Source: Bacteroidota bacterium
GTDB lineage: Bacteria > Bacteroidota > Bacteroidia > Chitinophagales > Chitinophagaceae
Length of the DNA stretch: 64,000 nucleotides
NCBI GenBank assembly: GCA_029555415.1
Contig: JAKPSI010000037.1
Span: 62,001-126,000 of the forward strand
Direction: 5' to 3'
Shown here: in pieces, positions 1 to 64,000 of the stretch
Layout: every line of letters begins with the position of its first letter
How positions within the stretch are numbered: position 1 is the first letter of the stretch
Position numbers and translations under genes: made by a program
The notes under the pieces: generated by a model
What the model saw: only the letters and a program-made list of their open reading frames with translations
Databases searched by the model: none
What the model was told of the DNA's origin: nothing

Positions 1-360
1 TCCATAAAACTGTTCAAAACTCCTGAGAAAGCTCTCTTCATATATGCTGGTATCGGTCACATAATGGCGACTGGTCACCATGCCCGTCGTTCCGCTGCTC
101 TCAAAAACCTGTTGTGCCTCCTCCTGACCTGTTTGACCCGGGGCCTGTCCCGTCAATACGGGATGGGTCCTGAAGAACCGGATCGGCAAAAACGGGATCT
201 CCGCCAAACGGCTCACCCGGGCCGGATCCACCCGCAAAGCCGCGCAGAAATCGCGGTACACGGGGTTTCCCGCCGCCTGATACCGGAAAATATCCAGGGC
301 CAGGGCCTCGAAATTCCCTGCCTGAACACCGAAAATTTTATCATTCCATTCACCCGGCAT
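1..360 (-). CDS. LuxE/PaaK-type acyl-activating enzyme, N-terminal part
   Basis: The first 120 codons of a minus-strand gene are present; the rest lies beyond the left edge. The protein starts MPGEWNDKIF. It carries IPFLPIRFFRTHPV at about residues 55-68 and the phosphate-binding loop SSGTTG at residues 88-93. This order is typical of the LuxE/PaaK branch of adenylate-forming enzymes, which activate an acyl group with ATP and pass it to a protein or CoA. The substrate cannot be told from this part. The gene is divergent from the lipoprotein at 416, with 55 bases between them that must hold both start regions. The ATG at 360 is chosen because the preceding bases are AT-rich and the frame is open to the edge. 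Confidence 0.78.
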   Translation of the reverse strand, partial: MPGEWNDKIFGVQAGNFEALALDIFRYQAAGNPVYRDFCAALRVDPARVSRLAEIPFLPIRFFRTHPVLTGQAPGQTGQEEAQQVFESSGTTGMVTSRHYVTDTSIYEESFLRSFEQFYG

Positions 361-415
361 GGCTATTGTTGTATATTCAATTATTGTAAATTTGTTTTCA
401 CCTTAAACGAAGCCC

Positions 416-865
416 ATGAAGTTCCCCGTTCCGGTTGTTGGCCTGCTGTTGATCCTGTCGCTGGGACTTTTCTCCTGCGGTAAAGATAAATTTAAAACCA
501 AACCCACGATCGATATCACGGGTTACAAGACCAAGACCGTGGGAAGGAATGACGCACTCATCATCAATCTTCGTTTTACTGACAAGGAAGGTGACCTGCC
601 GAACGGTACATTCGTTTATATCCCCCAACGCCTGAATGCCCGTCCGCTGCCTCCCCTGATCCCCGATTATGATTCTGTTAAACTGGTGGTACCCACCTTC
701 CCTGACAATACGGATGGCACCTTCCAACTGAACCTTCCCTGGATCAACGTCCATAAAAGTGATATCGAGAACGATACCATTAAAATGCGTTTTGTACTGG
801 TCGACCGCGCCAGCAATAAAAGCGATACGGTCACCAGCGACCCCGTTGTTATCCTGAAAAATTAA
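416..865 (+). CDS. Lipoprotein of unknown function
   Basis: This encodes a 149-residue protein with a hydrophobic leader ending in the lipobox LFSC, so Cys21 is the expected lipid-attached residue. The mature part contains FTDKEGDLPNGTFVY and alternating hydrophobic strands, suggesting a single beta-sandwich (Ig-like) domain facing the periplasm or cell surface. I do not recognise a named family. Its stop codon overlaps the start of the next gene by one base (TAATG), so it is probably translated together with the UbiA-like protein. No catalytic motif is visible. Confidence 0.75.
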   Translation: MKFPVPVVGLLLILSLGLFSCGKDKFKTKPTIDITGYKTKTVGRNDALIINLRFTDKEGDLPNGTFVYIPQRLNARPLPPLIPDYDSVKLVVPTFPDNTDGTFQLNLPWINVHKSDIENDTIKMRFVLVDRASNKSDTVTSDPVVILKN

Positions 866-1770
866 TGCGCGCGATCATTCGTTTACGGGACTTCCTCGTT
901 TACACCAATATTTACATTGGCCTTTGCGCAGCCGCACTCAGCTGGGAAACTTTTGCCCTGCTGAAAATTCCATCCACCCACAACTGGTACTTGCTGCTGA
1001 TCTTTGGCGCTACGCTGTTCGTTTACAACCTGCATTATTTCGCCAAACTGAAAGGTCCAAAAGAGAACAGCCGTATGCAATGGTGCCGTGGTAACAAAAT
1101 GCTGCTGCTGGCATTCGTGATTGGCAGCCTGCTCTTCATTCTTGCTGTATTGTTTTATCATTATAAGGCCATCTTCGGCGGACCAGGCAACTGGCAATAC
1201 CGCAATCTTATTGTACTGCTCATTATCCCTGCGCTGGCACTGGCTTATTCCTTCCCGATCTTCAAAAAAAGTCTCAGACAGATCGGCTGGCTGAAGATGA
1301 TCTCGCTGAGTGGTATATGGGCATTCAGTACGGTCCTGCTTCCGGTTTTCCTGTTGCCCGACGGATCGGGGATCGCTCCGGATGATCATATTGTGCTCAT
1401 GATCTTCATCAATCGTTTCATCTTCATCGCGGCGCTGAGTGTCGTGTTTAATCTTAAGGACCTGGAAGAGGACAAGCAGGCCGGTATCCGAACATTGGCG
1501 GTGATCTTCGGCCAGAAGAAAGTGCTGCAATGGGGTCAATGGATCTTTCCTTTTTTATTCCTGGGTTCAGCCTGCATTTTCATTTTTTCAATTCCAGATT
1601 CACCTAAGGGATTGGGGGGTGGCATTGGTGCCATCACCGTTGCAATTTTCAGATGTTTCCGGGATTTTAGATCAGAGAAATACAGCGAAGCACGCTTCGT
1701 CATGGAATATGATGGTCTTATGCTCGTTCAGCCCCTCATCCTTATCTTTGTACAGCTTTTCACACATTAA
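865..1770 (+). CDS. UbiA-like prenyltransferase family membrane protein
   Basis: This is a 301-residue integral membrane protein with about eight hydrophobic segments. Near residue 200 the stretch NLKDLEEDKQAGIRTLAV resembles the second Asp-rich motif of UbiA enzymes, which transfer an isoprenoid chain to an acceptor. The first Asp-rich motif is not canonical: the matching region near residue 50 reads YNLHYFAK. Activity as a classical prenyltransferase is therefore uncertain, although such divergent members are common in Bacteroidota. It is coupled to the lipoprotein upstream (1-base overlap) and is 9 bases from the M42 peptidase downstream. Confidence 0.75.
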   Translation: MRAIIRLRDFLVYTNIYIGLCAAALSWETFALLKIPSTHNWYLLLIFGATLFVYNLHYFAKLKGPKENSRMQWCRGNKMLLLAFVIGSLLFILAVLFYHYKAIFGGPGNWQYRNLIVLLIIPALALAYSFPIFKKSLRQIGWLKMISLSGIWAFSTVLLPVFLLPDGSGIAPDDHIVLMIFINRFIFIAALSVVFNLKDLEEDKQAGIRTLAVIFGQKKVLQWGQWIFPFLFLGSACIFIFSIPDSPKGLGGGIGAITVAIFRCFRDFRSEKYSEARFVMEYDGLMLVQPLILIFVQLFTH

Positions 1771-1779
1771 AAACCACGT

Positions 1780-2916
1780 ATGGCAAAATCAGCGAAACCC
1801 GCAGCAAAAAAGTCAGCTCCCAAAGCGAAGAAGAGCGTGATCACCGATACATCATTTTCTTTCCTGAAATCATATATCAATAATGCTTCTCCTGTGGGTT
1901 TCGAGACCTGGGGCCAAAAGCTCTGGCTGGAATACATCAAACCTTATTGCGATACCACTTTTGTGGATCCTTATGGTACGGCTGTAGCGGTCATCAATCC
2001 CGAGCATCCTTTCAAAGTAGTGATCGAAGCGCATGCGGATGAGATCAGCTGGTTCGTGAATTATGTCACAGCCGAAGGACTCATCTATCTCAAACGCAAT
2101 GGTGGGGTGGATCACCAGACCGCTCCCGCATCCCGCGTGATCATTCATGGCAAGAAAGGACCCGTAAAAGCCGTATTCGGATGGCCTGCCATTCATACCC
2201 GCATCGGCACACCTGATCAGAAAGAAGCCAATCCGCGTACGGATAATCTCTGGCTCGATACCGGCGCCCGCTCCAGAAAAGAAGTGGAAGAACTCGGTAT
2301 CCATATCGGTGCGGTGGTCACTTACCAGGACGGATTCGATGAACTGGCCAATGGCAACTATATCGGCCGTGCGTTCGATAACCGTATCGGCGGTTTCATG
2401 ATCGCGGAAGTAGCGCGACTCCTGAAAGAGAACAAAAAGAAATTACCCTTCGGATTATATGTCGTGAACGCGGTACAGGAAGAGATCGGACTCCGCGGCG
2501 CGGAAATGATCGCCCGCCGGATCAAACCGAATATCGCCATCGTGACCGATGTGACGCATGACACCACCACACCGATGATCAGTAAGAATATCGAAGGTGA
2601 TGTGAGCACCGGCAAAGGACCTTCTTTATCTTATGCACCGGCGGTACATAATAAACTGCTCGCATTCGTAGAGAAAGTAGCGGCCGATCAGAAGATCCCT
2701 GTGCAATGGCGCGCGCTGAGCCGCAGCACCGGTACGGATACTGATTCCTTCGCCTATGCGAATGATGGCTGCCCGAGTGTACTGATCTCCATTCCGCTTC
2801 GGTATATGCATACTACGGTAGAGATGCTGCACAAGGATGATATCGAGAATACCATCAAACTGATGTATGAAACGCTGATCACACTTACTCCTAAAACCAA
2901 TCTGGCTTATCTGTGA
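1780..2916 (+). CDS. M42-family metallo-aminopeptidase
   Basis: A 378-residue cytoplasmic enzyme of the M42 family of di-metal aminopeptidases. The expected metal and catalytic positions are all visible: His in EAHADE (about residue 84), Asp in AFDNRIGG, the Glu pair in VQEEIGLRG (about residue 233), Asp in VTDVTHD and the late His in RYMHTT. It probably removes N-terminal residues from peptides. The first 20 residues are an extra Lys/Ala/Pro-rich tail (MAKSAKPAAKKSAPKAKK) that the family does not need for catalysis. Its stop TGA overlaps the ATG of the 48-residue protein downstream. Confidence 0.9.
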   Translation: MAKSAKPAAKKSAPKAKKSVITDTSFSFLKSYINNASPVGFETWGQKLWLEYIKPYCDTTFVDPYGTAVAVINPEHPFKVVIEAHADEISWFVNYVTAEGLIYLKRNGGVDHQTAPASRVIIHGKKGPVKAVFGWPAIHTRIGTPDQKEANPRTDNLWLDTGARSRKEVEELGIHIGAVVTYQDGFDELANGNYIGRAFDNRIGGFMIAEVARLLKENKKKLPFGLYVVNAVQEEIGLRGAEMIARRIKPNIAIVTDVTHDTTTPMISKNIEGDVSTGKGPSLSYAPAVHNKLLAFVEKVAADQKIPVQWRALSRSTGTDTDSFAYANDGCPSVLISIPLRYMHTTVEMLHKDDIENTIKLMYETLITLTPKTNLAYL

Positions 2917-3062
2917 TGCATCATTTATTATATATCGATCCGGGCAGCGGCACATTCCTCATACAAGCGATCGTGGCTGGTGCGCTGAGTGTGGTCTTCT
3001 TTTTCAAGAATATCAAGAATCATATCAAGGCGTTCTTCTTCCGGAAAAAGAAGGAAGACTGA
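2916..3062 (+). CDS. Small conserved membrane protein (YIDPGSG family)
   Basis: A 48-residue protein starting MHHLLYIDPGSGTFLIQ, followed by a single membrane segment (about residues 15-31) and a basic tail ending FFRKKKED. The LLYIDPG(S/T)G opening is one I recognise from a widespread family of tiny bacterial membrane proteins of unknown role, often near sugar-modifying or methyltransferase genes. The ATG overlaps the M42 stop (TGATG), so it is translationally coupled. A terminator follows directly. The next gene, 470 bases on, is a methyltransferase with a kinase-like N-terminus, and the two may belong to one pathway. Confidence 0.72.
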   Translation: MHHLLYIDPGSGTFLIQAIVAGALSVVFFFKNIKNHIKAFFFRKKKED

Positions 3063-3069
3063 GTTTTAC

Positions 3070-3091
3070 GGCGCGTTGCGCCTTTTTTTTT
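3070..3091 (+). terminator. Rho-independent terminator
   Basis: GGCGC-GTT-GCGCC is followed at once by nine T residues. It lies 8 bases after the stop of the small membrane protein and closes the 416-3062 gene group. Confidence 0.7.
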
Positions 3092-3138
3092 AAACACTTA
3101 GATATTTAGATTACTTAAGGGCACTTAGTCCTGATAGA

Positions 3139-3259
3139 GATCGCACCTGCGTCGGGATGACAATCTTTTTTACAGTGATCGTTCAGTCCGGAATGCTGTC
3201 ATGCCGAGGAACGAGGCATCTGGCTCAATGTATCAGATCCCTCCTGCGTCGGGATGACA
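3139..3259 (-). repeat. 63-bp palindromic repeat units (97-bp period family), locus 1
   Basis: A partial unit ends at 3162 and a full 63-base unit lies at 3197-3259, in the opposite orientation to the copies near 19.7 kb. A full unit has two related arms, TGTCATGCCGAGGAACGAGG and the complement of TGTCATCCCGACGCAGGAGG, with a short variable centre. The spacer at 3163-3196 matches, as a reverse complement, the spacer of the 19.6-19.9 kb array, including a GTTCAGTCCGG stretch. A further full unit is at 3331-3393. Confidence 0.85.
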
Positions 3260-3273
3260 AGCATCCTTTTTTT

Positions 3274-3507
3274 TGTCACATAGGCACATAGGTCACATAG
3301 TAATACACACATAGTTTTTGCGAAGATGCCTGTCCTGACGAGGAACGAGGTATCTATATCCCGGTAAAAGATCCCTCCTGCGTCGGGATGACAGGCAACG
3401 GCCATTTCCTGGTATCACGACAACCAAAATTCAAAACCCAAAATCCAAAACTAAATTCCGCTTAGTCTATGTGCTCAGTTCTATGTGGCCTATGTGCCTA
3501 TGTGACA
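3274..3507. repeat. Inverted-repeat element, TGTCACATAGG family, copy 1
   Basis: The ends are perfect 19-base inverted repeats: TGTCACATAGGCACATAGG at 3274-3292 and its complement at 3489-3507. Inside are further degenerate CACATAG words, and a complete 63-base palindromic unit of another family sits at 3331-3393, so one repeat is nested in the other. The element fills most of the gene-free stretch 3063-3534, in which I see no credible gene. Homologous copies are at 63294-63464 and, more diverged, at about 18499-18635. Confidence 0.8.
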
Positions 3508-3534
3508 GAAGAATGTATTTCTTATCTTTAACCC

Positions 3535-4908
3535 ATGTCCTTCTCCCATCATCCTTCATCTTACCGCGATCCGTCCGGATTCATCTTCCGTTCCGAGGGT
3601 AAGATATACCGGCAGGTGAACCAGGTCTACAAGGAACATTACGACCTGCTGATGGCATCCGGATTGTACAAGGAACTCACTGAAAAAGGGCTGCTCATTC
3701 CGCATACCGAGATCGCTGAAAACCTGACGGGAGATGCCCAATGCTATAAGACATTAGCACCCGAGCAAATTCCCTTCATCAGCTATCCTTCAGAATGGAG
3801 TTTCGGTATGCTGCAGGACGCGGCCCTGAAGACCTTGCAGATCCAGCAGATCGCGATGACGCATGGCATGATCCTGAAGGATGCGACACCATATAATCTG
3901 CAATGGAAGAACGGTCAGCTGATCTTCATCGATACACTCTCTTTCGAAAAATACAACCAGTCTGAGCCCTGGATCGCATACCGGCAATTCTGCGAGTCTT
4001 TTCTTGCGCCGCTGCTGCTGATGCATTACAGCAAACAACCGCTGCAGGCTTTGTTCAACGCGTATCCCGACGGTGTTCCTTTACAGATCGCCGCTTCCCT
4101 CCTGCCCCGCCGCAGCCGCTTTTCCCTGCATGCGTATCTGCATATTCATTTACATGCGAAAGTATCGGGCAACAGCAAAGGGATCGGATCAAAAAAAACA
4201 GGTTTTAACGCAACTAAAATGCGGAACCTGATCAGCAGTCTGGAGTCTTTGACTCGTAGCCTGAAATCACCTGCATCCCCGAGCACCTGGTCCGCGTATT
4301 ATGATGAAGCATCACAGCGAAATGATTATTTGGACCAGAAGAAAAAGATCATCAGCGATATGCTGGGATCACTGAAGAATATCAACAATGCTGCGGACCT
4401 GGGCGCGAATGACGGCGCTTTTTCAAGACTTGTTGCGGAGCAAGGCATCCCGGTGATCGCGGCCGACTTCGATCCCAATTGCATCCAGCGTTTATATACC
4501 GAGATCCAACAGCAACAGGAAAAACGCATCCAGCCCCTGATCATCGATCTGGCGAATCCGACACCTGCAACAGGACTGAACAATACTGAGCGTGAATCCT
4601 TCATGCAGCGCCTGGACACTGACCTGATCCTGGCCCTGGCCCTGATCCACCATCTCTGTATCGGCCGGAATATTCCTTTGGAAGATGCCGCCAGCTTCTT
4701 TCATGCTATGGGCCGCCACCTGCTGATCGAATTCGTGCCCAAGGAAGATGAGAAAGTACAATTCATGCTGCAACAGAAGGCCGATATCTATTCCCAATAC
4801 GATGCCCCCCATTTCGAAGCCGCATTCGGCGAGCGTTTCACGCTGCTGAGCAAAGTGCCGGTCCCGGACTCCCTACGTACACTCTATTTGTTTGAAAGGA
4901 ATTCCTGA
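3535..4908 (+). CDS. Kinase-like domain fused to SAM-dependent methyltransferase
   Basis: This encodes 457 residues in two parts. Near residues 110-135 the stretch KDATPYNLQW followed by LIFIDTLSF resembles the catalytic loop and metal-binding Asp of a protein-kinase-like or aminoglycoside-kinase-like fold. From about residue 284, AADLGANDGAFSRLV is a SAM-binding glycine loop of a class I methyltransferase, followed by AADFDPN and LALALIHHL. The arrangement matches a family sometimes described as related to nodulation protein NoeA. The acceptor is unknown; a saccharide or lipid-linked glycan is an inference from that similarity. The gene stands alone between repeat-rich spacers. Confidence 0.75.
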   Translation: MSFSHHPSSYRDPSGFIFRSEGKIYRQVNQVYKEHYDLLMASGLYKELTEKGLLIPHTEIAENLTGDAQCYKTLAPEQIPFISYPSEWSFGMLQDAALKTLQIQQIAMTHGMILKDATPYNLQWKNGQLIFIDTLSFEKYNQSEPWIAYRQFCESFLAPLLLMHYSKQPLQALFNAYPDGVPLQIAASLLPRRSRFSLHAYLHIHLHAKVSGNSKGIGSKKTGFNATKMRNLISSLESLTRSLKSPASPSTWSAYYDEASQRNDYLDQKKKIISDMLGSLKNINNAADLGANDGAFSRLVAEQGIPVIAADFDPNCIQRLYTEIQQQQEKRIQPLIIDLANPTPATGLNNTERESFMQRLDTDLILALALIHHLCIGRNIPLEDAASFFHAMGRHLLIEFVPKEDEKVQFMLQQKADIYSQYDAPHFEAAFGERFTLLSKVPVPDSLRTLYLFERNS

Positions 4909-4981
4909 TTTTAAGATTGTAAGTGTTTCTCCGGACGCTTTGCTGTTTCCGGTTTGCCTGTTTTGAAGTAGTTTTGAAAGA

Positions 4982-5065
4982 AGATGCCTCGTTCCTCGGC
5001 ATGACAACACAACGAATTGATTAATCGTTATTGTATGTTTGTCATCCCGACGAAGGAGGGATCTT
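4982..5065 (+). repeat. Palindromic repeat, 97-bp period family, locus 2
   Basis: The right arm AGATGCCTCGTTCCTCGGCA lies at 4982-5001 and runs to 5006. A spacer of 33 bases follows, and then the left arm TGTCATCCCGACGAAGGAGG from 5040. The arms are in the order found where two successive 63-base units meet, so this is a remnant of a tandem pair. It lies in the 195-base gap before the PIG-L deacetylase. Confidence 0.75.
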
Positions 5066-5103
5066 AAAAATACTAAAATCAATATCCCTCAAATCCTTGT
5101 ACC

Positions 5104-5736
5104 ATGTTCGATCCTAAAAAAATTCTCATTCTTGCTCCGCATCCCGATGACGGCGAACTCGGCCTCGGCGGTTCCATCGCCAAATTCTGCGCGGAAAAGA
5201 AAGAAGTGCATTATGCGGGCTTTTCGCTCTGCCGTAAGTCATTGTCCGACGACTTCGACGACCATACCCTTGAGAATGAATGCAAGCACGCTGTCCGCCG
5301 CCTCGGTATGGACACCGGCAAACTCATGTTCTATAATTTCGAAGTGCGCGAGTTCCCGAAATACCGTCAGGAGATCCTCGAAGAACTCGTGAGCCTGAAC
5401 AAATATATCAAGCCCGATCTGGTATTCGTTCCTGCTGCCAGTGATGATCACCAGGACCATGAAGTGATCCACACCGAAGGATTGCGTGCATTTAAGAAGT
5501 CATCCGTCATGGGTTATGAAATGCCGTGGAACAACCGCAGCTTCAATACACAGTTATTCATTCAACTGACCGAAGCGCAGGTGCAGCACAAGATCGACGC
5601 ATTGGCTGAATACCGCTCCCAGACCCATCGTGCCTACATGGAAGCCGATTTCATCCGCTCGCTGGCGAAGGTGAGAGGGGTGCAGAGTTATGGGGAGTAT
5701 GCGGAGGCGTTTGAAGTTTACAGATGGATCGCCTAG
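5104..5736 (+). CDS. PIG-L/LmbE-family deacetylase
   Basis: A 210-residue zinc-dependent N-acetyl-sugar deacetylase of the PIG-L (LmbE) family. APHPDDGELG at residues 11-20 supplies the His and Asp metal ligands, and DDHQDHEVIH near residue 120 supplies the second His. In Bacteroidota such proteins include BshB of bacillithiol synthesis, but the region after DHQDH differs from what I expect for BshB1, so I leave the substrate open. No partner gene adjoins it: the next gene is convergent and 141 bases away. Confidence 0.85.
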   Translation: MFDPKKILILAPHPDDGELGLGGSIAKFCAEKKEVHYAGFSLCRKSLSDDFDDHTLENECKHAVRRLGMDTGKLMFYNFEVREFPKYRQEILEELVSLNKYIKPDLVFVPAASDDHQDHEVIHTEGLRAFKKSSVMGYEMPWNNRSFNTQLFIQLTEAQVQHKIDALAEYRSQTHRAYMEADFIRSLAKVRGVQSYGEYAEAFEVYRWIA

Positions 5737-5877
5737 GGAGAATTTTGAATTTTGAATTCTGAGTTTTGAATTACAGGCTAAGAAGCAATTTCTTAGTATG
5801 TACCTCCTACCTAATAGCTATAACCTCTTCCCTGTATTCAATTATCCTTTCTCCATTATCACCTATCCATTCAACTA

Positions 5878-7116
5878 CTACGGATACAGAAGGTATTTCT
5901 TCCTCATCTTCTTATACTGAGAAAGCCCTGGCTCCCAGGAATCCCTGATCTCTTTCGGTGATTTACCAGCAATGATCTGTTGTTTGAAATTGGCATCACC
6001 GGCGAGGCCATCAATATTCCCCATCTGCTTGCTTTGTGTGCGGTCGAAGAAGCGGGCTTTGTCGGGGTAAGCATTGTAGAGTTCGATCATCCACTCGATG
6101 TTGATACGTTTTGTTTTGCGGAGGATGGAGATATCGTATTTGCGGAGGTCAAGGCCGAAGCATTCCTCATTCATGTACAAAGGCGTTTCGGCCATGCCGG
6201 GGATACCGGTTGGGGTGTATGAGAAATCATATTTTCCTTTCAGGGAAGGTGCACCGAGCACCGTGAATGGGAAATAGGTACCGCGACCATGATTCAGCGC
6301 TACGCCTTCAAAAAGACAGGTAGAAGGATACAGCATCACCGACTGTTGTGTATTCAAATTCGGTGAGGGTTTAATTGGCAGTACATATTCCATGTCGTGC
6401 TTATAATTCAGCACGGGAATGATCTTCAGTTTACAGACAGCTTTATTGGCCAGCCAGCCTTCTCCGTTGTACATCTGGGCCAGTTCGCCGATGGTCATGC
6501 CATGAGAGATGGGGATCGGGAATTGTCCGATGCCGGATTTGTATTTCATATCCAGGATGGGGCCATCCACGAGGTAACCATTGGGATTGGGACGATCGAG
6601 GATCATCAACTCCTTGTTATTATCCGCGCAGGATTCCATGATATCGCGCAGCACATTGATATACGTATAGAACCGGCAGCCCACATCCTGCACATCGAAC
6701 ATCATCACATCCACATCGGCCAGATCGGCGGCGGAGGGTTTTCTTTTGGGGCCGTAGAGGGAAATAATGGGAATGCCGGTAGCGGAATCCTTCTCATCAC
6801 CCACTTTGGCTCCGGCACTGGCCTTGCCGCGGAAACCATGTTCCGGTCCGAATACCTTGACGATATTGATGCCGCGTTTCAGCAGACTGTCCACCAGGTG
6901 CTTTGTTCCGATGACCGTGGTAGGATTCGCCAGAATAGCCACCCGCTTGCCTTCCAGGTAAGGCACATATTTTTCGGTCTGGTCGGCACCGGTGAGGATC
7001 TGTTTCTTAGCTATTACATTTTGCGAAGCAGTAATGACAGGGTCATCATGGTATTGGAAGGCGAATGTTCCGATCGACAATAAAATAACTGAAATGGATG
7101 TAAGGGGTCGTATCAT
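5878..7116 (-). CDS. namZ: NamZ-type exo-beta-N-acetylmuramidase (DUF1343)
   Basis: A 412-residue exported protein of the DUF1343 family, whose characterised member NamZ removes terminal MurNAc from peptidoglycan fragments. Conserved blocks are VFGPEHGFRG, DVQDVGCRFYTY, DRPNPNG and LNHGRGTYFP. The start at 7116 is chosen over longer in-frame openings because it gives a clean signal peptide (MIRPLTSISVILLSIGTFAF). The small MFS protein is encoded just upstream on the same strand with a 71-base gap, so linked uptake of the released sugar is possible but unproven. The gene name is by family resemblance. Confidence 0.85.
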   Translation of the reverse strand: MIRPLTSISVILLSIGTFAFQYHDDPVITASQNVIAKKQILTGADQTEKYVPYLEGKRVAILANPTTVIGTKHLVDSLLKRGINIVKVFGPEHGFRGKASAGAKVGDEKDSATGIPIISLYGPKRKPSAADLADVDVMMFDVQDVGCRFYTYINVLRDIMESCADNNKELMILDRPNPNGYLVDGPILDMKYKSGIGQFPIPISHGMTIGELAQMYNGEGWLANKAVCKLKIIPVLNYKHDMEYVLPIKPSPNLNTQQSVMLYPSTCLFEGVALNHGRGTYFPFTVLGAPSLKGKYDFSYTPTGIPGMAETPLYMNEECFGLDLRKYDISILRKTKRINIEWMIELYNAYPDKARFFDRTQSKQMGNIDGLAGDANFKQQIIAGKSPKEIRDSWEPGLSQYKKMRKKYLLYP

Positions 7117-7187
7117 GGCAAAGGCATTATTGAACCCTAATATACGAACAAAGTGAACCCTGATCATGCTATTTACAGGAACGGGGA

Positions 7188-7754
7188 TCATCCCACTTTA
7201 TTCTTCCCGAAAAGCAGCTGGGCCGTGGTGATGGCAGCGCAGATCTGGATGGTACCCATGGTGATGAACAGGGCTTCAAAGGAAATGTAATGGGTGATGA
7301 CGCCACCGATGGCGAAGGCCACGCCGCTGACGATCTGTGACTGGCCTGTAGAGAGTCCCCAGGCGTATGAATCCATTTCCTCATGCTGGTTCTTCGCGTA
7401 CAGTGCATCCCAAGCGGGGGTGCCGATGGCTTCGGCAATGCCGAGTCCGGCCTGGACCATGAAAAGCTGAACGGAATTATGGACGAATACATAACAAAAG
7501 GTGATCAGCGCGTTGAGGCTGTAACCGATCACCATCACTTTTGCTTTATAGTCCTTGCCATTCAACAGGCGACCGACAACTATATAAAATATCCCGGTGA
7601 TGATAAGGTACGTAGCCCATGCCCAGGTGATATCGAGGATATCGCCGCCGACCTTCTCAGCGAAAATGGCGAAAAGCGGCCCCATCATGCCTTCGCCGAA
7701 ATACCAGAGGTTGGCGCCGATGAGGAGGATGCGGGCAGTTTTGGTGAGTTGCAT
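7188..7754 (-). CDS. Half-size MFS-type membrane protein
   Basis: A 188-residue protein with about six membrane segments. It resembles one half of a major facilitator transporter: an N-terminal FGEGMMGPLFAIFAEKVGG and a loop GRLLNGKDYKAK between the second and third segments. Full MFS carriers have 12 segments, so this one would have to dimerise or do something else. No second half is present downstream or in another frame, and the stop is not in the middle of a segment, so I regard it as a true short gene. The ATG at 7754 is preferred to the TTG two codons earlier. It precedes the NamZ-type gene. Confidence 0.7.
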   Translation of the reverse strand: MQLTKTARILLIGANLWYFGEGMMGPLFAIFAEKVGGDILDITWAWATYLIITGIFYIVVGRLLNGKDYKAKVMVIGYSLNALITFCYVFVHNSVQLFMVQAGLGIAEAIGTPAWDALYAKNQHEEMDSYAWGLSTGQSQIVSGVAFAIGGVITHYISFEALFITMGTIQICAAITTAQLLFGKNKVG

Positions 7755-7811
7755 TGCCAAATGTAGAAAATCCGGTGTAAGGTTTTATCAATCCAATGTT
7801 AATTGAGCATA

Positions 7812-8028
7812 GATAGCTGCTGGCTACTAGCTGTTAGCTGCTAGTACTTTCTTAGAAGTATAATCCTTTGCTTTTGAATTGATGTTTTCATAGCAACTTT
7901 CGCCTGCGGCGGGCTTGACACAGCGTACACGGAGTTGGAGAGATACACAGAGCGCTCTGTGTAACCCTGTGTCCTCAGTATCTCTGTGTTGAAAACCTAT
8001 TACCTTTTACCTGTTACCTATAACCTGG
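7812..8028. repeat. Degenerate word tracts with an 18-bp palindrome
   Basis: Three low-complexity tracts occur in this spacer. AGCTGCTGGCTACTAGCTG-type words lie at 7815-7845. ACACAGAG words lie at 7917-7990, with the perfect palindrome ACACAGAGCGCTCTGTGT at 7945-7962. ACCTTTTACC-type words lie at 8000-8028. No gene is visible in the spacer. Confidence 0.6.
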
Positions 8029-8029
8029 C

Positions 8030-8377
8030 TCACCCGCGTTCTCTGGTCATCACGAAATCGAACTCATGCGCAATGATCCAGCTATGCCCGATCCAGAGCG
8101 CCGAGCAGGCGAAGGCGTCCGCCATATTCTCCATGGCCGGATGATCATGTTTGAGGGCGATATGAGAATGAACATCAAATGAGATGAGGGATTTGCGGTA
8201 GCCCTTTGCTTCAACGCTCCAGAATTTGAGGGTTTTGCCGGCATCGTTCCGGTGCTTGATCTCCATGATGATATCGAGCAGCAGGCGGTCTCCTGCATGC
8301 TCTGCCCGGGTAACATATATCGCGATGTTATCACTGGAATAGACTTCCAGTAGCTGGGTAATTTCCCGGGGAAGCAT
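8030..8377 (-). CDS. Hypothetical protein, 115 residues
   Basis: I do not recognise this protein. It is soluble, lacks a signal peptide and is rich in His in the second half (SFDVHSHIALKHDHPAMEN). The regular alternation of hydrophobic residues (NIAIYVTRAEH, RLLLDIIMEIKH) suggests an alpha/beta or ferredoxin-like fold. It is the last gene of a minus-strand series of small genes running down from 12432. The start ATG at 8377 is the first in frame. Confidence 0.55.
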   Translation of the reverse strand: MLPREITQLLEVYSSDNIAIYVTRAEHAGDRLLLDIIMEIKHRNDAGKTLKFWSVEAKGYRKSLISFDVHSHIALKHDHPAMENMADAFACSALWIGHSWIIAHEFDFVMTRERG

Positions 8378-8501
8378 GATAAAGCAGTTTAAGTAGCAAT
8401 TTGTAACTACTACAATGTACGAAACGGAATGGAGGAAAAAAATGATTTGGATGGGGTCAGAGAGTATGCTGGTCTTCGAAATAAAAAGACAATTATATCT
8501 G

Positions 8502-8915
8502 CTAACCTTCTCCTTTGCCCTGTATCAAATACATTCCGTATGTCCAGATCAAACCCGCCAGGAACGGGATATTCATGATCGCGACATAGATCAGGTCGCC
8601 GTCCGCCCCGGACCCGGACCGGATCTCATGAAGCCCATAAGCGGTCATGAAACCCACCGGCAGTCCGAACCAGCACAAAAAGGTCAGTATTACGTTGGTC
8701 CGCACCCGAGGTTGCCTGACCAGCAAAATGGGAAGACACAGGATACAGAGCAGGATGCCATAGAAAAGTGCGAATACAAAGGACATTTGGATCATCCATT
8801 CCCGGGTGAACCATTCACTTTTGTAGTTCCGGTTATCATAGGCGGAATAAACCAGTGTCGCCACAACGGAAATGGCAAGTGGCAGAAGTACGGCTTTTTG
8901 GTAATAGCGAAACAT
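8502..8915 (-). CDS. Hypothetical four-helix membrane protein
   Basis: A 137-residue protein with four predicted membrane segments: around residues 8-26, 43-66, 76-95 and 109-130. No known family motif is visible. Basic residues in the loops (LLVRQPRVRTN) favour a cytoplasmic position for the middle loop. It lies between two other small unknown genes on the same strand, with gaps of 124 and 44 bases. Confidence 0.6.
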   Translation of the reverse strand: MFRYYQKAVLLPLAISVVATLVYSAYDNRNYKSEWFTREWMIQMSFVFALFYGILLCILCLPILLVRQPRVRTNVILTFLCWFGLPVGFMTAYGLHEIRSGSGADGDLIYVAIMNIPFLAGLIWTYGMYLIQGKGEG

Positions 8916-8959
8916 GGATAATTAATATTATTACACTTGTCCGGACACTTTAAGTATCG

Positions 8960-9163
8960 TTATAATCTGTGTTTGGAGCGACCCCCCTTCCGGTATAAAT
9001 AGATGCCGAGCAGGCAAAAAGCCAGACATGCAAGTTCAGCGCCAAATGGCCAAAACCCAAGTTTCCCTGAGCGGTAATCTGAATAGATACTGAACATCTC
9101 CCGAAGCGATCCGAATACAATGAGTACCCCTAGTATTTTGTAACCATTAACTCCTTTTTGCAT
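8960..9163 (-). CDS. Small two-helix membrane protein
   Basis: A 67-residue protein with hydrophobic segments at about residues 9-25 and 37-57 and a strongly basic tail (RKGGRSKHRL). No family is recognised. The length, clean hydrophobic pattern and basic cytoplasmic end argue for a real gene. It lies 44 bases upstream of the four-helix protein on the same strand and may be co-transcribed with it. Confidence 0.5.
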   Translation of the reverse strand: MQKGVNGYKILGVLIVFGSLREMFSIYSDYRSGKLGFWPFGAELACLAFCLLGIYLYRKGGRSKHRL

Positions 9164-9190
9164 ATGGCAATTTACAAATATCCATGTAGC

Positions 9191-9643
9191 CTACCTGTCA
9201 GAATAAAGTACCAACTCCCGGTCAAAACATTGTTTATCACTTTTGAATACCCCTTTCTGAAATGCCTGCTGATAAAGCGCTGGAAGCTTATTGTATCTGC
9301 GTTTCCGGCGACGATCGATCTGCTTTATCGTAATAAAATCATAAATGTATGAAAACATTAAAATCACCTCCAGATGGTCACACCCCGGGCGTAAGTGTAA
9401 AAGGGCCTCCTCATAACCCACACCCCTGATCGTGATATCCGTTACACTATCAGGAATACTAACCTGCAGTGGCCCACGAAAGTCCATTGTTCGTGAAACA
9501 GTGCCCCCTTTGATCTTAACTTCGTTGCTGTAAACTGAATCCAGCCGTTCATCGATCAGGGTTATGGTGATGTTTCTGGATTGTCCGTAGCCGGAGAGAA
9601 CACCACAAACAATTGAAAGAATAAAAAAGGTGAATTGTTTCAT
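9191..9643 (-). CDS. Exported protein of unknown function
   Basis: A 150-residue protein with a signal peptide (MKQFTFFILSIVCGVLSGYG) followed by a small beta-rich domain. The opening NITITLIDERLDSVYSNEVKIKGG recalls the carboxypeptidase-regulatory-like (CarboxypepD_reg) beta-sandwich found at the start of many exported Bacteroidota proteins. The C-terminal third is basic (KQIDRRRKRRYNKLP). No catalytic motif is visible. Family placement is an inference from pattern only. Confidence 0.6.
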   Translation of the reverse strand: MKQFTFFILSIVCGVLSGYGQSRNITITLIDERLDSVYSNEVKIKGGTVSRTMDFRGPLQVSIPDSVTDITIRGVGYEEALLHLRPGCDHLEVILMFSYIYDFITIKQIDRRRKRRYNKLPALYQQAFQKGVFKSDKQCFDRELVLYSDR

Positions 9644-9727
9644 TTGTCTGAAAATATCATTTTTCCCTTTAAAAATGTATGAGCGGAAAAAATGTAACCC
9701 TGGAGACTATAATGTGAAAACAAGCGA

Positions 9728-10027
9728 TCAGTCATAGCAACCCAATTCACTTGGAGAAAGTGCTTGTATTTCGTCATTTTCAAGTTTGACCCCAGCCAAA
9801 TACTTTCTATACAAGAATAAGAAAACATTTCTCTGTGCAATAAAAACAATATGATGGCTTCCATTGTCAAACTTCCAATGCCAGAAAGCGATATGGATCT
9901 CTTTATCCTCAATAGTGGAGCGAAAGCTGCCACAATCACTTATATTCAATAAAAACTCTTTTGAAACAGTAAGTAATTTTTCAGCCTCCCTGTCAACAGC
10001 ATTTTGATATAATTGATCTTTTGACAT
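9728..10027 (-). CDS. Hypothetical protein, 99 residues
   Basis: A soluble protein with no recognisable family. The N-terminal helix (DQLYQNAVDREAEKLLTVSKEF) is followed by beta-strand-like stretches (KEIHIAFWHWKF, HHIVFIAQRNVFLFLYRK). A second frame over part of this interval is also open, but this one has the more protein-like composition and a natural ATG at 10027. The surrounding DNA is more AT-rich than the genome core. Confidence 0.45.
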   Translation of the reverse strand: MSKDQLYQNAVDREAEKLLTVSKEFLLNISDCGSFRSTIEDKEIHIAFWHWKFDNGSHHIVFIAQRNVFLFLYRKYLAGVKLENDEIQALSPSELGCYD

Positions 10028-10101
10028 CCCTTACTAATTGTATCAGACTACATGTATTTTGATTAATCTTTCATTGTTCTCACATTTCTGACAGATCAAA
10101 T

Positions 10102-10299
10102 TCACCCCCTTTTCATCGCACGGATGATCCTGTCCGTACGCCGGTCAGCCCTCGCATTCTGCAATGACGTCACTGCCCAAATCGCCGCTGGGATCCAGCC
10201 CAGGATCGTGATCTGCAGGATCAGGCAAAGAATGCCGGTGAGGATCTTTCCGCGCAGAAAGAAGGACAGGAATGGTAACAGGATCGCGATCAGGGTCAT
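10102..10299 (-). CDS. YqaE/Pmp3-like small membrane protein
   Basis: A 65-residue protein with two hydrophobic segments. The order FFLRGKILTGILCLILQI then LGWIPAAIWAV matches the YqaE/Pmp3 family (FLRGK, then GWIPG and a hydrophobic run). In other organisms these proteins affect membrane potential or stress tolerance. The tail is basic (RADRRTDRIIRAMKRG). It lies between two hypothetical genes on the same strand. Confidence 0.7.
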   Translation of the reverse strand: MTLIAILLPFLSFFLRGKILTGILCLILQITILGWIPAAIWAVTSLQNARADRRTDRIIRAMKRG

Positions 10300-10321
10300 A
10301 TCAGTTAATGTTAAAGTACAA

Positions 10322-10777
10322 TTATTTAGTTTTTTCCAGTTCGTTGATCACAGCTTTCACCTTGCCTTTGAAATTCAGGATCTCCTCATCCTGAACAACA
10401 GTCCGGTCATCATATTCAGTGACCTGGAATTGCAGGGACCGTCCATCAGTCAAATCAAATTGAATGAAGATCAAGTCTTCTTCTTTATTTCCCGGCGCAG
10501 CGATCCCGGGAAGTTCCATTGCAAAAATGCGGGCGGGCACCTGTGACAACAAAGGGGATATCACATTGAACTGGTGTGCCTCCATCTCTTTACTCACCCC
10601 GCTGAAATGATAGCCATCTTTAGTAAATCTCGCCGACCAAAAACTTTCAGAAGGATCTTCAAAAATCGCATCCGCCGTCAATTTGTAAACCACCGAAGGC
10701 GACCAACGGCTGCTGCTGAAGCGGCCAAAGTACAGCGCACGAATGTCATCTTTATTGAAACAAACCATATCATTCAT
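10322..10777 (-). CDS. Hypothetical protein, 151 residues
   Basis: A soluble acidic protein without signal peptide or recognised domain. It has an N-terminal YFGRFSSSRWSPSVVYKL, central beta-rich stretches (LIFIQFDLTDGRSLQFQV) and a short C-terminal helix. It starts just below the stop of the 10780 gene (2-base gap), so the two are probably one transcript and may act together. Confidence 0.55.
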   Translation of the reverse strand: MNDMVCFNKDDIRALYFGRFSSSRWSPSVVYKLTADAIFEDPSESFWSARFTKDGYHFSGVSKEMEAHQFNVISPLLSQVPARIFAMELPGIAAPGNKEEDLIFIQFDLTDGRSLQFQVTEYDDRTVVQDEEILNFKGKVKAVINELEKTK

Positions 10778-10779
10778 GT

Positions 10780-11280
10780 TTAATGCCAGCTGATCATATC
10801 TATGACCTCAGACATTAATATACTGCATTGCCTGCTGATCGCCGCCTGAATGCCATATTGCCCGGAAGCATCAGGATCATCCCAAACTGATGATCGCGAT
10901 CCGGCATCTGTAGTACCGGGCTTGTAGATGACTGATGTTTGGATCTCCCGGTTCCAGTCCGGGATAAAGTGCGGATAAATCCGGTCGGTGGTCAGAAAAA
11001 ACTGACCAGAAAAGTCATCTTGTCTATTAGGCTGGCTGTCGTTTTTTTCAAATTCAATTATCCCACCATCAGGGCTTATCAACGCGAGCCGGCGACAGAT
11101 CACAATGGTTTTATACCCCATCGGAATATGCTTCTCCAGTTCTGTATGGGTAAATGTTTCAGGGTCATCACTCAATCGGGAATAGCCATTGGCGAAAACA
11201 AAGTAGTTCCCTTTGGCGCTGACATCAAAGGGATCCGGGCCACCCGTAGGAAAATCGTATTGTATAATGGGTTGTGACAT
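10780..11280 (-). CDS. Hypothetical protein, 166 residues
   Basis: I do not recognise this protein. The ATG at 11280 (MSQPIIQYDFPTGG) is preferred to a TTG 39 bases upstream. It is beta-rich with repeated Asp/Gly turns (TGGPDPFDVSAKGNYF, GYKTIVICRRLALISPDGG), which could be a small jelly-roll or propeller-like fold. There is no signal peptide. It is only 2 bases from the 10322 gene. Confidence 0.5.
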   Translation of the reverse strand: MSQPIIQYDFPTGGPDPFDVSAKGNYFVFANGYSRLSDDPETFTHTELEKHIPMGYKTIVICRRLALISPDGGIIEFEKNDSQPNRQDDFSGQFFLTTDRIYPHFIPDWNREIQTSVIYKPGTTDAGSRSSVWDDPDASGQYGIQAAISRQCSILMSEVIDMISWH

Positions 11281-11325
11281 GTAATTATTTATACAGATAA
11301 AGGAACTCAAATGATCCAAACAGGC

Positions 11326-11787
11326 TCAGCTTCCGCCTTCCAGCCCCTTTTTCAGCTTTTTCTCAAACCTGACCGCTGCAATTGCTACTAATGCTGAAAC
11401 AAAAGTAGCGAGCATACAAATTGACAGAAAGCCCGCCGGGTCATCATCTTTGTTATGAAAGAATCTGATGTAGAGTCCTGCACCAGCAACTAAAACACCG
11501 AATATAACTGCGCAATACCAGATGCTGCTTAAGGCCGAGAGAGCCTGAGAGGTGTCCAATTTATTCTGACCTGCAAACCCGAGTAACCTGAATACCTTGT
11601 ACAATCCGATAAAAAAGGGAATGGAAGCGGCATAGCCGTAAAGAATGAATGGGTCGGTGTAAATGTGGAAGAGGTCGAGGTCTTTGGCGCGGCCTTCAGT
11701 GAGGGGTATAAGGATTAGAATTAAAAGCGCTACAAGTACGATCAGAAAAATACAAGAGCGAAATATGAAGTTCAATTTCTTTCCCAT
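11326..11787 (-). CDS. DUF2975-like membrane protein
   Basis: A 153-residue protein with four membrane segments: around residues 10-30, 45-65, 85-106 and 122-142. The segment order, with IPFFIGLYKVFRLL before a charged cytoplasmic loop (AGQNKLDTSQALSAL), resembles the DUF2975 family. DUF2975 genes are often followed by a small XRE-type regulator, which is absent here. The start at 11787 (MGKKLNFIFR) is chosen because the longer frame adds a non-conserved Cys-rich leader. Confidence 0.55.
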   Translation of the reverse strand: MGKKLNFIFRSCIFLIVLVALLILILIPLTEGRAKDLDLFHIYTDPFILYGYAASIPFFIGLYKVFRLLGFAGQNKLDTSQALSALSSIWYCAVIFGVLVAGAGLYIRFFHNKDDDPAGFLSICMLATFVSALVAIAAVRFEKKLKKGLEGGS

Positions 11788-11934
11788 CAGCTTCAAATTA
11801 CAAATAATACTGAATCTACAAAACTGCCCCAAGTACTGACACATCTTTCAATAGGTAACAAATTGCACCAAGAGTATATAGAGCCGTTTGAAATGGAAAA
11901 ACTCCAGAAAAGAAAGGTTATTCCAGGATAAGAC

Positions 11935-12432
11935 TCATCTCAATCGACTAACCTGAAGCTCATCTTCAACACCTTCAACCTTCATAAAATACATACCATT
12001 CTTCAAATAAATTATTACATCGGGCATATATGCGTAATGATAAGTATACGCGTACGATGCCTGTTGCCAAATACTACCATTCATCATTTTGAAGATCGTA
12101 TCGCCATCCCACCCCTCAAACTCTCCATCAATATTTGTTTCTATAACTTGGCCTGTGTAATTCACAGCATTATCCGAATACCCATTTCCGACACTCCCAT
12201 CTTGATCAAAATGCTGAACGTTCGAAAGCTTTTCTTCAAGTTCAGAATTTTCAACTTCCAGCTCGGAAATTTTTTCTTTTGCATCCTTCAACTCATTTTC
12301 CAAATCGTTGATTTGAGATTTAAGAGAGCTGACTTGTTTTTGGTTTGAACTGTATTGCTTAAAAAGGAAAGAACCCCCCGCAATTAATAGGGCAGCAACT
12401 ATACCAATGAGTATTTTCTGCTTTTTATCCAC
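11935..12432 (-). CDS. Membrane-anchored coiled-coil protein
   Basis: A 165-residue protein starting at a GTG. A single N-terminal membrane segment (about residues 8-24) is followed by a heptad coiled coil (about residues 34-72, rich in Glu/Lys/Leu) and a C-terminal globular domain. The latter contains DGEFEGWDGDTIFKMMNGSI and WQQASYAYTYHYAYMPDV, a conserved domain I have seen in bacterial proteins but cannot tie to a function. It is the first gene of the minus-strand run 12432-8030. Coding DNA and flanks are AT-rich relative to lon or porQ, consistent with acquired DNA. Confidence 0.65.
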   Translation of the reverse strand: MDKKQKILIGIVAALLIAGGSFLFKQYSSNQKQVSSLKSQINDLENELKDAKEKISELEVENSELEEKLSNVQHFDQDGSVGNGYSDNAVNYTGQVIETNIDGEFEGWDGDTIFKMMNGSIWQQASYAYTYHYAYMPDVIIYLKNGMYFMKVEGVEDELQVSRLR

Positions 12433-12636
12433 ACCGAAAGGATTTTGATGGCTACAAATAGATTAATGCCTACCACTCGAATTCATGAATAATATAATAG
12501 ATATTACGATTCTATTTGAGTTTAAAGCTAGATTATAAATATACAATTCAGACTTCTTACTTTCATTGTAAACACATCTAAATAACGCATTTCTAGTCTT
12601 GAAATTTAAAAAATAAGAATTATCCATTACTACTTT
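12433..12636. other. AT-rich spacer
   Basis: About 200 bases of clearly AT-rich DNA lie between the coiled-coil gene and the decayed porQ fragment. I see no gene, hairpin terminator or repeat in it. It may hold the promoter for the run of minus-strand genes below. Confidence 0.4.
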
Positions 12637-12742
12637 CTCCCCAACCCCACCAACCTATCCAGCCTCATATTCACCCCCAGCTGGTTATACCCCGTTGCAT
12701 TCTGGTACCAGGACCGCCGTAGCGGATCTGGAGCTTGGGGAA
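12637..12742 (-). pseudogene. Decayed copy of the porQ 3' end
   Basis: About 105 bases match the last ~35 codons of porQ (14850-14956) in the same orientation, at roughly 90% identity by eye. Examples are shared runs such as CCCCAACCCCACCAACCTAT and CATTCTGGTACCAGG. The copy has lost single bases (CCGCCGTAGC for CCGTCCGTAGC) and substituted others, so its frame is broken. It is non-functional. The remainder to 12847 shows no gene. Together with porQ it brackets a 2.2-kb insert carrying two genes. Confidence 0.85.
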
Positions 12743-12847
12743 TAGTGCCATCAAATCAGAGGCAGAACAGTGCTAAAATTTGAGGATCTATTCGTCTGTC
12801 AGCAAAGCAGAAAATCCCATGTTGAACATTCGTGCCACTTCAAGCTC

Positions 12848-13960
12848 TTATTTATCTGTAGTTGATAATGCCGAATTATTTGCCGCAATCAGTTTAGTCA
12901 GGATCGTCAAATAGTTGGATGTATTTCTTTCGTAAGCTGCTTTCGTCTTGTGTGCAATCACTAGATCCAAAGCAGGCAACACAGTTATGTATTGTCCGAA
13001 ATTCCCCTGGGCAGTATATGCTCCTCTGTATGCACCATTGTCAGCAGGAGCATTCCAAACCCACCATAAATAACCATAACCAAAATACCGCAGATAAGCT
13101 CCGTCTTTATAATACGGTGCTTTAAATGTTGCCATTTCCTGAGTAGTGGTAAAAGGAGTTGTTATGGTATGAACCCAATTTGCAGGGGTGATTTGTTTGT
13201 CTTTCCATTGTCCGTTCCGTAACATCAGGTATCCTATCCTTGCCATATCTCTTGTAGAAAACCACATTGGGTACCCAGGATAAATCGACTTTGCAGTGTC
13301 TACCGCTTTTTGTTGAATGGCTTTATCCCAATCCTCCATGTTTAAAGGCCGTGCAAGAATAGAATCAACTGCGTAGTAGATGCCTGTGCCGGTAAGTTTT
13401 TCAAATAAGTACCCGGCCAGATTAAAATCCCAATTATTGTACAGGAAAAGAGTACCGGGCTTTACGCTTCCTCTTTTAGGTGCGATCGCATATTCGTCGC
13501 CCCAATAACTGGGCTCATGAAATACACCTGACCTTGCTGTAAGTAAATTCTGAATAGTAGCTTTTTTCTCAATGGGCAACAGACCGTTCACATCATCAAT
13601 CTTTAACTGTTCAAGTGTGCTGTTTAAATTGATCTTGCCATTTTCCACGAAAGGTCCGTACAAAATCGAAAGCACACTTTTGCGGCAAGAGGCTATATAG
13701 CTTAATTCTTTTGTATCGCCGTATGAGAATATAACTTTCCCATATTGTATAACCATCATGCCAGTTGTGTTCGCACTGTCAATAATAAATTGCTTTAGCT
13801 CCTTTAGCTTAGTAGTGTCCCAACCCTGTGTTGAAGGGTCTTTGACATATTGCCAACCGCTATCAGGAAAAATGTAATCCATCTTTTTGTCAACAGGTGA
13901 TTGTTGGCAGAATGAATACGAACAGTAGAATAAGAGAATAATAAATGATATTTTTTTCAA
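12848..13960 (-). CDS. Exported serine hydrolase, class C beta-lactamase fold
   Basis: A 370-residue protein with a signal peptide (MKKISFIILLFYCSYSFC). All three active-site elements of the beta-lactamase/penicillin-binding fold are present: SCRK in ASCRKSVLS (nucleophile Ser and Lys), YNN in LYNNWDFN, and HKT in VIAHKTKAAY in place of KTG. It probably hydrolyses an ester, amide or D-amino-acid peptide; beta-lactam hydrolysis cannot be assumed. The start is a TTG at 13960, as no ATG gives the leader. It lies inside the segment flanked by porQ 3' copies and is more AT-rich than neighbouring core genes. Confidence 0.85.
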   Translation of the reverse strand: MKKISFIILLFYCSYSFCQQSPVDKKMDYIFPDSGWQYVKDPSTQGWDTTKLKELKQFIIDSANTTGMMVIQYGKVIFSYGDTKELSYIASCRKSVLSILYGPFVENGKINLNSTLEQLKIDDVNGLLPIEKKATIQNLLTARSGVFHEPSYWGDEYAIAPKRGSVKPGTLFLYNNWDFNLAGYLFEKLTGTGIYYAVDSILARPLNMEDWDKAIQQKAVDTAKSIYPGYPMWFSTRDMARIGYLMLRNGQWKDKQITPANWVHTITTPFTTTQEMATFKAPYYKDGAYLRYFGYGYLWWVWNAPADNGAYRGAYTAQGNFGQYITVLPALDLVIAHKTKAAYERNTSNYLTILTKLIAANNSALSTTDK

Positions 13961-14122
13961 AGTCTTGTAATGTTTGAAATCGTTTTGGCTTTTATCTCAG
14001 CATAAGGCACAATACTTAAATATACGAACCCTTTAAAATATATCTACCTGTTAAATACTGGAATCCATGCAATTTGATGTCTCACATCTTTAATAACCTG
14101 CCTCATAGATGTATAGCTCCTA

Positions 14123-14162
14123 CATTTTACTTCTTACCTCTTACCTTTTACCTTTTATTTTC
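14123..14162. repeat. ACCTTTTACC word tract
   Basis: A degenerate tandem of TTACCTTTTACC-type words lies downstream of the DUF4265 gene. Similar tracts are at 8000-8028, 14810-14848, 29217-29255 and 34440-34475. Confidence 0.55.
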
Positions 14163-14199
14163 GTTAAGCACCATCTATACAAACCGGCAGGAATTTCTT

Positions 14200-14664
14200 T
14201 CAGGCCTGGTGTTTGTCAGAAAGAACAGCCTCCGCATAATCAATAATTCCTTTGTTCTGAAGTTCGGTTAATTTTTGATTTATTGGCCTATAATCGTTGT
14301 CTGCAAGAATTTCCAATGCAAAATATCCTTCCTTTAGTTTTTCAGATCTACAATCCAATGAATGGAAGATTTCACGAATATCATTTGTCAAAACAGATTT
14401 GTCAAGAATTACAACTTGAATGAGTGAGTTGCCAGAATATTCAACGGTTTCTTTATAGATTAACAATTCTCCAGTTTCGTCATACTCAGCAAATACAATG
14501 TCGCCTGAAGCAATTGGAGCATAAAATGGAATATTTTCAATTTTGTAAAAGCCCTTTGCTTCATCTACAATTTCCGCCCACATTGTTTCATCAATCCACT
14601 CGTCCAAAACATCACTTTGAAATCTGATAAGAATTTTTACAAAATCTCCACTATTCAGTGTCAT
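14200..14664 (-). CDS. DUF4265 domain protein
   Basis: A 154-residue soluble acidic protein resembling the DUF4265 family. FVKILIRFQSD is followed by WIDETMWAEIVDEAKGFYKI and ENIPFYAPIASGDIVFAEYD, the typical order with the NIPF(F/Y) turn. The function of the family is unknown to me. The start at 14664 (MTLNSGDFVK) is chosen because the longer frame adds a non-conserved leader. It lies within the segment bounded by the porQ 3' duplication and is AT-rich, suggesting acquisition together with the serine hydrolase. Confidence 0.7.
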   Translation of the reverse strand: MTLNSGDFVKILIRFQSDVLDEWIDETMWAEIVDEAKGFYKIENIPFYAPIASGDIVFAEYDETGELLIYKETVEYSGNSLIQVVILDKSVLTNDIREIFHSLDCRSEKLKEGYFALEILADNDYRPINQKLTELQNKGIIDYAEAVLSDKHQA

Positions 14665-14809
14665 AAAAAAAGTATCGCTTTGCTGATGCTTAAAAAAATT
14701 AAACTTACTTAACAGATAAAAAACCGCAACCTCATCATTGTTCCATACAAATATCACCTGGCTTCTTTGAGTAATTACATGTCACGTAAATGTATAGCCC
14801 CTAACTCCA

Positions 14810-14848
14810 ACCTCTTACCTCTTACCTCTTACCTCTCACCTCCTACCT
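14810..14848. repeat. CTTACCTCTTACC word tract at porQ 3' end
   Basis: A run of six degenerate CTTACCTCTTACC-type words abuts and slightly overlaps the stop of porQ at 14843. The position at the junction of the duplicated porQ end makes it a candidate recombination substrate. Confidence 0.55.
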
Positions 14849-15886
14849 CTTCCCCAACCCCACCAACCTATCCAATCTCATATTCACCCCCAGCTGATTA
14901 TACCCCGTCGCATTCTGGTACCAGGCCCGTCCGTAGCGGATCTGGAGCTTTGGGAACAGGGCTGCTACACCGAGTGAGAAGCCGGTAATGCCGTTGCCGC
15001 CTGCGCCGATCTTCAGTTCCTGGCGGCGGAGATAATTGTAAGCGGCCGTCACTTCTATTTTATCACCGCCGTAAATGGTGGTGGCGAATACAAAATGGCG
15101 GAAGAGTTTATCCAGCGTGATCTTTTTATCCGAGCCGTTCGCATAACCATTGTCGTTATTGTAGGTGGTATCACTATAGCGGATATTGAACTGGTGCAAG
15201 TGATGGGCCGTCACCGAGAAACTGAAAGGCGCATCCTTCAAGCGTTTCGTGAAACCGACCTGCAGGTCGAAAGGCAGGTCATCGGGCCGGGTGCCCGCGT
15301 ATTCTTTTAATTGAAAGCCCAGGTTCTTCACCAATAAAGAAGCAGAGAACAATCCACTACTGTCTTTATAATGTACCCCCGCATCCAAGGCTAATCCGTT
15401 GGACCGGTACACATCATAAGCCGAGTGGATGTATTTCAGGCTCGCGCCGGCATTCCATCGTTCATAAAAAGCATGACTGGCCGATACCTGCATCACCCAA
15501 TCCACAGGACGGAACTGCCCCAGCACATTGCCCGATGCGTCCGTGGCCGTGATGCTGCCATAATCGAAATACTGCAGTCCGTACGCGATGTTGGTGTTGA
15601 ATTTATCCAGATGATACCCCATCGCCGCATGGTACACATGCACCCCGGAATAATAATTGTTGAACACCGCCGTGAACTGCGTATGCATCTGGTCCGTAAG
15701 CAGGGAAGGATTATTGAAGGCCAGACCGATATCATTGGAAGGCTGTGAAGTATTCACCGCGCCCAGCGCCGTCAGCTGCGGCGCCGCCGGCAGTTTCAGG
15801 AAACTGAATACCGATCCGCCACCCAGGGTCTGGGCGTTTGCAACACTATGCGCAAAAAAAAGCAGCAGGCAAAGTCGGTACTTCAT
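14843..15886 (-). CDS. porQ: Type IX secretion system protein PorQ
   Basis: A 347-residue outer-membrane protein with signal peptide (MKYRLCLLLFFAHSVANAQ). It opens with LGGGSVFSFLKLPAAPQLTALG and continues with NDIGLAFNNPSLL, the recognisable start of PorQ. Many amphipathic strands suggest a beta-barrel. PorQ takes part in type IX secretion, where it is linked to the attachment-complex proteins PorU, PorV and PorZ at the outer membrane. It lies 35 bases downstream of lon on the same strand. Its 3' end is duplicated at 12637-12742. Confidence 0.85.
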   Translation of the reverse strand: MKYRLCLLLFFAHSVANAQTLGGGSVFSFLKLPAAPQLTALGAVNTSQPSNDIGLAFNNPSLLTDQMHTQFTAVFNNYYSGVHVYHAAMGYHLDKFNTNIAYGLQYFDYGSITATDASGNVLGQFRPVDWVMQVSASHAFYERWNAGASLKYIHSAYDVYRSNGLALDAGVHYKDSSGLFSASLLVKNLGFQLKEYAGTRPDDLPFDLQVGFTKRLKDAPFSFSVTAHHLHQFNIRYSDTTYNNDNGYANGSDKKITLDKLFRHFVFATTIYGGDKIEVTAAYNYLRRQELKIGAGGNGITGFSLGVAALFPKLQIRYGRAWYQNATGYNQLGVNMRLDRLVGLGKR

Positions 15887-15921
15887 CTGCTGCTAAATTA
15901 AGCTTTGTTATTTGTCCGGCC

Positions 15922-18327
15922 TCAGTCGCCCAGCGCCAGTTCCAGCACCTGGTTCATCGTTTTCACATAATGGAAACTGATGCCCTTGATGAATTCGGAT
16001 TCGATCTCCTCCACATCCTTCTGGTTCTGCCAGCACAGGATGATCTCTTTCAGCCCCGCCCGCTTGGCCGCCAGCACTTTTTCCTTGATCCCGCCCACCG
16101 GCAATACCTGCCCGCGCAGCGTGATCTCGCCCGTCATGGCTAAAAAGGGTTTCACTCTGTGACCGGTCAGCGCCGAGGCAATGGCCGTCATCATCGTTAC
16201 CCCCGCACTCGGGCCATCCTTCGGCACCGCGCCTTCCGGCACATGCACGTGGATGTTCTTCTTCTCAAATAAGATGGAGTCGAGATTATATTTTTTCGCG
16301 TTCGATTGTAAATAAGTCAATGCCGTGCTCGCACTCTCCTTCATCACATTGCCGAGATTACCGGTCAGTTTGAGTTCGCCCTTGCCATCGCTGGTGCTCA
16401 CTTCAATGAACAGGATATCCCCGCCCACATAGGTCCAGGCCAGGCCCACGGCCACTCCGGGCATATTGACCGTTTTATAAATATCATTGCTGTACCGCGG
16501 CTTGCCGATGATCTTTTCAATATCATCTGCGGTGACGGTTGATTTCAGTTTCCCTTTCTCCGCTAACTGTCTTGCCTCATAACGCATGATGGACGCCAGT
16601 TGCCGGTCCAGTTCACGCACACCGCTCTCACGGGTATAATCCTGGATCAGTTTTTCAAGGACTTTGTCGCTCACTTTGAAATTCGATTTCGACAACCCAT
16701 GCATCTCCTTCTGCTTGGGCAGTAAGTGACGTTTCGCGATCTCCACTTTTTCTTCCACCGCATAACCACCGAGCTCGATGATCTCGAGCCGGTCGCGCAG
16801 CGCGGGCTGTATGTTCTGGATATTATTGGCGGTAGCGATGAACAGCACTTTGCTGAGATCGTATTCCGTTTCCAGGTAATTATCGTAGAAACTGTTATTC
16901 TGTTCCGGATCCAGCACTTCAAGTAAGGCGGAAGAAGGATCACCACGGTGATCACTGCCCACTTTATCGATCTCATCCAGGATCATGACCGGATTACTGG
17001 TCTTCGCCTTGCGGAGCGATTGCAAAATACGCCCCGGCATGGCGCCGATATAGGTCTTGCGGTGACCGCGGATCTCGCTTTCATCATGCAATCCACCCAG
17101 ACTCAGCCTTACATATTTCCGGCCGATGGCGGACGCGATGCTTTTACCCAGTGATGTTTTACCGATACCCGGAGGACCGACAAAACAAAGGATGGGACTC
17201 TTCATATCGCCTTTCAGTTTCAGCACGGCGATATATTCCAGGATGCGTTCCTTGATCTTCTGCATGCCGTAATGATCCCCATCAAGGGTCTTCTTGGCTT
17301 TCTTCAGATCGTAATCATCCACCGTATGTTCTTCCCAGGGAAGATCGAGCATCAGGTCAAGGTGATTGTATGCAACAGAGTAATCGGGTGTGCTGGGATG
17401 CATGCGCTCCAGTTTTTCGATCCCTTTCTTGAATAATTCTTTTGCGGCAACGGGCCATTGTTTCAGCTCGGCCTTCTTCTGCATTTCTTTCAGCTCCTGC
17501 TGATTGGCATCACCACCGAGTTCTTCCTTGATACTCTTCATCTGCTGCTGCAGGAAGTATTCACGCTGTTGTTTATCGATCTCGGTACGAGTCTTCGTCG
17601 TTACTTTATTCTTCAGCTCCGCGAACTGCAGTTCTTTCTGTAATAACTGCATGAGCAGATCGGCACGCTGGCGGATCTGGTTCAGCTCGAGCAGTTTTTG
17701 TTTATCCCCCAATCCGGTATTCAGATTGCTCGATACGAAGTGAATGAGGAACGCGGGGTTCTCAATATTCTTTAAGATGATCGATGCTTCGGTGGGGATG
17801 TTGGGCGATAACTGCACGATCTCACCCGCGAGATCTTTGATATTCGCGATGTAAGCATCGAAGTCGGGATCCTTAGGTGATTCTTCCTCCGCGATCTTCA
17901 ATATGCTAGCCTTGAAATAAGGATCTTCAGATATGATGGCCTCTACGGAAAAACGGCTCTTGCCCTGGATGATGATGGTGGTGCCACCGTCGGGCATTTT
18001 GATCATCTTGACGATCTTGGCAACGGTGCCGATCCGCTCCAGATCGGTCACAAGCGGGTCTTCCACATTACTGTCTTTTTGCGCCACCACGCCTATCAAT
18101 TTGTCAGTCTTGTACGCGTCATTGACGGCCTTGATGCTCTTGTCTCGGCTCACCGTGATCGGAAGCACGACGCCGGGAAAAAGGACGGTATTGCGCAGGG
18201 GGAGCAGGGCTATTTCAGCCGGAAGCTCAATCCCATTGGGGTCTTCGTGGTCAGTCTCGTTCAGGGGGATGATGGGCAAAAAGTCCATTTCATCCTCTGA
18301 ACGCTGGAAAAATTTGTCGAAACTCAT
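15922..18327 (-). CDS. lon: ATP-dependent Lon protease
   Basis: A cytoplasmic AAA+ protease of 801 residues. The N-terminal substrate-binding domain begins [17 protein letters not shown]. The Walker A loop [13 protein letters not shown] is at about residues 380-392, followed by a Walker B region (MILDEIDKV). The Ser-Lys catalytic pair is Ser707 in KDGPSAGVT and Lys748 in [12 protein letters not shown]. It degrades misfolded and regulatory proteins. The ATG at 18327 ([13 protein letters not shown]) is preferred to the in-frame opening 26 codons earlier, which adds a non-conserved leader. It is probably co-transcribed with porQ. Confidence 0.96.
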
Positions 18328-18498
18328 AGCCTTAACTTCATTTAGACATTCTGTCACGGCCGGGCCGTGTGCGGTAAATATAGTACCGGAATGTATAGTA
18401 GTCAAGTATCATGCCCGGGATTTAGAATGGATTAAGGGCAATTTCCGTTTTGAGTAAGGGTATGGCGGGTTTTGAGTTTTGGGTTTGGGGTTGGAGGG

Positions 18499-18635
18499 CA
18501 CATAGATGAAAAGCTTAAACACTTAGGGCATATAAGGCACTTAGGGACACTTAGAAGAGAAAGTACACAAAGCTTTTTTTCTGTGGACTCACTATGTGTA
18601 CCTATGTGCCTAAGTGCACTATTTGTTTAAGCTTT
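18499..18635. repeat. Inverted-repeat element, CACATAG/CACTTAG family, copy 2
   Basis: The arms AAAGCTTAAAC (18510-18520) and GTTTAAGCTTT (18625-18635) are perfect complements. Between them lie degenerate CACTTAG words on the left and CTATGTG/CTAAGTG words on the right. The word set matches the elements at 3274-3507 and 63294-63464, but the outer TGTCACATAGG ends are not kept. It fills the spacer between lon and the porin-family gene; I see no gene there. Confidence 0.65.
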
Positions 18636-18665
18636 CACTCTGTGTTCTTCAATTCAAAAATTCCC

Positions 18666-18700
18666 AAAAAAAAAGAGGCTACGATAAACATCGCAGCCTC
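18666..18700 (-). terminator. Rho-independent terminator
   Basis: On the minus strand, GAGGCTGCGAT-GTTT-ATCGTAGCCTC is followed by nine T residues. It lies 35 bases past the stop of the outer-membrane protein at 18735. Confidence 0.85.
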
Positions 18701-18734
18701 TCTCTAAACTGTAGTCACTATTCTATCCACTTTA

Positions 18735-19325
18735 CTATAAAGCAAATCCAACCGACAACTGGAATCCCTGGCTCTTCCATTTGTCCTGGTTATCGATATC
18801 ATTGATATTACTCAGACCCACCACATAGCGTCCTGTGAAACGGAAATTCGCCACTTTCACCTGCGCGCCGCCCACGAGTGAGAAATCACCATGCTTGAAC
18901 GCGTTACCGCCATTCTGCAGCAAGGTCTTGTTCTGATCGATCAGCACCGCGAACTGCGGACCGGCCTGCAGCTTCAGGAAATTGCCGATCACTTTATACG
19001 TGAGCAGGATGGGCACGGACAGATAATTCAGCTTCACATTGCTGTTGTACGCCGAATTGAACACATTCTGATAGATGTGTTTGAAGTTACTGTCCACCGT
19101 TGAGCTGTACTGATTGAACAGCACTTCGGGTTGCAAACCGAGTTTGCCACCGAGTCCGATCTCCGCGAAACCACCGAGATGGTAACCGTATTTGAACTGG
19201 TCCTTGAACGACTGCCCGTCAATTTTCGTCACATTCGCACCGCCTTTCACGCCAATATGGAATTGGGCCATGCTCACCTGCGCCAGCAGGACGAATGCGA
19301 TCAGTGGGAAGAGTTTTGTTTTCAT
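18735..19325 (-). CDS. Outer-membrane beta-barrel (PorT-like porin family) protein
   Basis: A 196-residue protein with a signal peptide (MKTKLFPLIAFVLLAQVSMAQ) and then FHIGVKGGANVTKI, the usual opening of the eight-stranded Bacteroidota barrel family. LGLQPEVLFNQ and YLSVPILLTYK follow at the positions typical of that family. The substrate or role is unknown. The ATG at 19325 is chosen because it starts the signal peptide. It has its own terminator at 18666 and a long repeat-filled upstream spacer. Confidence 0.8.
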   Translation of the reverse strand: MKTKLFPLIAFVLLAQVSMAQFHIGVKGGANVTKIDGQSFKDQFKYGYHLGGFAEIGLGGKLGLQPEVLFNQYSSTVDSNFKHIYQNVFNSAYNSNVKLNYLSVPILLTYKVIGNFLKLQAGPQFAVLIDQNKTLLQNGGNAFKHGDFSLVGGAQVKVANFRFTGRYVVGLSNINDIDNQDKWKSQGFQLSVGFAL

Positions 19326-19636
19326 GATGGTTATTTTTTGTTTTTGAATACCGTCCGGCACTTTGTCGGAACGGTATAAAAAATTTCAACTATAGTGCCA
19401 ACGGGGGCTAACGCTTGTTAAAAAAGACATAAGAAGCTGCAAGCCATAAGCTACAAGCTGCAAGTGGCTTCGTAGCGGCACTTTTGTTTGACTGAAGAAC
19501 TCCGTATCTGTTTAAAGTATTGTGCGGGGAATGTAAAAGAAATGATAATAGATGAAGTGGTTTTGGGTTTTGGGTTGGGCGTGAAAAGCGGGAAGTGATA
19601 CATGGTCATTGCAGTGATAGTAAAACCAAAGGTGTA

Positions 19637-19858
19637 TGTCATCCCGACGCAGGAGGGATCTGTTACAAGGAGCCAGATGCCTCGTCCCTCGGCATGACAA
19701 CATACCGGATAGAATGATCGATGTAAAAAAGACTGTCATCCCGACGCAGGAGGGATCTGTTACAAGAAGCCAGATGCCTCGTCTCTCGGCATGACAACAC
19801 ACCGGACTGAACGATAGGCGTAAAAAAGATTGTCATCCCGACGCAGGAGGGATCTGCT
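19637..19858 (+). repeat. Tandem array of 97-bp period palindromic repeats, locus 3
   Basis: Two full 63-base units (19637-19699, 19734-19796) and one half unit (19831-19858) repeat with a period of exactly 97 bases. Each full unit has arms TGTCATCCCGACGCAGGAGG and the complement of TGTCATGCCGAGGGACGAGG. The spacers are also related, both ending GTAAAAAAGA(C/T). Upstream, at 19433-19470, is an AAGCTGCAAGC word tract, and 19854-19885 holds CAGCTAACAGC words. The 566-base gap 19326-19891 contains no credible gene. Confidence 0.9.
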
Positions 19859-19891
19859 AACAGCTAAAAGCCAGCAGCTAACAGCTTTCCT

Positions 19892-20923
19892 CTAAAACAT
19901 GACCCCGACATTCACCGAAAAGATACCCGTCAGGTTTTTGGAAGTAGCCGGAAAATAATAATCCAGCGCGAACTGAGGCTGCACGAAGAATTTCTTCAGC
20001 GCGTATTCACCGCGGAGGTAGAAGGTCAGCGACTGCGGCATGAACTTCGTCGCGTTATCAAGATATACGTTCTCGGAACTGAAGAGTACATTGTTGCCGG
20101 TGCGGATCGTGGTGGCATAGGTGCTGGAAGTCTGATTGAAACCGAACTTCTGCGTACCGCTTGCGAAGCTCAGCTGCGGCGTCAGCCGGATATGATCATC
20201 CTTCCCCAATACATCGAGCCAGTAAAAATCATGTCGTAATATGGCGAGTACGGAGAAGTCGCTCACCGACTCCGTCGTATTGATATACGTGAACCCGCGC
20301 GGCCTTAAACGCAATGACGTGATCAGCGCTTCCTGCTGCTGATAATCCGACCGCGAACCCCATCCATAACTCACCGCCACCGTGGGCTTCAGCCACCATT
20401 TCCGGTACGTGAAATAGGCATACAGCTCATTCTTCAATGGGGAGGTATAGAAACTCAGGGAATCGCGGGTGATATAGCGACTGTAGGAAATACCCGTCGC
20501 TAAACGTTTATTACGCAGGTAATCGAAGGAGGGTGTGAGGGAATACTGATACAGATTAAGGTTCGATCCGTCGTGCACCCCATAACCCGTAACGGTGAAG
20601 CCTACCCCGCTTTTATCATAATATCCTACCGTGGGTGAGAAGGTCAGCTTTTTGGAGGTCTGCACCTGCTCCAGACTGCTATTCCCGAAATTGTAATAGC
20701 CATTGCTGAAAGATACACTGCCGAGCCAGTAACTGCGGGGAGCCAGGATCGAATCCAGGAACGCGTCGAGGTCCTTGAACAACTCATCATAATCATAACT
20801 CGTATCGATCAGTAAACTCTTGTCGAAGGGCTGCAAAGTAGTGTCAGGCGGGGTGTTCTGCGCGAATGCAGTTCTCCCTGCCAGCAGGATGATGACCAGT
20901 ATGCAACATTTCTTCAGCATCAT
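19892..20923 (-). CDS. Exported outer-membrane beta-barrel protein, unknown function
   Basis: A 343-residue protein starting MMLKKCCILVIILLAGRTAFAQ, a signal peptide. The mature part is built of aromatic-rich alternating strands (WLGSVSFSNGYYNFG, LTFSPTVGYYDKSGVGFTV, FYLRGEYALKKFFVQP) and ends in GIFSVNVGVMF with a terminal Phe, as outer-membrane barrels do. No named family is recognised. The long in-frame opening to 21067 is rejected because it overlaps the metallophosphoesterase and hides the signal peptide. It lies downstream of that gene on the same strand. Confidence 0.7.
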   Translation of the reverse strand: MMLKKCCILVIILLAGRTAFAQNTPPDTTLQPFDKSLLIDTSYDYDELFKDLDAFLDSILAPRSYWLGSVSFSNGYYNFGNSSLEQVQTSKKLTFSPTVGYYDKSGVGFTVTGYGVHDGSNLNLYQYSLTPSFDYLRNKRLATGISYSRYITRDSLSFYTSPLKNELYAYFTYRKWWLKPTVAVSYGWGSRSDYQQQEALITSLRLRPRGFTYINTTESVSDFSVLAILRHDFYWLDVLGKDDHIRLTPQLSFASGTQKFGFNQTSSTYATTIRTGNNVLFSSENVYLDNATKFMPQSLTFYLRGEYALKKFFVQPQFALDYYFPATSKNLTGIFSVNVGVMF

Positions 20924-21053
20924 GCAGTAGTATTCGGTTTTCAGGGATACGGACCGGAATGGTGCCGTTAAGACCGGCAACCTGCTCCGAAGTTTAATGA
21001 AATGACCGGTTTTTTTAACCCGTACTATACTGTCAGCTAAGGGTCTGCGTCCC

Positions 21054-22301
21054 TTATGCCAGTTCAATGAACGTGATCTCCGGCATCACCCCTACCCGTC
21101 CCGGGTAACCGAGGAATCCGAAACCACGGTTCACATACAGTTTCTGGTTCCCTTCTTCATATAATCCCGCCCATTTGCGGTACACATACTGTACCGGACT
21201 CCATTTGAATCCCGGTATCTCCACCCCGAACTGCATACCATGTGTATGGCCGGCCAGCATCAGGTCCACATCTTTATATTCCGTCAGCACCTGCGCATCC
21301 CAGTGCGAAGGGTCATGACTCATCAATATCTTGAATGCATATTGCTGCGCGCCGTCATACGCGCGTGCCATATCCCCGTATTTCGGGAACCTCGCTTTAT
21401 TGCTCCAGTTCTCGATACCGATCAGCGCGATGCGGTCGTCATTCCTTTCAAAAACGATATGTTCATTCATCAGGAGGCGCCATCCTAATTCACCATGAAC
21501 GTCTTTCAATCTTTCCAGATTCGCTTTCTTGAGCTCGGGACTATCCCATTGTACATAATCACCGTAATCATGATTTCCCAATGTGGAATACACGCCCATC
21601 GGGGCTTTCACCTGACTGAACACATCTTTGTAATCATCCATTTCATCGGCTGTATTATTCACCAGGTCACCGGTGAACAGCACCAGATCCGGTTGCAGCG
21701 CCATGATCTTTTCCACGCCATGCTGAACCGCCTGCTTATCATTGAAACTGCCGGAATGTATATCTGAAATGTGCACGATCTTCAATCCGCGGAACGATGC
21801 GGGCAGATTCGGATAACTCAGTTTCACCTTCCGCACCTGATAGCGGTACTTGTTGGTGAATCCGTATAACAACGATCCGAACAGACCAGTTCCGATGAGT
21901 GTACCCGCCCAACTGAGGAAAACGGAGCGGCTGATACCCTCACCCTCACTGCTGATGGCACTGCCCTTGTTCAGGAAGATTCGGCCACCGATCCACTGGA
22001 ACCCGCGGCGCAGGTCATCGACCATGAAAAAGACCGAAGCCAGGAACTTGGCGAAGAACAATCCCGCGATCAGCGCGAAGATGGTACTGCGCATCAGCTT
22101 GGCCTGGTGCTGGAATTGCAGGGCCGGCAACAGGAGTAACATGGCCAAAGCAGCCACGGAAATGGACCAGTAAACGACGTACAGGATGGTACGGGTACGG
22201 GGAGCGGCGGACAAACAGAGCACTTTAAAGCCCTGGAAACAGTAAATGTCGATGAGGACCATGATCGCGATCACGACCCACCAAAAAGGAGAATTTCGCA
22301 T
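21054..22301 (-). CDS. Membrane-anchored metallophosphoesterase
   Basis: A 415-residue protein with about four N-terminal membrane segments and a C-terminal calcineurin-like phosphoesterase domain. The metal-binding motifs appear in order: HISDIHSGS (D-x-H), FTGDLVNN (GD), STLGNHDYGD (GNHD), ILMSHDPSHW (H) and LAGHTHGMQ (GHTH). It probably cleaves a phosphodiester or phosphomonoester of a membrane-associated substrate; members include UDP-2,3-diacylglucosamine hydrolase-like and YkuE-like enzymes. It is divergent from the MBL hydrolase at 22384. Confidence 0.9.
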   Translation of the reverse strand: MRNSPFWWVVIAIMVLIDIYCFQGFKVLCLSAAPRTRTILYVVYWSISVAALAMLLLLPALQFQHQAKLMRSTIFALIAGLFFAKFLASVFFMVDDLRRGFQWIGGRIFLNKGSAISSEGEGISRSVFLSWAGTLIGTGLFGSLLYGFTNKYRYQVRKVKLSYPNLPASFRGLKIVHISDIHSGSFNDKQAVQHGVEKIMALQPDLVLFTGDLVNNTADEMDDYKDVFSQVKAPMGVYSTLGNHDYGDYVQWDSPELKKANLERLKDVHGELGWRLLMNEHIVFERNDDRIALIGIENWSNKARFPKYGDMARAYDGAQQYAFKILMSHDPSHWDAQVLTEYKDVDLMLAGHTHGMQFGVEIPGFKWSPVQYVYRKWAGLYEEGNQKLYVNRGFGFLGYPGRVGVMPEITFIELA

Positions 22302-22357
22302 AAAATATGGGTAAAATTAAGGGTGCAGGCTTTTCCGGTATTGATAACCCGAAAACT

Positions 22358-22365
22358 TATTTTTG
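22358..22365 (+). promoter_or_regulatory. Possible -7 promoter element
   Basis: TATTTTTG matches the Bacteroidota -7 consensus TAnnTTTG, 18 bases before the ATG of the MBL hydrolase. The -33 position carries only TTTTCC, so support is partial. Confidence 0.4.
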
Positions 22366-22383
22366 CCGGGCTAAACATTTAAC

Positions 22384-23064
22384 ATGAAACTCACTTATTA
22401 CGGTCATTCCTGCTTTGCAGTGGAAACAAACGGAAAGAAGCTCTTGTTCGACCCGTTCATCACATATAATGAATTGGCCAAACATATTGATCTGGCTTCC
22501 ATTCAGGCAGACTACATCCTCGTCTCCCACGGGCATGCCGACCATATCGCGGACTGCGTGGCGCTGGCCAACAGCACCGGGGCGACCGTGATCTGTAACT
22601 GGGAGATCCATGAATGGCTGAATAAGCAGGGCGTTACCAATACCCACCCCATGAACACAGGCGGGGCGCGGGCTTTCGGCGATATCGGCGTGAAATGCGT
22701 GGTGGCCCAGCACAGCAGCGGCCTGCCCGATGGCGGCTATGGCGGCAATCCCATGGGTTTCATCGTGTACAGCAATGAAGGGACCTTCTATTACAGCGGC
22801 GATACGGCCCTGACGATGGACATGCAACTGATCCCCCGCTGGGCAAAACTAAATTTTGCGGTATTGCCGATAGGCGACAACTTTACCATGGGCACGGCCG
22901 ACGCTTCGGTGGCGGCCATGATGATCGGGACGAACAACGTGGTGGGCGTGCATTACGACACTTTCGGCTACATCCGGATCGATCACGATAAAGCCATCAA
23001 AACATTCCGGGACGCGGGCTGCAAACTGCACCTGCCCGCTATCGGCGAAACCATTAACTTGTAA
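22384..23064 (+). CDS. UPF0173-type metallo-beta-lactamase-fold hydrolase
   Basis: A 226-residue cytoplasmic protein. Its start MKLTYYGHSCFAVET and the zinc motif SHGHADHIAD match the UPF0173 group of MBL-fold metal-dependent hydrolases. Later conserved positions are YYSGDTALTMDM and GVHYDTFGYI. The substrate is unknown. It begins the plus-strand segment and sits 29 bases before parA, with which it may be co-transcribed. Confidence 0.88.
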   Translation: MKLTYYGHSCFAVETNGKKLLFDPFITYNELAKHIDLASIQADYILVSHGHADHIADCVALANSTGATVICNWEIHEWLNKQGVTNTHPMNTGGARAFGDIGVKCVVAQHSSGLPDGGYGGNPMGFIVYSNEGTFYYSGDTALTMDMQLIPRWAKLNFAVLPIGDNFTMGTADASVAAMMIGTNNVVGVHYDTFGYIRIDHDKAIKTFRDAGCKLHLPAIGETINL

Positions 23065-23093
23065 GCGTAAAACAATAATACCCGGGAAACAGC

Positions 23094-23897
23094 ATGGCAA
23101 GAATTATCGGAGTAGCAAATCAGAAGGGAGGTGTGGGCAAAACCACGACCGCGATCAACCTGGCGGCCAGTTTTGCCGTACTCGAATACAAAACATTACT
23201 GGTGGACGGCGACCCGCAGGCGAACAGCACAACGGGCGTTGGTTTCGACCTGCATAATATCACGCGCAGTCTCTACGACTGCATGATCAATAATGCCACC
23301 CCGAAGGAAGTGATCCTGAAATCGGAGATCCCGAATCTGGACCTGCTCCCTTCCCATATCGACCTGGTCGGTGCGGAGATCGAAATGATCAATCACCCCA
23401 ATCGGGAAATGGTATTGAAAAGCCTGCTGGAAACATTGCGCGATGATTATGACTTCATCATCATCGACTGTTCCCCTTCCCTCGGTCTCATTACCGTGAA
23501 CGCGCTGACCGCATCCGACTCTGTAGTAGTGCCGGTTCAATGCGAGTTCTTCGCCCTGGAAGGATTAGGCAAATTGCTCAACACGATCAAGATCGTGCAA
23601 AGCCGTTTGAATACCGGTCTCGTGATCGAAGGCATCCTGATGACGATGTACGATGGCCGTCTCCGCCTCTGCAATCAGGTGGTGAGTGAAGTGCGCCGTC
23701 ACTTCGAGGACATGGTGTTCAGCACCATCGTTCACCGGAATGCCCGTCTGGCGGAAGCCCCAAGCTTCGGCAAACCCGTCATCCTGTATGATGCGAACAG
23801 CAAGGGTTCGGTGAATTATCTGAATCTGGCGAAGGAGATCTTACAAAAGAACGATATGACTAAAATCAAAAATGACGAACGGGTTTTAGAATTATAA
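23094..23897 (+). CDS. parA: Chromosome-partitioning ATPase ParA
   Basis: A 267-residue ParA/Soj-type ATPase with the deviant Walker A loop [18 protein letters not shown] near residue 11, [23 protein letters not shown] (Walker B) and [13 protein letters not shown]. With ParB it moves the replication origin region. The lack of an N-terminal helix-turn-helix and the presence of parB 109 bases downstream indicate the chromosomal type. Between the two genes lie AAGCTGCAAGC and GACTATCGACTA word tracts. Confidence 0.95.
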
Positions 23898-24004
23898 AAG
23901 CTGCAAGCTACAAGCTATAAGCTGCAAGAAGTTCCAATTAATAATCTGCTGACAGATCATATCAGCACTGACTAACAACTAAAGACTATCGACTAACGAC
24001 TACA
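23897..24004. repeat. Word tracts between parA and parB
   Basis: AAGCTGCAAGCTACAAGCTA words at 23898-23927 are followed by ACTAAAGACTATCGACTAAC words at 23967-24003. Similar tracts occur at many other junctions in the window. No gene or parS-like palindrome is visible here. Confidence 0.55.
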
Positions 24005-24006
24005 AA

Positions 24007-24924
24007 ATGACTCCTCCGAAACAAAATAAAGACGCTCTCGGCAAAGGAATCCGTTCCTTATTACAAAGCATCGACTCCGACTTAAAGACCAATTCCGGTC
24101 AATTGAAGAATACCGTTGTAGAGAACGCAACAGGCATTACACGTATCGCGATCGATCAGATCGAAACGAATCCGAAACAACCGAGAAAGGACTTCGATCC
24201 CACTGCGCTGGAAGAACTGGCACATTCGATCAGACTTCATGATATCATTCAGCCGGTAACGGTTTCAAGACTGCCATCAGGCAAGTACAGACTCATATCC
24301 GGTGAAAGAAGATGGCGTGCTTCGAAAATGGCGGGACTGACCGATATCCCGGCCTATGTTCGTCAGGCGAATGACGCGCAGTTACTGGAGCTCGCATTAC
24401 TGGAAAACTTGCAGCGTGAGGATCTGAATGCGATGGAAGTCGCGCTCAGCTACAAACGCATGATGGAAGAACTGGATTACACCCAGGAGCAGGTGGCCGA
24501 ACGTATGGGCAAGGACCGCAGTACGATCGCCAACTTCATCCGTTTGCTGAAACTGCCGCCGGATATCCAGCTGGCTGTACGAAATGGCGAACTGAGCATG
24601 GGTCATGCACGTGCCCTGATCAATGTGGATACGGTCGATAAACAACTGTACATCTTCAAGGAGATCCGCGATAAAGGCTTGTCCGTTAGACAGACCGAAT
24701 CACTTGTCCGCAACCTGTACAAAGACAGCGGCGCTGTTAAAAAAACTTCAAAAAGCTCGCTCCCTGCTGAGTTTCAGAAAATTGAAGATAAATTAGCCTC
24801 CCAGTTCAGTACCCGCGTGAAGCTGCGTCACGGACGCAACGGCAACGGGCAGATCACCATTGAATATTATTCAGTGGAAGAGCTGAACAAGATACTCCGC
24901 CAGATGGATGTCAGTATCGATTAA
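24007..24924 (+). CDS. parB: Chromosome-partitioning protein ParB
   Basis: A 305-residue ParB/Spo0J-type CTPase and DNA-binding protein. The N-terminal domain contains IETNPKQPRKDF and SGERRWRASKMAG, the CTP-binding GERR box. It is followed by a helix-turn-helix (QEQVAERMGKDRSTIANFI) and a C-terminal dimerisation region. It loads at parS sites and is moved by ParA. I looked for the canonical parS palindrome nearby and did not see it. Confidence 0.95.
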   Translation: MTPPKQNKDALGKGIRSLLQSIDSDLKTNSGQLKNTVVENATGITRIAIDQIETNPKQPRKDFDPTALEELAHSIRLHDIIQPVTVSRLPSGKYRLISGERRWRASKMAGLTDIPAYVRQANDAQLLELALLENLQREDLNAMEVALSYKRMMEELDYTQEQVAERMGKDRSTIANFIRLLKLPPDIQLAVRNGELSMGHARALINVDTVDKQLYIFKEIRDKGLSVRQTESLVRNLYKDSGAVKKTSKSSLPAEFQKIEDKLASQFSTRVKLRHGRNGNGQITIEYYSVEELNKILRQMDVSID

Positions 24925-24940
24925 ACGCGGGGCGCGCAAC

Positions 24941-25588
24941 ATGAAGACAAACGCTATCTTATTCCGTCTTTCTTTTCTTTTCCTGTTCACGATGATCACG
25001 GGCGGCATCCTGCATGCGCAGGAAAAGATCACAATGGCCAGTGATGATTCCACGATGCTGAAAAAAACAGTAGCCCCTCCTGCCATTAAAAAAGATACGG
25101 TCCGGCATTACAGTCCGCGCGTAGCTGCTGTCCGCTCTGCGATCTTCCCGGGTCTCGGACAGATCTACAACCGTAAGATCTGGAAAGTGCCTATCGTTTG
25201 GGGAGCGCTGGGAACCACGGGTGCCATTTTCTTTTACAACCTGAAGAATTATAAGGATACGAAATTCGCGTACCGCGTCAAATACAATATGCGGGCGAAC
25301 CATACCGATTCGGCATTGTACAACAGCATTGTCGCGAAACTGAAACCCTTGAGCGAGGAATCACTGCGTTTCTACCGCAACCAGTTCCGCCGCGATGTGG
25401 ATTACACCGCCCTTTTCTTCGTCATCCTCTGGGGCCTGAATGTGGTGGATGCCACGGTGGACGCGCATTTGAAGTCGTTCGACGTCAGCCCCGACCTCAC
25501 CCTCAAATTCAAAGCCGGTCACAGCGAACTGGCCAACACGAACGGCATCAGCCTCATCCTGAAATTCCGTTCTGATCGGGCAAAATAA
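24941..25588 (+). CDS. DUF5683 membrane protein
   Basis: A 215-residue exported protein with a signal peptide (MKTNAILFRLSFLFLFTMITGG). The conserved DUF5683 core includes AAVRSAIFPGLGQIYN, KIWKVPIVWGALG and two hydrophobic segments (ALFFVILWGLNVVDATVDAHL). Function unknown. The order parA-parB-DUF5683-dapB is common in Bacteroidota, suggesting an old operon. The ATG at 24941, 16 bases after parB, is preferred to the in-frame start overlapping parB because it begins the signal peptide. Confidence 0.85.
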   Translation: MKTNAILFRLSFLFLFTMITGGILHAQEKITMASDDSTMLKKTVAPPAIKKDTVRHYSPRVAAVRSAIFPGLGQIYNRKIWKVPIVWGALGTTGAIFFYNLKNYKDTKFAYRVKYNMRANHTDSALYNSIVAKLKPLSEESLRFYRNQFRRDVDYTALFFVILWGLNVVDATVDAHLKSFDVSPDLTLKFKAGHSELANTNGISLILKFRSDRAK

Positions 25589-25638
25589 GTAATTTCACTT
25601 CCGGATATTATCCATTATCATTTATCCATTCTCCATTT

Positions 25639-26355
25639 ATGAATATCTGTCTTATTGGTTACGGCAAAATGGGCAAAGCCATCGAAGAGATCGCGGTCCA
25701 GCGCGGCCATACGATCGTACTGAAGATCGACCAACCCAACCTGCATGAATTCACAAAAGAGAATCTGGCCAGGGCCGATGTGGCGATCGAATTCACGAGT
25801 CCGCATACCGCATATGAGAATGTGAAGAAATGTATCGGGTTCGGAACGCCTATTGTATGTGGTTCTACCGGCTGGACAGAACAACTGGAAGAACTGAAAA
25901 AATATAATGCGGAGCAGCATGGCGGATTCATCTATTCCAGCAATTTCAGTATTGGTGTCAACATCTTTTTTGAGATCAATAAACGGTTGGCCGACCTGAT
26001 GGCGCCGCATCCGGATTATGAAGTGATCCTGGAAGAAGTGCATCACACCCAGAAGAAGGACGCACCCAGCGGCACCGCCATCACGCTGGCGGAACAGGTG
26101 CTGGAGCGTTTGAAACGCAAGAAGCAATGGGTAAATGAGCTGAGCGACCATCCGGAAGACCTGGAGATCATTAGTCAGCGTGAAGACCCCGCACCTGGTA
26201 CGCACCATGTGAAATATTCTTCCGCCATCGACGATATCGAGATCATCCATACCGCGCACAGCCGTAAAGGTTTTGCATCGGGCGCCGTGCTGGCAGCCGA
26301 ATTCCTGGCCGGCAAGCAAGGATTCTTCACGATGAAAGATGTGCTGAACCTCTGA
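25639..26355 (+). CDS. dapB: 4-Hydroxy-tetrahydrodipicolinate reductase
   Basis: A 238-residue cytoplasmic enzyme of the lysine/diaminopimelate pathway that reduces hydroxy-tetrahydrodipicolinate with NAD(P)H. It shows the N-terminal nucleotide loop LIGYGKMGKAI, IEFTSPHTAY, the catalytic block EEVHHTQKKDAPSGTA (His-His and Lys) and the C-terminal HSRKGFASGAV. A TATCCATT-type word tract fills the 50 bases upstream. Its stop is 4 bases before the histidine kinase start, so the two are probably co-transcribed. Confidence 0.95.
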   Translation: MNICLIGYGKMGKAIEEIAVQRGHTIVLKIDQPNLHEFTKENLARADVAIEFTSPHTAYENVKKCIGFGTPIVCGSTGWTEQLEELKKYNAEQHGGFIYSSNFSIGVNIFFEINKRLADLMAPHPDYEVILEEVHHTQKKDAPSGTAITLAEQVLERLKRKKQWVNELSDHPEDLEIISQREDPAPGTHHVKYSSAIDDIEIIHTAHSRKGFASGAVLAAEFLAGKQGFFTMKDVLNL

Positions 26356-26359
26356 TCGT

Positions 26360-28276
26360 ATGCACAAATGCAAGACACTTATTTATTCTTTGCTGATCGT
26401 GTTCACTGCTTCCGCGCAGCTGAATACGGATAGTCTGCGCCGTGTGGCACAGGCAGAGCCCGACCTCAAAAAAAAGGCTGCCACACTTATCACCCTTTGC
26501 GAGCAATTACGGTTCACGGAACCGGATGCCTTACTGCCCGCATCCCGTACATTATATGAAGTGGGCCGGCAGCTGAACGATAAGCATTTACAGCAACAGG
26601 CGGACTATTTCACCGGCACCGCATACATGATCATCGGAAACCCGGACTCCGCCTACACCCTGGGCGCTCAGGTGATCCGGGAATTATCGGTTTCCAGAAC
26701 GGACCTGGTCTTACTGGCGAAATATTATTCCCTCACCGGCAACAGTCTCATGCGCATGAACCGGCAGAAGGACGCGTTGGGAGAATTTTATTCTTCCCTA
26801 CAGACCGCTGAAGCCGCGAAGGATGCGGAGCAGCAGTTCAAGGCCCGCAATAATATCGGTTGGGCCCATATGGAGCTTGAGCAATTTGAGAAAGCGATCG
26901 GAAACTTCAAGGATTGTATCGCGATCATGAAGGCGAATGGCATTCCGGATAAATATGGAACGATCTATAATAATCTGGCCTCCTGTTATGGTTCATTGGA
27001 CCAGATCGATTCAGTATATAAATATGCGCAAAGCGGGATCCGCATCGCGGAACAATACAGTGATTATGCAGCACTGGCCAATGGATACAGCATCCTCGCC
27101 ACTTTCGAAGCCAAAGAAAAGAAGTATGCCGAAGCGCTGAAGCATTTTGAGAAAGCGGTGGAAGTGCGCGGCAAGAGCGGTGACCCCTTCTTCATCGTTT
27201 CCGATCTGGCGGAAATTTCCGAGCTGCAATCGCTCACCGGCAATACCACCGAAGGCATCAGCAATGGTGAGAAAGCACTGGCCCTTGCCCAAACGAATGG
27301 CATTGACGCGAAGCTGCAACTGATCTACAGCGCGCTGGCACATAACTATGAACAGGCGGGGCGTTTCAGAGAAGCGACGGAGATGTATAAGAAAATGGAT
27401 GCCCTGAAGGACAGTCTGTATAACGATGCGAGTCCAAAAGCACTGGCCGAGATCCAGACGAAATATGAAACGGTCAAGAAAGAACAGCTGATCGAAAAAC
27501 AACAGAACCGGATACAGCTTCAACGATATGTTTTCATTGCATCCATCGTGGCGTTCGTACTGACCGGCTTACTGATCTGGTCATTGTACCGCCGCCGGCA
27601 GTTACGCAAGGAAGCCCGCATGCAGGCGGAGCTGCGCACGGAACAGGAGAATGCGGCAAGAGCGGTGCTGGAAGCGGAGGAAAAAGAGCGACAGCGGATC
27701 GCACGCGATCTGCATGATGGCGTGGGACAGATGATGAGTGCCGCAAAGATGAACTTATCCGCATTCGAAGCAGAAGCGCAGTTGAAGGATCCGGAACAGC
27801 AGCTTTCACTGGAAAAGATCATCGGACTGGTGGATGACAGTTGCCGCGAGGTACGTTCCGTATCACATACGATGATGCCGGATGTATTATTGAAGAAAGG
27901 ACTGGATGCGGCGCTGCGTGACTTTACCGGTAAAGTGGGTTCAGGCAGTCTGCAGATCGGTCTCTATACCGAAGGCATTGATGAAGACCTCCCCATGAAT
28001 ACCGCCATGATCCTGTACCGGGTGCTGCAGGAAGCGGTGAATAATGTGATCAAACATGCGCAGGCCAGTCGCCTGGACATATCCGTGGTCAGGGATGCGG
28101 AAGGCATTCATGCCACCATCGAGGACAATGGAATTGGATTTGATGTAACTGACCCGGCATACACGGAAGGCATGGGACTGAAGAACATCCGCACCCGTGT
28201 CAGCTTCCTGAAAGGCACGGTGGACGTGGATTCGGCGAAAGGAAGGGGAACCGTCATTGCTGTTGAAATACCCTGA
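26360..28276 (+). CDS. TPR-containing sensor histidine kinase (NarL-type)
   Basis: A 638-residue protein with an exported N-terminus, at least five tetratricopeptide-like repeats (about residues 60-350), one membrane segment (about 390-410), a short coiled coil and a HisKA_3 kinase core. The phospho-accepting His452 lies in RQRIARDLHDGVGQMMS, and the ATP-binding domain shows EAVNNVIKHA, IEDNGIGF and GMGLKNIRTRV. It senses an unknown periplasmic signal and should phosphorylate the LuxR-type regulator 137 bases downstream. A TPR sensor facing the periplasm is a common Bacteroidota design. Confidence 0.93.
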   Translation: MHKCKTLIYSLLIVFTASAQLNTDSLRRVAQAEPDLKKKAATLITLCEQLRFTEPDALLPASRTLYEVGRQLNDKHLQQQADYFTGTAYMIIGNPDSAYTLGAQVIRELSVSRTDLVLLAKYYSLTGNSLMRMNRQKDALGEFYSSLQTAEAAKDAEQQFKARNNIGWAHMELEQFEKAIGNFKDCIAIMKANGIPDKYGTIYNNLASCYGSLDQIDSVYKYAQSGIRIAEQYSDYAALANGYSILATFEAKEKKYAEALKHFEKAVEVRGKSGDPFFIVSDLAEISELQSLTGNTTEGISNGEKALALAQTNGIDAKLQLIYSALAHNYEQAGRFREATEMYKKMDALKDSLYNDASPKALAEIQTKYETVKKEQLIEKQQNRIQLQRYVFIASIVAFVLTGLLIWSLYRRRQLRKEARMQAELRTEQENAARAVLEAEEKERQRIARDLHDGVGQMMSAAKMNLSAFEAEAQLKDPEQQLSLEKIIGLVDDSCREVRSVSHTMMPDVLLKKGLDAALRDFTGKVGSGSLQIGLYTEGIDEDLPMNTAMILYRVLQEAVNNVIKHAQASRLDISVVRDAEGIHATIEDNGIGFDVTDPAYTEGMGLKNIRTRVSFLKGTVDVDSAKGRGTVIAVEIP

Positions 28277-28279
28277 TAA

Positions 28280-28350
28280 ATTTTGAGTGTTGAATTTTGA
28301 AAGTTGAATGTGGGACCCAATTCAAAATTCAAAACTCAAAATTCAAAATT
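28280..28350. repeat. AATTCAAAACTC word tract
   Basis: Degenerate words of the type TTGAATTTTGAA on the left and AATTCAAAATTCAAAACTC on the right form an imperfect inverted repeat between the kinase and its response regulator. Related tracts are at 5740-5775, 30597-30620 and 56213-56236. Confidence 0.6.
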
Positions 28351-28413
28351 ACTTGAGCATCATCAATGAACAGTTTAACCATATAAGCCGGATCTTTAAT
28401 AACTTTCGCAATA

Positions 28414-29055
28414 ATGAGGCTCTCAAAAATTTCAATCGCGTTCGTCGACGACCACCAACTCGTCATTGACGGTCTGATGGCCCTGCTGAAGGGTCATGAC
28501 CGGATCAAAGTGGCATTTGCCACGACGGATCCGACGGAGGTGATCGGAAAGCTGACTGCAACTCCAGTTGATATCCTGCTGACCGATATCATGATGCCGC
28601 AATTACCCGGCAATGAACTGGCGAAGCAGGTGCGGGCGAAATTCCCGGATGTGAAGATCCTTGCATTATCGATGAGTGGCCAGGGCGATCTGGTGAATGA
28701 GATGATCAACGACAGTGATATTTCCGGATATATTTTGAAGAATACGGGCAAGGCCGAATTACTGAAAGCGCTGGAGAAGATCGCGGCGGGCGGCATTTAT
28801 TTCAGTGAAGAGGTGTTGCAGGAGTTGCAGCGCAACAGTGAAAAGAAAAAGCAGAAGGAAGAAGCGCACCTGACCGGTCGCGAGATCGAGATCATCCGCC
28901 TGATCGAGAAGGAATTCAACAACAAGCAGATCGCTGAAACCCTCTTCATCAGCGAACGCACAGTAGAAACCCACCGCAAGAACATCTTCCGCAAGACCGA
29001 CACCAGCAGCGTCATCGGCCTGGTCAAATACGCATACGAGCACAAACTCATCTGA
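28414..29055 (+). CDS. LuxR/NarL-type response regulator
   Basis: A 213-residue response regulator. The receiver domain (about residues 5-125) has the acidic pair in FVDDHQL, the phospho-accepting Asp58 in LLTDIMMP and a Lys in YILKNTGK. The C-terminal LuxR helix-turn-helix contains LTGREIEIIRLI and KQIAETLFISERTVETHRKN. It is almost certainly the partner of the TPR histidine kinase encoded just upstream. Targets cannot be read from the window. Confidence 0.94.
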   Translation: MRLSKISIAFVDDHQLVIDGLMALLKGHDRIKVAFATTDPTEVIGKLTATPVDILLTDIMMPQLPGNELAKQVRAKFPDVKILALSMSGQGDLVNEMINDSDISGYILKNTGKAELLKALEKIAAGGIYFSEEVLQELQRNSEKKKQKEEAHLTGREIEIIRLIEKEFNNKQIAETLFISERTVETHRKNIFRKTDTSSVIGLVKYAYEHKLI

Positions 29056-29058
29056 GCT

Positions 29059-29193
29059 CTTCGCAACTTGTAGTCGCGAAGCCCAATTCTATCGCGATCT
29101 TCGTGACTTGCAGTCGCGAAGAGTTATTCTATCGCTTTCAGCGATCTTAACCAAAAGCATTCTATGTTCTGCGAAGCCTCCGGGCTTCGCAGC
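29059..29193. repeat. Multi-hairpin repeat element, copy 1
   Basis: Two copies of a hairpin with arms like CTTCGCGACT/AGTCGCGAAG (29059-29081 imperfect, 29099-29121) are followed by ATCGC-TTTCA-GCGAT and by the hairpin CTGCGAAGCC-TCCG-GGCTTCGCAG ending at 29192. It follows the response regulator directly. A closely similar element is at 29875-29968, so the lipoprotein gene 29346-29870 is bracketed by them. An ACCTATTACC word tract occupies 29217-29255. Confidence 0.8.
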
Positions 29194-29291
29194 CCCGGTT
29201 TCCCACTTCTTTATTCTACCTATTACCTATTACCTCTTACCTATTACCTCCTATCGCTTCCCTTTTAACTACTATCTCATTCCTGATCCCC

Positions 29292-29322
29292 TTTGCTATT
29301 ATTTCGTCCCTTATTATTTTTG
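29292..29322 (+). promoter_or_regulatory. Bacteroidota-type promoter
   Basis: TTTG (29292-29295), 19 bases, then TATTTTTG (29315-29322) match the -33/-7 consensus TTTG-N19-TAnnTTTG. Transcription would start around 29328, shortly before the lipoprotein ATG at 29346. Confidence 0.65.
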
Positions 29323-29345
29323 CCCCGATAAAATGAATCGCCCGT

Positions 29346-29870
29346 ATGACACTCAAAAAAACACTTTACATTTTCCTGATCAGTGCTCTTGCAGCCTGCA
29401 ACAGTTCAGAAAACAGATCCGATGAACCTGCTCCGGAGTTGACGGAGGTGAAGCACGACCGTTTCCAGAACGGCTGGTATGCAGTGATCAATGAAAAAGG
29501 CGGAATCCCGATGCAGCTGCATGGCGCTAAGGAAACCTTTACCATTGATCCGACGGAGATCGCGACCCAAAAGAATTTCAAAAATGTTACAAAGTTCACG
29601 GAGAAGGATTGCAATTCCCTGATCGTTCAGGTGGATTCCACGGGGGCTGAAGCGCTGGACCTGGCGATCCAGTTCATCAAGTCCAAAAAACTGGGCCTCA
29701 TCGTCAACAATGAACTGTATTACGTACAGGATCTCACCGCTCCCGGTTTCGCCAAAGTAAAAAAAGGCACTCCCTCCGCTGTATTCGGTGAAACCGTTGC
29801 GATCCCCTGCAACGCCCTCCCCGCCGCGGATCTGGAGGAAGTCCTTAAAGATCTGACAGAGAAAAAATAA
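29346..29870 (+). CDS. Lipoprotein of unknown function
   Basis: A 174-residue protein with leader MTLKKTLYIFLISALAAC, so Cys18 is the likely lipid-attached residue. The mature part has a small alpha/beta pattern with NGWYAVINEKGG, FTIDPTEIATQKNF and a C-terminal stretch AVFGETVAIPCNALPAADLEE. It faintly recalls the periplasmic P1 head of SecD, but I would not rely on that. A second Cys at about residue 156 is present. The gene is bracketed by two multi-hairpin repeat elements and has its own promoter. Confidence 0.72.
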   Translation: MTLKKTLYIFLISALAACNSSENRSDEPAPELTEVKHDRFQNGWYAVINEKGGIPMQLHGAKETFTIDPTEIATQKNFKNVTKFTEKDCNSLIVQVDSTGAEALDLAIQFIKSKKLGLIVNNELYYVQDLTAPGFAKVKKGTPSAVFGETVAIPCNALPAADLEEVLKDLTEKK

Positions 29871-29874
29871 CGCT

Positions 29875-29968
29875 CTTCGCGACTTGCAGTCGCGAAGCCC
29901 TATTCTATCGCCTTCGGCGATCCTGCACTAAAGCACTTTATGTTCTGCGAAGCCTCCGGGCTTCGCAG
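29875..29968. repeat. Multi-hairpin repeat element, copy 2
   Basis: Three hairpins follow each other: CTTCGCGACT-TGC-AGTCGCGAAG (29875-29897), ATCGCC-TTC-GGCGAT (29908-29922) and CTGCGAAGCC-TCCG-GGCTTCGCAG (29945-29968). A broken copy of the last is at 30017-30035. The bases between hairpins are also shared with copy 1 at 29059-29193. Confidence 0.85.
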
Positions 29969-29994
29969 TTTTATTTCCTTTATATCCAATTACC

Positions 29995-30110
29995 GCTACA
30001 GACTACTGACTATAGACTGCCTCCGGGCTTCGCAGTTCTATTTACTTCATATCCTGATACGGCTACATACTACAGACTATCGACTACTGACTAAAGACTA
30101 CATTAAGCCT
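29995..30110. repeat. GACTACTGACTA word tract
   Basis: Degenerate tandem words (CTACAGACTACTGACTATAG and similar) fill most of the spacer before the DUF4242 gene. The 387-base stretch 29871-30257 contains this tract, the second hairpin element and an AT-rich segment, but no other gene. Confidence 0.6.
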
Positions 30111-30257
30111 ACCTCCTACACTCCTTATATATTAAGTAAAATTAAATACATACACCTTGCATCAGTATTCATTAACTTAATAGAAGCGAATCGATCCCAC
30201 CCCTTCCAAACAGTACTCCCAAAAAACAACTTCAAACAAAAACCAAACCATACCACC

Positions 30258-30530
30258 ATGCCAAAATACGTCATCGAAAGAGAGATCCCCGGCGCGGGAA
30301 ACCTTACTGCAGAACAACTTCACGCAATTTCGCAGACCTCATGCGGAGTGCTCAGTAATCTGGGCCCGAGTATTCAATGGGTGCATAGTTATGTAACGGA
30401 TAATAAGATCTATTGCATCTACAATGCCCCCAATGAAGAAATGGTGCGAGAACATGCTAAACAGGGCGGCTTTCCGGCTAATTCTGTCGCAAGAGTTCAT
30501 TCGATCATCGATCCTACGACGGCAGAGTAA
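30258..30530 (+). CDS. DUF4242 domain protein
   Basis: A 90-residue cytoplasmic protein of the DUF4242 family. MPKYVIEREIPGAGNLT, QWVHSYVTDNKIYCIYNA and EEMVREHAKQGGFPAN are the typical blocks; the fold is ferredoxin-like. The ATG at 30258 is chosen because the in-frame extension upstream runs through repeat tracts and lacks protein-like composition. The function of DUF4242 proteins is not established. A hairpin with arms CAAAGGGAAC/GTTCCCTTTG lies 17 bases past the stop, but no T-run follows it. Confidence 0.82.
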   Translation: MPKYVIEREIPGAGNLTAEQLHAISQTSCGVLSNLGPSIQWVHSYVTDNKIYCIYNAPNEEMVREHAKQGGFPANSVARVHSIIDPTTAE

Positions 30531-30596
30531 GAAGTCATCCTATTGATCAAAGGGAACGGAATGTTCTTCTGTTCCCTTTGATTAAGCCAACGCGAA

Positions 30597-30790
30597 ATTT
30601 TGAATTTTAAATTTTAAGTTGTCGTGCTCACACAAGATGCTATTATGCCTCGCAGCTCAAAGCTCGTGTCTCGTATCTCCCAAAAAAACACGCCAGATAA
30701 CGGACAAACAGCCCCTTGAAAGAACGGACTACCGACTATCGACCTGCCTGCCGGCAGGCAGGCTAATAACTACCGACTGCTTTTCTTTCC
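30597..30790. repeat. Mixed word tracts with a 20-bp palindrome
   Basis: TTTTGAATTTTAAATTTTAAG words (30598-30619) and GGACTACCGACTATCGAC words (30726-30742) flank the perfect palindrome CCTGCCTGCCGGCAGGCAGG at 30743-30762. No gene is visible in the 340-base gap 30531-30870. Confidence 0.65.
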
Positions 30791-30870
30791 TCAACAAACC
30801 TTTGCAGCTTTCCCCAACCCACTCTTTGACCTAACTTTAGTACAGTCAGTCAAAAAGCTGCAATCGGTCA

Positions 30871-31281
30871 ATGAATCTCAAGCTCAACTCCTTCCAGCAT
30901 CTCGGCGTCCCCGTTTCAGATATCTCCCGCTCTGAAAAATTCTATGAAAGCCTGGGCTTCAACAATGTCATGACTTCCACTTTTACCATGCACGGCGAAA
31001 CCGGAAATGTGGCCATGATGCAGCGCGGAACCATGATCATCGAACTCTACCAGCTGCCGGAACCGGAACTCTCCGAAGTAAAGTCACGCAAAAACGGCCA
31101 TATCGACCATATCGCTTTCGATGTGGATGATATTGATCAGACTTTTGCTGAGCTTCGCCTGCATAACTTTACCATTCTGGAATCAGAGCCCGTTTTCCTG
31201 AATTTCTGGGACAAGGGATGCAAATACTTTAACATCCAGGGCCCCGATGGCGAACGACTCGAATTCAACCAGATATTATAA
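30871..31281 (+). CDS. VOC-family (glyoxalase/bleomycin-resistance fold) protein
   Basis: A 136-residue metalloenzyme-like protein with two beta-alpha-beta-beta-beta modules. The blocks FQHLGVPVSDISRSEKFYESLGF, HIDHIAFDVDDID and FNIQGPDGERLEFNQ contain the metal-ligand His and Glu positions of the VOC superfamily. The substrate is unknown. It is 9 bases upstream of the GH13 lipoprotein, so a shared transcript is likely. Confidence 0.88.
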   Translation: MNLKLNSFQHLGVPVSDISRSEKFYESLGFNNVMTSTFTMHGETGNVAMMQRGTMIIELYQLPEPELSEVKSRKNGHIDHIAFDVDDIDQTFAELRLHNFTILESEPVFLNFWDKGCKYFNIQGPDGERLEFNQIL

Positions 31282-31290
31282 TCGCTGCAT

Positions 31291-33018
31291 ATGAAATTAA
31301 GATCTGCCCTCCTGCTGACAGCCCTGGTGATGACCAGCCTGCTGTCCTGCAAATCCAACAAAAGTTCTGAAACCAAAGTGGATAAGAAATGGTGGAAAGA
31401 AGCCATCGTTTATCAGATCTATCCGCGCAGTTTCAAGGACAGTGATGGAGACGGTATCGGTGACCTCAAAGGCATCATTTCCAAGCTCGATTACATCAAG
31501 AGTCTGGGCGTGAATGTGGTCTGGCTCAACCCCATCTATTCATCACCCAATGATGATAACGGATATGATGTGAGCGACTACCGCAATATCATGAAAGACT
31601 TCGGCACGATGCAGGATTTCGATGCCCTGCTGAAAGGCATGCACGACCGCGGCATCAAACTCGTGATGGACGTAGTGGTCAACCACAGCAGCGATGAACA
31701 CGAATGGTTCAAGTCAGCCCGCGCCTCGCGCACCAGTCCCTACCGCGACTATTATCATTGGTGGAACGCGGAACGCGGTCATCCAAATTACAGATACAGT
31801 CTGTTCGACATCAACCATGACGCCTGGAAATATGATTCTGTGACCAATGCCTATTACCTGCATTATTTCTCCGGCAAACAACCCGATCTCAACTGGGAGA
31901 ATCCTAAACTCCGGAAGGAAGTATATGATATCATGAAATTCTGGGCGCAGAAAGGAGTGGACGGATTCCGCCTCGATGCATTCCAGTTCGCGGCCAAAGA
32001 CACTACTTTCCCGAAATGGCCTGAAGGATGGGAAAAGGATTTCATCAAGTATTACGCGATGGGCCCCCATCTGCACGATTACCTGAAAGAAATGAACAAG
32101 GAAGTATTCAGTAAATATGATGTGATGAGCGTAGCGGAAGGCGCCGGCAATAGTTTCCAGGACGCACATGACCTGGTGGACGCGGACCGCAAAGAACTCG
32201 GCATGGCTTACGCATTCGAAGCTGTCGATATCGCAAAACCTGAAGGATACAGCCTGGTCCATTTCAAGGAAGTATTCACAAAATGGGACAGCGCCTTTGC
32301 CGATAAAGGCTGGCTCTCCATCTTCCTTGCTAATCATGATCAGGCAAGACTTGTCAGCCGTTACGGAGACGACAGTCCGCTGTACCGTGAAGTTTCATCC
32401 AAAATGCTGAGCACATTCCTGATGACCATGCGCGGCACGCCCTATTATTACAATGGCGATGAACTGGGCATGAGCAATTTCGGATTCGACAGCATCGGAC
32501 AGATCAATGATATGCCGACCCGTAACGAATATCAGCACCTCAAAGAGACCGGCGGCGACCTGAACGCATTCATGGACCGTGTGAAATTCGGATGCCGTGA
32601 TAACGGCCGCACACCTTTTCAATGGGACAGCACCCTCTTCGCCGGCTTCAGCAGCAATACCCCCTGGCTGGCCGCGAACAGGAATTATACGACCGTGAAT
32701 GCGGCGCAACAGGAAAAAGATCCGAACTCCGTGCTGAATTATTTCCGCAAGATCGTTCAGCTGCGCAAAGACAATCCGGTTTTGGTTTATGGAAAATATG
32801 CTTTGCTGGATAAGGACAATAAAGGCGTCTATTCCTTTACGCGTGAACTCAACGGAAAGAAACTACTCATCATGCTGAACTTCGGTAAGATCAATGATGT
32901 GGCACATACAGGCCTTGATCTGAAAGATGCGACCTTACTCATCAGCAACTATGGTGATGCTTCACATTCCGGTGATTTGCGGCCTTTTGAGGCGGTGGTG
33001 TATGAGTTGAAAGAGTAA
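31291..33018 (+). CDS. GH13 alpha-glucosidase, lipoprotein
   Basis: A 575-residue glycoside hydrolase of family 13, oligo-1,6-glucosidase/alpha-glucosidase branch, anchored as a lipoprotein at Cys20 (SLLSC). The N-terminal WKEAIVYQIYPRSFKDSDGDG is typical. The catalytic residues appear as Asp229 in GFRLDAFQ (nucleophile), Glu283 in SVAEGAG (acid/base) and Asp350 in LANHDQAR. It would release glucose from alpha-glucans or oligosaccharides in the periplasm or at the cell surface. No SusCD pair is nearby, so it is not in a classical utilisation locus. Confidence 0.93.
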   Translation: MKLRSALLLTALVMTSLLSCKSNKSSETKVDKKWWKEAIVYQIYPRSFKDSDGDGIGDLKGIISKLDYIKSLGVNVVWLNPIYSSPNDDNGYDVSDYRNIMKDFGTMQDFDALLKGMHDRGIKLVMDVVVNHSSDEHEWFKSARASRTSPYRDYYHWWNAERGHPNYRYSLFDINHDAWKYDSVTNAYYLHYFSGKQPDLNWENPKLRKEVYDIMKFWAQKGVDGFRLDAFQFAAKDTTFPKWPEGWEKDFIKYYAMGPHLHDYLKEMNKEVFSKYDVMSVAEGAGNSFQDAHDLVDADRKELGMAYAFEAVDIAKPEGYSLVHFKEVFTKWDSAFADKGWLSIFLANHDQARLVSRYGDDSPLYREVSSKMLSTFLMTMRGTPYYYNGDELGMSNFGFDSIGQINDMPTRNEYQHLKETGGDLNAFMDRVKFGCRDNGRTPFQWDSTLFAGFSSNTPWLAANRNYTTVNAAQQEKDPNSVLNYFRKIVQLRKDNPVLVYGKYALLDKDNKGVYSFTRELNGKKLLIMLNFGKINDVAHTGLDLKDATLLISNYGDASHSGDLRPFEAVVYELKE

Positions 33019-33076
33019 CACAGATTAACACAGATTGGCACAGATTAACGCAGATTGGCACAGATTAACACAGATG
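33017..33076. repeat. AACACAGATT tandem tract
   Basis: Five to six degenerate copies of (A/G)(A/G)CACAGATT words follow the stop of the glucosidase directly. The rest of the spacer up to 33239 shows no gene. Confidence 0.65.
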
Positions 33077-33239
33077 GTGCGATCATCTTTTCACGCAACG
33101 ACGCTATGACGCCGCGACGCAACGCATTTATCTGAACTGCCATTTATCACCTGCTGTTTCAGGCACCACCGATCCGCCAGCAGCAAGTGGCCAGAAGCCA
33201 GCCGCTGTTTTTTGCCTACCTTACTCTTCAATTCACCTC

Positions 33240-33698
33240 ATGGCATTGCCCATCAAACGACACACCGCTCTTCAGCCCCTCAGTCGCGATCACCACCACG
33301 CTTTATTATTATGCTGGAAGATCCGGCAGGGCATCAAGAAAGATATACCGGCCAAAAGGATCAGTGTTTACAGTACCTGGTTCTTCAGCACTCATTTGCT
33401 GCCCCATTTCAGACTGGAAGAACAATATGCCTTTCCGGTACTGGGTGCCGAAAACCCGCTGATACAACAGGCCATGGCCGAACACCGTCAGATCGAAGGG
33501 TATTTCACCGCAACAGAACTGACCTCGCCCATGCTGGAAACCGCTGCAGACGCGCTGGAAGCACATATCCGGTTCGAAGAACGAACCCTTTTCAATGCGA
33601 TACAATCCTCCGCCACACCTGAGCAATTAGCGCAGATCCTTGCCGTACACAAGGATGAGGCCTTCTGCGACTACGAGGCCGATGCCTTCTGGAATTAA
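33240..33698 (+). CDS. Hemerythrin-like domain protein
   Basis: A 152-residue all-helical protein with the His/Glu pattern of hemerythrin HHE domains: SRDHHHALL, HFRLEEQYAFP, EHRQIEGYF, HIRFEERTLF and LAVHKDEAF. These residues would bind a di-iron centre used for oxygen, NO or peroxide sensing or handling. The ATG at 33240 starts the first helix; other frames over this interval are shadows. It stands alone, 143 bases before a GNAT gene. Confidence 0.85.
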   Translation: MALPIKRHTALQPLSRDHHHALLLCWKIRQGIKKDIPAKRISVYSTWFFSTHLLPHFRLEEQYAFPVLGAENPLIQQAMAEHRQIEGYFTATELTSPMLETAADALEAHIRFEERTLFNAIQSSATPEQLAQILAVHKDEAFCDYEADAFWN

Positions 33699-33841
33699 CC
33701 CCAACATTTCAGTCTGCCCAACGAAAAAGGCAATTATCCTTTCCGGAGGAAAAAAACTTATGTATATTGTTCCCCCTCCCGAGAGAACTACTCCTGCCCG
33801 ACTCCCTGCCCCTGAAAGATCGTTGATACAAAATTCAAACT

Positions 33842-34375
33842 ATGTTATCCGTCAGAGAGATCGAGTCTTCCGACATCGAACATATATGCGATTATTGGCT
33901 GAATGCAAGTCCTGCCGCCCTGAAAGACATGGGCGTGGATTTCGCATTGATGCCTGACCGCGACAGCTGGAGAAAAATGTTACAGGAACAGATCGAAACA
34001 CCGATCCAGGAAAAAAGATCCTATTGCATGATCTGGTTGATCGATGGACAACCCGTTGGCCATTGCAATGTCAACAAGATCATCTTCGGCTTACAGGCAT
34101 ACATGCATCTCCACCTCTGGAAAAAAGATGAACGCAGTAAAGGGACCGGCCGTACCCTGATCCAAATGACCCTGCCCTGGTTCTTTGAGCGCCTCGAACT
34201 CTGGCGTATCCGCTGCGAACCCTATGCCGCTAACCCCGCCCCCAATAAGATACTCGCCAAGACCGGCTTCCAATTCGTCAAAACCTGGCGCACCAAACCC
34301 GGCTGGCTGAATTTTGAACAGGAAGTGAATCTATGGGACCTGACGAGAGAGCAGTGGAAGAAGCTGAAATTGTGA
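33842..34375 (+). CDS. GNAT-family N-acetyltransferase
   Basis: A 177-residue GNAT acetyltransferase. The N-terminal strand MLSVREIESSDIEHICDYW is followed by the central strand QPVGHCNVNKI, the acetyl-CoA loop region KKDERSKGTGRTLIQMTLP and the late helix ANPAPNKILAKTGFQFVKTW. The acceptor is unknown. It is preceded by a 143-base spacer and followed by word tracts. Confidence 0.87.
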   Translation: MLSVREIESSDIEHICDYWLNASPAALKDMGVDFALMPDRDSWRKMLQEQIETPIQEKRSYCMIWLIDGQPVGHCNVNKIIFGLQAYMHLHLWKKDERSKGTGRTLIQMTLPWFFERLELWRIRCEPYAANPAPNKILAKTGFQFVKTWRTKPGWLNFEQEVNLWDLTREQWKKLKL

Positions 34376-34376
34376 A

Positions 34377-34478
34377 CGGCAAGCTGCAAGCTATAAGCGG
34401 CAAGGGCTTCCTAAGAAGCTCCCATGCGGAAACTATAACCTATCACCTTTTACCTTTTACCTTTTACCTGTATTGTTT
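34377..34478. repeat. AAGCTGCAAGC and ACCTTTTACC word tracts
   Basis: GCAAGCTGCAAGCTATAAGC words (34380-34403) follow the GNAT gene, and CACCTTTTACCTTTTACC words (34445-34470) come next. The remaining spacer to 34572 is AT-rich and shows no gene. Confidence 0.55.
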
Positions 34479-34572
34479 TTTTTACAAAACATTCACAGCA
34501 CTCCAGATCAACTCAACAAACATAAATCGGAACTTTCATCGCCAACCTTCTCCAATCATTCAAGCTCCGTTT

Positions 34573-35178
34573 ATGCGAACCCTTTTTACACTTCTGATCC
34601 TCTCAACAATTTTCTTTTCCTGCCACAACGATCATCGTGAGCCTCAACCCACGCCGGATACACCGAAAGCGCTTCAACCCGCTCATTCCACAAGCAGCAG
34701 CCTCAGCAAACGTTATGAAAGCAGTGACCTTGTCAATGAACTGTATGCAGAACTCGCCGCCAAAGACCCTGCATTGAAAGAACTGGAAAAACAGATCGAT
34801 GATTTTTACGGATCTGATGCAGACTCACTGGCCGACTTCAGCAGCTTCGACCAGCGCAACAATGATTACTACAATACCACGACTGGTCACTACCGCCTGG
34901 TGCAGGATTCCTCCATCCGCCAGCGTATGACCGCACTGATCAGCGCCAGCCAGTCCGAATACAATAAACGCATCCTGGTCTTCAAAGCACTCATCACTCA
35001 GATCGGCCAGAAAAAAACGAACCTGAACGATCTGCACGAACTCCTGAAGATCGTCAAAACACTTCCTGCCATCAATAAATATCAACTGGATAATGAACCT
35101 TCATCCAAACCAGCTGAACAGGTGTTACAGGAATTGAATAAAATCGTGCTTAAAACTGAGGCGATCGTGAATAAGTAA
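34573..35178 (+). CDS. Lipoprotein with helical mature domain
   Basis: A 201-residue protein starting MRTLFTLLILSTIFFSC, so Cys17 is the expected lipidation site. After a Pro/Ser-rich linker (about residues 22-48) it is highly helical and charged (DLVNELYAELAAKDPALKELEKQIDDF, KTNLNDLHELLKIVKT). No family is recognised. The ATG at 34573 is chosen over an 80-codon longer frame because it starts the lipoprotein leader and the longer frame runs through repeat tracts. Confidence 0.7.
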   Translation: MRTLFTLLILSTIFFSCHNDHREPQPTPDTPKALQPAHSTSSSLSKRYESSDLVNELYAELAAKDPALKELEKQIDDFYGSDADSLADFSSFDQRNNDYYNTTTGHYRLVQDSSIRQRMTALISASQSEYNKRILVFKALITQIGQKKTNLNDLHELLKIVKTLPAINKYQLDNEPSSKPAEQVLQELNKIVLKTEAIVNK

Positions 35179-35181
35179 TAG

Positions 35182-35290
35182 GTATGAGATGAAAGATAAT
35201 AGGTTATAGGTAATAGGTAATAGTTTATGCATAGTAAGCTTCTTTGTACCCCCTTGCAGCTTATAGCTTGTAGCTTGCAGCTTGCTTCTT
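35182..35290. repeat. GGTAATAGG and GCAGCTTGTAGC word tracts
   Basis: AGGTTATAGGTAATAGG words (35200-35224) and GCAGCTTATAGCTTGTAGC words (35257-35285) fill the spacer between the lipoprotein and the sortilin-type gene. They are reverse complements of the tracts at 34445-34470 and 34380-34403, so the gene 34573-35178 is flanked by inverted tracts. Confidence 0.6.
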
Positions 35291-35321
35291 TCTCCCTACC
35301 TTAGGAACATATTCATCTACA

Positions 35322-38300
35322 ATGAAAAAACTCCTGCTTCCCCTCCTGCTCCTCTGCAGCCTCATCACCCTTGCTCAAACCCCCACCGCCAGTCAGTACA
35401 ATAGTATGCAATGGCGCATGATCGGGCCATACCGGGGTGGCCGGACCGTAGGCGCAGTGGGCGTTCCACAGCAACCCAACGTATTTTATATCGGCGTCAA
35501 TAACGGCGGTGTCTGGAAAACGACCGATTACGGCCGTACCTGGTTCCCCATCTTCGACGACCAGCCCACCGGCTCCATCGGTGATGTAGCCGTGGCCCCC
35601 TCCGATCCCAATGTGGTGTATGTCGGTTGTGGCGAAGGACTGCAACGCCCCGACCTATCCGTCGGTAATGGCATGTACCGCTCTTCCGATGCCGGTAAAA
35701 CATGGACCCACCTCGGTCTCGATGATGTACAACAGATCGGTGGCCTCGCCGTTGACCCCACCAACCCCGACCGCATTTTTGTCGCGGGACTCGGTCACCC
35801 CTACGGACCCAACACCGAACGCGGTGTGTACCGCAGTACCAACGGCGGCAAGACCTGGGAAAAAGTATTATATAAAGATGAGAACACCGGCGCTGTTCAG
35901 GTAGCCATCGATCCGAAAGACCCGAACATCGTATATGCGGATATGTGGGCAGGCAGACAAGGACCCTGGGAAAATGGCGCGTGGAACGGACCTGAAAGCG
36001 GTCTCTATAAATCGACCGACGGTGGTACCACCTGGAAAAAACTCACGAACGGATTACCTACACCAAAGGAAGGACTGGGCCGTATCGGCTTCTGCATCGC
36101 ACCTTCCAATACGAACCGTTTATATGCGACAGTGGATGCCGGCCAACCCGGCGGACTCTACCGCAGTGATGACGGCGGCGAATCCTGGAAAAGAATGGTA
36201 TCTGATAACCGCTACTGGGGCCGCGCGGCCGACTTCGCCGAAGTGCGCACCGATCCAAAGAACGCGGACATCGTATACACTGCGAATGTCGTGACCTGGA
36301 AAAGCACCGATGGTGGCAGCACCTGGAAATCATTCCGTGGCGCACCCGGAGGGGATGACTATCACCGCATCTGGATCAATCCCAACGACTCGAAGATCAT
36401 ACTCATCGCCAGTGACCAGGGCGCGATCATCACCGTCAATGGTGGTGAAACTTTCTCTTCCTGGTACAACCAACCTACCGCGCAGTTCTATCATGTGAGT
36501 ACCGATAATGCTTTCCCATATAACGTTTACGGCGGTCAACAGGAAAGCGGTTCCGCCGGCGTGGCATCAAGAGGTAATGATGGTGCGGTCACGTACCGCG
36601 ACTGGCATCCGGTCGGCGCAGAAGAATATGCATATGTTGCTGCCGATCCGCTCGACCCCAGCATCATTTATGGTGGCAAGATCAGCCGATATGATAAACG
36701 CACCGGACAAACACAGAACATCGCGCCGGAACCCGGACGTGGCGGCAAATACCGATTCATCCGAACTGCTCCGGTATTGTTCAGTCCGGTCGATAATAAA
36801 ACACTGTACTACGCCGGTAATGTCATCTTCAAAACACTCAATGGCGGACAAAGCTGGGACGTGATCAGTCCTGACCTCACCCGCGAAAGCTGGGATGTGC
36901 CCGCCAGTGTGGGCATCTACACCACTAAAGAACTCAGCACCATGCCACGCCGTGGTGTGATCTATACCATCGCACCTTCCCTGAAGAACATCAACACCAT
37001 CTGGTGCGGCACCGATGACGGTCTCATTCATATCACCCGTGACGGCGGTAAAAGCTGGAAGAACATCACACCGGAAGGCGTTACTTCCTGGAGCAAAGTA
37101 TCGTTGATGGATGCTGGTCATTTCGATGATAACACAGTGTATGCAGCGGTCAATCGTATCCGTTGCGATGATATGCATCCGCATATTTACCGCACACATG
37201 ATGGTGGAAAGACATGGAAAGAGATCGTGAATGGTCTGCCTGATGATCCCATCAATGTAGTGCGTGAAGATCCGCAGCAAAAAGGACTGCTCTTCGCCGG
37301 CAGTGAACGTTTCGTTTATGTTTCCTTTGATGATGGTGACCACTGGCAATCACTCCGCCTCAACATGCCCGCTACTTCCATCCGCGATCTCGTGATCAAA
37401 GATGATGATGTGGTGATCGGAACACATGGCCGCGGTTTCTGGATCCTCGACAATATCACATCGCTTAGGCAACTCGCTGCCAGCAAGGATCTCAGCGCCT
37501 CCGTCATTTTATACAAACCACAAAGTGCTTACCGCATCCGCTGGAGCATGTACACTGATACACCGGTACCGCAGGAAGAATCTGCAGGACAGAATCCACC
37601 CGACGGCGCTATGATCGATTATTATCTCGCTAATGGCAGCGGCGGAGAAGTACGTCTGGAGATCTCCATTAAGAATGGAGGACTCGTTCGATCCTTCTCC
37701 AGTAACGACAAGCCTTACCCCATTCCGGAAAACCTGAACATCCCTGAATACTGGATCCGCCCGCAACAAATACTTTCGGGAACAGCAGGGTCACACCGTT
37801 TTTTGTGGGACATGAAATATCCGCCGCTCGATATCCCTGCATCATACCCCATCGGCGCGAATTACAGGAACACAGCCCCTGATCAAACCGCACCATGGGT
37901 TTTGCCAGGCGAATACGAGGCGAAACTGATCGTTGACGGAAGAACCTACACCCAGACTTTCACGATCAAAATGGATCCCCGCGTAAAAATTTCCGCAGCA
38001 GATCTGCAAAAGCAATACGATATCGGTCTGGAAGCATACGCAGGTCGTATCAGCTGCATGAACGCGCAACGTAAGATCACTGAATTCAGAAATCTCATTA
38101 AAGCAAAACTGAACGGTGCTGATGCGGCTACTACCGAAAAACTGAATATGCTGGATAAAGAAGCCGCTTCGATCATGAATGGGAAACCGGGCTCGAATGA
38201 TCCTTCTTTTGGCAGACTGAATGGCGTATTCGCAACGGTATTCAATATCGTACAGGATGCGGAAAGACCCGTCACAGTCCAGGTCAAAGCCACACATGAA

Positions 38301-38363
38301 GATGCGAAGATCCAGCTGGGCAAACTTCAGACGCAGTGGCTGAAACTAAGATCTGCCCTTTAG
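35322..38363 (+). CDS. Exported sortilin/BNR-repeat beta-propeller protein
   Basis: A 1013-residue protein with a signal peptide (MKKLLLPLLLLCSLITLAQ). At least ten Asp-box/BNR-like repeats follow between about residues 45 and 700, for example GGVWKTTDYGRTWF, GMYRSSDAGKTWTHL, GLYKSTDGGTTWKKL and GLIHITRDGGKSWKN. The C-terminal ~300 residues form a separate domain with EYEAKLIVDGRTYTQTF and a helical end. Such VPS10/sortilin-type proteins are often annotated as glycosyl hydrolases, but no catalytic residues can be assigned, and a binding role is as likely. It is a monocistronic gene. Confidence 0.85.
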   Translation: MKKLLLPLLLLCSLITLAQTPTASQYNSMQWRMIGPYRGGRTVGAVGVPQQPNVFYIGVNNGGVWKTTDYGRTWFPIFDDQPTGSIGDVAVAPSDPNVVYVGCGEGLQRPDLSVGNGMYRSSDAGKTWTHLGLDDVQQIGGLAVDPTNPDRIFVAGLGHPYGPNTERGVYRSTNGGKTWEKVLYKDENTGAVQVAIDPKDPNIVYADMWAGRQGPWENGAWNGPESGLYKSTDGGTTWKKLTNGLPTPKEGLGRIGFCIAPSNTNRLYATVDAGQPGGLYRSDDGGESWKRMVSDNRYWGRAADFAEVRTDPKNADIVYTANVVTWKSTDGGSTWKSFRGAPGGDDYHRIWINPNDSKIILIASDQGAIITVNGGETFSSWYNQPTAQFYHVSTDNAFPYNVYGGQQESGSAGVASRGNDGAVTYRDWHPVGAEEYAYVAADPLDPSIIYGGKISRYDKRTGQTQNIAPEPGRGGKYRFIRTAPVLFSPVDNKTLYYAGNVIFKTLNGGQSWDVISPDLTRESWDVPASVGIYTTKELSTMPRRGVIYTIAPSLKNINTIWCGTDDGLIHITRDGGKSWKNITPEGVTSWSKVSLMDAGHFDDNTVYAAVNRIRCDDMHPHIYRTHDGGKTWKEIVNGLPDDPINVVREDPQQKGLLFAGSERFVYVSFDDGDHWQSLRLNMPATSIRDLVIKDDDVVIGTHGRGFWILDNITSLRQLAASKDLSASVILYKPQSAYRIRWSMYTDTPVPQEESAGQNPPDGAMIDYYLANGSGGEVRLEISIKNGGLVRSFSSNDKPYPIPENLNIPEYWIRPQQILSGTAGSHRFLWDMKYPPLDIPASYPIGANYRNTAPDQTAPWVLPGEYEAKLIVDGRTYTQTFTIKMDPRVKISAADLQKQYDIGLEAYAGRISCMNAQRKITEFRNLIKAKLNGADAATTEKLNMLDKEAASIMNGKPGSNDPSFGRLNGVFATVFNIVQDAERPVTVQVKATHEDAKIQLGKLQTQWLKLRSAL

Positions 38364-38418
38364 GTAACTTACCGGAGGCTTCTTTAACAAAACTGTGATA
38401 AACAGGCACTTAAAGCCC

Positions 38419-38449
38419 TTTGGCCTTAGCGCTTAATTGATTACCTTTG
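38419..38449 (+). promoter_or_regulatory. Bacteroidota-type promoter
   Basis: TTTG (38419-38422), a 19-base spacer and TACCTTTG (38442-38449) fit the TTTG-N19-TAnnTTTG pattern. The ATG of the alpha-oxoamine synthase follows 25 bases later. Confidence 0.7.
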
Positions 38450-38473
38450 CGGCAATTTTAAACACTGAACAGC

Positions 38474-39733
38474 ATGGCAGATATTTTTGAAAAATTACTG
38501 AAGAATGCCGGCCCCCTTGGCCAGCACCGCGAAAGAGCACACGGTTATTTTGCCTTCCCCAAACTGGAAGGTGAGATCAGCAGCCGCATGAAATTCCGCG
38601 GAAAGGACATGATCGTTTGGAGTCTGAACAATTACCTCGGACTCGCCAATCACCCTGAAGTACGTAAAGCTGACGCCGAAGGCGCCACCGCTTACGGTCT
38701 GGCCTACCCCATGGGTGCAAGGATGATGAGTGGTAACAGTAATCTGCATGAACAACTGGAAGCTGAACTCGCTGCCTTTGAAAATAAAGAAGACGCCGCC
38801 CTGCTCAACTACGGTTATCAGGGAATGGTAAGCATCATTGATGTGCTCTGCAGTCGTCACGATATCATCGTGTACGATGCCGAAAGCCACGCTTGTATCA
38901 TCGATGGCGTTCGCCTGCATCCGGGCCACCGTTATGTTTTCAAACATAACGACCTGGAAGATTGCGAAAAACAACTGCAGCGCGCTACTGCACTGATCGA
39001 AAAACAAAAAGCCGGTGGTATCCTCGTGATCACGGAAGGTGTATTCGGTATGGCGGGTGATCAGGGTAAACTGAAAGAGATCGCAGCACTGAAGGGTAAA
39101 TATGATTTCCGCCTGCTGGTGGACGATGCGCACGGATTCGGTACGCTTGGCAAGACCGGTGCCGGTGCGGGTGAAGAACAGGGATGTCAGAACGATATCG
39201 ATCTGTACTTCTCCACTTTCGCAAAATCCATGGCTTCCATCGGTGCCTTCGTTGCCGGTGACAAGAAGATCATCGATTATATCCGCTACAACATCCGCAG
39301 CCAGATCTTCGCGAAAAGTCTGCCGATGCCGCTGGTGATCGGTAACCTCAAACGTCTGGAACTGCTCCGCAATCATCGTGAACTGAAGGATAAATTATGG
39401 GAGAACGCCCTCAAACTGCAGGCAGGTCTGAAAGAACGCGGATTCGATATCGGCAAAACGGATTCTGTGGTAACACCCGTTTACATGAAAGGTGATGTGC
39501 CTGAAGCAACCGCCATGGTAATGGACCTGCGTGAGAACTACGGCATCTTCGCCTCTATCGTGGTGTATCCCGTGATCCCGAAAGGACATATCATCTATCG
39601 CCTCATCCCTTCCGCTATTCATACTGATGAGGATATCCAGCTGACCCTGGAAGCATTCTCAGCCACCAAGAAAAAACTGGATGCAGGAGAATACAAAGTG
39701 GATGCGGTTCCCGATATGGCCGAAACGAAATAA
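38474..39733 (+). CDS. Serine palmitoyltransferase-like alpha-oxoamine synthase
   Basis: A 419-residue PLP-dependent enzyme of the alpha-oxoamine synthase family (serine palmitoyltransferase, AONS, KBL). Conserved blocks are WSLNNYLGLANHPEV, MGARMMSGNSNLHEQLE, YDAESHACIIDG, LLVDDAHGFGTLG and STFAKSMASIGAFVAG with the PLP-binding Lys251. In Bacteroidota such proteins condense an amino acid with acyl-CoA; sphingolipid synthesis from serine and palmitoyl-CoA is the likely role, but a KBL- or AONS-type substrate is not excluded. It has a clear promoter and terminator of its own. Confidence 0.85.
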   Translation: MADIFEKLLKNAGPLGQHRERAHGYFAFPKLEGEISSRMKFRGKDMIVWSLNNYLGLANHPEVRKADAEGATAYGLAYPMGARMMSGNSNLHEQLEAELAAFENKEDAALLNYGYQGMVSIIDVLCSRHDIIVYDAESHACIIDGVRLHPGHRYVFKHNDLEDCEKQLQRATALIEKQKAGGILVITEGVFGMAGDQGKLKEIAALKGKYDFRLLVDDAHGFGTLGKTGAGAGEEQGCQNDIDLYFSTFAKSMASIGAFVAGDKKIIDYIRYNIRSQIFAKSLPMPLVIGNLKRLELLRNHRELKDKLWENALKLQAGLKERGFDIGKTDSVVTPVYMKGDVPEATAMVMDLRENYGIFASIVVYPVIPKGHIIYRLIPSAIHTDEDIQLTLEAFSATKKKLDAGEYKVDAVPDMAETK

Positions 39734-39752
39734 AAGAACCAACAATAAGATC

Positions 39753-39796
39753 AACCCCGACTTCAGGCGAAACGGCCGGAACGTCGGGGTTTTTTA
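39753..39796 (+). terminator. Rho-independent terminator
   Basis: CCCCGAC and GTCGGGG pair around an inner loop and are followed by TTTTTT. The hairpin starts 20 bases after the synthase stop. Confidence 0.85.
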
Positions 39797-39858
39797 TCGG
39801 ATTTACATGACCGGCAGCGGGTTTCAGCCGGCTTTCACCTACTTTTAAGGCTTCAAAA

Positions 39859-42036
39859 ATGATCCATATGCGCAGAATATTATTCCTCCTGTTTTTACTG
39901 CCGCTTTTCGCGACCGCACAGAAAAAACAGATCACCCTGGAAGACATTTATAAAAAAGGAACCTTCCGTGGTGAGTTCATTCCCGGTTTCAGTTCGGAAG
40001 GCATCGACAGCCTGGTGAAACCAGCGGATGTAAAAGATGAAAATGGCAAACAACTCAATATAGGCGACTTCATCCTGAGCCCCGACAAGAAGAATGTCCT
40101 CATCGCGGCCGGACGTGAATTCATATACCGCCGTTCTTCCAAAGAATATGTGTACCTGCATAATATCGCTGACAAGTCCACCAAAAAACTGGATACCGTC
40201 AAGCTCATGCACCCGAGCTTCTCCCCCGATGGCAGCAAAGTGGCCTTCGTGAAAGCGAACAATCTGTATGTGTACGACCTGAAGACCGGTACGACCAAAG
40301 CCGTAACAACGGATGGCAAATGGAATCATATCATCAATGGGAACTGCGACTGGGTATATGAAGAAGAATTCGAATTCACACAGGCATACGACTGGAGCCC
40401 CAAAGGCAACTTCATCGCGTATTACAAATTCGATGAAACAGATGTGAAGGAATATGAATTCACCCAGTTCGATAACGCGCACAACAATCAGTACAGCTAT
40501 AAATACCCCAAAGCAGGCGATAATAATTCCAAAGTGGAGATCCACATCTATGATGTGAATGGCGGTAAAGATGTGAAAGCACAATATGAGACCGGTGATA
40601 TCTATATCCCCCGCATCAAATGGACGAAGGATGATAACAACCTGGTCGTGTACTGGCTGAACCGTCATCAGGACGACCTGAAGTTACTGCTCACCAACGC
40701 GCAAACCGGCGCTGCCAGCACCTTGTATGAGGAGAAGAACAAGTACTTCGTGGAGATCAACGACGACTGGTGGTACCTGAAAGATGGCAAGAACTTCCTG
40801 TTCACCAGTGAAATGAGCGGATACCGTCAGTTATACCTGTACGGGCTTGATGGAAAGACCAAACTGCAGGTCACCAAAGGCAATTATGAAGTAACGGAAG
40901 TGAATGGTGTGGACGAAACCAATAAGCTCATTTATTATACCGCGGCCTATCCCCGTCCGATGGACCGTAATTTATTCGTGACCGATTTTGCCGGCAAGAA
41001 GAACTGGCAATTGACACAGGGCGAAGCCTGGCACCGGGTGGAACTGAATGACAACTTCACACAGTTCCAGGATTACAAATCGGACCTGAACACGCCCCAA
41101 TCCGTGACACTGAACAATATCGTGATCACAAAGAAAAAGGATGTAACGGCTTCCCTGGTGAAATCACTGGGCGATAACAGCAAGCTGAGAACAAAACTGG
41201 ATGAGTACGCGGTCGGTAAAGCCGAATTCATCCGCGTTCCCAACAGCAAAGGAGATACACTCAATGGCTGGATGCTGAAACCAACGGATTTTGACCCCGC
41301 GAAGAAATATCCCGTCCTGTTCTGCAATTACGGCGGCCCCGGCTCACAGCAAGTGGCCAACCGTTTTGGCGCGGTGAGCATGTGGCATCAGCTGCTGGCT
41401 GAAAAAGGATTCATCGTTGTTTCGGTCGATAATACCGGTACCGGTTTCCGCGGAGAAGAATTCAAGAAGAAGACCTATCTGCAACTTGGTAAGTTCGAGA
41501 TCGAAGACCAGATCGACGCGGCCAAATACCTGAGCAAACTGTCTTATGTGGATCCTTCCAATATCGGTCACTGGGGCTGGAGCTTCGGTGGCTTCATGAG
41601 TTCACTCGCTATCACCAAAGGATCGGATGTGTTCAGTGCGGCCATTGCCGTTGCACCGGTGACCAACTGGCGTTACTATGATAACATCTATACAGAAAGA
41701 TATATGCGCACGCCACAGGAGAACGCGAAGGGTTATGATGACAATTCACCCATCAACTTCACCGACCGGATCAAAGGCAAATACCTGCTGATCCATGGCA
41801 CGGCGGATGACAATGTGCATTTTCAGAACAGTGTGCAAATGGTGAAAGCGCTGGTGAAAAGCAATATCGATTTTGAGAGCGCTTATTATCCTGATAAGAA
41901 CCACGGGATCTCCGGCGGACTGGATAACACTACTTTTCATCTCTGGAGTAAGATGACCAACTGGATCCTGACCAATATGGGTAACAGCAATACGGCTACC
42001 CCTGCGGCGACCAGTACCAAGCCCAAACCTTTTTAA
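39859..42036 (+). CDS. S9B dipeptidyl-peptidase IV-like protease
   Basis: A 725-residue exported peptidase with a signal peptide (RRILFLLFLLPLFATAQ), an N-terminal beta-propeller and a C-terminal alpha/beta-hydrolase domain. The glutamates of YEEEFEF (Glu168-170) match the motif that holds the substrate N-terminus in DPP4. The catalytic triad is Ser575 in GWSFGGFM, Asp in GTADDNVH (650 or 651) and His682 in DKNHGIS. It would cut X-Pro or X-Ala dipeptides from peptides in the periplasm. Either of two close ATGs could be used; the first has AAGG 8 bases upstream. Confidence 0.92.
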   Translation: MIHMRRILFLLFLLPLFATAQKKQITLEDIYKKGTFRGEFIPGFSSEGIDSLVKPADVKDENGKQLNIGDFILSPDKKNVLIAAGREFIYRRSSKEYVYLHNIADKSTKKLDTVKLMHPSFSPDGSKVAFVKANNLYVYDLKTGTTKAVTTDGKWNHIINGNCDWVYEEEFEFTQAYDWSPKGNFIAYYKFDETDVKEYEFTQFDNAHNNQYSYKYPKAGDNNSKVEIHIYDVNGGKDVKAQYETGDIYIPRIKWTKDDNNLVVYWLNRHQDDLKLLLTNAQTGAASTLYEEKNKYFVEINDDWWYLKDGKNFLFTSEMSGYRQLYLYGLDGKTKLQVTKGNYEVTEVNGVDETNKLIYYTAAYPRPMDRNLFVTDFAGKKNWQLTQGEAWHRVELNDNFTQFQDYKSDLNTPQSVTLNNIVITKKKDVTASLVKSLGDNSKLRTKLDEYAVGKAEFIRVPNSKGDTLNGWMLKPTDFDPAKKYPVLFCNYGGPGSQQVANRFGAVSMWHQLLAEKGFIVVSVDNTGTGFRGEEFKKKTYLQLGKFEIEDQIDAAKYLSKLSYVDPSNIGHWGWSFGGFMSSLAITKGSDVFSAAIAVAPVTNWRYYDNIYTERYMRTPQENAKGYDDNSPINFTDRIKGKYLLIHGTADDNVHFQNSVQMVKALVKSNIDFESAYYPDKNHGISGGLDNTTFHLWSKMTNWILTNMGNSNTATPAATSTKPKPF

Positions 42037-42061
42037 GCGGTAAAAGAAGAAAACCCGCTGG

Positions 42062-42098
42062 CGGGGATCAGGGTGAAAACCCGGTCCCCGTTTTTTTT
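42062..42098 (+). terminator. Rho-independent terminator
   Basis: CGGGGA...GGGT-GAAA-ACCC...TCCCCG forms an interrupted stem followed by eight T residues, 25 bases after the S9 peptidase stop. Confidence 0.85.
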
Positions 42099-42467
42099 CC
42101 CGGCGATGAATGCCGGGACAGGCCCGTGATGAATGCCGGGGTAAAACTCGTCGTAAGGAGACGGAACGTTGAAACTAACTCAGGGGATAAATTCAGACCG
42201 ATGTGCCGGGGGAATCCCGACCGAAGCGTCGGGGGCCCTAATCAAAAACCATTAACCATTAAACCTTATCCTATGAAAATTCATTGCTAATATCGTTATT
42301 AAATTATTAAGCGCAAGCGGTTTAAACTAGAAATTTGGGCTTATTAGGGAAAATATGTACCAAAAACACGATTTTTTGACATAGGTCAATAGCAGCAGGG
42401 TAAAGTCAATCGTTTGCATAAATTCAGCTAACTTAAAACCTTTTACCGGTGACCCGGTTATGATACC
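42099..42467. other. Structured spacer without gene
   Basis: After the terminator there are further hairpins: CCCGGC-GATGAAT-GCCGGG (42099-42117) and CCCGAC-CGAAGC-GTCGGG (42218-42235). Between them lies a GC-rich stretch of about 100 bases with AAGGAGACGG and AACTCAGGGG. From about 42240 to 42467 the DNA turns AT-rich and contains no hairpin or ORF of note, and it should carry the ubiX promoter. I cannot match the structured part to a known riboswitch or small RNA. Confidence 0.4.
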
Positions 42468-43025
42468 ATGAGAAAGATCCTGATCTCGATTACAGGTGCA
42501 AGTGGCTCGGTGTATGCCGCCGGACTGATGCATAAACTGGCAGCCATTCCTGAGCAATGGAATGAGGTGTCGGTCGTGATGTCGGCCAATGCCCGGGAGG
42601 TATGGAAAACAGAATTGGGAGATGAATCTTACCGCGACTTCCCCTTCCGTTATTTTGAAAGTATGGACTTCAACGCCCCTTTCGCATCCGGATCCGGGCG
42701 TTATGATACGATGATCGTGATCCCCTGTTCGATGGGTACATTAGGCCGTATTGCCGGTGGCATTTCAAATGACCTGGTAACAAGAGCGGCTGATGTGGTT
42801 TTGAAAGAAAGAAGGAAACTGATCTGTGTGGTCCGGGAAACACCTTATAATCTCATTCATATCCGCAATATGGAGACCGTCACACTTGCTGGCGGCATCA
42901 TTTGTCCTGCCACACCCTCTTTTTACAGTAAGCCTGCTACGATCGAAGAAGTAGCCGCAACGGTCGTCGACCGCGTACTGGACCTCGCGGGATTCGATAT
43001 CAGCACCTATCGCTGGGGTAAATAA
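42468..43025 (+). CDS. ubiX: UbiX-type flavin prenyltransferase
   Basis: A 185-residue flavoprotein of the UbiX/Pad1 family, which attaches dimethylallyl phosphate to FMN to make the prenylated flavin cofactor of UbiD decarboxylases. The blocks ISITGASGSVYAAGLM, VIPCSMGTLGRIAGGISNDLVTRAADV, ERRKLICVVRETP and PATPSFYSKP are all typical. No ubiD gene is in the window. The ATG at 42468 follows an AT-rich leader. Confidence 0.92.
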   Translation: MRKILISITGASGSVYAAGLMHKLAAIPEQWNEVSVVMSANAREVWKTELGDESYRDFPFRYFESMDFNAPFASGSGRYDTMIVIPCSMGTLGRIAGGISNDLVTRAADVVLKERRKLICVVRETPYNLIHIRNMETVTLAGGIICPATPSFYSKPATIEEVAATVVDRVLDLAGFDISTYRWGK

Positions 43026-43195
43026 CAAGAGGCCCCTTTCGGAAGCCCCCTGTAGTACACAAAACACCACGCTTTTGAATGACAGGTCAACTGCGAAGTC
43101 CCTGTCAGTGTGGAAAGTTATTTTGCCATACCTGGAAAGGGGTGGCGTACTGTCCTCAATCGGAAGACAGGCCGCACAGGTTGCTTCCCGTACTT

Positions 43196-44629
43196 TTAAT
43201 GTGATTTAGCTGTCGCTTTTTTCGCATGGAACGGAACCCAGCCGGCATGCAGCATCAGGCCCGCACTGTTCAGATTGATCTTTCCGTAACCGATACCACT
43301 GAGCGGAACCTTGAAATAAGGTTCAGCGGCCACGAACAGACTCTTGCTGAGACTGCGCTGATAGCCGGCCGACAATGTCAGTACGGAGAAATAATGATGG
43401 TTCTTGTCGAACAGGGTATACTTGCGTGAAGTATTGACCCCTGCCGTATTCTTGTAGAAATAGTTATAGGTCTCACGTTTCATGAGGTAGGAAGAGATAC
43501 CGGTCCCTGCGAACCAGTTGCCATTCCCCTTCTTCGCGAAATTATATGTGAACAGCAGCGGGATCTCATACACTTTGCAATCCGCTTCCACTTTCTGCAG
43601 ATTGGGATAATAGTTCCAGAAGCTGGATGGCGGATGATACTGATCCGGTGAGGCGGTATAAATCTTGCGTGCGGTATAAAACCCGGTACGCAGTGTGAAT
43701 TTTCCTTTATATGTATAGCCCAGTCCTGCTCCACCCACCAGTTTCACAGTACCCGTATTGCTCACACCCACCACACTCACATCCGGTCCACCGGAAGCAG
43801 CAATGAAGAAAGTGCTGCGGGCCTTTGCTGCAGGCTTTTTAGCTCCTGCCACAGAAGGTTGTGTGATATTCAGTTGCGGAACTTTCACTTGCTGACCGGG
43901 CTGGTTGTAGCTCTTCCTTATCACTTGCGCATCAGAAAGTCTCAGCGCTTCATCCAGACTGATCCGCTGAATGGACACAGCCGCAGTGCCGTTTTCATTC
44001 AATTGGGATGACACCCCGGCGATCAGCGGTGAACCGGAATTGTCCTGACCGGGTCGCGTTGCAGCAGAAAGATCTGACTGCAGCATAGCTACTCCTTTTT
44101 GAGTGTCTTGTTTGCGGACGATCGTATTCCTGCGTTGCTGCTTCAGATTTTCGTTGAAAGCATCCTGCAATGTGTTTGTGTAGGAATTCTTCAGCAGGGA
44201 AGAATTGACCTTACCCGTTACTGCAGGGTCTGCAGTAACAGGCCGGTCTGTTGTGTTTCTATCGTTGGTATTTGCATTTCCGGAAACAGCATTTCCGGAA
44301 GAGAGATGCTTGTTGTCGCTGGTAGTTTCTTGTTGCAGGTCAGGCGTTGCGGGTTGCTGCGAACTGCCGACTGCCGATTGCGTACTGTTCACTGCCTCCT
44401 GCCCTTTGTTCACTGATCTTCCATTCCCGGCAAAATAATAATAGGAAGCGCCGCCTGTTAAAAGTCCCAGGAACAACAGGAAGAATATAACTCCCCTGCG
44501 CCTGTCCTTTTTAACGGGCATATGCTTATTGAGTAACTTCTCCATCTTCGCCCAGGCCTGTTCGTCGTAAGCCGGGTGATGGTGGTCTGCTGCCTCTTTT
44601 ATTCTCTTATCGAAATCTTCAAACTGCAT
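43196..44629 (-). CDS. Envelope-spanning anti-sigma factor with outer-membrane barrel (Dma-like)
   Basis: A 477-residue protein in four parts. Residues 1-45 are a cytoplasmic, charged helical region (MQFEDFDKRIKEAADHHHPA, YDEQAWAKMEKLLN). Residues 46-67 form one membrane segment. Residues 70-270 are Ser/Asn/Gln/Thr-rich, without clear folding. From about 272 to the end there is an eight-strand-sized outer-membrane barrel (STFFIAASGGPDVSV to LMLHAGWVPFH). It overlaps the end of the ECF sigma gene by 11 bases, as expected for an anti-sigma partner. This architecture corresponds to the dual-membrane-spanning anti-sigma factors described in Bacteroides thetaiotaomicron. The ATG at 44629 is preferred to a TTG three codons earlier. 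Confidence 0.75.
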   Translation of the reverse strand: MQFEDFDKRIKEAADHHHPAYDEQAWAKMEKLLNKHMPVKKDRRRGVIFFLLFLGLLTGGASYYYFAGNGRSVNKGQEAVNSTQSAVGSSQQPATPDLQQETTSDNKHLSSGNAVSGNANTNDRNTTDRPVTADPAVTGKVNSSLLKNSYTNTLQDAFNENLKQQRRNTIVRKQDTQKGVAMLQSDLSAATRPGQDNSGSPLIAGVSSQLNENGTAAVSIQRISLDEALRLSDAQVIRKSYNQPGQQVKVPQLNITQPSVAGAKKPAAKARSTFFIAASGGPDVSVVGVSNTGTVKLVGGAGLGYTYKGKFTLRTGFYTARKIYTASPDQYHPPSSFWNYYPNLQKVEADCKVYEIPLLFTYNFAKKGNGNWFAGTGISSYLMKRETYNYFYKNTAGVNTSRKYTLFDKNHHYFSVLTLSAGYQRSLSKSLFVAAEPYFKVPLSGIGYGKINLNSAGLMLHAGWVPFHAKKATAKSH

Positions 44630-45278
44630 TTTTGGCAACGGTTATATCATTTTGTTTATACAATAACTTCTGTAACTGTCTCCTTGCCTTCGAAAGGTTC
44701 GATTTCGAAGTACCGGCCGAGATCCCAAGCTGCTGCGCGATCTCTTCGTGACTCAATCCCTCAATGACGAAAAGATTGAAAACCGTACGGTAACCAGGTG
44801 AAAGGTCCTGCACCGAACGGATGATCTCTTCATACGTCATTTTCTCCACCGCATCTTCGCCATGTGCTTCCACCTGGTAAACGACGGTATCCAGTTCCGA
44901 GAACATCCTGTGCTTATGATATTTGCGGAAATGGTCAATAGCCGTGTAGACCATGATCTTGCGGAGCCAGCCCTTGAAGGAACTGACCACATCGGCATAG
45001 GCAGGCGAGTAATGATGAATTTCCCGAAAAATCTTCAGAAAACCATCATTGAGGATCTCCACCGCGTCCTCCTGATTGTTCGTATACCTGTCACAGATGG
45101 CCATAGCATACCCGTAGAAAGAGCTGTATAAAACTTTCTGGCTCTCTCTGCTGTTCTGGGCACAGGCCCCGACATGATACGTCAGTTCGTCCGCGGATAA
45201 CAAGGTTTCAGTTGCGTTGTTGAAATAATCGGGAAAAGGTCGGAAAAGGTTGCCTTTTTCCCGTCCCTCCCATAACAA
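44619..45278 (-). CDS. ECF sigma factor
   Basis: A sigma-70 family protein of the extracytoplasmic-function type. Region 2 contains YGYAMAICDRYTNNQEDAVEILNDGFLKIFREI and the -10-binding FKGWLRKIMVYTAIDHFRK. Region 4 contains LSPGYRTVFNLFVIEGLSHEEIAQQLGIS with its helix-turn-helix (TSKSNLSKARRQLQKLL). It would direct RNA polymerase to envelope-response genes. The exact start is unclear: no ATG precedes region 2, and TTG at 45278 or a TTG about 23 codons later are the options. It is followed by the barrel-type anti-sigma gene with an 11-base overlap. Confidence 0.9.
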   Translation of the reverse strand: MLWEGREKGNLFRPFPDYFNNATETLLSADELTYHVGACAQNSRESQKVLYSSFYGYAMAICDRYTNNQEDAVEILNDGFLKIFREIHHYSPAYADVVSSFKGWLRKIMVYTAIDHFRKYHKHRMFSELDTVVYQVEAHGEDAVEKMTYEEIIRSVQDLSPGYRTVFNLFVIEGLSHEEIAQQLGISAGTSKSNLSKARRQLQKLLYKQNDITVAKNAV

Positions 45279-45327
45279 TTATTAGGTCATTTCCGGGTGG
45301 GCTATTGTAACCAGTTTCCGGTACAAT

Positions 45328-46377
45328 TTACAAGGATCTTTCGGAAGCAGTTTTAGGACGGATCCAGGCCATCAGGCCGATCATGATCAAGGCCATGATC
45401 CAGACCATCACATTGCTTGTCAATAAGTTACGTATAGGGCTATAAAAAACAAGCGCCCCCGCGATGATCGCAGTACCAAAAGACAGGGCCACTCCTTTTT
45501 CCGTCTGTCCCCGGAGCGACCGGATCAGCAGGGCTGTACTGGCAGGGATGCCGGATTGCAGCAGCCCGACCCCGATACAGAAAAGGATGATCTCATTACG
45601 GAAAAAACTAATAAGTGGAGTAGCAGCTCCCAAAGACAACATAATGTATAAACGCCACCCGATCCGGTCGGCCACCCAACCCCCGATCACCTTACCGAGT
45701 GCCGCGGATACGGCGATCGCGATGAGCCAGCGGTAATTATTCTCATGGATCAGCTGGAAGATATTCCAGACCAGTGAGCGCATAGCAATGACCGTTAGTA
45801 AAAGGATCATGATGATATCATGCCGTTCGATATGGAATTTATCCGTTCCTGCATGCGCAGTTGAATTCATGACCGCATTATTCTCACGTGGAATGAAAAA
45901 CAACGATGCGAAGAAAAGTAAAGAGATACCCGCTATCATCCATTGCAGATCGTATCCTGCCCAGGCGAAATATCCACCCACTGCCAGTCCCGCTACACCC
46001 GGCGCCGCAAAAAGCCCTATCGGCGTGGCATTCCCTTCACTTGCACAGATCGCGCCACCGGCCACATGATAGATCGCGGAGGCGATACCTGCTAACAGAA
46101 TGGATAATGGATAGTGGATAAATGATAATAATACCGACAACACATTCAGTCCGTATGCGATCTGCAGTGCGCTTTTATGATCCCTCCGTTTTTCAAGCCA
46201 TAATGCAACAGGATACTGTCCGCCGAATGCCAGTACATTATACAGTAACAAGCCGATCGCGATCTGTAAAACAGGCGCATTCGATCGGGCAAATGCACCG
46301 AGCAGATACCCGGCCAGCCCGTCATTCAGGCCATGACCCAATGCGAGTAGAATGATGTAACGACCCGCCATTTTCAT
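45328..46377 (-). CDS. MFS transporter
   Basis: A 349-residue membrane protein with ten to twelve hydrophobic segments. The MFS-type features include HGLNDGLAGYLLGAFA at the first helix and a central loop (RENNAVMNSTAHAGTDKFHIERHD) followed by GGWVADRIGWRLYIM, the equivalent of the signature loop. The substrate is unknown. It overlaps the small membrane gene upstream by 4 bases. At 46099-46131 the coding DNA consists of TATCCATT-type words like those of intergenic tracts, encoding part of FIHYPLSIL. Confidence 0.75.
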   Translation of the reverse strand: MKMAGRYIILLALGHGLNDGLAGYLLGAFARSNAPVLQIAIGLLLYNVLAFGGQYPVALWLEKRRDHKSALQIAYGLNVLSVLLSFIHYPLSILLAGIASAIYHVAGGAICASEGNATPIGLFAAPGVAGLAVGGYFAWAGYDLQWMIAGISLLFFASLFFIPRENNAVMNSTAHAGTDKFHIERHDIIMILLLTVIAMRSLVWNIFQLIHENNYRWLIAIAVSAALGKVIGGWVADRIGWRLYIMLSLGAATPLISFFRNEIILFCIGVGLLQSGIPASTALLIRSLRGQTEKGVALSFGTAIIAGALVFYSPIRNLLTSNVMVWIMALIMIGLMAWIRPKTASERSL

Positions 46378-46775
46378 CGTAAACCGAATACAAGGATGAA
46401 TAAAGCATAGGTCACTGCATTCATGATGAATGTGACCAATGCCGTTCTGGAAAAGGGTTTTGTCCTGTTCAGCAGGAACAGCAATCCGCCTTCCACCACA
46501 AGTGTGATGAGGAACAGATAGATGATATTGACGACTGTCAGGTTATTGAATACACGGGAGATGAATTCGATCAGTATCATCCCGACCGCCAGAGAAGCGA
46601 CATTCACGATGAAAGCATCCAGCAACGACTTCTTCCAGTGGCTGTATTTCATGAGCAGCATCACGAGCATTTCCACAATGACCGTTACAGCGATCACGAT
46701 GCCGAATGACCACCAGATCAGGTTGGAAGCACTGGCATCCACCACATCCAATAAGAAAAATTTCAGCATATTCAT
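46374..46775 (-). CDS. Small four-helix membrane protein A
   Basis: A 133-residue protein with four membrane segments: about residues 20-41, 50-72, 80-102 and 111-131. It ends TALVTFIMNAVTYALFILVFGLR, clearly related to the end of the neighbouring 46781 protein (STYMNIVTYVVLYILVFINR). The two are therefore paralogues from a local duplication. No family is recognised. Its stop overlaps the MFS start by 4 bases and its own start is 5 bases past the previous gene, so translation is coupled. Confidence 0.7.
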   Translation of the reverse strand: MNMLKFFLLDVVDASASNLIWWSFGIVIAVTVIVEMLVMLLMKYSHWKKSLLDAFIVNVASLAVGMILIEFISRVFNNLTVVNIIYLFLITLVVEGGLLFLLNRTKPFSRTALVTFIMNAVTYALFILVFGLR

Positions 46776-46780
46776 TTCGT

Positions 46781-47179
46781 TTAACGGTTAATAAAGACCA
46801 GGATGTACAATACCACATACGTCACGATGTTCATATAGGTACTGACACGAAGTGTTCCGCGGAACGTACTTCCATGATTCATAGCCTGCAAAATCTTCGC
46901 CTCAATAAGTACGGTTATGATATAACACAACGCAAGTGTGACCCAGATATAATCAAAGAAATACTCGCCGGCTGCAAACATCAGCAGATACCCTGCAATA
47001 ACTGTGATCAGGTTCGCGAGAAAGGACTGCAGCATAGCTTTGCCGAAATGCTCTACCAGCCCCATTCCCTTGATGAAGAATGCTTCAATTACGATCGCCA
47101 GGACCAGGAATAAGATACCTGCCCCGAGTACGATGACCAGCAGCGCGGCACCGCCCGCATCCAGTAATGAATAATGCAT
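46781..47179 (-). CDS. Small four-helix membrane protein B
   Basis: A 132-residue protein with four membrane segments and the same overall plan as the 46374 protein: an acidic residue in the first third (VIEAFFIKG), the loop AKILQAMNHGSTFRGTLR and the related last helix. I know of no characterised homologue. It heads the three-gene set of paralogue B, paralogue A and MFS transporter, which suggests that the small proteins are partners or regulators of the transporter. Confidence 0.7.
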   Translation of the reverse strand: MHYSLLDAGGAALLVIVLGAGILFLVLAIVIEAFFIKGMGLVEHFGKAMLQSFLANLITVIAGYLLMFAAGEYFFDYIWVTLALCYIITVLIEAKILQAMNHGSTFRGTLRVSTYMNIVTYVVLYILVFINR

Positions 47180-47241
47180 GTGAATGTTTTTTTAAAAATA
47201 CCGAACCACATCCTCCAGGCAATACCCCCGCAAGGGTATTC

Positions 47242-48345
47242 CTATTTATCCAGCCATTGCGCCGCATTCAGGATGCCGAACAATTTCGTTCGAAGATCCT
47301 TGATCGGAATGGGTGTATTGCACAGCAACACATAAAAAACTTTGTGTTGCGGCAGCCAGCAGTAATCACTGATGAACCCGCCCTGAGAACCTGTATGCCC
47401 CTGAATGTCCACACCCGCTTCATGCGTCAGGAACCAGCTCAAACCCAGTCGTGAAGGCATCAAGCCTTTCCATGTAGGGAACGGAAACACGGTCCTTGAT
47501 CTTTTGATCCAGTTACTGTCCAGGAACAAATGCTGCTGGATGGCCTGTTCATATTTCCATAATTCCTCCACACTGCTCCATACACCGCCATTACCGGCAG
47601 CGGCGAATGTGGGTTCTTCTCCATAATCCAGTTCATCGAAACCATGCTGCTTGTTCTTTACATAGGCATGCGACACAGCGGTTTCCGGATGAGGTCCGTC
47701 CGTGATCGTGGAATGTTCCATTCCGGCGGAACGGAAGATCAGATTGCTGATATAATCCTGCCATTTCTGTCCACTGACTTTTTCAATGATCAGTGCCAGT
47801 CCGTTGAAAGCGGGATTGGAATATTTATAATCCGTGCCGGTTTCAAATTCCAGTTTTGTTGTTGCCTTGAGCGGCTCAAAATTTTCCGCATCCTTCGCGG
47901 TGAGATAGAACACATGCTCTTCCTCCACTTTACGGCTGTCCGGTATCCCGGAAGTATGCGTAAGCAGATTGAAAAGTTTCACTTTTTGTGCGATGTCCTT
48001 ATCCCTGAAATCAGGGAAGTATTTCAACAAAGGATCTTCCAGTGATAACTTGCCCTCTGATGCCAGTTTGAGTATACCATACGCGACGAATGTCTTACTG
48101 ATCGAACCGATATTGAAAAGTGTTTTTGTGCTGATGAGCTCCCCGGTTTTGAGATCCGCCACCCCAGCCGCGTTCTGATAGATCACCCGGCCGTCCTTCA
48201 CCAGCAGCATCGCGCCGCCGGGTTCACCTGCCTTGAAATAACTGTTGAATAAGGAGTCGATCTGTTGTTGCATGGTATGTCCGGTTTGCTGTGCACCCGC
48301 CAGAACGGGCATAAAGAAGATGAACAGGATAAAGTGACGGTACAT
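47242..48345 (-). CDS. Exported serine hydrolase, class C beta-lactamase fold
   Basis: A 367-residue protein with a signal peptide (MYRHFILFIFFMPVLAGAQQ). The active-site elements are SISK in NIGSISKTFVAYG, YSN in YKYSNPAFN and HTG in IQGHTGSQGG. It is a D-aminopeptidase- or esterase-like member of the family rather than a proven beta-lactamase. It is encoded 62 bases upstream of the small membrane proteins on the same strand and may share their transcript. It is not closely similar to the serine hydrolase at 12848. Confidence 0.88.
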   Translation of the reverse strand: MYRHFILFIFFMPVLAGAQQTGHTMQQQIDSLFNSYFKAGEPGGAMLLVKDGRVIYQNAAGVADLKTGELISTKTLFNIGSISKTFVAYGILKLASEGKLSLEDPLLKYFPDFRDKDIAQKVKLFNLLTHTSGIPDSRKVEEEHVFYLTAKDAENFEPLKATTKLEFETGTDYKYSNPAFNGLALIIEKVSGQKWQDYISNLIFRSAGMEHSTITDGPHPETAVSHAYVKNKQHGFDELDYGEEPTFAAAGNGGVWSSVEELWKYEQAIQQHLFLDSNWIKRSRTVFPFPTWKGLMPSRLGLSWFLTHEAGVDIQGHTGSQGGFISDYCWLPQHKVFYVLLCNTPIPIKDLRTKLFGILNAAQWLDK

Positions 48346-48447
48346 GGCGTTTATTTAACAGGAAAAGGTCCTGTGTTCTAAAGATATTGATTTCAGCACT
48401 CGTTTCTAGCAGGGATTTTGCATACCAATGGCCATAAACCGATGATC

Positions 48448-48933
48448 ATGAAAAATCTTTTACTGGCCCTTTTCCTGTTCCCTTTCGCTGCTCAGGCACA
48501 GCTCAGGACCACAGTGGTCTGTGATCCGTTTTATGCCGATATCCTGGATGGAAATGTGAACAAGGTGGAGCCTGATTTTTCAGCGGCCCGGGTCAAAAAA
48601 GCATTGCCCTGTTTTACCGCTGAGGTCAAAACTAGCGACAGTTCCGCTTGCGGGGAAGCGGTCTTTTACCGCGACCGTGACATTTATTTCTATACTGGCC
48701 GGGGCTATATCGAGATCGGGGAAAAATTCACCGGAAAGCTGAGCATTCCGTTGATGGGTGCGCCGCGGACAGGTCTCTTCAAATGGCTGGGTTTGCCAAA
48801 ACTAAAGGATAAACAATGGGACGCTTTCGGTACCGCCTATGGCACATTGGTCCTGTATTATAACAAGGCGGGAAAGGTCAACCTTATCCGTTTCTCAAAG
48901 AAATCAACAGAAACACTCAGTATTTGTGAATAA
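48448..48933 (+). CDS. Exported protein of unknown function
   Basis: A 161-residue protein with a signal peptide (MKNLLLALFLFPFAAQAQ). The mature part has four Cys residues (VVCDPFYAD, ALPCFTAEV, SSACGEAVF and the penultimate Cys), which could form two disulfides. It is beta-rich with many aromatic residues (IYFYTGRGYIEIG). No family is recognised. The ATG at 48448 (or 48442) is used; the longer frame to 48418 adds a non-signal leader. Confidence 0.65.
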   Translation: MKNLLLALFLFPFAAQAQLRTTVVCDPFYADILDGNVNKVEPDFSAARVKKALPCFTAEVKTSDSSACGEAVFYRDRDIYFYTGRGYIEIGEKFTGKLSIPLMGAPRTGLFKWLGLPKLKDKQWDAFGTAYGTLVLYYNKAGKVNLIRFSKKSTETLSICE

Positions 48934-49078
48934 AAAAACGTCCCCGTCCCTATCAGCCGGAAGGCATGACCAAGCCAGGTCCTGAACCTGATTCCGTTTA
49001 TTTATTTGACTGATGCTTATCAGTCGTAATAATAAGCTATCTCATAGCTGAATACGCCGTAGTCTGTAGTTTTGCGGT

Positions 49079-50371
49079 ATGAAAATACCCATCGTATATA
49101 AAACAGCTGAAGAAGCCCTTGAGATCGTGAAATCCGGAGACCGTATCTATCTCCATGGAAGTTCTCAAACCCCTACCCATTTATTACGCGGATTGGCCGC
49201 ACATGCGCACCGCCTGCGTGATGTGGAACTGGTGTCCATCACGGTATTTGGTGATGTGATCCTGGACAAACCTGAATATGCCGGCATCTTCCATTTCAAC
49301 TCCTTCTTCGTATCCACCAGCCTCCGTCAGGCAGTTGCGGATGGTCGCGCGGATTACGTACCCACCTTCCTGAGTGAGATCCCTGAATTATTCAAACGCG
49401 GCCATATGCCGATCGATGTGGCACTCGTGCAGGTATCGCCTCCGGATGATAAAGGTTATTGCTCCCTCGGTTTATCCGTTGACATCGCGCGTTCCGCGGT
49501 CAACACCGCCAAACATATCATCGCGCAGGTGAATCCGAATGTACCACGCACTCATGGTGATGGCATGGTGCACAGCAGCCGTTTTCACAGCATGGTATAT
49601 TGCGAGGATGCGCTGTTCGAAGCAAGCTATGCGGAAAAGACCGGGCCGATCGAATTGCAGATCGGCGCCAATGTAGCCAGTCTGATCGATGACCGCTGCA
49701 CATTGCAGATGGGTATCGGTTCCATTCCGGACGCGGTATTGCAATGTCTGAAGAATCACAAGGATCTGGGCGTGCATACTGAAATGTGTTCCGATGGTAT
49801 CATCGACCTGGTGGAATCTGATGTGATCAACAATAAATACAAAAGGATACACCCGAATAAAACGGTAACGGCATTCGCGCTGGGTACCCGCAGACTGTAC
49901 GATTACATCGATGATAATCCTTCCTTCAACTTCCTGGACATCGATTATGTGAACGATCCGCATACGATCCGCCGGAACAATAAAGTGATCGCCATCAACA
50001 GCGCGATCGAGATCGACCTGACCGGTCAGGTCTGTGCTGACTCCATCGGTACGTATCAGTATTCAGGTGTAGGCGGACAAATGGACTTCATGCGCGGTGC
50101 GGCACTGAGCGAAGGTGGTAAGCCCATCCTCGCGTTGCCAGCCCGTACCAATAAAGGTATCTCCCGGATCACACCGATGCTGAAACCAGGTGCTGGTGTG
50201 GTGACCACCCGTGCACACGTGCATTATGTGGTCACTGAATATGGTATCGCATACCTCTTCGGTAAGAACCTCCGTCAGCGTGCCCGTGAACTGGTGAACA
50301 TCTCACACCCTGATGACAGGGAAATGCTTGAAAAAGCATGTTTCGAACGCTTTCACAATTTCAAGGTTTAA
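49079..50371 (+). CDS. Acetyl-CoA hydrolase/transferase-family CoA-transferase
   Basis: A 430-residue enzyme of the Cat1-type class I CoA-transferase family (acetyl-CoA hydrolase/4-hydroxybutyrate CoA-transferase). The N-terminal half has IYLHGSSQTPTHLL and VSPPDDKGYCSLG. The catalytic Glu235 lies in GVHTEMCSDGI. The C-terminal half carries GVGGQMDFMRGA, ALPARTNKGISRI and VTEYGIAYLFGKN. It moves CoA between acetate or another short acid and an acyl-CoA. It is monocistronic, with a strong hairpin downstream. A TAGTTTTG element lies only 3 bases before the ATG and is probably not the promoter. Confidence 0.92.
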   Translation: MKIPIVYKTAEEALEIVKSGDRIYLHGSSQTPTHLLRGLAAHAHRLRDVELVSITVFGDVILDKPEYAGIFHFNSFFVSTSLRQAVADGRADYVPTFLSEIPELFKRGHMPIDVALVQVSPPDDKGYCSLGLSVDIARSAVNTAKHIIAQVNPNVPRTHGDGMVHSSRFHSMVYCEDALFEASYAEKTGPIELQIGANVASLIDDRCTLQMGIGSIPDAVLQCLKNHKDLGVHTEMCSDGIIDLVESDVINNKYKRIHPNKTVTAFALGTRRLYDYIDDNPSFNFLDIDYVNDPHTIRRNNKVIAINSAIEIDLTGQVCADSIGTYQYSGVGGQMDFMRGAALSEGGKPILALPARTNKGISRITPMLKPGAGVVTTRAHVHYVVTEYGIAYLFGKNLRQRARELVNISHPDDREMLEKACFERFHNFKV

Positions 50372-50394
50372 TAATCCATCATTTCTGAATCAAA

Positions 50395-50426
50395 AGAGCC
50401 CCTGCTGTTTCTACAGCAGGGGCTCT
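50395..50426. terminator. Terminator between convergent genes
   Basis: AGAGCCCCTGCTG and CAGCAGGGGCTCT form a perfect 13-bp stem with a 6-base loop. It stands between the CoA-transferase and the convergent gene at 50450. No long T-run is present on either side, but position and strength suggest shared use. Confidence 0.7.
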
Positions 50427-50449
50427 CCTATTTATAATGTTGGTCTTTC

Positions 50450-50821
50450 TTATTGCAGTAACCAGGCCAGCGCAGATTCCCGGTCATCGAATGAACGGAC
50501 ATTCAAACCCCGGTTCTGACAGGTGGTTTCATAGAACTTCACATTCTCAGCTGCTTTGGGATCCAAAGGAAGGATCATGGCCTCTTTGGTAATGTGGCTG
50601 ATCACGGACCGATCGATCTTGGAAAGAAAATAGAAAATATCGACAACTGAATGACCTTCGAGCATGGTCGTGCAATCGGACAGGATCAGACCTGTTTTTT
50701 CTCTGGTCGTTAATTCGATCCCGTTGGCCATGGACTGTTGTAATTCATCCGGCGTGACCACGCCGGAATAATTGGACTCCACGATCTTCAGATCTGCGAG
50801 ATACTTGATAGAAGTAGGCAT
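50450..50821 (-). CDS. SpoIIAA/STAS-like domain protein
   Basis: A 123-residue soluble protein with alternating strands and helices: KYLADLKIVESNYSGVV, TGLILSDCTTML, VISHITKEAMILP and a C-terminal DDRESALAWLL. This resembles the SpoIIAA-like (STAS/SEC14-type) proteins that are common as single small genes in Bacteroidota. There is no phospho-Ser site that I can confirm. It has its own spacer (50822-51056) and shares the hairpin at 50395. Confidence 0.6.
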   Translation of the reverse strand: MPTSIKYLADLKIVESNYSGVVTPDELQQSMANGIELTTREKTGLILSDCTTMLEGHSVVDIFYFLSKIDRSVISHITKEAMILPLDPKAAENVKFYETTCQNRGLNVRSFDDRESALAWLLQ

Positions 50822-51056
50822 AAAAACTGAAACTGTACTTTTAGTATTCCGTTCAAAAGATGCGCAAAATAAAGACTATCTCAATCCCATTTCATCAGTT
50901 GATCGTCATATTCCTACTACACAGTGATTATACTGACACATAATTTAGTGTATTGTCTTGAATAAAAACAGTTTTGTTGAATTTTCTTCTTCAACCTGAC
51001 CTGCAATTTTGGAAAAAAGTGTGATTTTACAGTAACTTCCTTCAACAATACATCAT

Positions 51057-52745
51057 ATGAAACTTTTGCTGATATGTGTTTGCTTACCCCTGAGTATGCT
51101 TGCCCAAAACAGGATCTACTTTAATGGTAACATATTTACCGCTGACCCCACCCATCCTTATGCGGAAGCCGTTGCCATCAGGGGTGAAAAATTCGCAGGC
51201 GCGGGTAACCTGTCAGATATGAAAAAAATATTACCTGATGCGGTACTTACTGACCTCCATGGTCAAACGGTCTTACCCGGTTTCGTGGACAGTCACATGC
51301 ATGGCATCAGCGGAGGTCGCGGACTGACCCACCCCAATGTGCAGGATGAACTATTGAGTATCGATTCGCTGTACCGGTATGCGCTTTCCGCATTACAGCA
51401 TCCGGAGCTGATGACAGGAGATGTGATGGTGATGTATGGATTGAATATCGCGACCTGGTCCAGGCTCGACTCCATCATCAGTTTATTCAACAGTGGCGTT
51501 TTCAAGACACAAGCCGTTGCGCTGCGGGGTTCTGACGGACATACCGGTTTCGCCAATCAGGTCATGCTGAAAAGAGCCGGAGTCGATAAAGCGTTCATCG
51601 CATCACTTAAGGGTGATGACCTGAAATATTTCGGACATACGGAAAACGGCGAGCCTAATGGTTTCGTTGCCGAAGACGGATATGGAAAGATCAGTATTGC
51701 GTTCCCAGCTGTACACAACATGCAAGCCGCCGCACTGAAAACAATGGAATACGCGAACGGGCTTGGCATCACGGCCTGGCTGGACCCTTCCGCCGGCAAT
51801 ACTACAAAAGAACAGAGTGAGAATCTGGATGCCTATCAGTGGCTGCAGCAACAACATAAACTCACCGCGCATATCGCGGCCACGATCGTTGCGGAAGCTG
51901 ACAGCGCTGTAACACCCCAGATCGATATGGTCCGCAAACTGCAGAAGAAATACAAGGGTCAGGACCTGAATATCCTGGGTTTTAAAATTTTCGCGGATGG
52001 GGTGATTGAGCACCCTACCCACACCGCATCCCTTTCATTGCCTTACACAGATACAAAGAATGAAGGCGTACTCATGTTCAACCCTGCAAAATTCAAAGCC
52101 TTTGTGACCGAAGCGGACCGACAGCATCTATTGGTGCATGTGCACGCGATCGGCGACAGAGCTGTAACTGAAACATTGAACGGATTTGAAGCCGCACGGA
52201 AAAAGAACGGAAACAATATCCTTCCGCATACCATCACGCACATGCAGATCGTGCAGCCGTCCGATTTCACACGTTTCAAAGCACTGCATGTACTCGCCTC
52301 CCTTCAATTGCTCTGGGCTTTTGGGGATGTGACCACGATCGACATCGTGCAACCCTGCATCGCACCCGCCCTTTTCAAATGGCAATACCCCGCACGCTCA
52401 CTCCTACAGGCCGGAGTAACGATCTGTGGCGCCAGCGACTGGCCGGTCAGTACCGCCAATCCTTTTGAAGCGATCTATAATGCGGAAACAAGAAAAGGCC
52501 CGATGGGTGTGCTGGATCCCTCACAATGCATGCCCCGTATGGCCATGCTGTATGCCTATACCATTGAGTCCGCCAAAGCACTGATGCTGGAAAAAGAGAT
52601 CGGTTCGATCGAAGCGGGAAAATGGGCGGACATGATCATCGTAGACCGTGATGTGCTGACCACCGATGCGGAGAATATGAAAGGAACACAGGTAAAGGAA
52701 ACGATCTTCCGTGGACAAACGGTCTATCACCGCGATCAGCCCTGA
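51057..52745 (+). CDS. Exported amidohydrolase, YtcJ-type
   Basis: A 562-residue protein with a signal peptide (MKLLLICVCLPLSMLAQ) and the YtcJ-type amidohydrolase fold. LPGFVDSHMHGISGG provides the His-x-His metal site. FADGVIEHPT carries the usual bridging region, VHVHAIGDRAV gives further His ligands and CGASDWPVST supplies the catalytic Asp. It hydrolyses an amide or formamide; the substrate is unknown. Its 3' end overlaps that of the convergent VanZ gene by 10 bases. Confidence 0.9.
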   Translation: MKLLLICVCLPLSMLAQNRIYFNGNIFTADPTHPYAEAVAIRGEKFAGAGNLSDMKKILPDAVLTDLHGQTVLPGFVDSHMHGISGGRGLTHPNVQDELLSIDSLYRYALSALQHPELMTGDVMVMYGLNIATWSRLDSIISLFNSGVFKTQAVALRGSDGHTGFANQVMLKRAGVDKAFIASLKGDDLKYFGHTENGEPNGFVAEDGYGKISIAFPAVHNMQAAALKTMEYANGLGITAWLDPSAGNTTKEQSENLDAYQWLQQQHKLTAHIAATIVAEADSAVTPQIDMVRKLQKKYKGQDLNILGFKIFADGVIEHPTHTASLSLPYTDTKNEGVLMFNPAKFKAFVTEADRQHLLVHVHAIGDRAVTETLNGFEAARKKNGNNILPHTITHMQIVQPSDFTRFKALHVLASLQLLWAFGDVTTIDIVQPCIAPALFKWQYPARSLLQAGVTICGASDWPVSTANPFEAIYNAETRKGPMGVLDPSQCMPRMAMLYAYTIESAKALMLEKEIGSIEAGKWADMIIVDRDVLTTDAENMKGTQVKETIFRGQTVYHRDQP

Positions 52746-53257
52746 GTCAATTTTTCGCGTGGCTTGAAGATCAGTCTGACAATGGCATAGAGCAGAAAAC
52801 CGGCAAAACCGCCGGTCGTATTCAGGATCAGGTCGTCCACATCGAAAATACCCAATCCAAAGATCAGCTGCGTGGTTTCGTAACCAAGACTCAGCAGAAA
52901 AACCAGGAATGTCACGGAAAACACATTCCTGAAATACGGAAGCGCAAGCGGGATGAGGAAACCGATCGGAACGAATCCGAGGATATTGCCCCAGATGTTC
53001 ACGACATAAAATTGTTCCGAGACCAGATTTGAGGAAAAAAGTCTGATGTTATAAAATGGATGGAAATTCGCGTTGGCCAGTCCTTCTTTCAGTGAATACT
53101 TCTTGAAATCGGTCAATAAGTGATGCTTGTAATACCGCATCTGGTGCTTGAACAGGATATACCGGGACAAAATGGCCAGACAAGCCAGCAACAGCATGAT
53201 ATACCATTTCCTGTTCGGATTGACACGCTTTGTGTTTTGATCGGGTTTTTGCTCCAT
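52736..53257 (-). CDS. VanZ-family membrane protein
   Basis: A 173-residue protein with four to five membrane segments. The VanZ-type core is NIWGNILGFVPIGFLIP followed by LLSLGYETTQLIFGLGIFDVDDLILNTTGG, with the conserved Glu and Asp residues in helices. The function of the family is unclear; the founding member gives low-level teicoplanin resistance. It is convergent with and overlaps the amidohydrolase gene by 10 bases at the 3' ends. Confidence 0.88.
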   Translation of the reverse strand: MEQKPDQNTKRVNPNRKWYIMLLLACLAILSRYILFKHQMRYYKHHLLTDFKKYSLKEGLANANFHPFYNIRLFSSNLVSEQFYVVNIWGNILGFVPIGFLIPLALPYFRNVFSVTFLVFLLSLGYETTQLIFGLGIFDVDDLILNTTGGFAGFLLYAIVRLIFKPREKLTQG

Positions 53258-53354
53258 AAAAGATCATCAAAAATAGGGGTTCAGCGCGAAGCCCTAAGTT
53301 AATATCCCGCAAAATACAGTCAGCAGTATTTACATCGTTATTCTTCGGTGTGCC

Positions 53355-54440
53355 CTACTTTTTATTCAGTTCATCCGCGATGGCCTCAGTAAGCCCTCCG
53401 GAGGGCAGGTCTTCAGGCAATTGCCAGAACATGACACCCCCTAATTTGTTTTTCCGGACATAGGCCGACTTCGCTTTCACGGAACGCACATCATCAAATG
53501 TGGCGAACCAGCCTTTTGCTTCACTGTAACAGTATGGAGCCTGAACTTTTTTATCCCAGTAAAAACGAAAGCCGGCACTATCGGTCAGCACTTTGCCGAA
53601 GTCACGATAGGAAAGACTTTGACGGAAATGCCCTGACTGATACAAACCATGATTCACCGGCGGAACAGAGTCCCATATCCTGGCATAGAAAGCTGCACCA
53701 ACGATCAGTTTGGAAGGTTCGCATTTCTTTGCCAGCAATTGCTCCACACAATGGCGAACGGATTCCACCGGAATGTCCTTGCCGCCAAGCGGTGAGTGGT
53801 GGCCGGTCACGCGACTGTAGCCGTTCACCAGATCGTACGTCATGAGATTCACGAAATCCACTTCCGGCATCACATTGTCCCAGTCGATCGACGCATCCAC
53901 ATAAGACTTAAAACCACCTGCCGCGAAGCTGAGCTGAAAATCCTTCCCCATTTCTTTGCGCAAACTGCGGACCAATGCGGTGAAATTGTCCTTATCCTGT
54001 GGCGTATATAAATGACCGGGATAACCTTCAATAGCGGGATATTCCCAATCCAGGTCCAGGCCATCAATGCCTGTGCGTCTGAAGAATGCCACAGCCAGTT
54101 TCGAAAAAGATTCACGCTGCGCCGACGTGGAAAACAATGCGGAGCAATAGCCACAACCGCCCCAGCCGCCGATCGACACCATCACTTTCAGGTTGGGATA
54201 ATCCTTTTTCAGCGCTACGATCTGCAGCACGGACCTTTCCTGATTGGAGTCGGCAAAACACAATGTATCACCCCTGACCGGCAAAAAACTGCAGATGATA
54301 TGGGTCAGGCGGCTGACCGGAAATTGCCGGATCGCCGATCCGTTACCGGTATAATACGCGATGACCCGATAAGGTGCTGACTGCTGAGCGGATGCAAAAA
54401 GTGAAAGTCCGAGTAAAAACGAAAAGAAGAACGATCGCAT
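53355..54440 (-). CDS. GH18 chitinase-like glycoside hydrolase
   Basis: A 361-residue exported enzyme of glycoside hydrolase family 18 with a signal peptide (MRSFFFSFLLGLSLFASAQQ). KVMVSIGGWGG is the SxGG motif, and the catalytic block DGLDLDWEYP has the proton donor Glu133. Later blocks are VNLMTYDLVNGY and GVMFWQLPEDLPSG. It would cleave chitin or other GlcNAc-containing glycans. The start at 54440 begins the signal peptide; the longer frame would overlap the divergent gene at 54493. Confidence 0.92.
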   Translation of the reverse strand: MRSFFFSFLLGLSLFASAQQSAPYRVIAYYTGNGSAIRQFPVSRLTHIICSFLPVRGDTLCFADSNQERSVLQIVALKKDYPNLKVMVSIGGWGGCGYCSALFSTSAQRESFSKLAVAFFRRTGIDGLDLDWEYPAIEGYPGHLYTPQDKDNFTALVRSLRKEMGKDFQLSFAAGGFKSYVDASIDWDNVMPEVDFVNLMTYDLVNGYSRVTGHHSPLGGKDIPVESVRHCVEQLLAKKCEPSKLIVGAAFYARIWDSVPPVNHGLYQSGHFRQSLSYRDFGKVLTDSAGFRFYWDKKVQAPYCYSEAKGWFATFDDVRSVKAKSAYVRKNKLGGVMFWQLPEDLPSGGLTEAIADELNKK

Positions 54441-54492
54441 TGGATGGAAGATTATTTTGTTGAGTGGCACGTGAAAGCCTTTAAATTGCATC

Positions 54493-55557
54493 ATGCAATC
54501 TAATCGATTTCTGCTTTACGGCGCAAACGGATATACCGGAGAACTCATCGCCCGATATGCTGCTCAGTACGGACTTGAACCCATAATCGCCGGAAGGGAT
54601 GCGTCGAAGATCCGCCCGCTGGCCGAAAGACTGCAACTGACCTGGCAGGTCATCGACCTGAACAACAAAGATGCTTTGCTGAAAGCATTACGGGAAGTGA
54701 AAGTGGTGCTGCATGCGGCCGGCCCGTTCCGGTATACCGCCAAACAAATGGTGGAAGCCTGTCTGGAGACCGGCACGCACTATCTCGATATCAATGGCGA
54801 TATCTCTGTTTTTGAATTCATCAAACGTTACGATGATAAAGCAAAGCAAGCCGGTGTGATGCTGATGCCCGGTGTGGGTTTTGATGTGGTACCGACAGAT
54901 TGTCTTTCTTTATTACTCCACAAGGCACTCCCGGATGCGGTTTCCCTGAAGCTGGCTTTCGCATCCCTGGGTGGCGGCTTATCGCATGGTACCGCCGTAA
55001 CGATGGCCGATAAACTGGGTGAAGGCGGGGCGCAGCGTATCAGTGGTGAGATCAAAAATGTTCCCCTGGGGCGACATGGCATGACGATCGACTTTGGGAT
55101 GAAACAATTATTCGTGATGAGCATTCCCTGGGGTGATGTATCTACCGCGCATTTCACAACCGGTATTCCGGATATTGAAACCTATACCGGTGTTACGAAG
55201 AATACGTTCCGGATGCTCAAACTGCAGGGACTTTTCAACTGGATCCTGCGCATGCCTGCTGTGCGTGGCTATATCAAAAAGAAGATCGGCCAGAAGCCGG
55301 CCGGGCCATCTGATGAACGGCGTGAAAAAGCGATCGGATTCGTTTGGGGTCAGGCGAAAAATGCAGCGGGAAAGACGGTCAGTGCCAGGCTGACGGGACC
55401 GGAAGGTTATACCCTGACCTTACACAGCAGCTTGCTGGTGATCAGAAAAGTACTGGAAGGAGAAATAAAAACCGGTTATCAAACACCCGCGATAGTGTAT
55501 GGGGAAGACCTGGTGTTGGAAGTGCCGGGTATGAAAAGAGAATGGGTGGAACAATGA
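54493..55557 (+). CDS. Saccharopine dehydrogenase-like oxidoreductase
   Basis: A 354-residue cytoplasmic protein with an N-terminal NAD(P)-binding Rossmann loop (LLYGANGYTGELIARYA). It has the typical trans-acting enoyl reductase/saccharopine dehydrogenase-like blocks: IIAGRDASKI, VLHAAGPFRYTAKQMVEACL, THYLDINGDI and MPGVGFDVVPTDCL. The reaction is not known for this branch. The gene starts 52 bases from the divergent chitinase start. Confidence 0.85.
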   Translation: MQSNRFLLYGANGYTGELIARYAAQYGLEPIIAGRDASKIRPLAERLQLTWQVIDLNNKDALLKALREVKVVLHAAGPFRYTAKQMVEACLETGTHYLDINGDISVFEFIKRYDDKAKQAGVMLMPGVGFDVVPTDCLSLLLHKALPDAVSLKLAFASLGGGLSHGTAVTMADKLGEGGAQRISGEIKNVPLGRHGMTIDFGMKQLFVMSIPWGDVSTAHFTTGIPDIETYTGVTKNTFRMLKLQGLFNWILRMPAVRGYIKKKIGQKPAGPSDERREKAIGFVWGQAKNAAGKTVSARLTGPEGYTLTLHSSLLVIRKVLEGEIKTGYQTPAIVYGEDLVLEVPGMKREWVEQ

Positions 55558-55564
55558 AATTGAT

Positions 55565-55654
55565 ATGCCTGTCAGTTACGCGATATATGGTTCATTAGGC
55601 GTTGTACTTTTCACGGTCTTACTTTATCTGTTAAGCAATAAGAAGAAAGACTGA
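55565..55654 (+). CDS. Possible 29-residue single-helix membrane protein
   Basis: A very short frame encodes MPVSYAIYGSLGVVLFTVLL, continuing to a basic end SNKKKD. This is one clean membrane segment with a positive tail, as real micro-proteins have. It starts 7 bases after the dehydrogenase stop and is followed by a terminator 12 bases later, so it fits inside the transcript. Chance cannot be excluded at this length. Confidence 0.4.
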   Translation: MPVSYAIYGSLGVVLFTVLLYLLSNKKKD

Positions 55655-55666
55655 ATGGTTCAAAAC

Positions 55667-55716
55667 AAAAAAGTTCATGCACAACCTGAATACAGACTGC
55701 GCATGAACTTTTTTTT
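55667..55716. terminator. Bidirectional rho-independent terminator
   Basis: AAAAAAGTTCATGC and GCATGAACTTTTTTTT are perfect 14-base complements around a 20-base loop, with T-runs in both directions. It separates the convergent genes ending at 55557 (or 55654) and 55726. Confidence 0.85.
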
Positions 55717-55725
55717 GGAGAGAGG

Positions 55726-56133
55726 TCAGTCCGCTTCTTCCAGATGGAAATGCTGGTGATGCGCACCGGCAGCGATGTGCAGGGCGAAGCCCAGGATCGC
55801 GGTATCCTTCAGGATGTTGATGAGCGCCATTTGACGCATATCCGGATCACCTGCGTTCATGTAGTTCGGCACATGGAATGCAAGGATGAAGAACAACAGC
55901 AATACCACCAGCAGATAACTGGTAAGTTTCACATACTGGTTGGTGATATAAGAAACCGCCACCAGAATGAAACCGGAACCGAGCAGATAAGCCCATTTGA
56001 TACCGAACGGAAGAAAGACCGGAACATACACGATCATGTCGTGCGGATACTTGAAATAAAATATCCCGAATATGAATAACACGATCGCCAGCATATAAAT
56101 GGCGACCCTTGAGATGATATGGAAATGGCGCAT
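55726..56133 (-). CDS. DoxX-like membrane protein
   Basis: A 135-residue protein with four membrane segments, beginning MRHFHIISRVAIYMLAIVLF, with PVFLPFGIKWAYLLGSGFIL in the middle and ALINILKDTAILGFALHIA near the end. The plan matches the DoxX family of quinone-associated or terpene-linked membrane proteins. The C-terminus is His-rich (GAHHQHFHLEEAD), a possible metal site. The ATG at 56133 is chosen; the longer frame runs into a word tract. Confidence 0.75.
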   Translation of the reverse strand: MRHFHIISRVAIYMLAIVLFIFGIFYFKYPHDMIVYVPVFLPFGIKWAYLLGSGFILVAVSYITNQYVKLTSYLLVVLLLFFILAFHVPNYMNAGDPDMRQMALINILKDTAILGFALHIAAGAHHQHFHLEEAD

Positions 56134-56212
56134 AGCAGGGGTTTTAGTGTCTGGAGAAGGTAGGGAAATAACGGGAAAAAGAATATGACACAGGTCAGGG
56201 TTGTAAATTTTG

Positions 56213-56320
56213 AATGCTGAGTTTTGAATTTTGAATTGCCTTCTAATCAACTGAATAGAATAGAATGGAATGAATCTTAGAAGGGACTACCGACTAGAGA
56301 CTACCGACGAACGACTAACT
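56213..56320. repeat. TTTTGAATTTTGAATT and GACTACCGAC word tracts
   Basis: TGAGTTTTGAATTTTGAATT words (56218-56237) and GGGACTACCGACTAGAGAC words (56283-56312) fill the spacer between the DoxX-like and the DedA-like genes. Confidence 0.55.
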
Positions 56321-56321
56321 T

Positions 56322-56915
56322 CTATCTCCAGATATTGAACCGCAGCCGGAACTTCTTTTCCTGCAACAGTTTACGCCAGTCGATGAACAGCAAGGCTCCG
56401 ATCGTCAGCAACCCAATACTCAGTCCGATGATGGAACGCAAAGAGACCATACCCTTGAGCAGACTTTCAGTATTGGCGGCTGCATATTCGCCCATGTAAA
56501 CTGCAATTGCATCACTGGTCAGTTTACCCAACGTAAATGCGGGAATGATCTGCAACAAACGCATGCGTGCAATACCCCCGGCGATGAATAAGGGCGTGGA
56601 AGGCAGCGGCATCAGCGTATAAAGGAGTATGAACAACTGGCTCTTCCAGGCATTATGCTTCAATTTGTTTCCAAGGAAACGAATGTCATTGTTCTCCCGT
56701 TCATTGAAGATCCGGTCAGAAATGGAAGGAATATATAAGGAGAGAATGGCCCGGCCCAGAATGGAACCCGCCACACCGAATCCAATGACAGGCCATACCG
56801 GCAATCCGAATGTGACCTGAAACAAGATCATGACCGTGAATGCCGGTGGCAGGGGCAACGGCGTGATGTCCATCAGCATGGCACCCATGAAGACTATGAG
56901 ATATTCCCACCACAT
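56322..56915 (-). CDS. DedA/VTT-domain-like membrane protein
   Basis: A 197-residue protein with four to five membrane segments. The block LFILLYTLMPLPSTPLFIAGGIARM matches the re-entrant core of DedA/SNARE-associated (VTT) proteins, and an early VIGFGVAGSILGRAILSLYI is also typical. Such proteins act in lipid or undecaprenyl phosphate transfer across membranes; the substrate here is unknown. The spacer upstream (56916-57112) is AT-rich and shows no gene. Confidence 0.78.
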   Translation of the reverse strand: MWWEYLIVFMGAMLMDITPLPLPPAFTVMILFQVTFGLPVWPVIGFGVAGSILGRAILSLYIPSISDRIFNERENNDIRFLGNKLKHNAWKSQLFILLYTLMPLPSTPLFIAGGIARMRLLQIIPAFTLGKLTSDAIAVYMGEYAAANTESLLKGMVSLRSIIGLSIGLLTIGALLFIDWRKLLQEKKFRLRFNIWR

Positions 56916-57112
56916 GGCAAGTGATCGTTATGAATAGCAAGTAACGAAGAAATAGCCGTAATAAACAGGACGAAAATCAGTTAGCGCATCTATTATTAGC
57001 AGCTAATGGTAGCTACTTATTGGAGCTATTCAATATAAATCACCCACAGAAAGTCATAAGGTCGATCAATCACAAATAAAGTAGTCAACTAAATAATAAT
57101 TGAATTACATTG

Positions 57113-57544
57113 TTACCTTTCATAAACAATATCGCCTCCTAATAGAGTAGCTATATCCCTGAGAATCCGCCATTCCCTGTTGCCTTTATAATAAATAATT
57201 TTCTCATAACTCTTGGGCGAAACCGTGTAACCCCAATCATTGATTTTCTTTAGCCCGTAGGTGCCGCTAAGCGTTACTGTATTGCCCTTTATCGAGGCTA
57301 TCCCAATTACATAAACACCATTAAAATCTGTTGGGTAAGTAATAATTGAATCCCTAATGCTTAAATCTTTCACATAAAAATTTGCCCTAATAAGAATGTC
57401 TTTTAACCGCACATAGACATTCTCTGGATTGCTAACGGTAACAATAATCTTACTATCACCTTCCTTTTGAGCTTTACATCTATAACTGGAAAAAATGGCC
57501 GATATAAAAATTAAAAAGAAGAGTGTTTGTCTTCGATGAAACAT
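57113..57544 (-). CDS. Exported protein of unknown function
   Basis: A 143-residue protein with an N-terminal hydrophobic leader (FFLIFISAIFSSYRC), which could be a signal peptide or an atypical lipobox with Cys23. The mature part is beta-rich (SKIIVTVSNPENVYVRLKDIL, GNTVTLSGTYGL). No family is recognised. Its DNA is more AT-rich than the genes on either side, which suggests recent arrival or weak selection. Confidence 0.55.
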   Translation of the reverse strand: MFHRRQTLFFLIFISAIFSSYRCKAQKEGDSKIIVTVSNPENVYVRLKDILIRANFYVKDLSIRDSIITYPTDFNGVYVIGIASIKGNTVTLSGTYGLKKINDWGYTVSPKSYEKIIYYKGNREWRILRDIATLLGGDIVYER

Positions 57545-57662
57545 GACAATATATTTTCTGTTTTTTTGTTATTTCTAACTATCAGCAATTTGTGTAACTT
57601 AATAAGAATATTAATTTCACACCGGCGACTACAGACTAACGACTAATGACTAAAGACTGCCG

Positions 57663-59870
57663 TTAACTCCAGCTGTATCCATCCTTACGTATCGGCAAAT
57701 TCCTCGGCCGCATACCCGCTGCCGCCAGTGCATTGCACAATGCCGGAGAAACGGTCGGTAACCCGACCTCTCCTACTCCTCCGGGTTCTTCTTTGCTGTC
57801 CACCGTATAGATCTCAACAGGCGGCATTTCATCGAAACGCAGCAGTTCGTAACTATAGAAACCATCTTCAGCCACTTTACCATCCTGCACGGTGATCTCC
57901 CCTTTCAGCACCTGGCTCAGACCAAAGACGATCGCGCCTTCCATCTGATTCCGCAAGCCATCCGGATTGATCACCAATCCACAGTCGATGGCTCCCACGA
58001 TCTTTTTGATCCTGAATTTCTTATCGCCTGTCACTTCGATCTCGATCGCATGTGCGGCATAGGCTCTGGCAAAAATGAATGAGTGTGTCGCGATACCTAC
58101 AAAATGGTTCGGTTCCCGCTTGTCCGTCCAGCCAATCTTTTCCGCGGCCAGTTTCAGTACACCGGCTATACGTTGCGGTTCTTGTTTGACGATCGTACCA
58201 TATTGCCGTACATCAAAAGCAGGTCTGCCTTCCAGCAAAGAAAGCCGGTATGCCAGCGGATCTTTTTTGAGATGCAAGGCGATCTCATCAATGAAGGATT
58301 CGACCGCGAAAGTATTGACACAGATCTCGACCGCGCGTAACCACCCACGATTGATATTGAAATTGACTGACGAGAAACCCGTGCGCACATTCGGCACATC
58401 GTACCAGAAATCCTTATCCGCGCCCCCGAGATTCTCTGCCAGGTTCTTCGTATCCGGACCTTCCGTCATGATGGAAATGGAGGGCCCTGCGATATGATGC
58501 TGCCAGGCCAGCAGTTTTCCGTTCTTATCCAGTTTCGCTTCCAGCTTGTGTACACTGGCGGGACGGAACGCATCGAATCTTGTATCATCCACGCGGTCCC
58601 AGATCACCTGAACCGGTTTATCAAATTGCTGTGCGATCTTCACTACTTCCAGTGCCGGTTCAAAATGCAGTCTCCGGCCAAATCCGCCACCCATCAGCGT
58701 CAGATTGAGTTTGACGTTCTCCTTTTTATATCCGAATTCTTTGATGATGGTATTCACCGCCCAATCCGGCAATTGAAAACCACCCCATAATTCGACCTTA
58801 TCACCATTCACGGCCGCGATACAATTCATCGGCTCGATTGTAGCATGCGCCAGGAAGGGTTCGGAATACTGAGCGGTAAATGTTTCACCCTGTGCCTTGT
58901 CCACATTCCCTTTATCGAACACCTGGATCTGCGGTTTTGATTTCGTTCTTTCCTCCAGCGCTTTGAACAGGCTATCCGTATTTACGCCTTTACCCACGGT
59001 GATATCCCACTGAACGCGGACCAAATCACGGGCTTTCAATGCCGTCCAGCTGTTCGTCGCGATCACCGCTACCCCATCACGGACATGCATCGGTGCCGCC
59101 GTTCCTTTGTACGAAACCACTTTCAGCACATCCTTCATATCCTTCAGGGCAGAATCATCAAAGGATATCAGTTTACCATCCTGCACCGGACAACGCAATA
59201 CCGCGGCATAGACCATACCCGGTACTTTCGTATCCAGTCCGTATTTTGTTTTACCGGTCAGTATATTTTTCAGTCCGGTCCGCTTCTCCGTTTTTCCGAT
59301 GAGCTTGAAATCTTTCGGACTTTTCAATCCCACTTCTGCCGGCACGGGTAAGGCCGCTGCATCACAGACCAGATCGCCATAATTCAGTCGCGCCATGTTA
59401 GCAGTATTGACCACTGTACCATTATCCGCAGCGCATATCTCCGGTTTCACGCCCCAGTGTTTGGCCGCGGCGGAAATGATCATGGCTTTGGCGGTAGCCC
59501 CGGCTTTGCGCAATACATCATACATCTGCATCACACTCTGGCTGCCACCTGTATCGTGTTCGCCTTCTTTCAGTGTACCATACGGCGCGATCTCCACATT
59601 CACATCACGGAGGTCCACATCCAGTTCTTCAGCAAGGATCATGGGCAATGCGGTATCCACCCCCTGACCGGATTCCTGTTTAGCGACGAAGATGGTCACC
59701 TTCCCTTTTTTGTCGATACGCAGATACGCGCTTGGCTGGAAATATTCACAATCAAAGGGCGTTTGTGTGAAGAGCGACTGGCCCGGTAATGAAAATCCGA
59801 TGACGAGCCCGCCGGAAGCCAGCGAACCAAGTTTGATGAAACGGCGGCGGTCGATTGAAGTCTTTTTCAT
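57663..59870 (-). CDS. Molybdenum hydroxylase large subunit (xanthine dehydrogenase/IorB type)
   Basis: A 735-residue molybdopterin-binding subunit. The N-terminus has a twin-arginine export signal (DRRRFIKLGSLASGGLVIGF). Cofactor and active-site blocks include KQESGQGVDTALPMILAEEL, LTLMGGGFGRRLHFEPALE, GAIDCGLVINPDGLRNQMEGA and GVGEVGLPTVSPALCNALAAA, the last with the catalytic Glu. The closest type is isoquinoline 1-oxidoreductase beta subunit; the true substrate is an N-heterocycle or aldehyde. The 2Fe-2S subunit is encoded 21 bases upstream. No FAD subunit or maturation factor adjoins. Confidence 0.92.
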   Translation of the reverse strand: MKKTSIDRRRFIKLGSLASGGLVIGFSLPGQSLFTQTPFDCEYFQPSAYLRIDKKGKVTIFVAKQESGQGVDTALPMILAEELDVDLRDVNVEIAPYGTLKEGEHDTGGSQSVMQMYDVLRKAGATAKAMIISAAAKHWGVKPEICAADNGTVVNTANMARLNYGDLVCDAAALPVPAEVGLKSPKDFKLIGKTEKRTGLKNILTGKTKYGLDTKVPGMVYAAVLRCPVQDGKLISFDDSALKDMKDVLKVVSYKGTAAPMHVRDGVAVIATNSWTALKARDLVRVQWDITVGKGVNTDSLFKALEERTKSKPQIQVFDKGNVDKAQGETFTAQYSEPFLAHATIEPMNCIAAVNGDKVELWGGFQLPDWAVNTIIKEFGYKKENVKLNLTLMGGGFGRRLHFEPALEVVKIAQQFDKPVQVIWDRVDDTRFDAFRPASVHKLEAKLDKNGKLLAWQHHIAGPSISIMTEGPDTKNLAENLGGADKDFWYDVPNVRTGFSSVNFNINRGWLRAVEICVNTFAVESFIDEIALHLKKDPLAYRLSLLEGRPAFDVRQYGTIVKQEPQRIAGVLKLAAEKIGWTDKREPNHFVGIATHSFIFARAYAAHAIEIEVTGDKKFRIKKIVGAIDCGLVINPDGLRNQMEGAIVFGLSQVLKGEITVQDGKVAEDGFYSYELLRFDEMPPVEIYTVDSKEEPGGVGEVGLPTVSPALCNALAAAGMRPRNLPIRKDGYSWS

Positions 59871-59891
59871 GTTGCAATTTGCAGGTGAAGG

Positions 59892-60356
59892 TTATTTGTT
59901 GATCTCTTCGATCGCGATGTGGATCGCTTCGCGGATGCGGTGATAGGTTCCGCAGCGGCAGAGGTTACTGCTCATAACCTGGTCGATCATTTCTTCCGTA
60001 GGCCGTTTGTATTTATTGAGCATACCGGCCGCGGCGATGATCTGTCCGCTCTGGCAATAACCGCATTGCGGCACACCGACCTTCTCCCATGCTTTCTGTA
60101 ACGGATGGGTTCCGTCTTCTGACAATCCTTCAATGGTTGTGATCTTCTTTTTGACGCAGGTAGCAACGGCACGCTGACAGGAATAAACCGCGGCACCATC
60201 CAGCAGTACCATGCAGGCTCCGCAGGAGGCGACACCGCAGCCATACTTGGTCCCGGTCAGTTCCAGTTTATCGCGGAGTACCCATAGCAGGGGCATGTCG
60301 GGGTCCGCATCAACGGTGTATTCCTTGTTGTTGACATTGAGTGTAATGGAAGCCAT
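59892..60356 (-). CDS. Molybdenum hydroxylase 2Fe-2S subunit (IorA type)
   Basis: A 154-residue electron-transfer subunit with two 2Fe-2S sites. The plant-type ferredoxin site uses Cys40, Cys45, Cys48 and Cys60 (CGVASCGACMVL, then YSCQR). The helical site uses the Cys residues of CGYCQSGQI and NLCRCGTY. It hands electrons from the molybdenum subunit encoded 21 bases downstream to an unknown acceptor, possibly a cytochrome since no FAD subunit is present. It lacks its own signal and would be exported with the Tat-tagged partner. Confidence 0.93.
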   Translation of the reverse strand: MASITLNVNNKEYTVDADPDMPLLWVLRDKLELTGTKYGCGVASCGACMVLLDGAAVYSCQRAVATCVKKKITTIEGLSEDGTHPLQKAWEKVGVPQCGYCQSGQIIAAAGMLNKYKRPTEEMIDQVMSSNLCRCGTYHRIREAIHIAIEEINK

Positions 60357-60429
60357 AAAGGTGTTTTGTATGAGTAATTTACGGAAAACAGCTAATAGTT
60401 AGAAGGTAACAGGTAAGGAAAGCTCCTGT

Positions 60430-61251
60430 CTAGAATAGTTTGAGCTGTGAAACGGGGGGAGCCGTTACCAAAACTGCTTTTCGCCTGCTTGCGATCGTGA
60501 ACACCGGAGAGGCTTCATAACGGGAGGCAACGAATACCTGAACGGGACCGGCCTTTTCCGTGAAGAGTCGGTTCACGAGTGCGGGATCATTATTGTTCTT
60601 CGAAAGATGTGAAAGAATGAGATGACTAAGGTGCCGCGGACGGTGTCTGATGAATAATTCCAGCGCCTGGTCATTACTCAGGTGCCCGTCATCTCCGCTG
60701 ATGCGTCTTTTGAGATGATACGGATAATTGCCTTTCTCCAGCATATCCGCGCAGTAATTGGATTCCAGGAAAACAGCATGACATTGTTTGAAGAACCGGA
60801 TGGTGCGCTTGCAGGGATGTCCGATATCGGTGAACACACCTATATTCACCTGTTCATCAGAAATAACGAAACTATGCGGATCGGCCGCGTCGTGTGATTT
60901 GCGGAAGGCGGTCACGGAAAGGCCGCCGATGCCCACGGCTTTCTCTGCCACAAAATCACGAACCAGTTCTTCTTCCAGGGGAATATTTGAATTGGAATGG
61001 GTCGCCTTCGTAATATAAACCGGCATCCGGTATTTGCGGGAAATGCCGGGCAGGCCGGTGATATGATCGGAATGTTCATGAGAAACGAAAATGGCTTTCA
61101 CCTTTTCCATTTCCAATCCCAGCCCCCTCATGCGCTTTTCTGTTTCCCGCAAGGATAGTCCGGCATCGACCAGCACCGCTTCTGCAGCATTGCCAACATA
61201 ATAGCAGTTGGCATTACTGCCTGAATTGAGCGAAGCGATGAATAAGGACAT
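60430..61251 (-). CDS. YycJ/WalJ-like metallo-beta-lactamase-fold hydrolase
   Basis: A 273-residue cytoplasmic enzyme. It starts MSLFIASLNSGSNANCYYVG and carries the zinc motif SHEHSDHITGLPG, followed by DIGHPC and FLESNYCADML. This is the YycJ/WalJ group, proposed to be a nuclease acting in DNA metabolism or repair. It lies 43 bases downstream of htpG on the same strand and may be transcribed with it. Confidence 0.88.
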   Translation of the reverse strand: MSLFIASLNSGSNANCYYVGNAAEAVLVDAGLSLRETEKRMRGLGLEMEKVKAIFVSHEHSDHITGLPGISRKYRMPVYITKATHSNSNIPLEEELVRDFVAEKAVGIGGLSVTAFRKSHDAADPHSFVISDEQVNIGVFTDIGHPCKRTIRFFKQCHAVFLESNYCADMLEKGNYPYHLKRRISGDDGHLSNDQALELFIRHRPRHLSHLILSHLSKNNNDPALVNRLFTEKAGPVQVFVASRYEASPVFTIASRRKAVLVTAPPVSQLKLF

Positions 61252-61293
61252 GCCGTAAAGTTAGGGAATAGGTCTCCCGTTCGTTCTGAAATA

Positions 61294-63186
61294 TCAACCG
61301 ATCAGTTCTGCACTGCGGCCAACGAAAGCCGTGAGGTCCGCGCCTTTCAGCAAACCCTTGGCCAGCAAGCCCAGGTCGAATGCCTGTTTGGCGAGCAGCA
61401 CCTGCTGCGCTTCTTCCGCGGCCAGGATCTTACCCATCACTTTATGGTTCGCGTTCACGGCCACTTTATAGGTATCCGGGAGATTGCCATAGAAATTCAT
61501 ACCACCGCCACCACTGAGTTTCGACATATCTTTCATACGACGCATCCATTCTTCCATGGTGATCGTGACGGGCATGGATTCAGCCGGCTGGCTTTCCACT
61601 TCCACCTGCATGGTGGGATTGGCGATCGCTTTTTCGAAGATCTCTTTCAGCTTATTCCTTTCCTCATCACTGAGGGTATGGGCGGTCTCCTCTCCTTTAG
61701 CGATCAGTTTATCGGCCACATCCGCATCCACACGGCGCAGAGAGGTCTTTTCCAGTTTCATTTCCAGCTGATGGATGAAATGCGTATCCACCGGAGAGTC
61801 CATCAGCAGTACATCATAGCCTTTCGCACGGGCAGCTTGAATATAACTATCCTGTCCTTCCGCATCGGAAGCATACAGGAACACGATCGTACCATCTTTA
61901 TCCGTTTGCGTATCCGCAACTTTGGAACGGTATTCTTCCAGTGTGAAATATTCGCCGGCCGTATTCGTCAGCAGCAGGAAATCGCGTGAACGCTCATAGA
62001 ATTTCTCATCGGAGATCGCGCCGTATTTCACGAAAAGGCCGATATCCTTCCATTTTTCTTCGTAAGACTTGCGGTCTTTCAGGAATATCTCCGCCAGTTT
62101 ATCCGCCACTTTCTTAGAGATATAACTGTTGATCTTCTTCACGTTGCTGTCGGCCTGCAGGAAAGAACGGCTTACATTCAGCGGAATGTCCGGTGAATCG
62201 ATCACCCCATGCAACAGGAGCAGGAATTCCGGAACGATGTCGCGCACTTCATCGGTAATGAAAACCTGGCGACTGAATAATTTGATCTTGTTGGGCTGTA
62301 CTTCAAAACCGTTCTTCAGTTTGGGGAAGTAGAGTACACCGGTAAGGTTAAAAGGATAATCCACATTCAGGTGGATCCAGAACAACGGCTCTTCGCTGAA
62401 GGGATAGAGCTCGCGGTAAAAAGAAAGATAGTCCTCATCGGTCAGTCCTGACGGTGCTTTGACCCAAATGGGACTGGTATTATTGATGATGTTATCGATC
62501 TCTTCATCCCTATATTTCGGTTTGCCTTCTTCATCTTCTCCGTCGGGAACGGAAGTCGAACGCGTGCCGAATTGTACGGGCACCGGCAGGAACTTCGCGT
62601 ATTTATCCAGTATCTGCTGAATGCGTGATTCGGTCAGAAACTCTTCTGATTCTGCATTCACATGCAGGATCACATCGGTACCTCTTTCGGTACGGTCGCC
62701 CGCGGTGATCTCGAAAGAAGTGGAACCATCGCAGGTCCAGCGTGCGGATTCTGCGCCATCCTGATAAGAGAGACTCCGGATCTCCACCTGATCGGCCACC
62801 ATGAATGCGGAATAGAAACCGAGACCGAAGCGACCGATGATCTCATTGGCATCTTTGGCTTCCTTGAATTTTTCCAGGAATTCAGTAGCGCCGGAGAAGG
62901 CGATCTGATTGATGTATTTTTTGATCTCTTCCGCGGTCAGGCCGATACCGTTATCGGAGATAGTGATGGTCTTGGCAACGGGGTCAACGGATACGCGCAC
63001 TCGCAGATCACCCAGGTCACCATTGTAATGACCGAGGGAGGAAAGGCGTTTCACTTTCTGAATAGCGTCGACTGCATTGCTGACGAGCTCCCGCAGGAAT
63101 ATCTCGTTATCTGAATAGAGGAATTTCTTGATGATCGGGAAGATGTTCTCCGTGTTGATCGAAATGGTTCCTTTTTCCTGTACCAT
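61294..63186 (-). CDS. htpG: Molecular chaperone HtpG (Hsp90)
   Basis: A 630-residue Hsp90-family ATPase. The N-terminal GHKL domain shows FLRELVSNAVDAIQK, ISDNGIGLT and IGRFGLGFYSAFMVA. The middle domain contains GVIDSPDIPLNVSRSFLQ with the catalytic Arg, and the C-terminal dimerisation domain ends ADLTAFVGRSAELIG. It refolds and stabilises client proteins in the cytoplasm. The ATG at 63186 is unambiguous. Confidence 0.97.
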   Translation of the reverse strand: MVQEKGTISINTENIFPIIKKFLYSDNEIFLRELVSNAVDAIQKVKRLSSLGHYNGDLGDLRVRVSVDPVAKTITISDNGIGLTAEEIKKYINQIAFSGATEFLEKFKEAKDANEIIGRFGLGFYSAFMVADQVEIRSLSYQDGAESARWTCDGSTSFEITAGDRTERGTDVILHVNAESEEFLTESRIQQILDKYAKFLPVPVQFGTRSTSVPDGEDEEGKPKYRDEEIDNIINNTSPIWVKAPSGLTDEDYLSFYRELYPFSEEPLFWIHLNVDYPFNLTGVLYFPKLKNGFEVQPNKIKLFSRQVFITDEVRDIVPEFLLLLHGVIDSPDIPLNVSRSFLQADSNVKKINSYISKKVADKLAEIFLKDRKSYEEKWKDIGLFVKYGAISDEKFYERSRDFLLLTNTAGEYFTLEEYRSKVADTQTDKDGTIVFLYASDAEGQDSYIQAARAKGYDVLLMDSPVDTHFIHQLEMKLEKTSLRRVDADVADKLIAKGEETAHTLSDEERNKLKEIFEKAIANPTMQVEVESQPAESMPVTITMEEWMRRMKDMSKLSGGGGMNFYGNLPDTYKVAVNANHKVMGKILAAEEAQQVLLAKQAFDLGLLAKGLLKGADLTAFVGRSAELIG

Positions 63187-63293
63187 GGCGGTTTTTGGGG
63201 TTTTTAAGCGTTACTGTTGCGGGGGTGCAAGCTACGTTCCAAAACTTGAAAAATTGTCAGATTGACAGGGTTTAAATTCGATGGGAAAGGGAA

Positions 63294-63464
63294 TGTCACA
63301 TAGGCATGGAGGACATGGAGAAATACACACATAGAGATACGGAACATATATTCCGCCGTACTGGGTGTTTTCCATCTTCTTTCGAACTGTTGAACTCATC
63401 TGTACAGTCGGAGGTTGAGAAACCTATGTGTTCAGTCCTCCATGCCCTCCATGCCTATGTGACA
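63294..63464. repeat. Inverted-repeat element, TGTCACATAGG family, copy 3
   Basis: The ends pair over 27 bases with one mismatch: TGTCACATAGGCATGGAGG... at 63294-63320 and its complement at 63438-63464. The inner words ATACACACATAG and CTATGTGTTCAGT correspond to those of the copy at 3274-3507. The element occupies most of the 315-base gap between htpG and the aconitase gene; no gene lies there. Confidence 0.85.
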
Positions 63465-63465
63465 A

Positions 63466-63499
63466 TAAAAAAAAGCCCCCTACCAGGTAGAGGGCTTTC
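63466..63499 (-). terminator. Rho-independent terminator of the aconitase gene
   Basis: On the minus strand, AAAGCCCTCTACC-T-GGTAGGGGGCTTT is followed by a T-run. It begins 3 bases past the aconitase stop and abuts the inverted-repeat element. Confidence 0.85.
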
Positions 63500-63501
63500 A
63501 T

Positions 63502-64000
63502 TTATTTCGTGAATTGACTTCGGATCACATTCAGTGCCCCGCCGGCCCTGAACCAATCGATCTGCTGTTCATTGTACGTATGATTCACAGTGATGGCGTC
63601 TGATGTGCCATCTTTGTGATTCAGGACAACGGTCAGCGGCGTACCGGGGGCGAATGTGGTCAGCCCAACGATATCGATGCTGTCGTCTTCCTGTACTTTA
63701 TCATAGTCTTCCTTGTTGGCGAATGTCAGCGCGAGCATACCCTGTTTTTTCAGGTTGGTCTCGTGGATACGGGCGAAGCTGCGGACGAGGATCGCACGGA
63801 CACCGAGATGACGGGGTTCCATCGCGGCGTGTTCGCGGCTGCTGCCTTCACCGTAGTTCTCATCTCCCACTACTACTGATCCGATACCTTCTGCTTTGTA
63901 CGCGCGAGCGGTAGCAGGGACAGCGCCGTATTCACCGGTGAGCTGATTCTTTACATTATCAGTTTTTTCATTGTAGAAGTTGATCGCACCGATCAGCATG
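63502..64000 (-). CDS. Aconitate hydratase, C-terminal part
   Basis: The last ~166 residues of a tricarboxylic-acid-cycle aconitase are present; the N-terminal part with the 4Fe-4S cysteines lies beyond the right edge. The swivel-domain blocks [25 protein letters not shown] and [20 protein letters not shown] are characteristic, with the Ser-Arg substrate-binding motif (SSRE). The end [18 protein letters not shown] is typical of the branch found in Bacteroidota and mitochondria. A terminator follows directly. Confidence 0.95.

Follow-up and report, generated by a model that had tools for sequence, protein, structure and literature searches.

A probable Reo/Dma-type signalling pair of Chitinophagaceae predicted to link an outer-membrane barrel to GGCAACC promoters

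How might the state of the outer membrane be conveyed to transcription by a single protein chain? The question is raised by two genes on the minus strand of a 64,000-nucleotide stretch of contig JAKPSI010000037.1 from a member of the Chitinophagaceae (the whole stretch analysed, hereafter the window), in which an ECF sigma factor gene is followed by the gene of a putative anti-sigma factor. We consider it likely that the two constitute a signalling pair of the Reo/Dma type, that is, a self-amplifying envelope response with a sigma factor held at the inner membrane, a barrel in the outer membrane as the sensor and targets carrying GGCAACC promoters. The genes and the promoter of their operon are located as follows.

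43196..44629, minus strand: anti-sigma gene, ATG start, 477 aa, of dual-membrane-spanning design; the inhibitory role is suggested by homologues
44619..45203, minus strand: ECF sigma factor gene from a probable TTG start, 194 aa; the frame is open to 45278
45228..45254, minus strand: sigma-operon promoter, GGCAACC-N16-CGAT, with its start 51 nt ahead of the TTG at 45203

The ATG of the anti-sigma gene overlaps the sigma stop by 11 nt, exactly as given in the preliminary description of this DNA, and the sigma product contains Sigma70_r2 and Sigma70_r4_2, both above the Pfam cut-offs. The same description began the sigma frame at 45278, a position lying above the promoter. Two observations point to TTG 45203 as the probable start instead: all 16 near loci (window included) keep a TTG at that codon, and the longer frame would enclose the conserved promoter at 45254-45228. 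Signalling through FecR and TonB-dependent transducers likewise connects a barrel in the outer membrane with an ECF sigma factor, but there the barrel, the anti-sigma factor and the sigma factor are encoded by separate genes, and none such was seen beside the window pair. The upstream neighbour is a multi-helix membrane protein with no Pfam match over the cut-off, which we take to be transporter-like; downstream lies a convergent gene assigned by the Pfam scan to the Flavoprotein family and presumably ubiX-like. No FecR-type or receptor-type gene adjoins the pair among the window ORFs listed, of which the two nearest neighbours were Pfam-scanned, in agreement with the initial proposal of a connection lacking a separate receptor. 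The sigma factor also misses the Sig70_bacteroi1 cut-off, with 74 against 126 bits.

The layout of the anti-sigma protein was modelled with AlphaFold2 from four sequences (window, L002, L003 and a partial L004; mean pLDDT 48, pTM 0.38), and its parts correspond to the following segments.

44504..44629, minus strand: cytoplasmic part, residues 1-42, the presumed sigma-binding region (AlphaFold2, alignment)
44426..44503, minus strand: inner-membrane helix, residues 43-68 (AlphaFold2 and hydropathy)
43820..44425, minus strand: linker, residues 69-270, of low confidence, presumably disordered and periplasmic (AlphaFold2, alignment)
43238..43813, minus strand: eight-stranded outer-membrane-type barrel, residues 273-464 (AlphaFold2, Foldseek, VIA-align)
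43577..43579, minus strand: codon of Cys351 in the barrel (alignment; placement relative to the membrane judged from strand order)

The model reproduces the one-chain layout read from the sequence beforehand, with short helices, one membrane helix, a linker of about 200 residues and eight C-terminal strands. The cytoplasmic part is predicted to form two short helices (3-16 and 23-36) at a low pLDDT of 36-50, and A13, A14, W26 and L33 are conserved in it; the single hydrophobic stretch of the protein covers residues 46-64. The expected Ser/Asn/Gln-rich disorder is mirrored in the linker by its composition (S 11%, Q 10%, A 10%, N 10%) and by a pLDDT of about 21-42 by blocks over 69-270, with one low-confidence helix at 150-190. 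A further proposal, that the His cluster DHHHPA may be a sensing or metal site, fared less well: the run exists, but its HH pair is kept in 9 of 30 aligned members, and we rejected it as a general metal site.

Do the C-terminal strands indeed belong in the outer membrane? They could instead form a periplasmic beta domain that never enters it, leaving the protein anchored in the inner membrane only, and the PF13568 match on the barrel does stay below its cut-off (22.4 bits against 27). We nevertheless regard this as unlikely. The eight strands predicted between 273 and 464 (block pLDDT 54-82) match OmpA, NspA and OprF with Z of 15.0-16.6 over 133-168 aligned residues at an rmsd of 2.3-3.3 (Foldseek, VIA-align), whereas soluble beta proteins in the same list, among them YceI-like ones and photosystem chain O entries, reach Z of 7.3-9.1 only; the predicted fold is of the OmpA type, as anticipated for an eight-strand outer-membrane barrel. 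Judged against the width of the periplasm, all 30 measured linkers (133-229 residues) are long enough to cross it. Related proteins are also described as spanning to the surface in the excerpted text of two reports (PMC9308784, PMC13114119). By prediction and homology, the anti-sigma factor looks like one chain that starts in the cytoplasm and ends in the outer membrane.

Covariation between the N-terminus and the sigma factor was assessed as well. In a weighted run, 24 of the 50 top pairs involved columns 1-68, against 12.2 expected by column number. When compared with shuffled pairings, which also destroy relatedness, the count for columns 1-68 (22 of 50) was reached by 1 shuffle in 100, and that for the cytoplasmic columns 1-45 alone (13 of 50) by 19 in 100, which is not exceptional. 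The excess sits in the columns of the membrane helix, whose 9 of 50 pairs were equalled in a single shuffle of the 100; this is not the expected place of contact.

The association of the two genes is not a matter of chance, because 64 of 117 genomes from the family, the own genome among them, gave a match in a single-sequence search, and an ECF sigma gene stands directly upstream on the same strand in all 33 loci fetched (32 distinct, window included). All but one of the 16 nearest distinct loci (window included) show the 11-nt overlap; in the exception, L016 (G058:C44), the anti-sigma frame is split in two in the assembly, through either an assembly error or a real frameshift. A membrane helix exceeds the hydropathy threshold in 27 of the 33 loci, the others being L020, L021, L024, L026 and L030, which fall below it, and the L016 fragment. 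In an alignment of 30 sequences, which omits L006 (same contig as L002), L004 (contig end) and L016 (two frames), the mean frequency of the commonest residue is 0.48-0.52 over residues 1-66 and 0.40-0.57 over residues 263-463, but 0.19-0.21 in the linker, whose sequence is not conserved while its length, counted between positions 68 and 273, spans the 133-229 residues given above.

Beyond the family, the profile of these 30 sequences finds matches in 112 of 395 genomes across the phylum, many of them covering the N-terminal part only, and no relatives were found in viral contigs; L101 was left out of the pair set, its overlap being above the limit. Proteins matching the N-terminal part are carried by 12 of the 16 control relatives used below, and in 10 of 10 loci fetched from these an ECF sigma gene lies directly upstream by eye (confirmed by Pfam in two). 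The own genome holds a second pair of the same build, L110 (C19), with a sigma gene at 937-1518 and a partner of 460 aa at 1551-2933; the C-terminal part of this partner is different, and its end matches PF13568 below the threshold, at 18.6 bits. A split version of the design is seen in the same genome at L111:1215-3752 (C59), where an ECF sigma gene is followed by a 394-aa protein with one hydrophobic stretch and a sub-threshold zf-HC2 match, and then by a separate PF13568 barrel protein. The design is present in many families of the phylum, and more than once in this genome.

How does the pair relate to systems already described? In EcfO-Reo of B. fragilis and P. vulgatus, an ECF sigma gene is likewise followed by an anti-sigma factor extending from the cytoplasm to an outer-membrane barrel, and, according to excerpts of the two reports, the sigma gene is induced together with a small regulon under envelope or oxidative stress (PMC9308784, PMC13114119). 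Dma1/Das1 and Dma2/Das2 of B. thetaiotaomicron share the architecture by their authors' description, again as excerpted. Proteins of this build are described as anti-sigma factors spanning to the surface whose loss turns the regulon on, and the loss of such partners raises the regulon in both B. thetaiotaomicron and P. vulgatus (excerpts of PMC13088901, PMC9308784, PMC13114119), which makes it very improbable that the partner in the window serves the sigma factor as an activator or chaperone and not as an inhibitor.

As stand-ins for the Dma proteins we used sequences from genomes (family f11) that hold NigD and were for that reason taken as Bacteroidaceae-like. Profile matches there are weak, and 13 of 30 fetched loci, picked by architecture, consist of an ECF sigma gene, located by tblastn, and then a protein of 354-450 aa of the same build, with a membrane helix over the threshold in 11 of the 13. 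In profile-profile comparison both ends match: the barrels with 98.0% probability, and the N-terminal part with 95.2% probability (E 2.6e-8, 13% identity), against at most 1.2% in 20 column-shuffled controls. The aligned profile columns agree in 12-13% of residues, a low identity. These matches bear out the likeness to the dual-membrane anti-sigma factors of Bacteroides that the preliminary description had put forward.

There are differences too. The EcfO-Reo regulon includes NigD proteins according to the excerpts, whereas the own genome has no match to PF12667 (NigD_N) at E 0.001, and NigD was rejected as a target. GGCAACC was not seen upstream of the 13 Bacteroidaceae-like sigma genes, some of whose upstream stretches are short, and Cys351 has no counterpart in the Bacteroidaceae-like profile. 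The predicted targets of the window pair also differ from those of Dma1/Das1 and Dma2/Das2. In Dma3 the sigma domain is fused to the anti-sigma factor (excerpt of PMC13088901), and likewise L136 (G561:C226) is a natural single chain of 576 aa that joins sigma domains to an OMP barrel domain, all over the Pfam cut-offs, and has a hydrophobic stretch as well. It speaks for the Reo/Dma reading of the window pair, although the window has two separate genes. Among open-licence papers we recognised no Chitinophagaceae case of the design, and found none on an ECF21 promoter motif, on DUF5777, on GGCAAC in connection with a sigma factor of Bacteroidetes, on a barrel anti-sigma factor of Chitinophaga or on YceI together with an ECF sigma factor. 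What is known is the build (Reo/Dma); what is new here is the clade, the promoter, the predicted targets and the single cysteine, and the idea of a Chitinophagaceae-type version of the design holds as a new variant of the Reo/Dma build.

The promoter was recognised by its recurrence upstream of the sigma gene. The strict form GGCAAC[CT]-N16-CG[AT] occurs within 150 nt in 23 of 31 sigma loci (window included) and a looser form in 28 of 31, against 0 (strict) and 0.0018 (loose) per region in first-order resampled sequence; L032, with 23 nt upstream, was left out of this count. The three misses are near forms: L014 has an inserted C, while in L024 and L030 the spacer measures 15 nt. Position 7 is a C in 30 of 32 cases and is followed by a T-rich stretch, neither being part of the search pattern, and the spacers are not the same from genome to genome. 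Among further profile-search loci, [AG]GCAACC is present in 22 of 25 (5 of 6 from the same family and 17 of 19 others), L094 with its 26 nt being left out. Genome-wide, the enrichment of the plain pattern is slight: it occurs 57 times in the own genome and 110 times in 12 relatives, where the reversed pattern occurs 42 and 83 times, respectively, so that single sites prove little; because plain counting is this weak, targets were sought through conservation across genomes.

Which genes would the sigma factor transcribe? Sites were scored with a position weight matrix (PWM) built from 31 sites, the window's own excluded, and therefore trained on sigma promoters, not target promoters. Its threshold of 10 was picked once the scores were known (lowest of the 12 DUF5777 sites 10.5, highest of 18 comparison loci 5.2). 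As background, 15 of 1654 windows score over 10; the loci with known sites (L046, L053, L055, L248, L249, L250 and L263) were kept out of these background windows, which take in the control DUF5777 and peroxidase loci. Good sites in the own genome and in 12 relatives stood before recurring genes, of which two were tested in 30 genomes, 14 with the pair and 16 controls without a match in the single-sequence search. The first encodes a DUF5777 barrel protein (PF19089, E 1e-63), of which every one of the 14 clade genomes except G012 (72% complete) and G044 has a close orthologue. A promoter-type site precedes all 12 orthologues; the sites begin 25-87 nt ahead of the aligned start and score 10.5, 11.2, 11.4, 13.8, 14.2, 15.9, 18.4, 19.1, 19.5, 20.7, 22.2 and 23.0; the own genome's site, before the gene on contig C88, is with 11.2 among the three weakest (10.5-11.4). 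None of the 18 other DUF5777 loci, 17 of them more distant homologues, has a site, the score being at most 5.2. The highest belongs to G039, where DUF5777 is 63% identical with similar neighbours on both sides and the pair's barrel has no match. In G044 a site stands before a row of tRNA_anti-like, YceI and DUF5777 genes, not directly before DUF5777, and in four clade genomes (G047, G048, G050, G083) no more than 2 kb separates DUF5777 from the anti-sigma gene. The second gene encodes a glutathione peroxidase (PF00255); four of the 14 clade genomes (G000, G073, G085, G090; scores 15.6-19.1) have a site before it, and none of the 16 controls does (at most 4.1). We consider both the sigma factor's own operon and the DUF5777 barrel gene to be well supported as its targets by this comparison of sequences. 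NigD, the known target of Dma1 and EcfO, was not found in the own genome with the NigD_N model. The earlier statement that the targets are unknown can now give way to specific predicted targets, named from their promoter sites.

The region behind the anti-sigma gene appears to be a further place of target genes, and the window retains a site there.

43155..43185, minus strand: a further promoter-like site (PWM score 16.0), which follows the anti-sigma stop by 10 nt; in relatives a lipoprotein gene lies behind it

Of 56 loci (window included), 9 have a same-strand site scoring over 15 within 300 nt after the anti-sigma stop, and 1 has such a site on the opposite strand. Behind them lie lipoproteins with a haem-domain-like end (PF13442 at 18.3-26.5 bits, cut-off 27, in the five that were scanned, L005, L011, L017, L026 and L029), a CHRD protein (L031), tRNA_anti-like genes (L026, L029) and YceI (L029, and sub-threshold in L031). 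The near relative L005 has both the site and the gene, and no gene of the lipoprotein kind was seen behind the window site, which looks like a remnant of a lost target gene. A small RNA starting from this site is conceivable, but folding lends it no support (z -1.55) and the one Rfam match is far below the gathering score, so that we do not claim it. Elsewhere, the best-scoring other site of the own genome (L178), before what we take to be a cytochrome b gene, coincides in part with a terminator-like stem and was left out of the count. Good sites also precede Radical-SAM genes (L179 in the own genome, L209 in G073 and, of another type, L201 in G058), a metallo-hydrolase gene (own L177) and an adhesin-like gene (L200 in G058, L212 in G050).

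How could these parts work together? The pairing, the promoter and the target promoters are read from sequence, and the architecture from prediction. The anti-sigma factor would hold the ECF sigma factor at the inner membrane by its two N-terminal helices, cross that membrane once, span the periplasm with its disordered tether and end in the predicted outer-membrane barrel. By analogy with other anti-sigma factors, trouble sensed by the barrel, be it damage, failed assembly or oxidation, may free the sigma factor, most likely through proteolysis that cuts the tether first and the membrane helix next. The freed sigma factor would transcribe from GGCAACC-N16-CG[AT] its own operon, the DUF5777 barrel gene and, in some genera, glutathione peroxidase, with haem-lipoprotein, tRNA_anti-like and YceI genes behind the anti-sigma gene as further targets in several relatives. 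The outcome would be a small self-amplifying envelope response, with an outer-membrane-type barrel as its sensor and another as one main predicted product. The predicted set, together with the oxidative and toxin responses of EcfO-Reo published in the excerpted reports, fits an outer-membrane damage response.

As the trigger, the reports on Reo and Dma put forward stress at the outer membrane, oxygen or an unknown glycan, without settling the matter in the text excerpted (PMC9308784, PMC13114119, PMC13088901). One reading, to which we give somewhat less than even weight, is that the barrel is a test client of the BAM machinery, so that stalled assembly leaves an unfolded C-terminus or an exposed tether to be cut and the sigma factor is released without any ligand. 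It concerns the trigger alone and is compatible with the dual-membrane architecture. Excerpts of two reports place ecfO-reo of P. vulgatus among the genes most induced after BcpT or Bd-A and name BamA as the protein inhibited by bacteroidetocin A (PMC9308784, PMC13114119); the linker, unconserved in sequence but kept in length, behaves as a protease-accessible tether might, and the predicted DUF5777 product is itself a barrel. Against it, the barrel residues C351, Y324 and Y388 are invariant beyond the apparent need of folding, which suggests a more specific input.

The invariant cysteine offers such an input. A Cys occupies the place of C351 in 55 of 55 clade members (30 from the family alignment and 25 from the profile search, window included), and it is the sole Cys in 49 of them, namely in 30 of 30 of the former and 19 of 25 of the latter. 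With strand 1 starting on the periplasmic side, it would lie near the outer end of predicted strand 4. A rather speculative reading is that the lone C351 acts as a redox or electrophile switch, the oxidation of its thiol being passed through the tether to the sigma factor and turning on an outer-envelope redox set; if so, this set would comprise glutathione peroxidase, the haem-domain-like lipoproteins, YceI and the DUF5777 barrel.

For the Reo/Dma-type pair as we interpret it, the Chitinophagaceae clade offers handles on the sensing of outer-membrane damage: a promoter sequence, a predicted direct target in 12 genera and one invariant residue. G039 may serve as a natural control genome, in which the target gene is kept while the barrel-type pair and the promoter are both missing.
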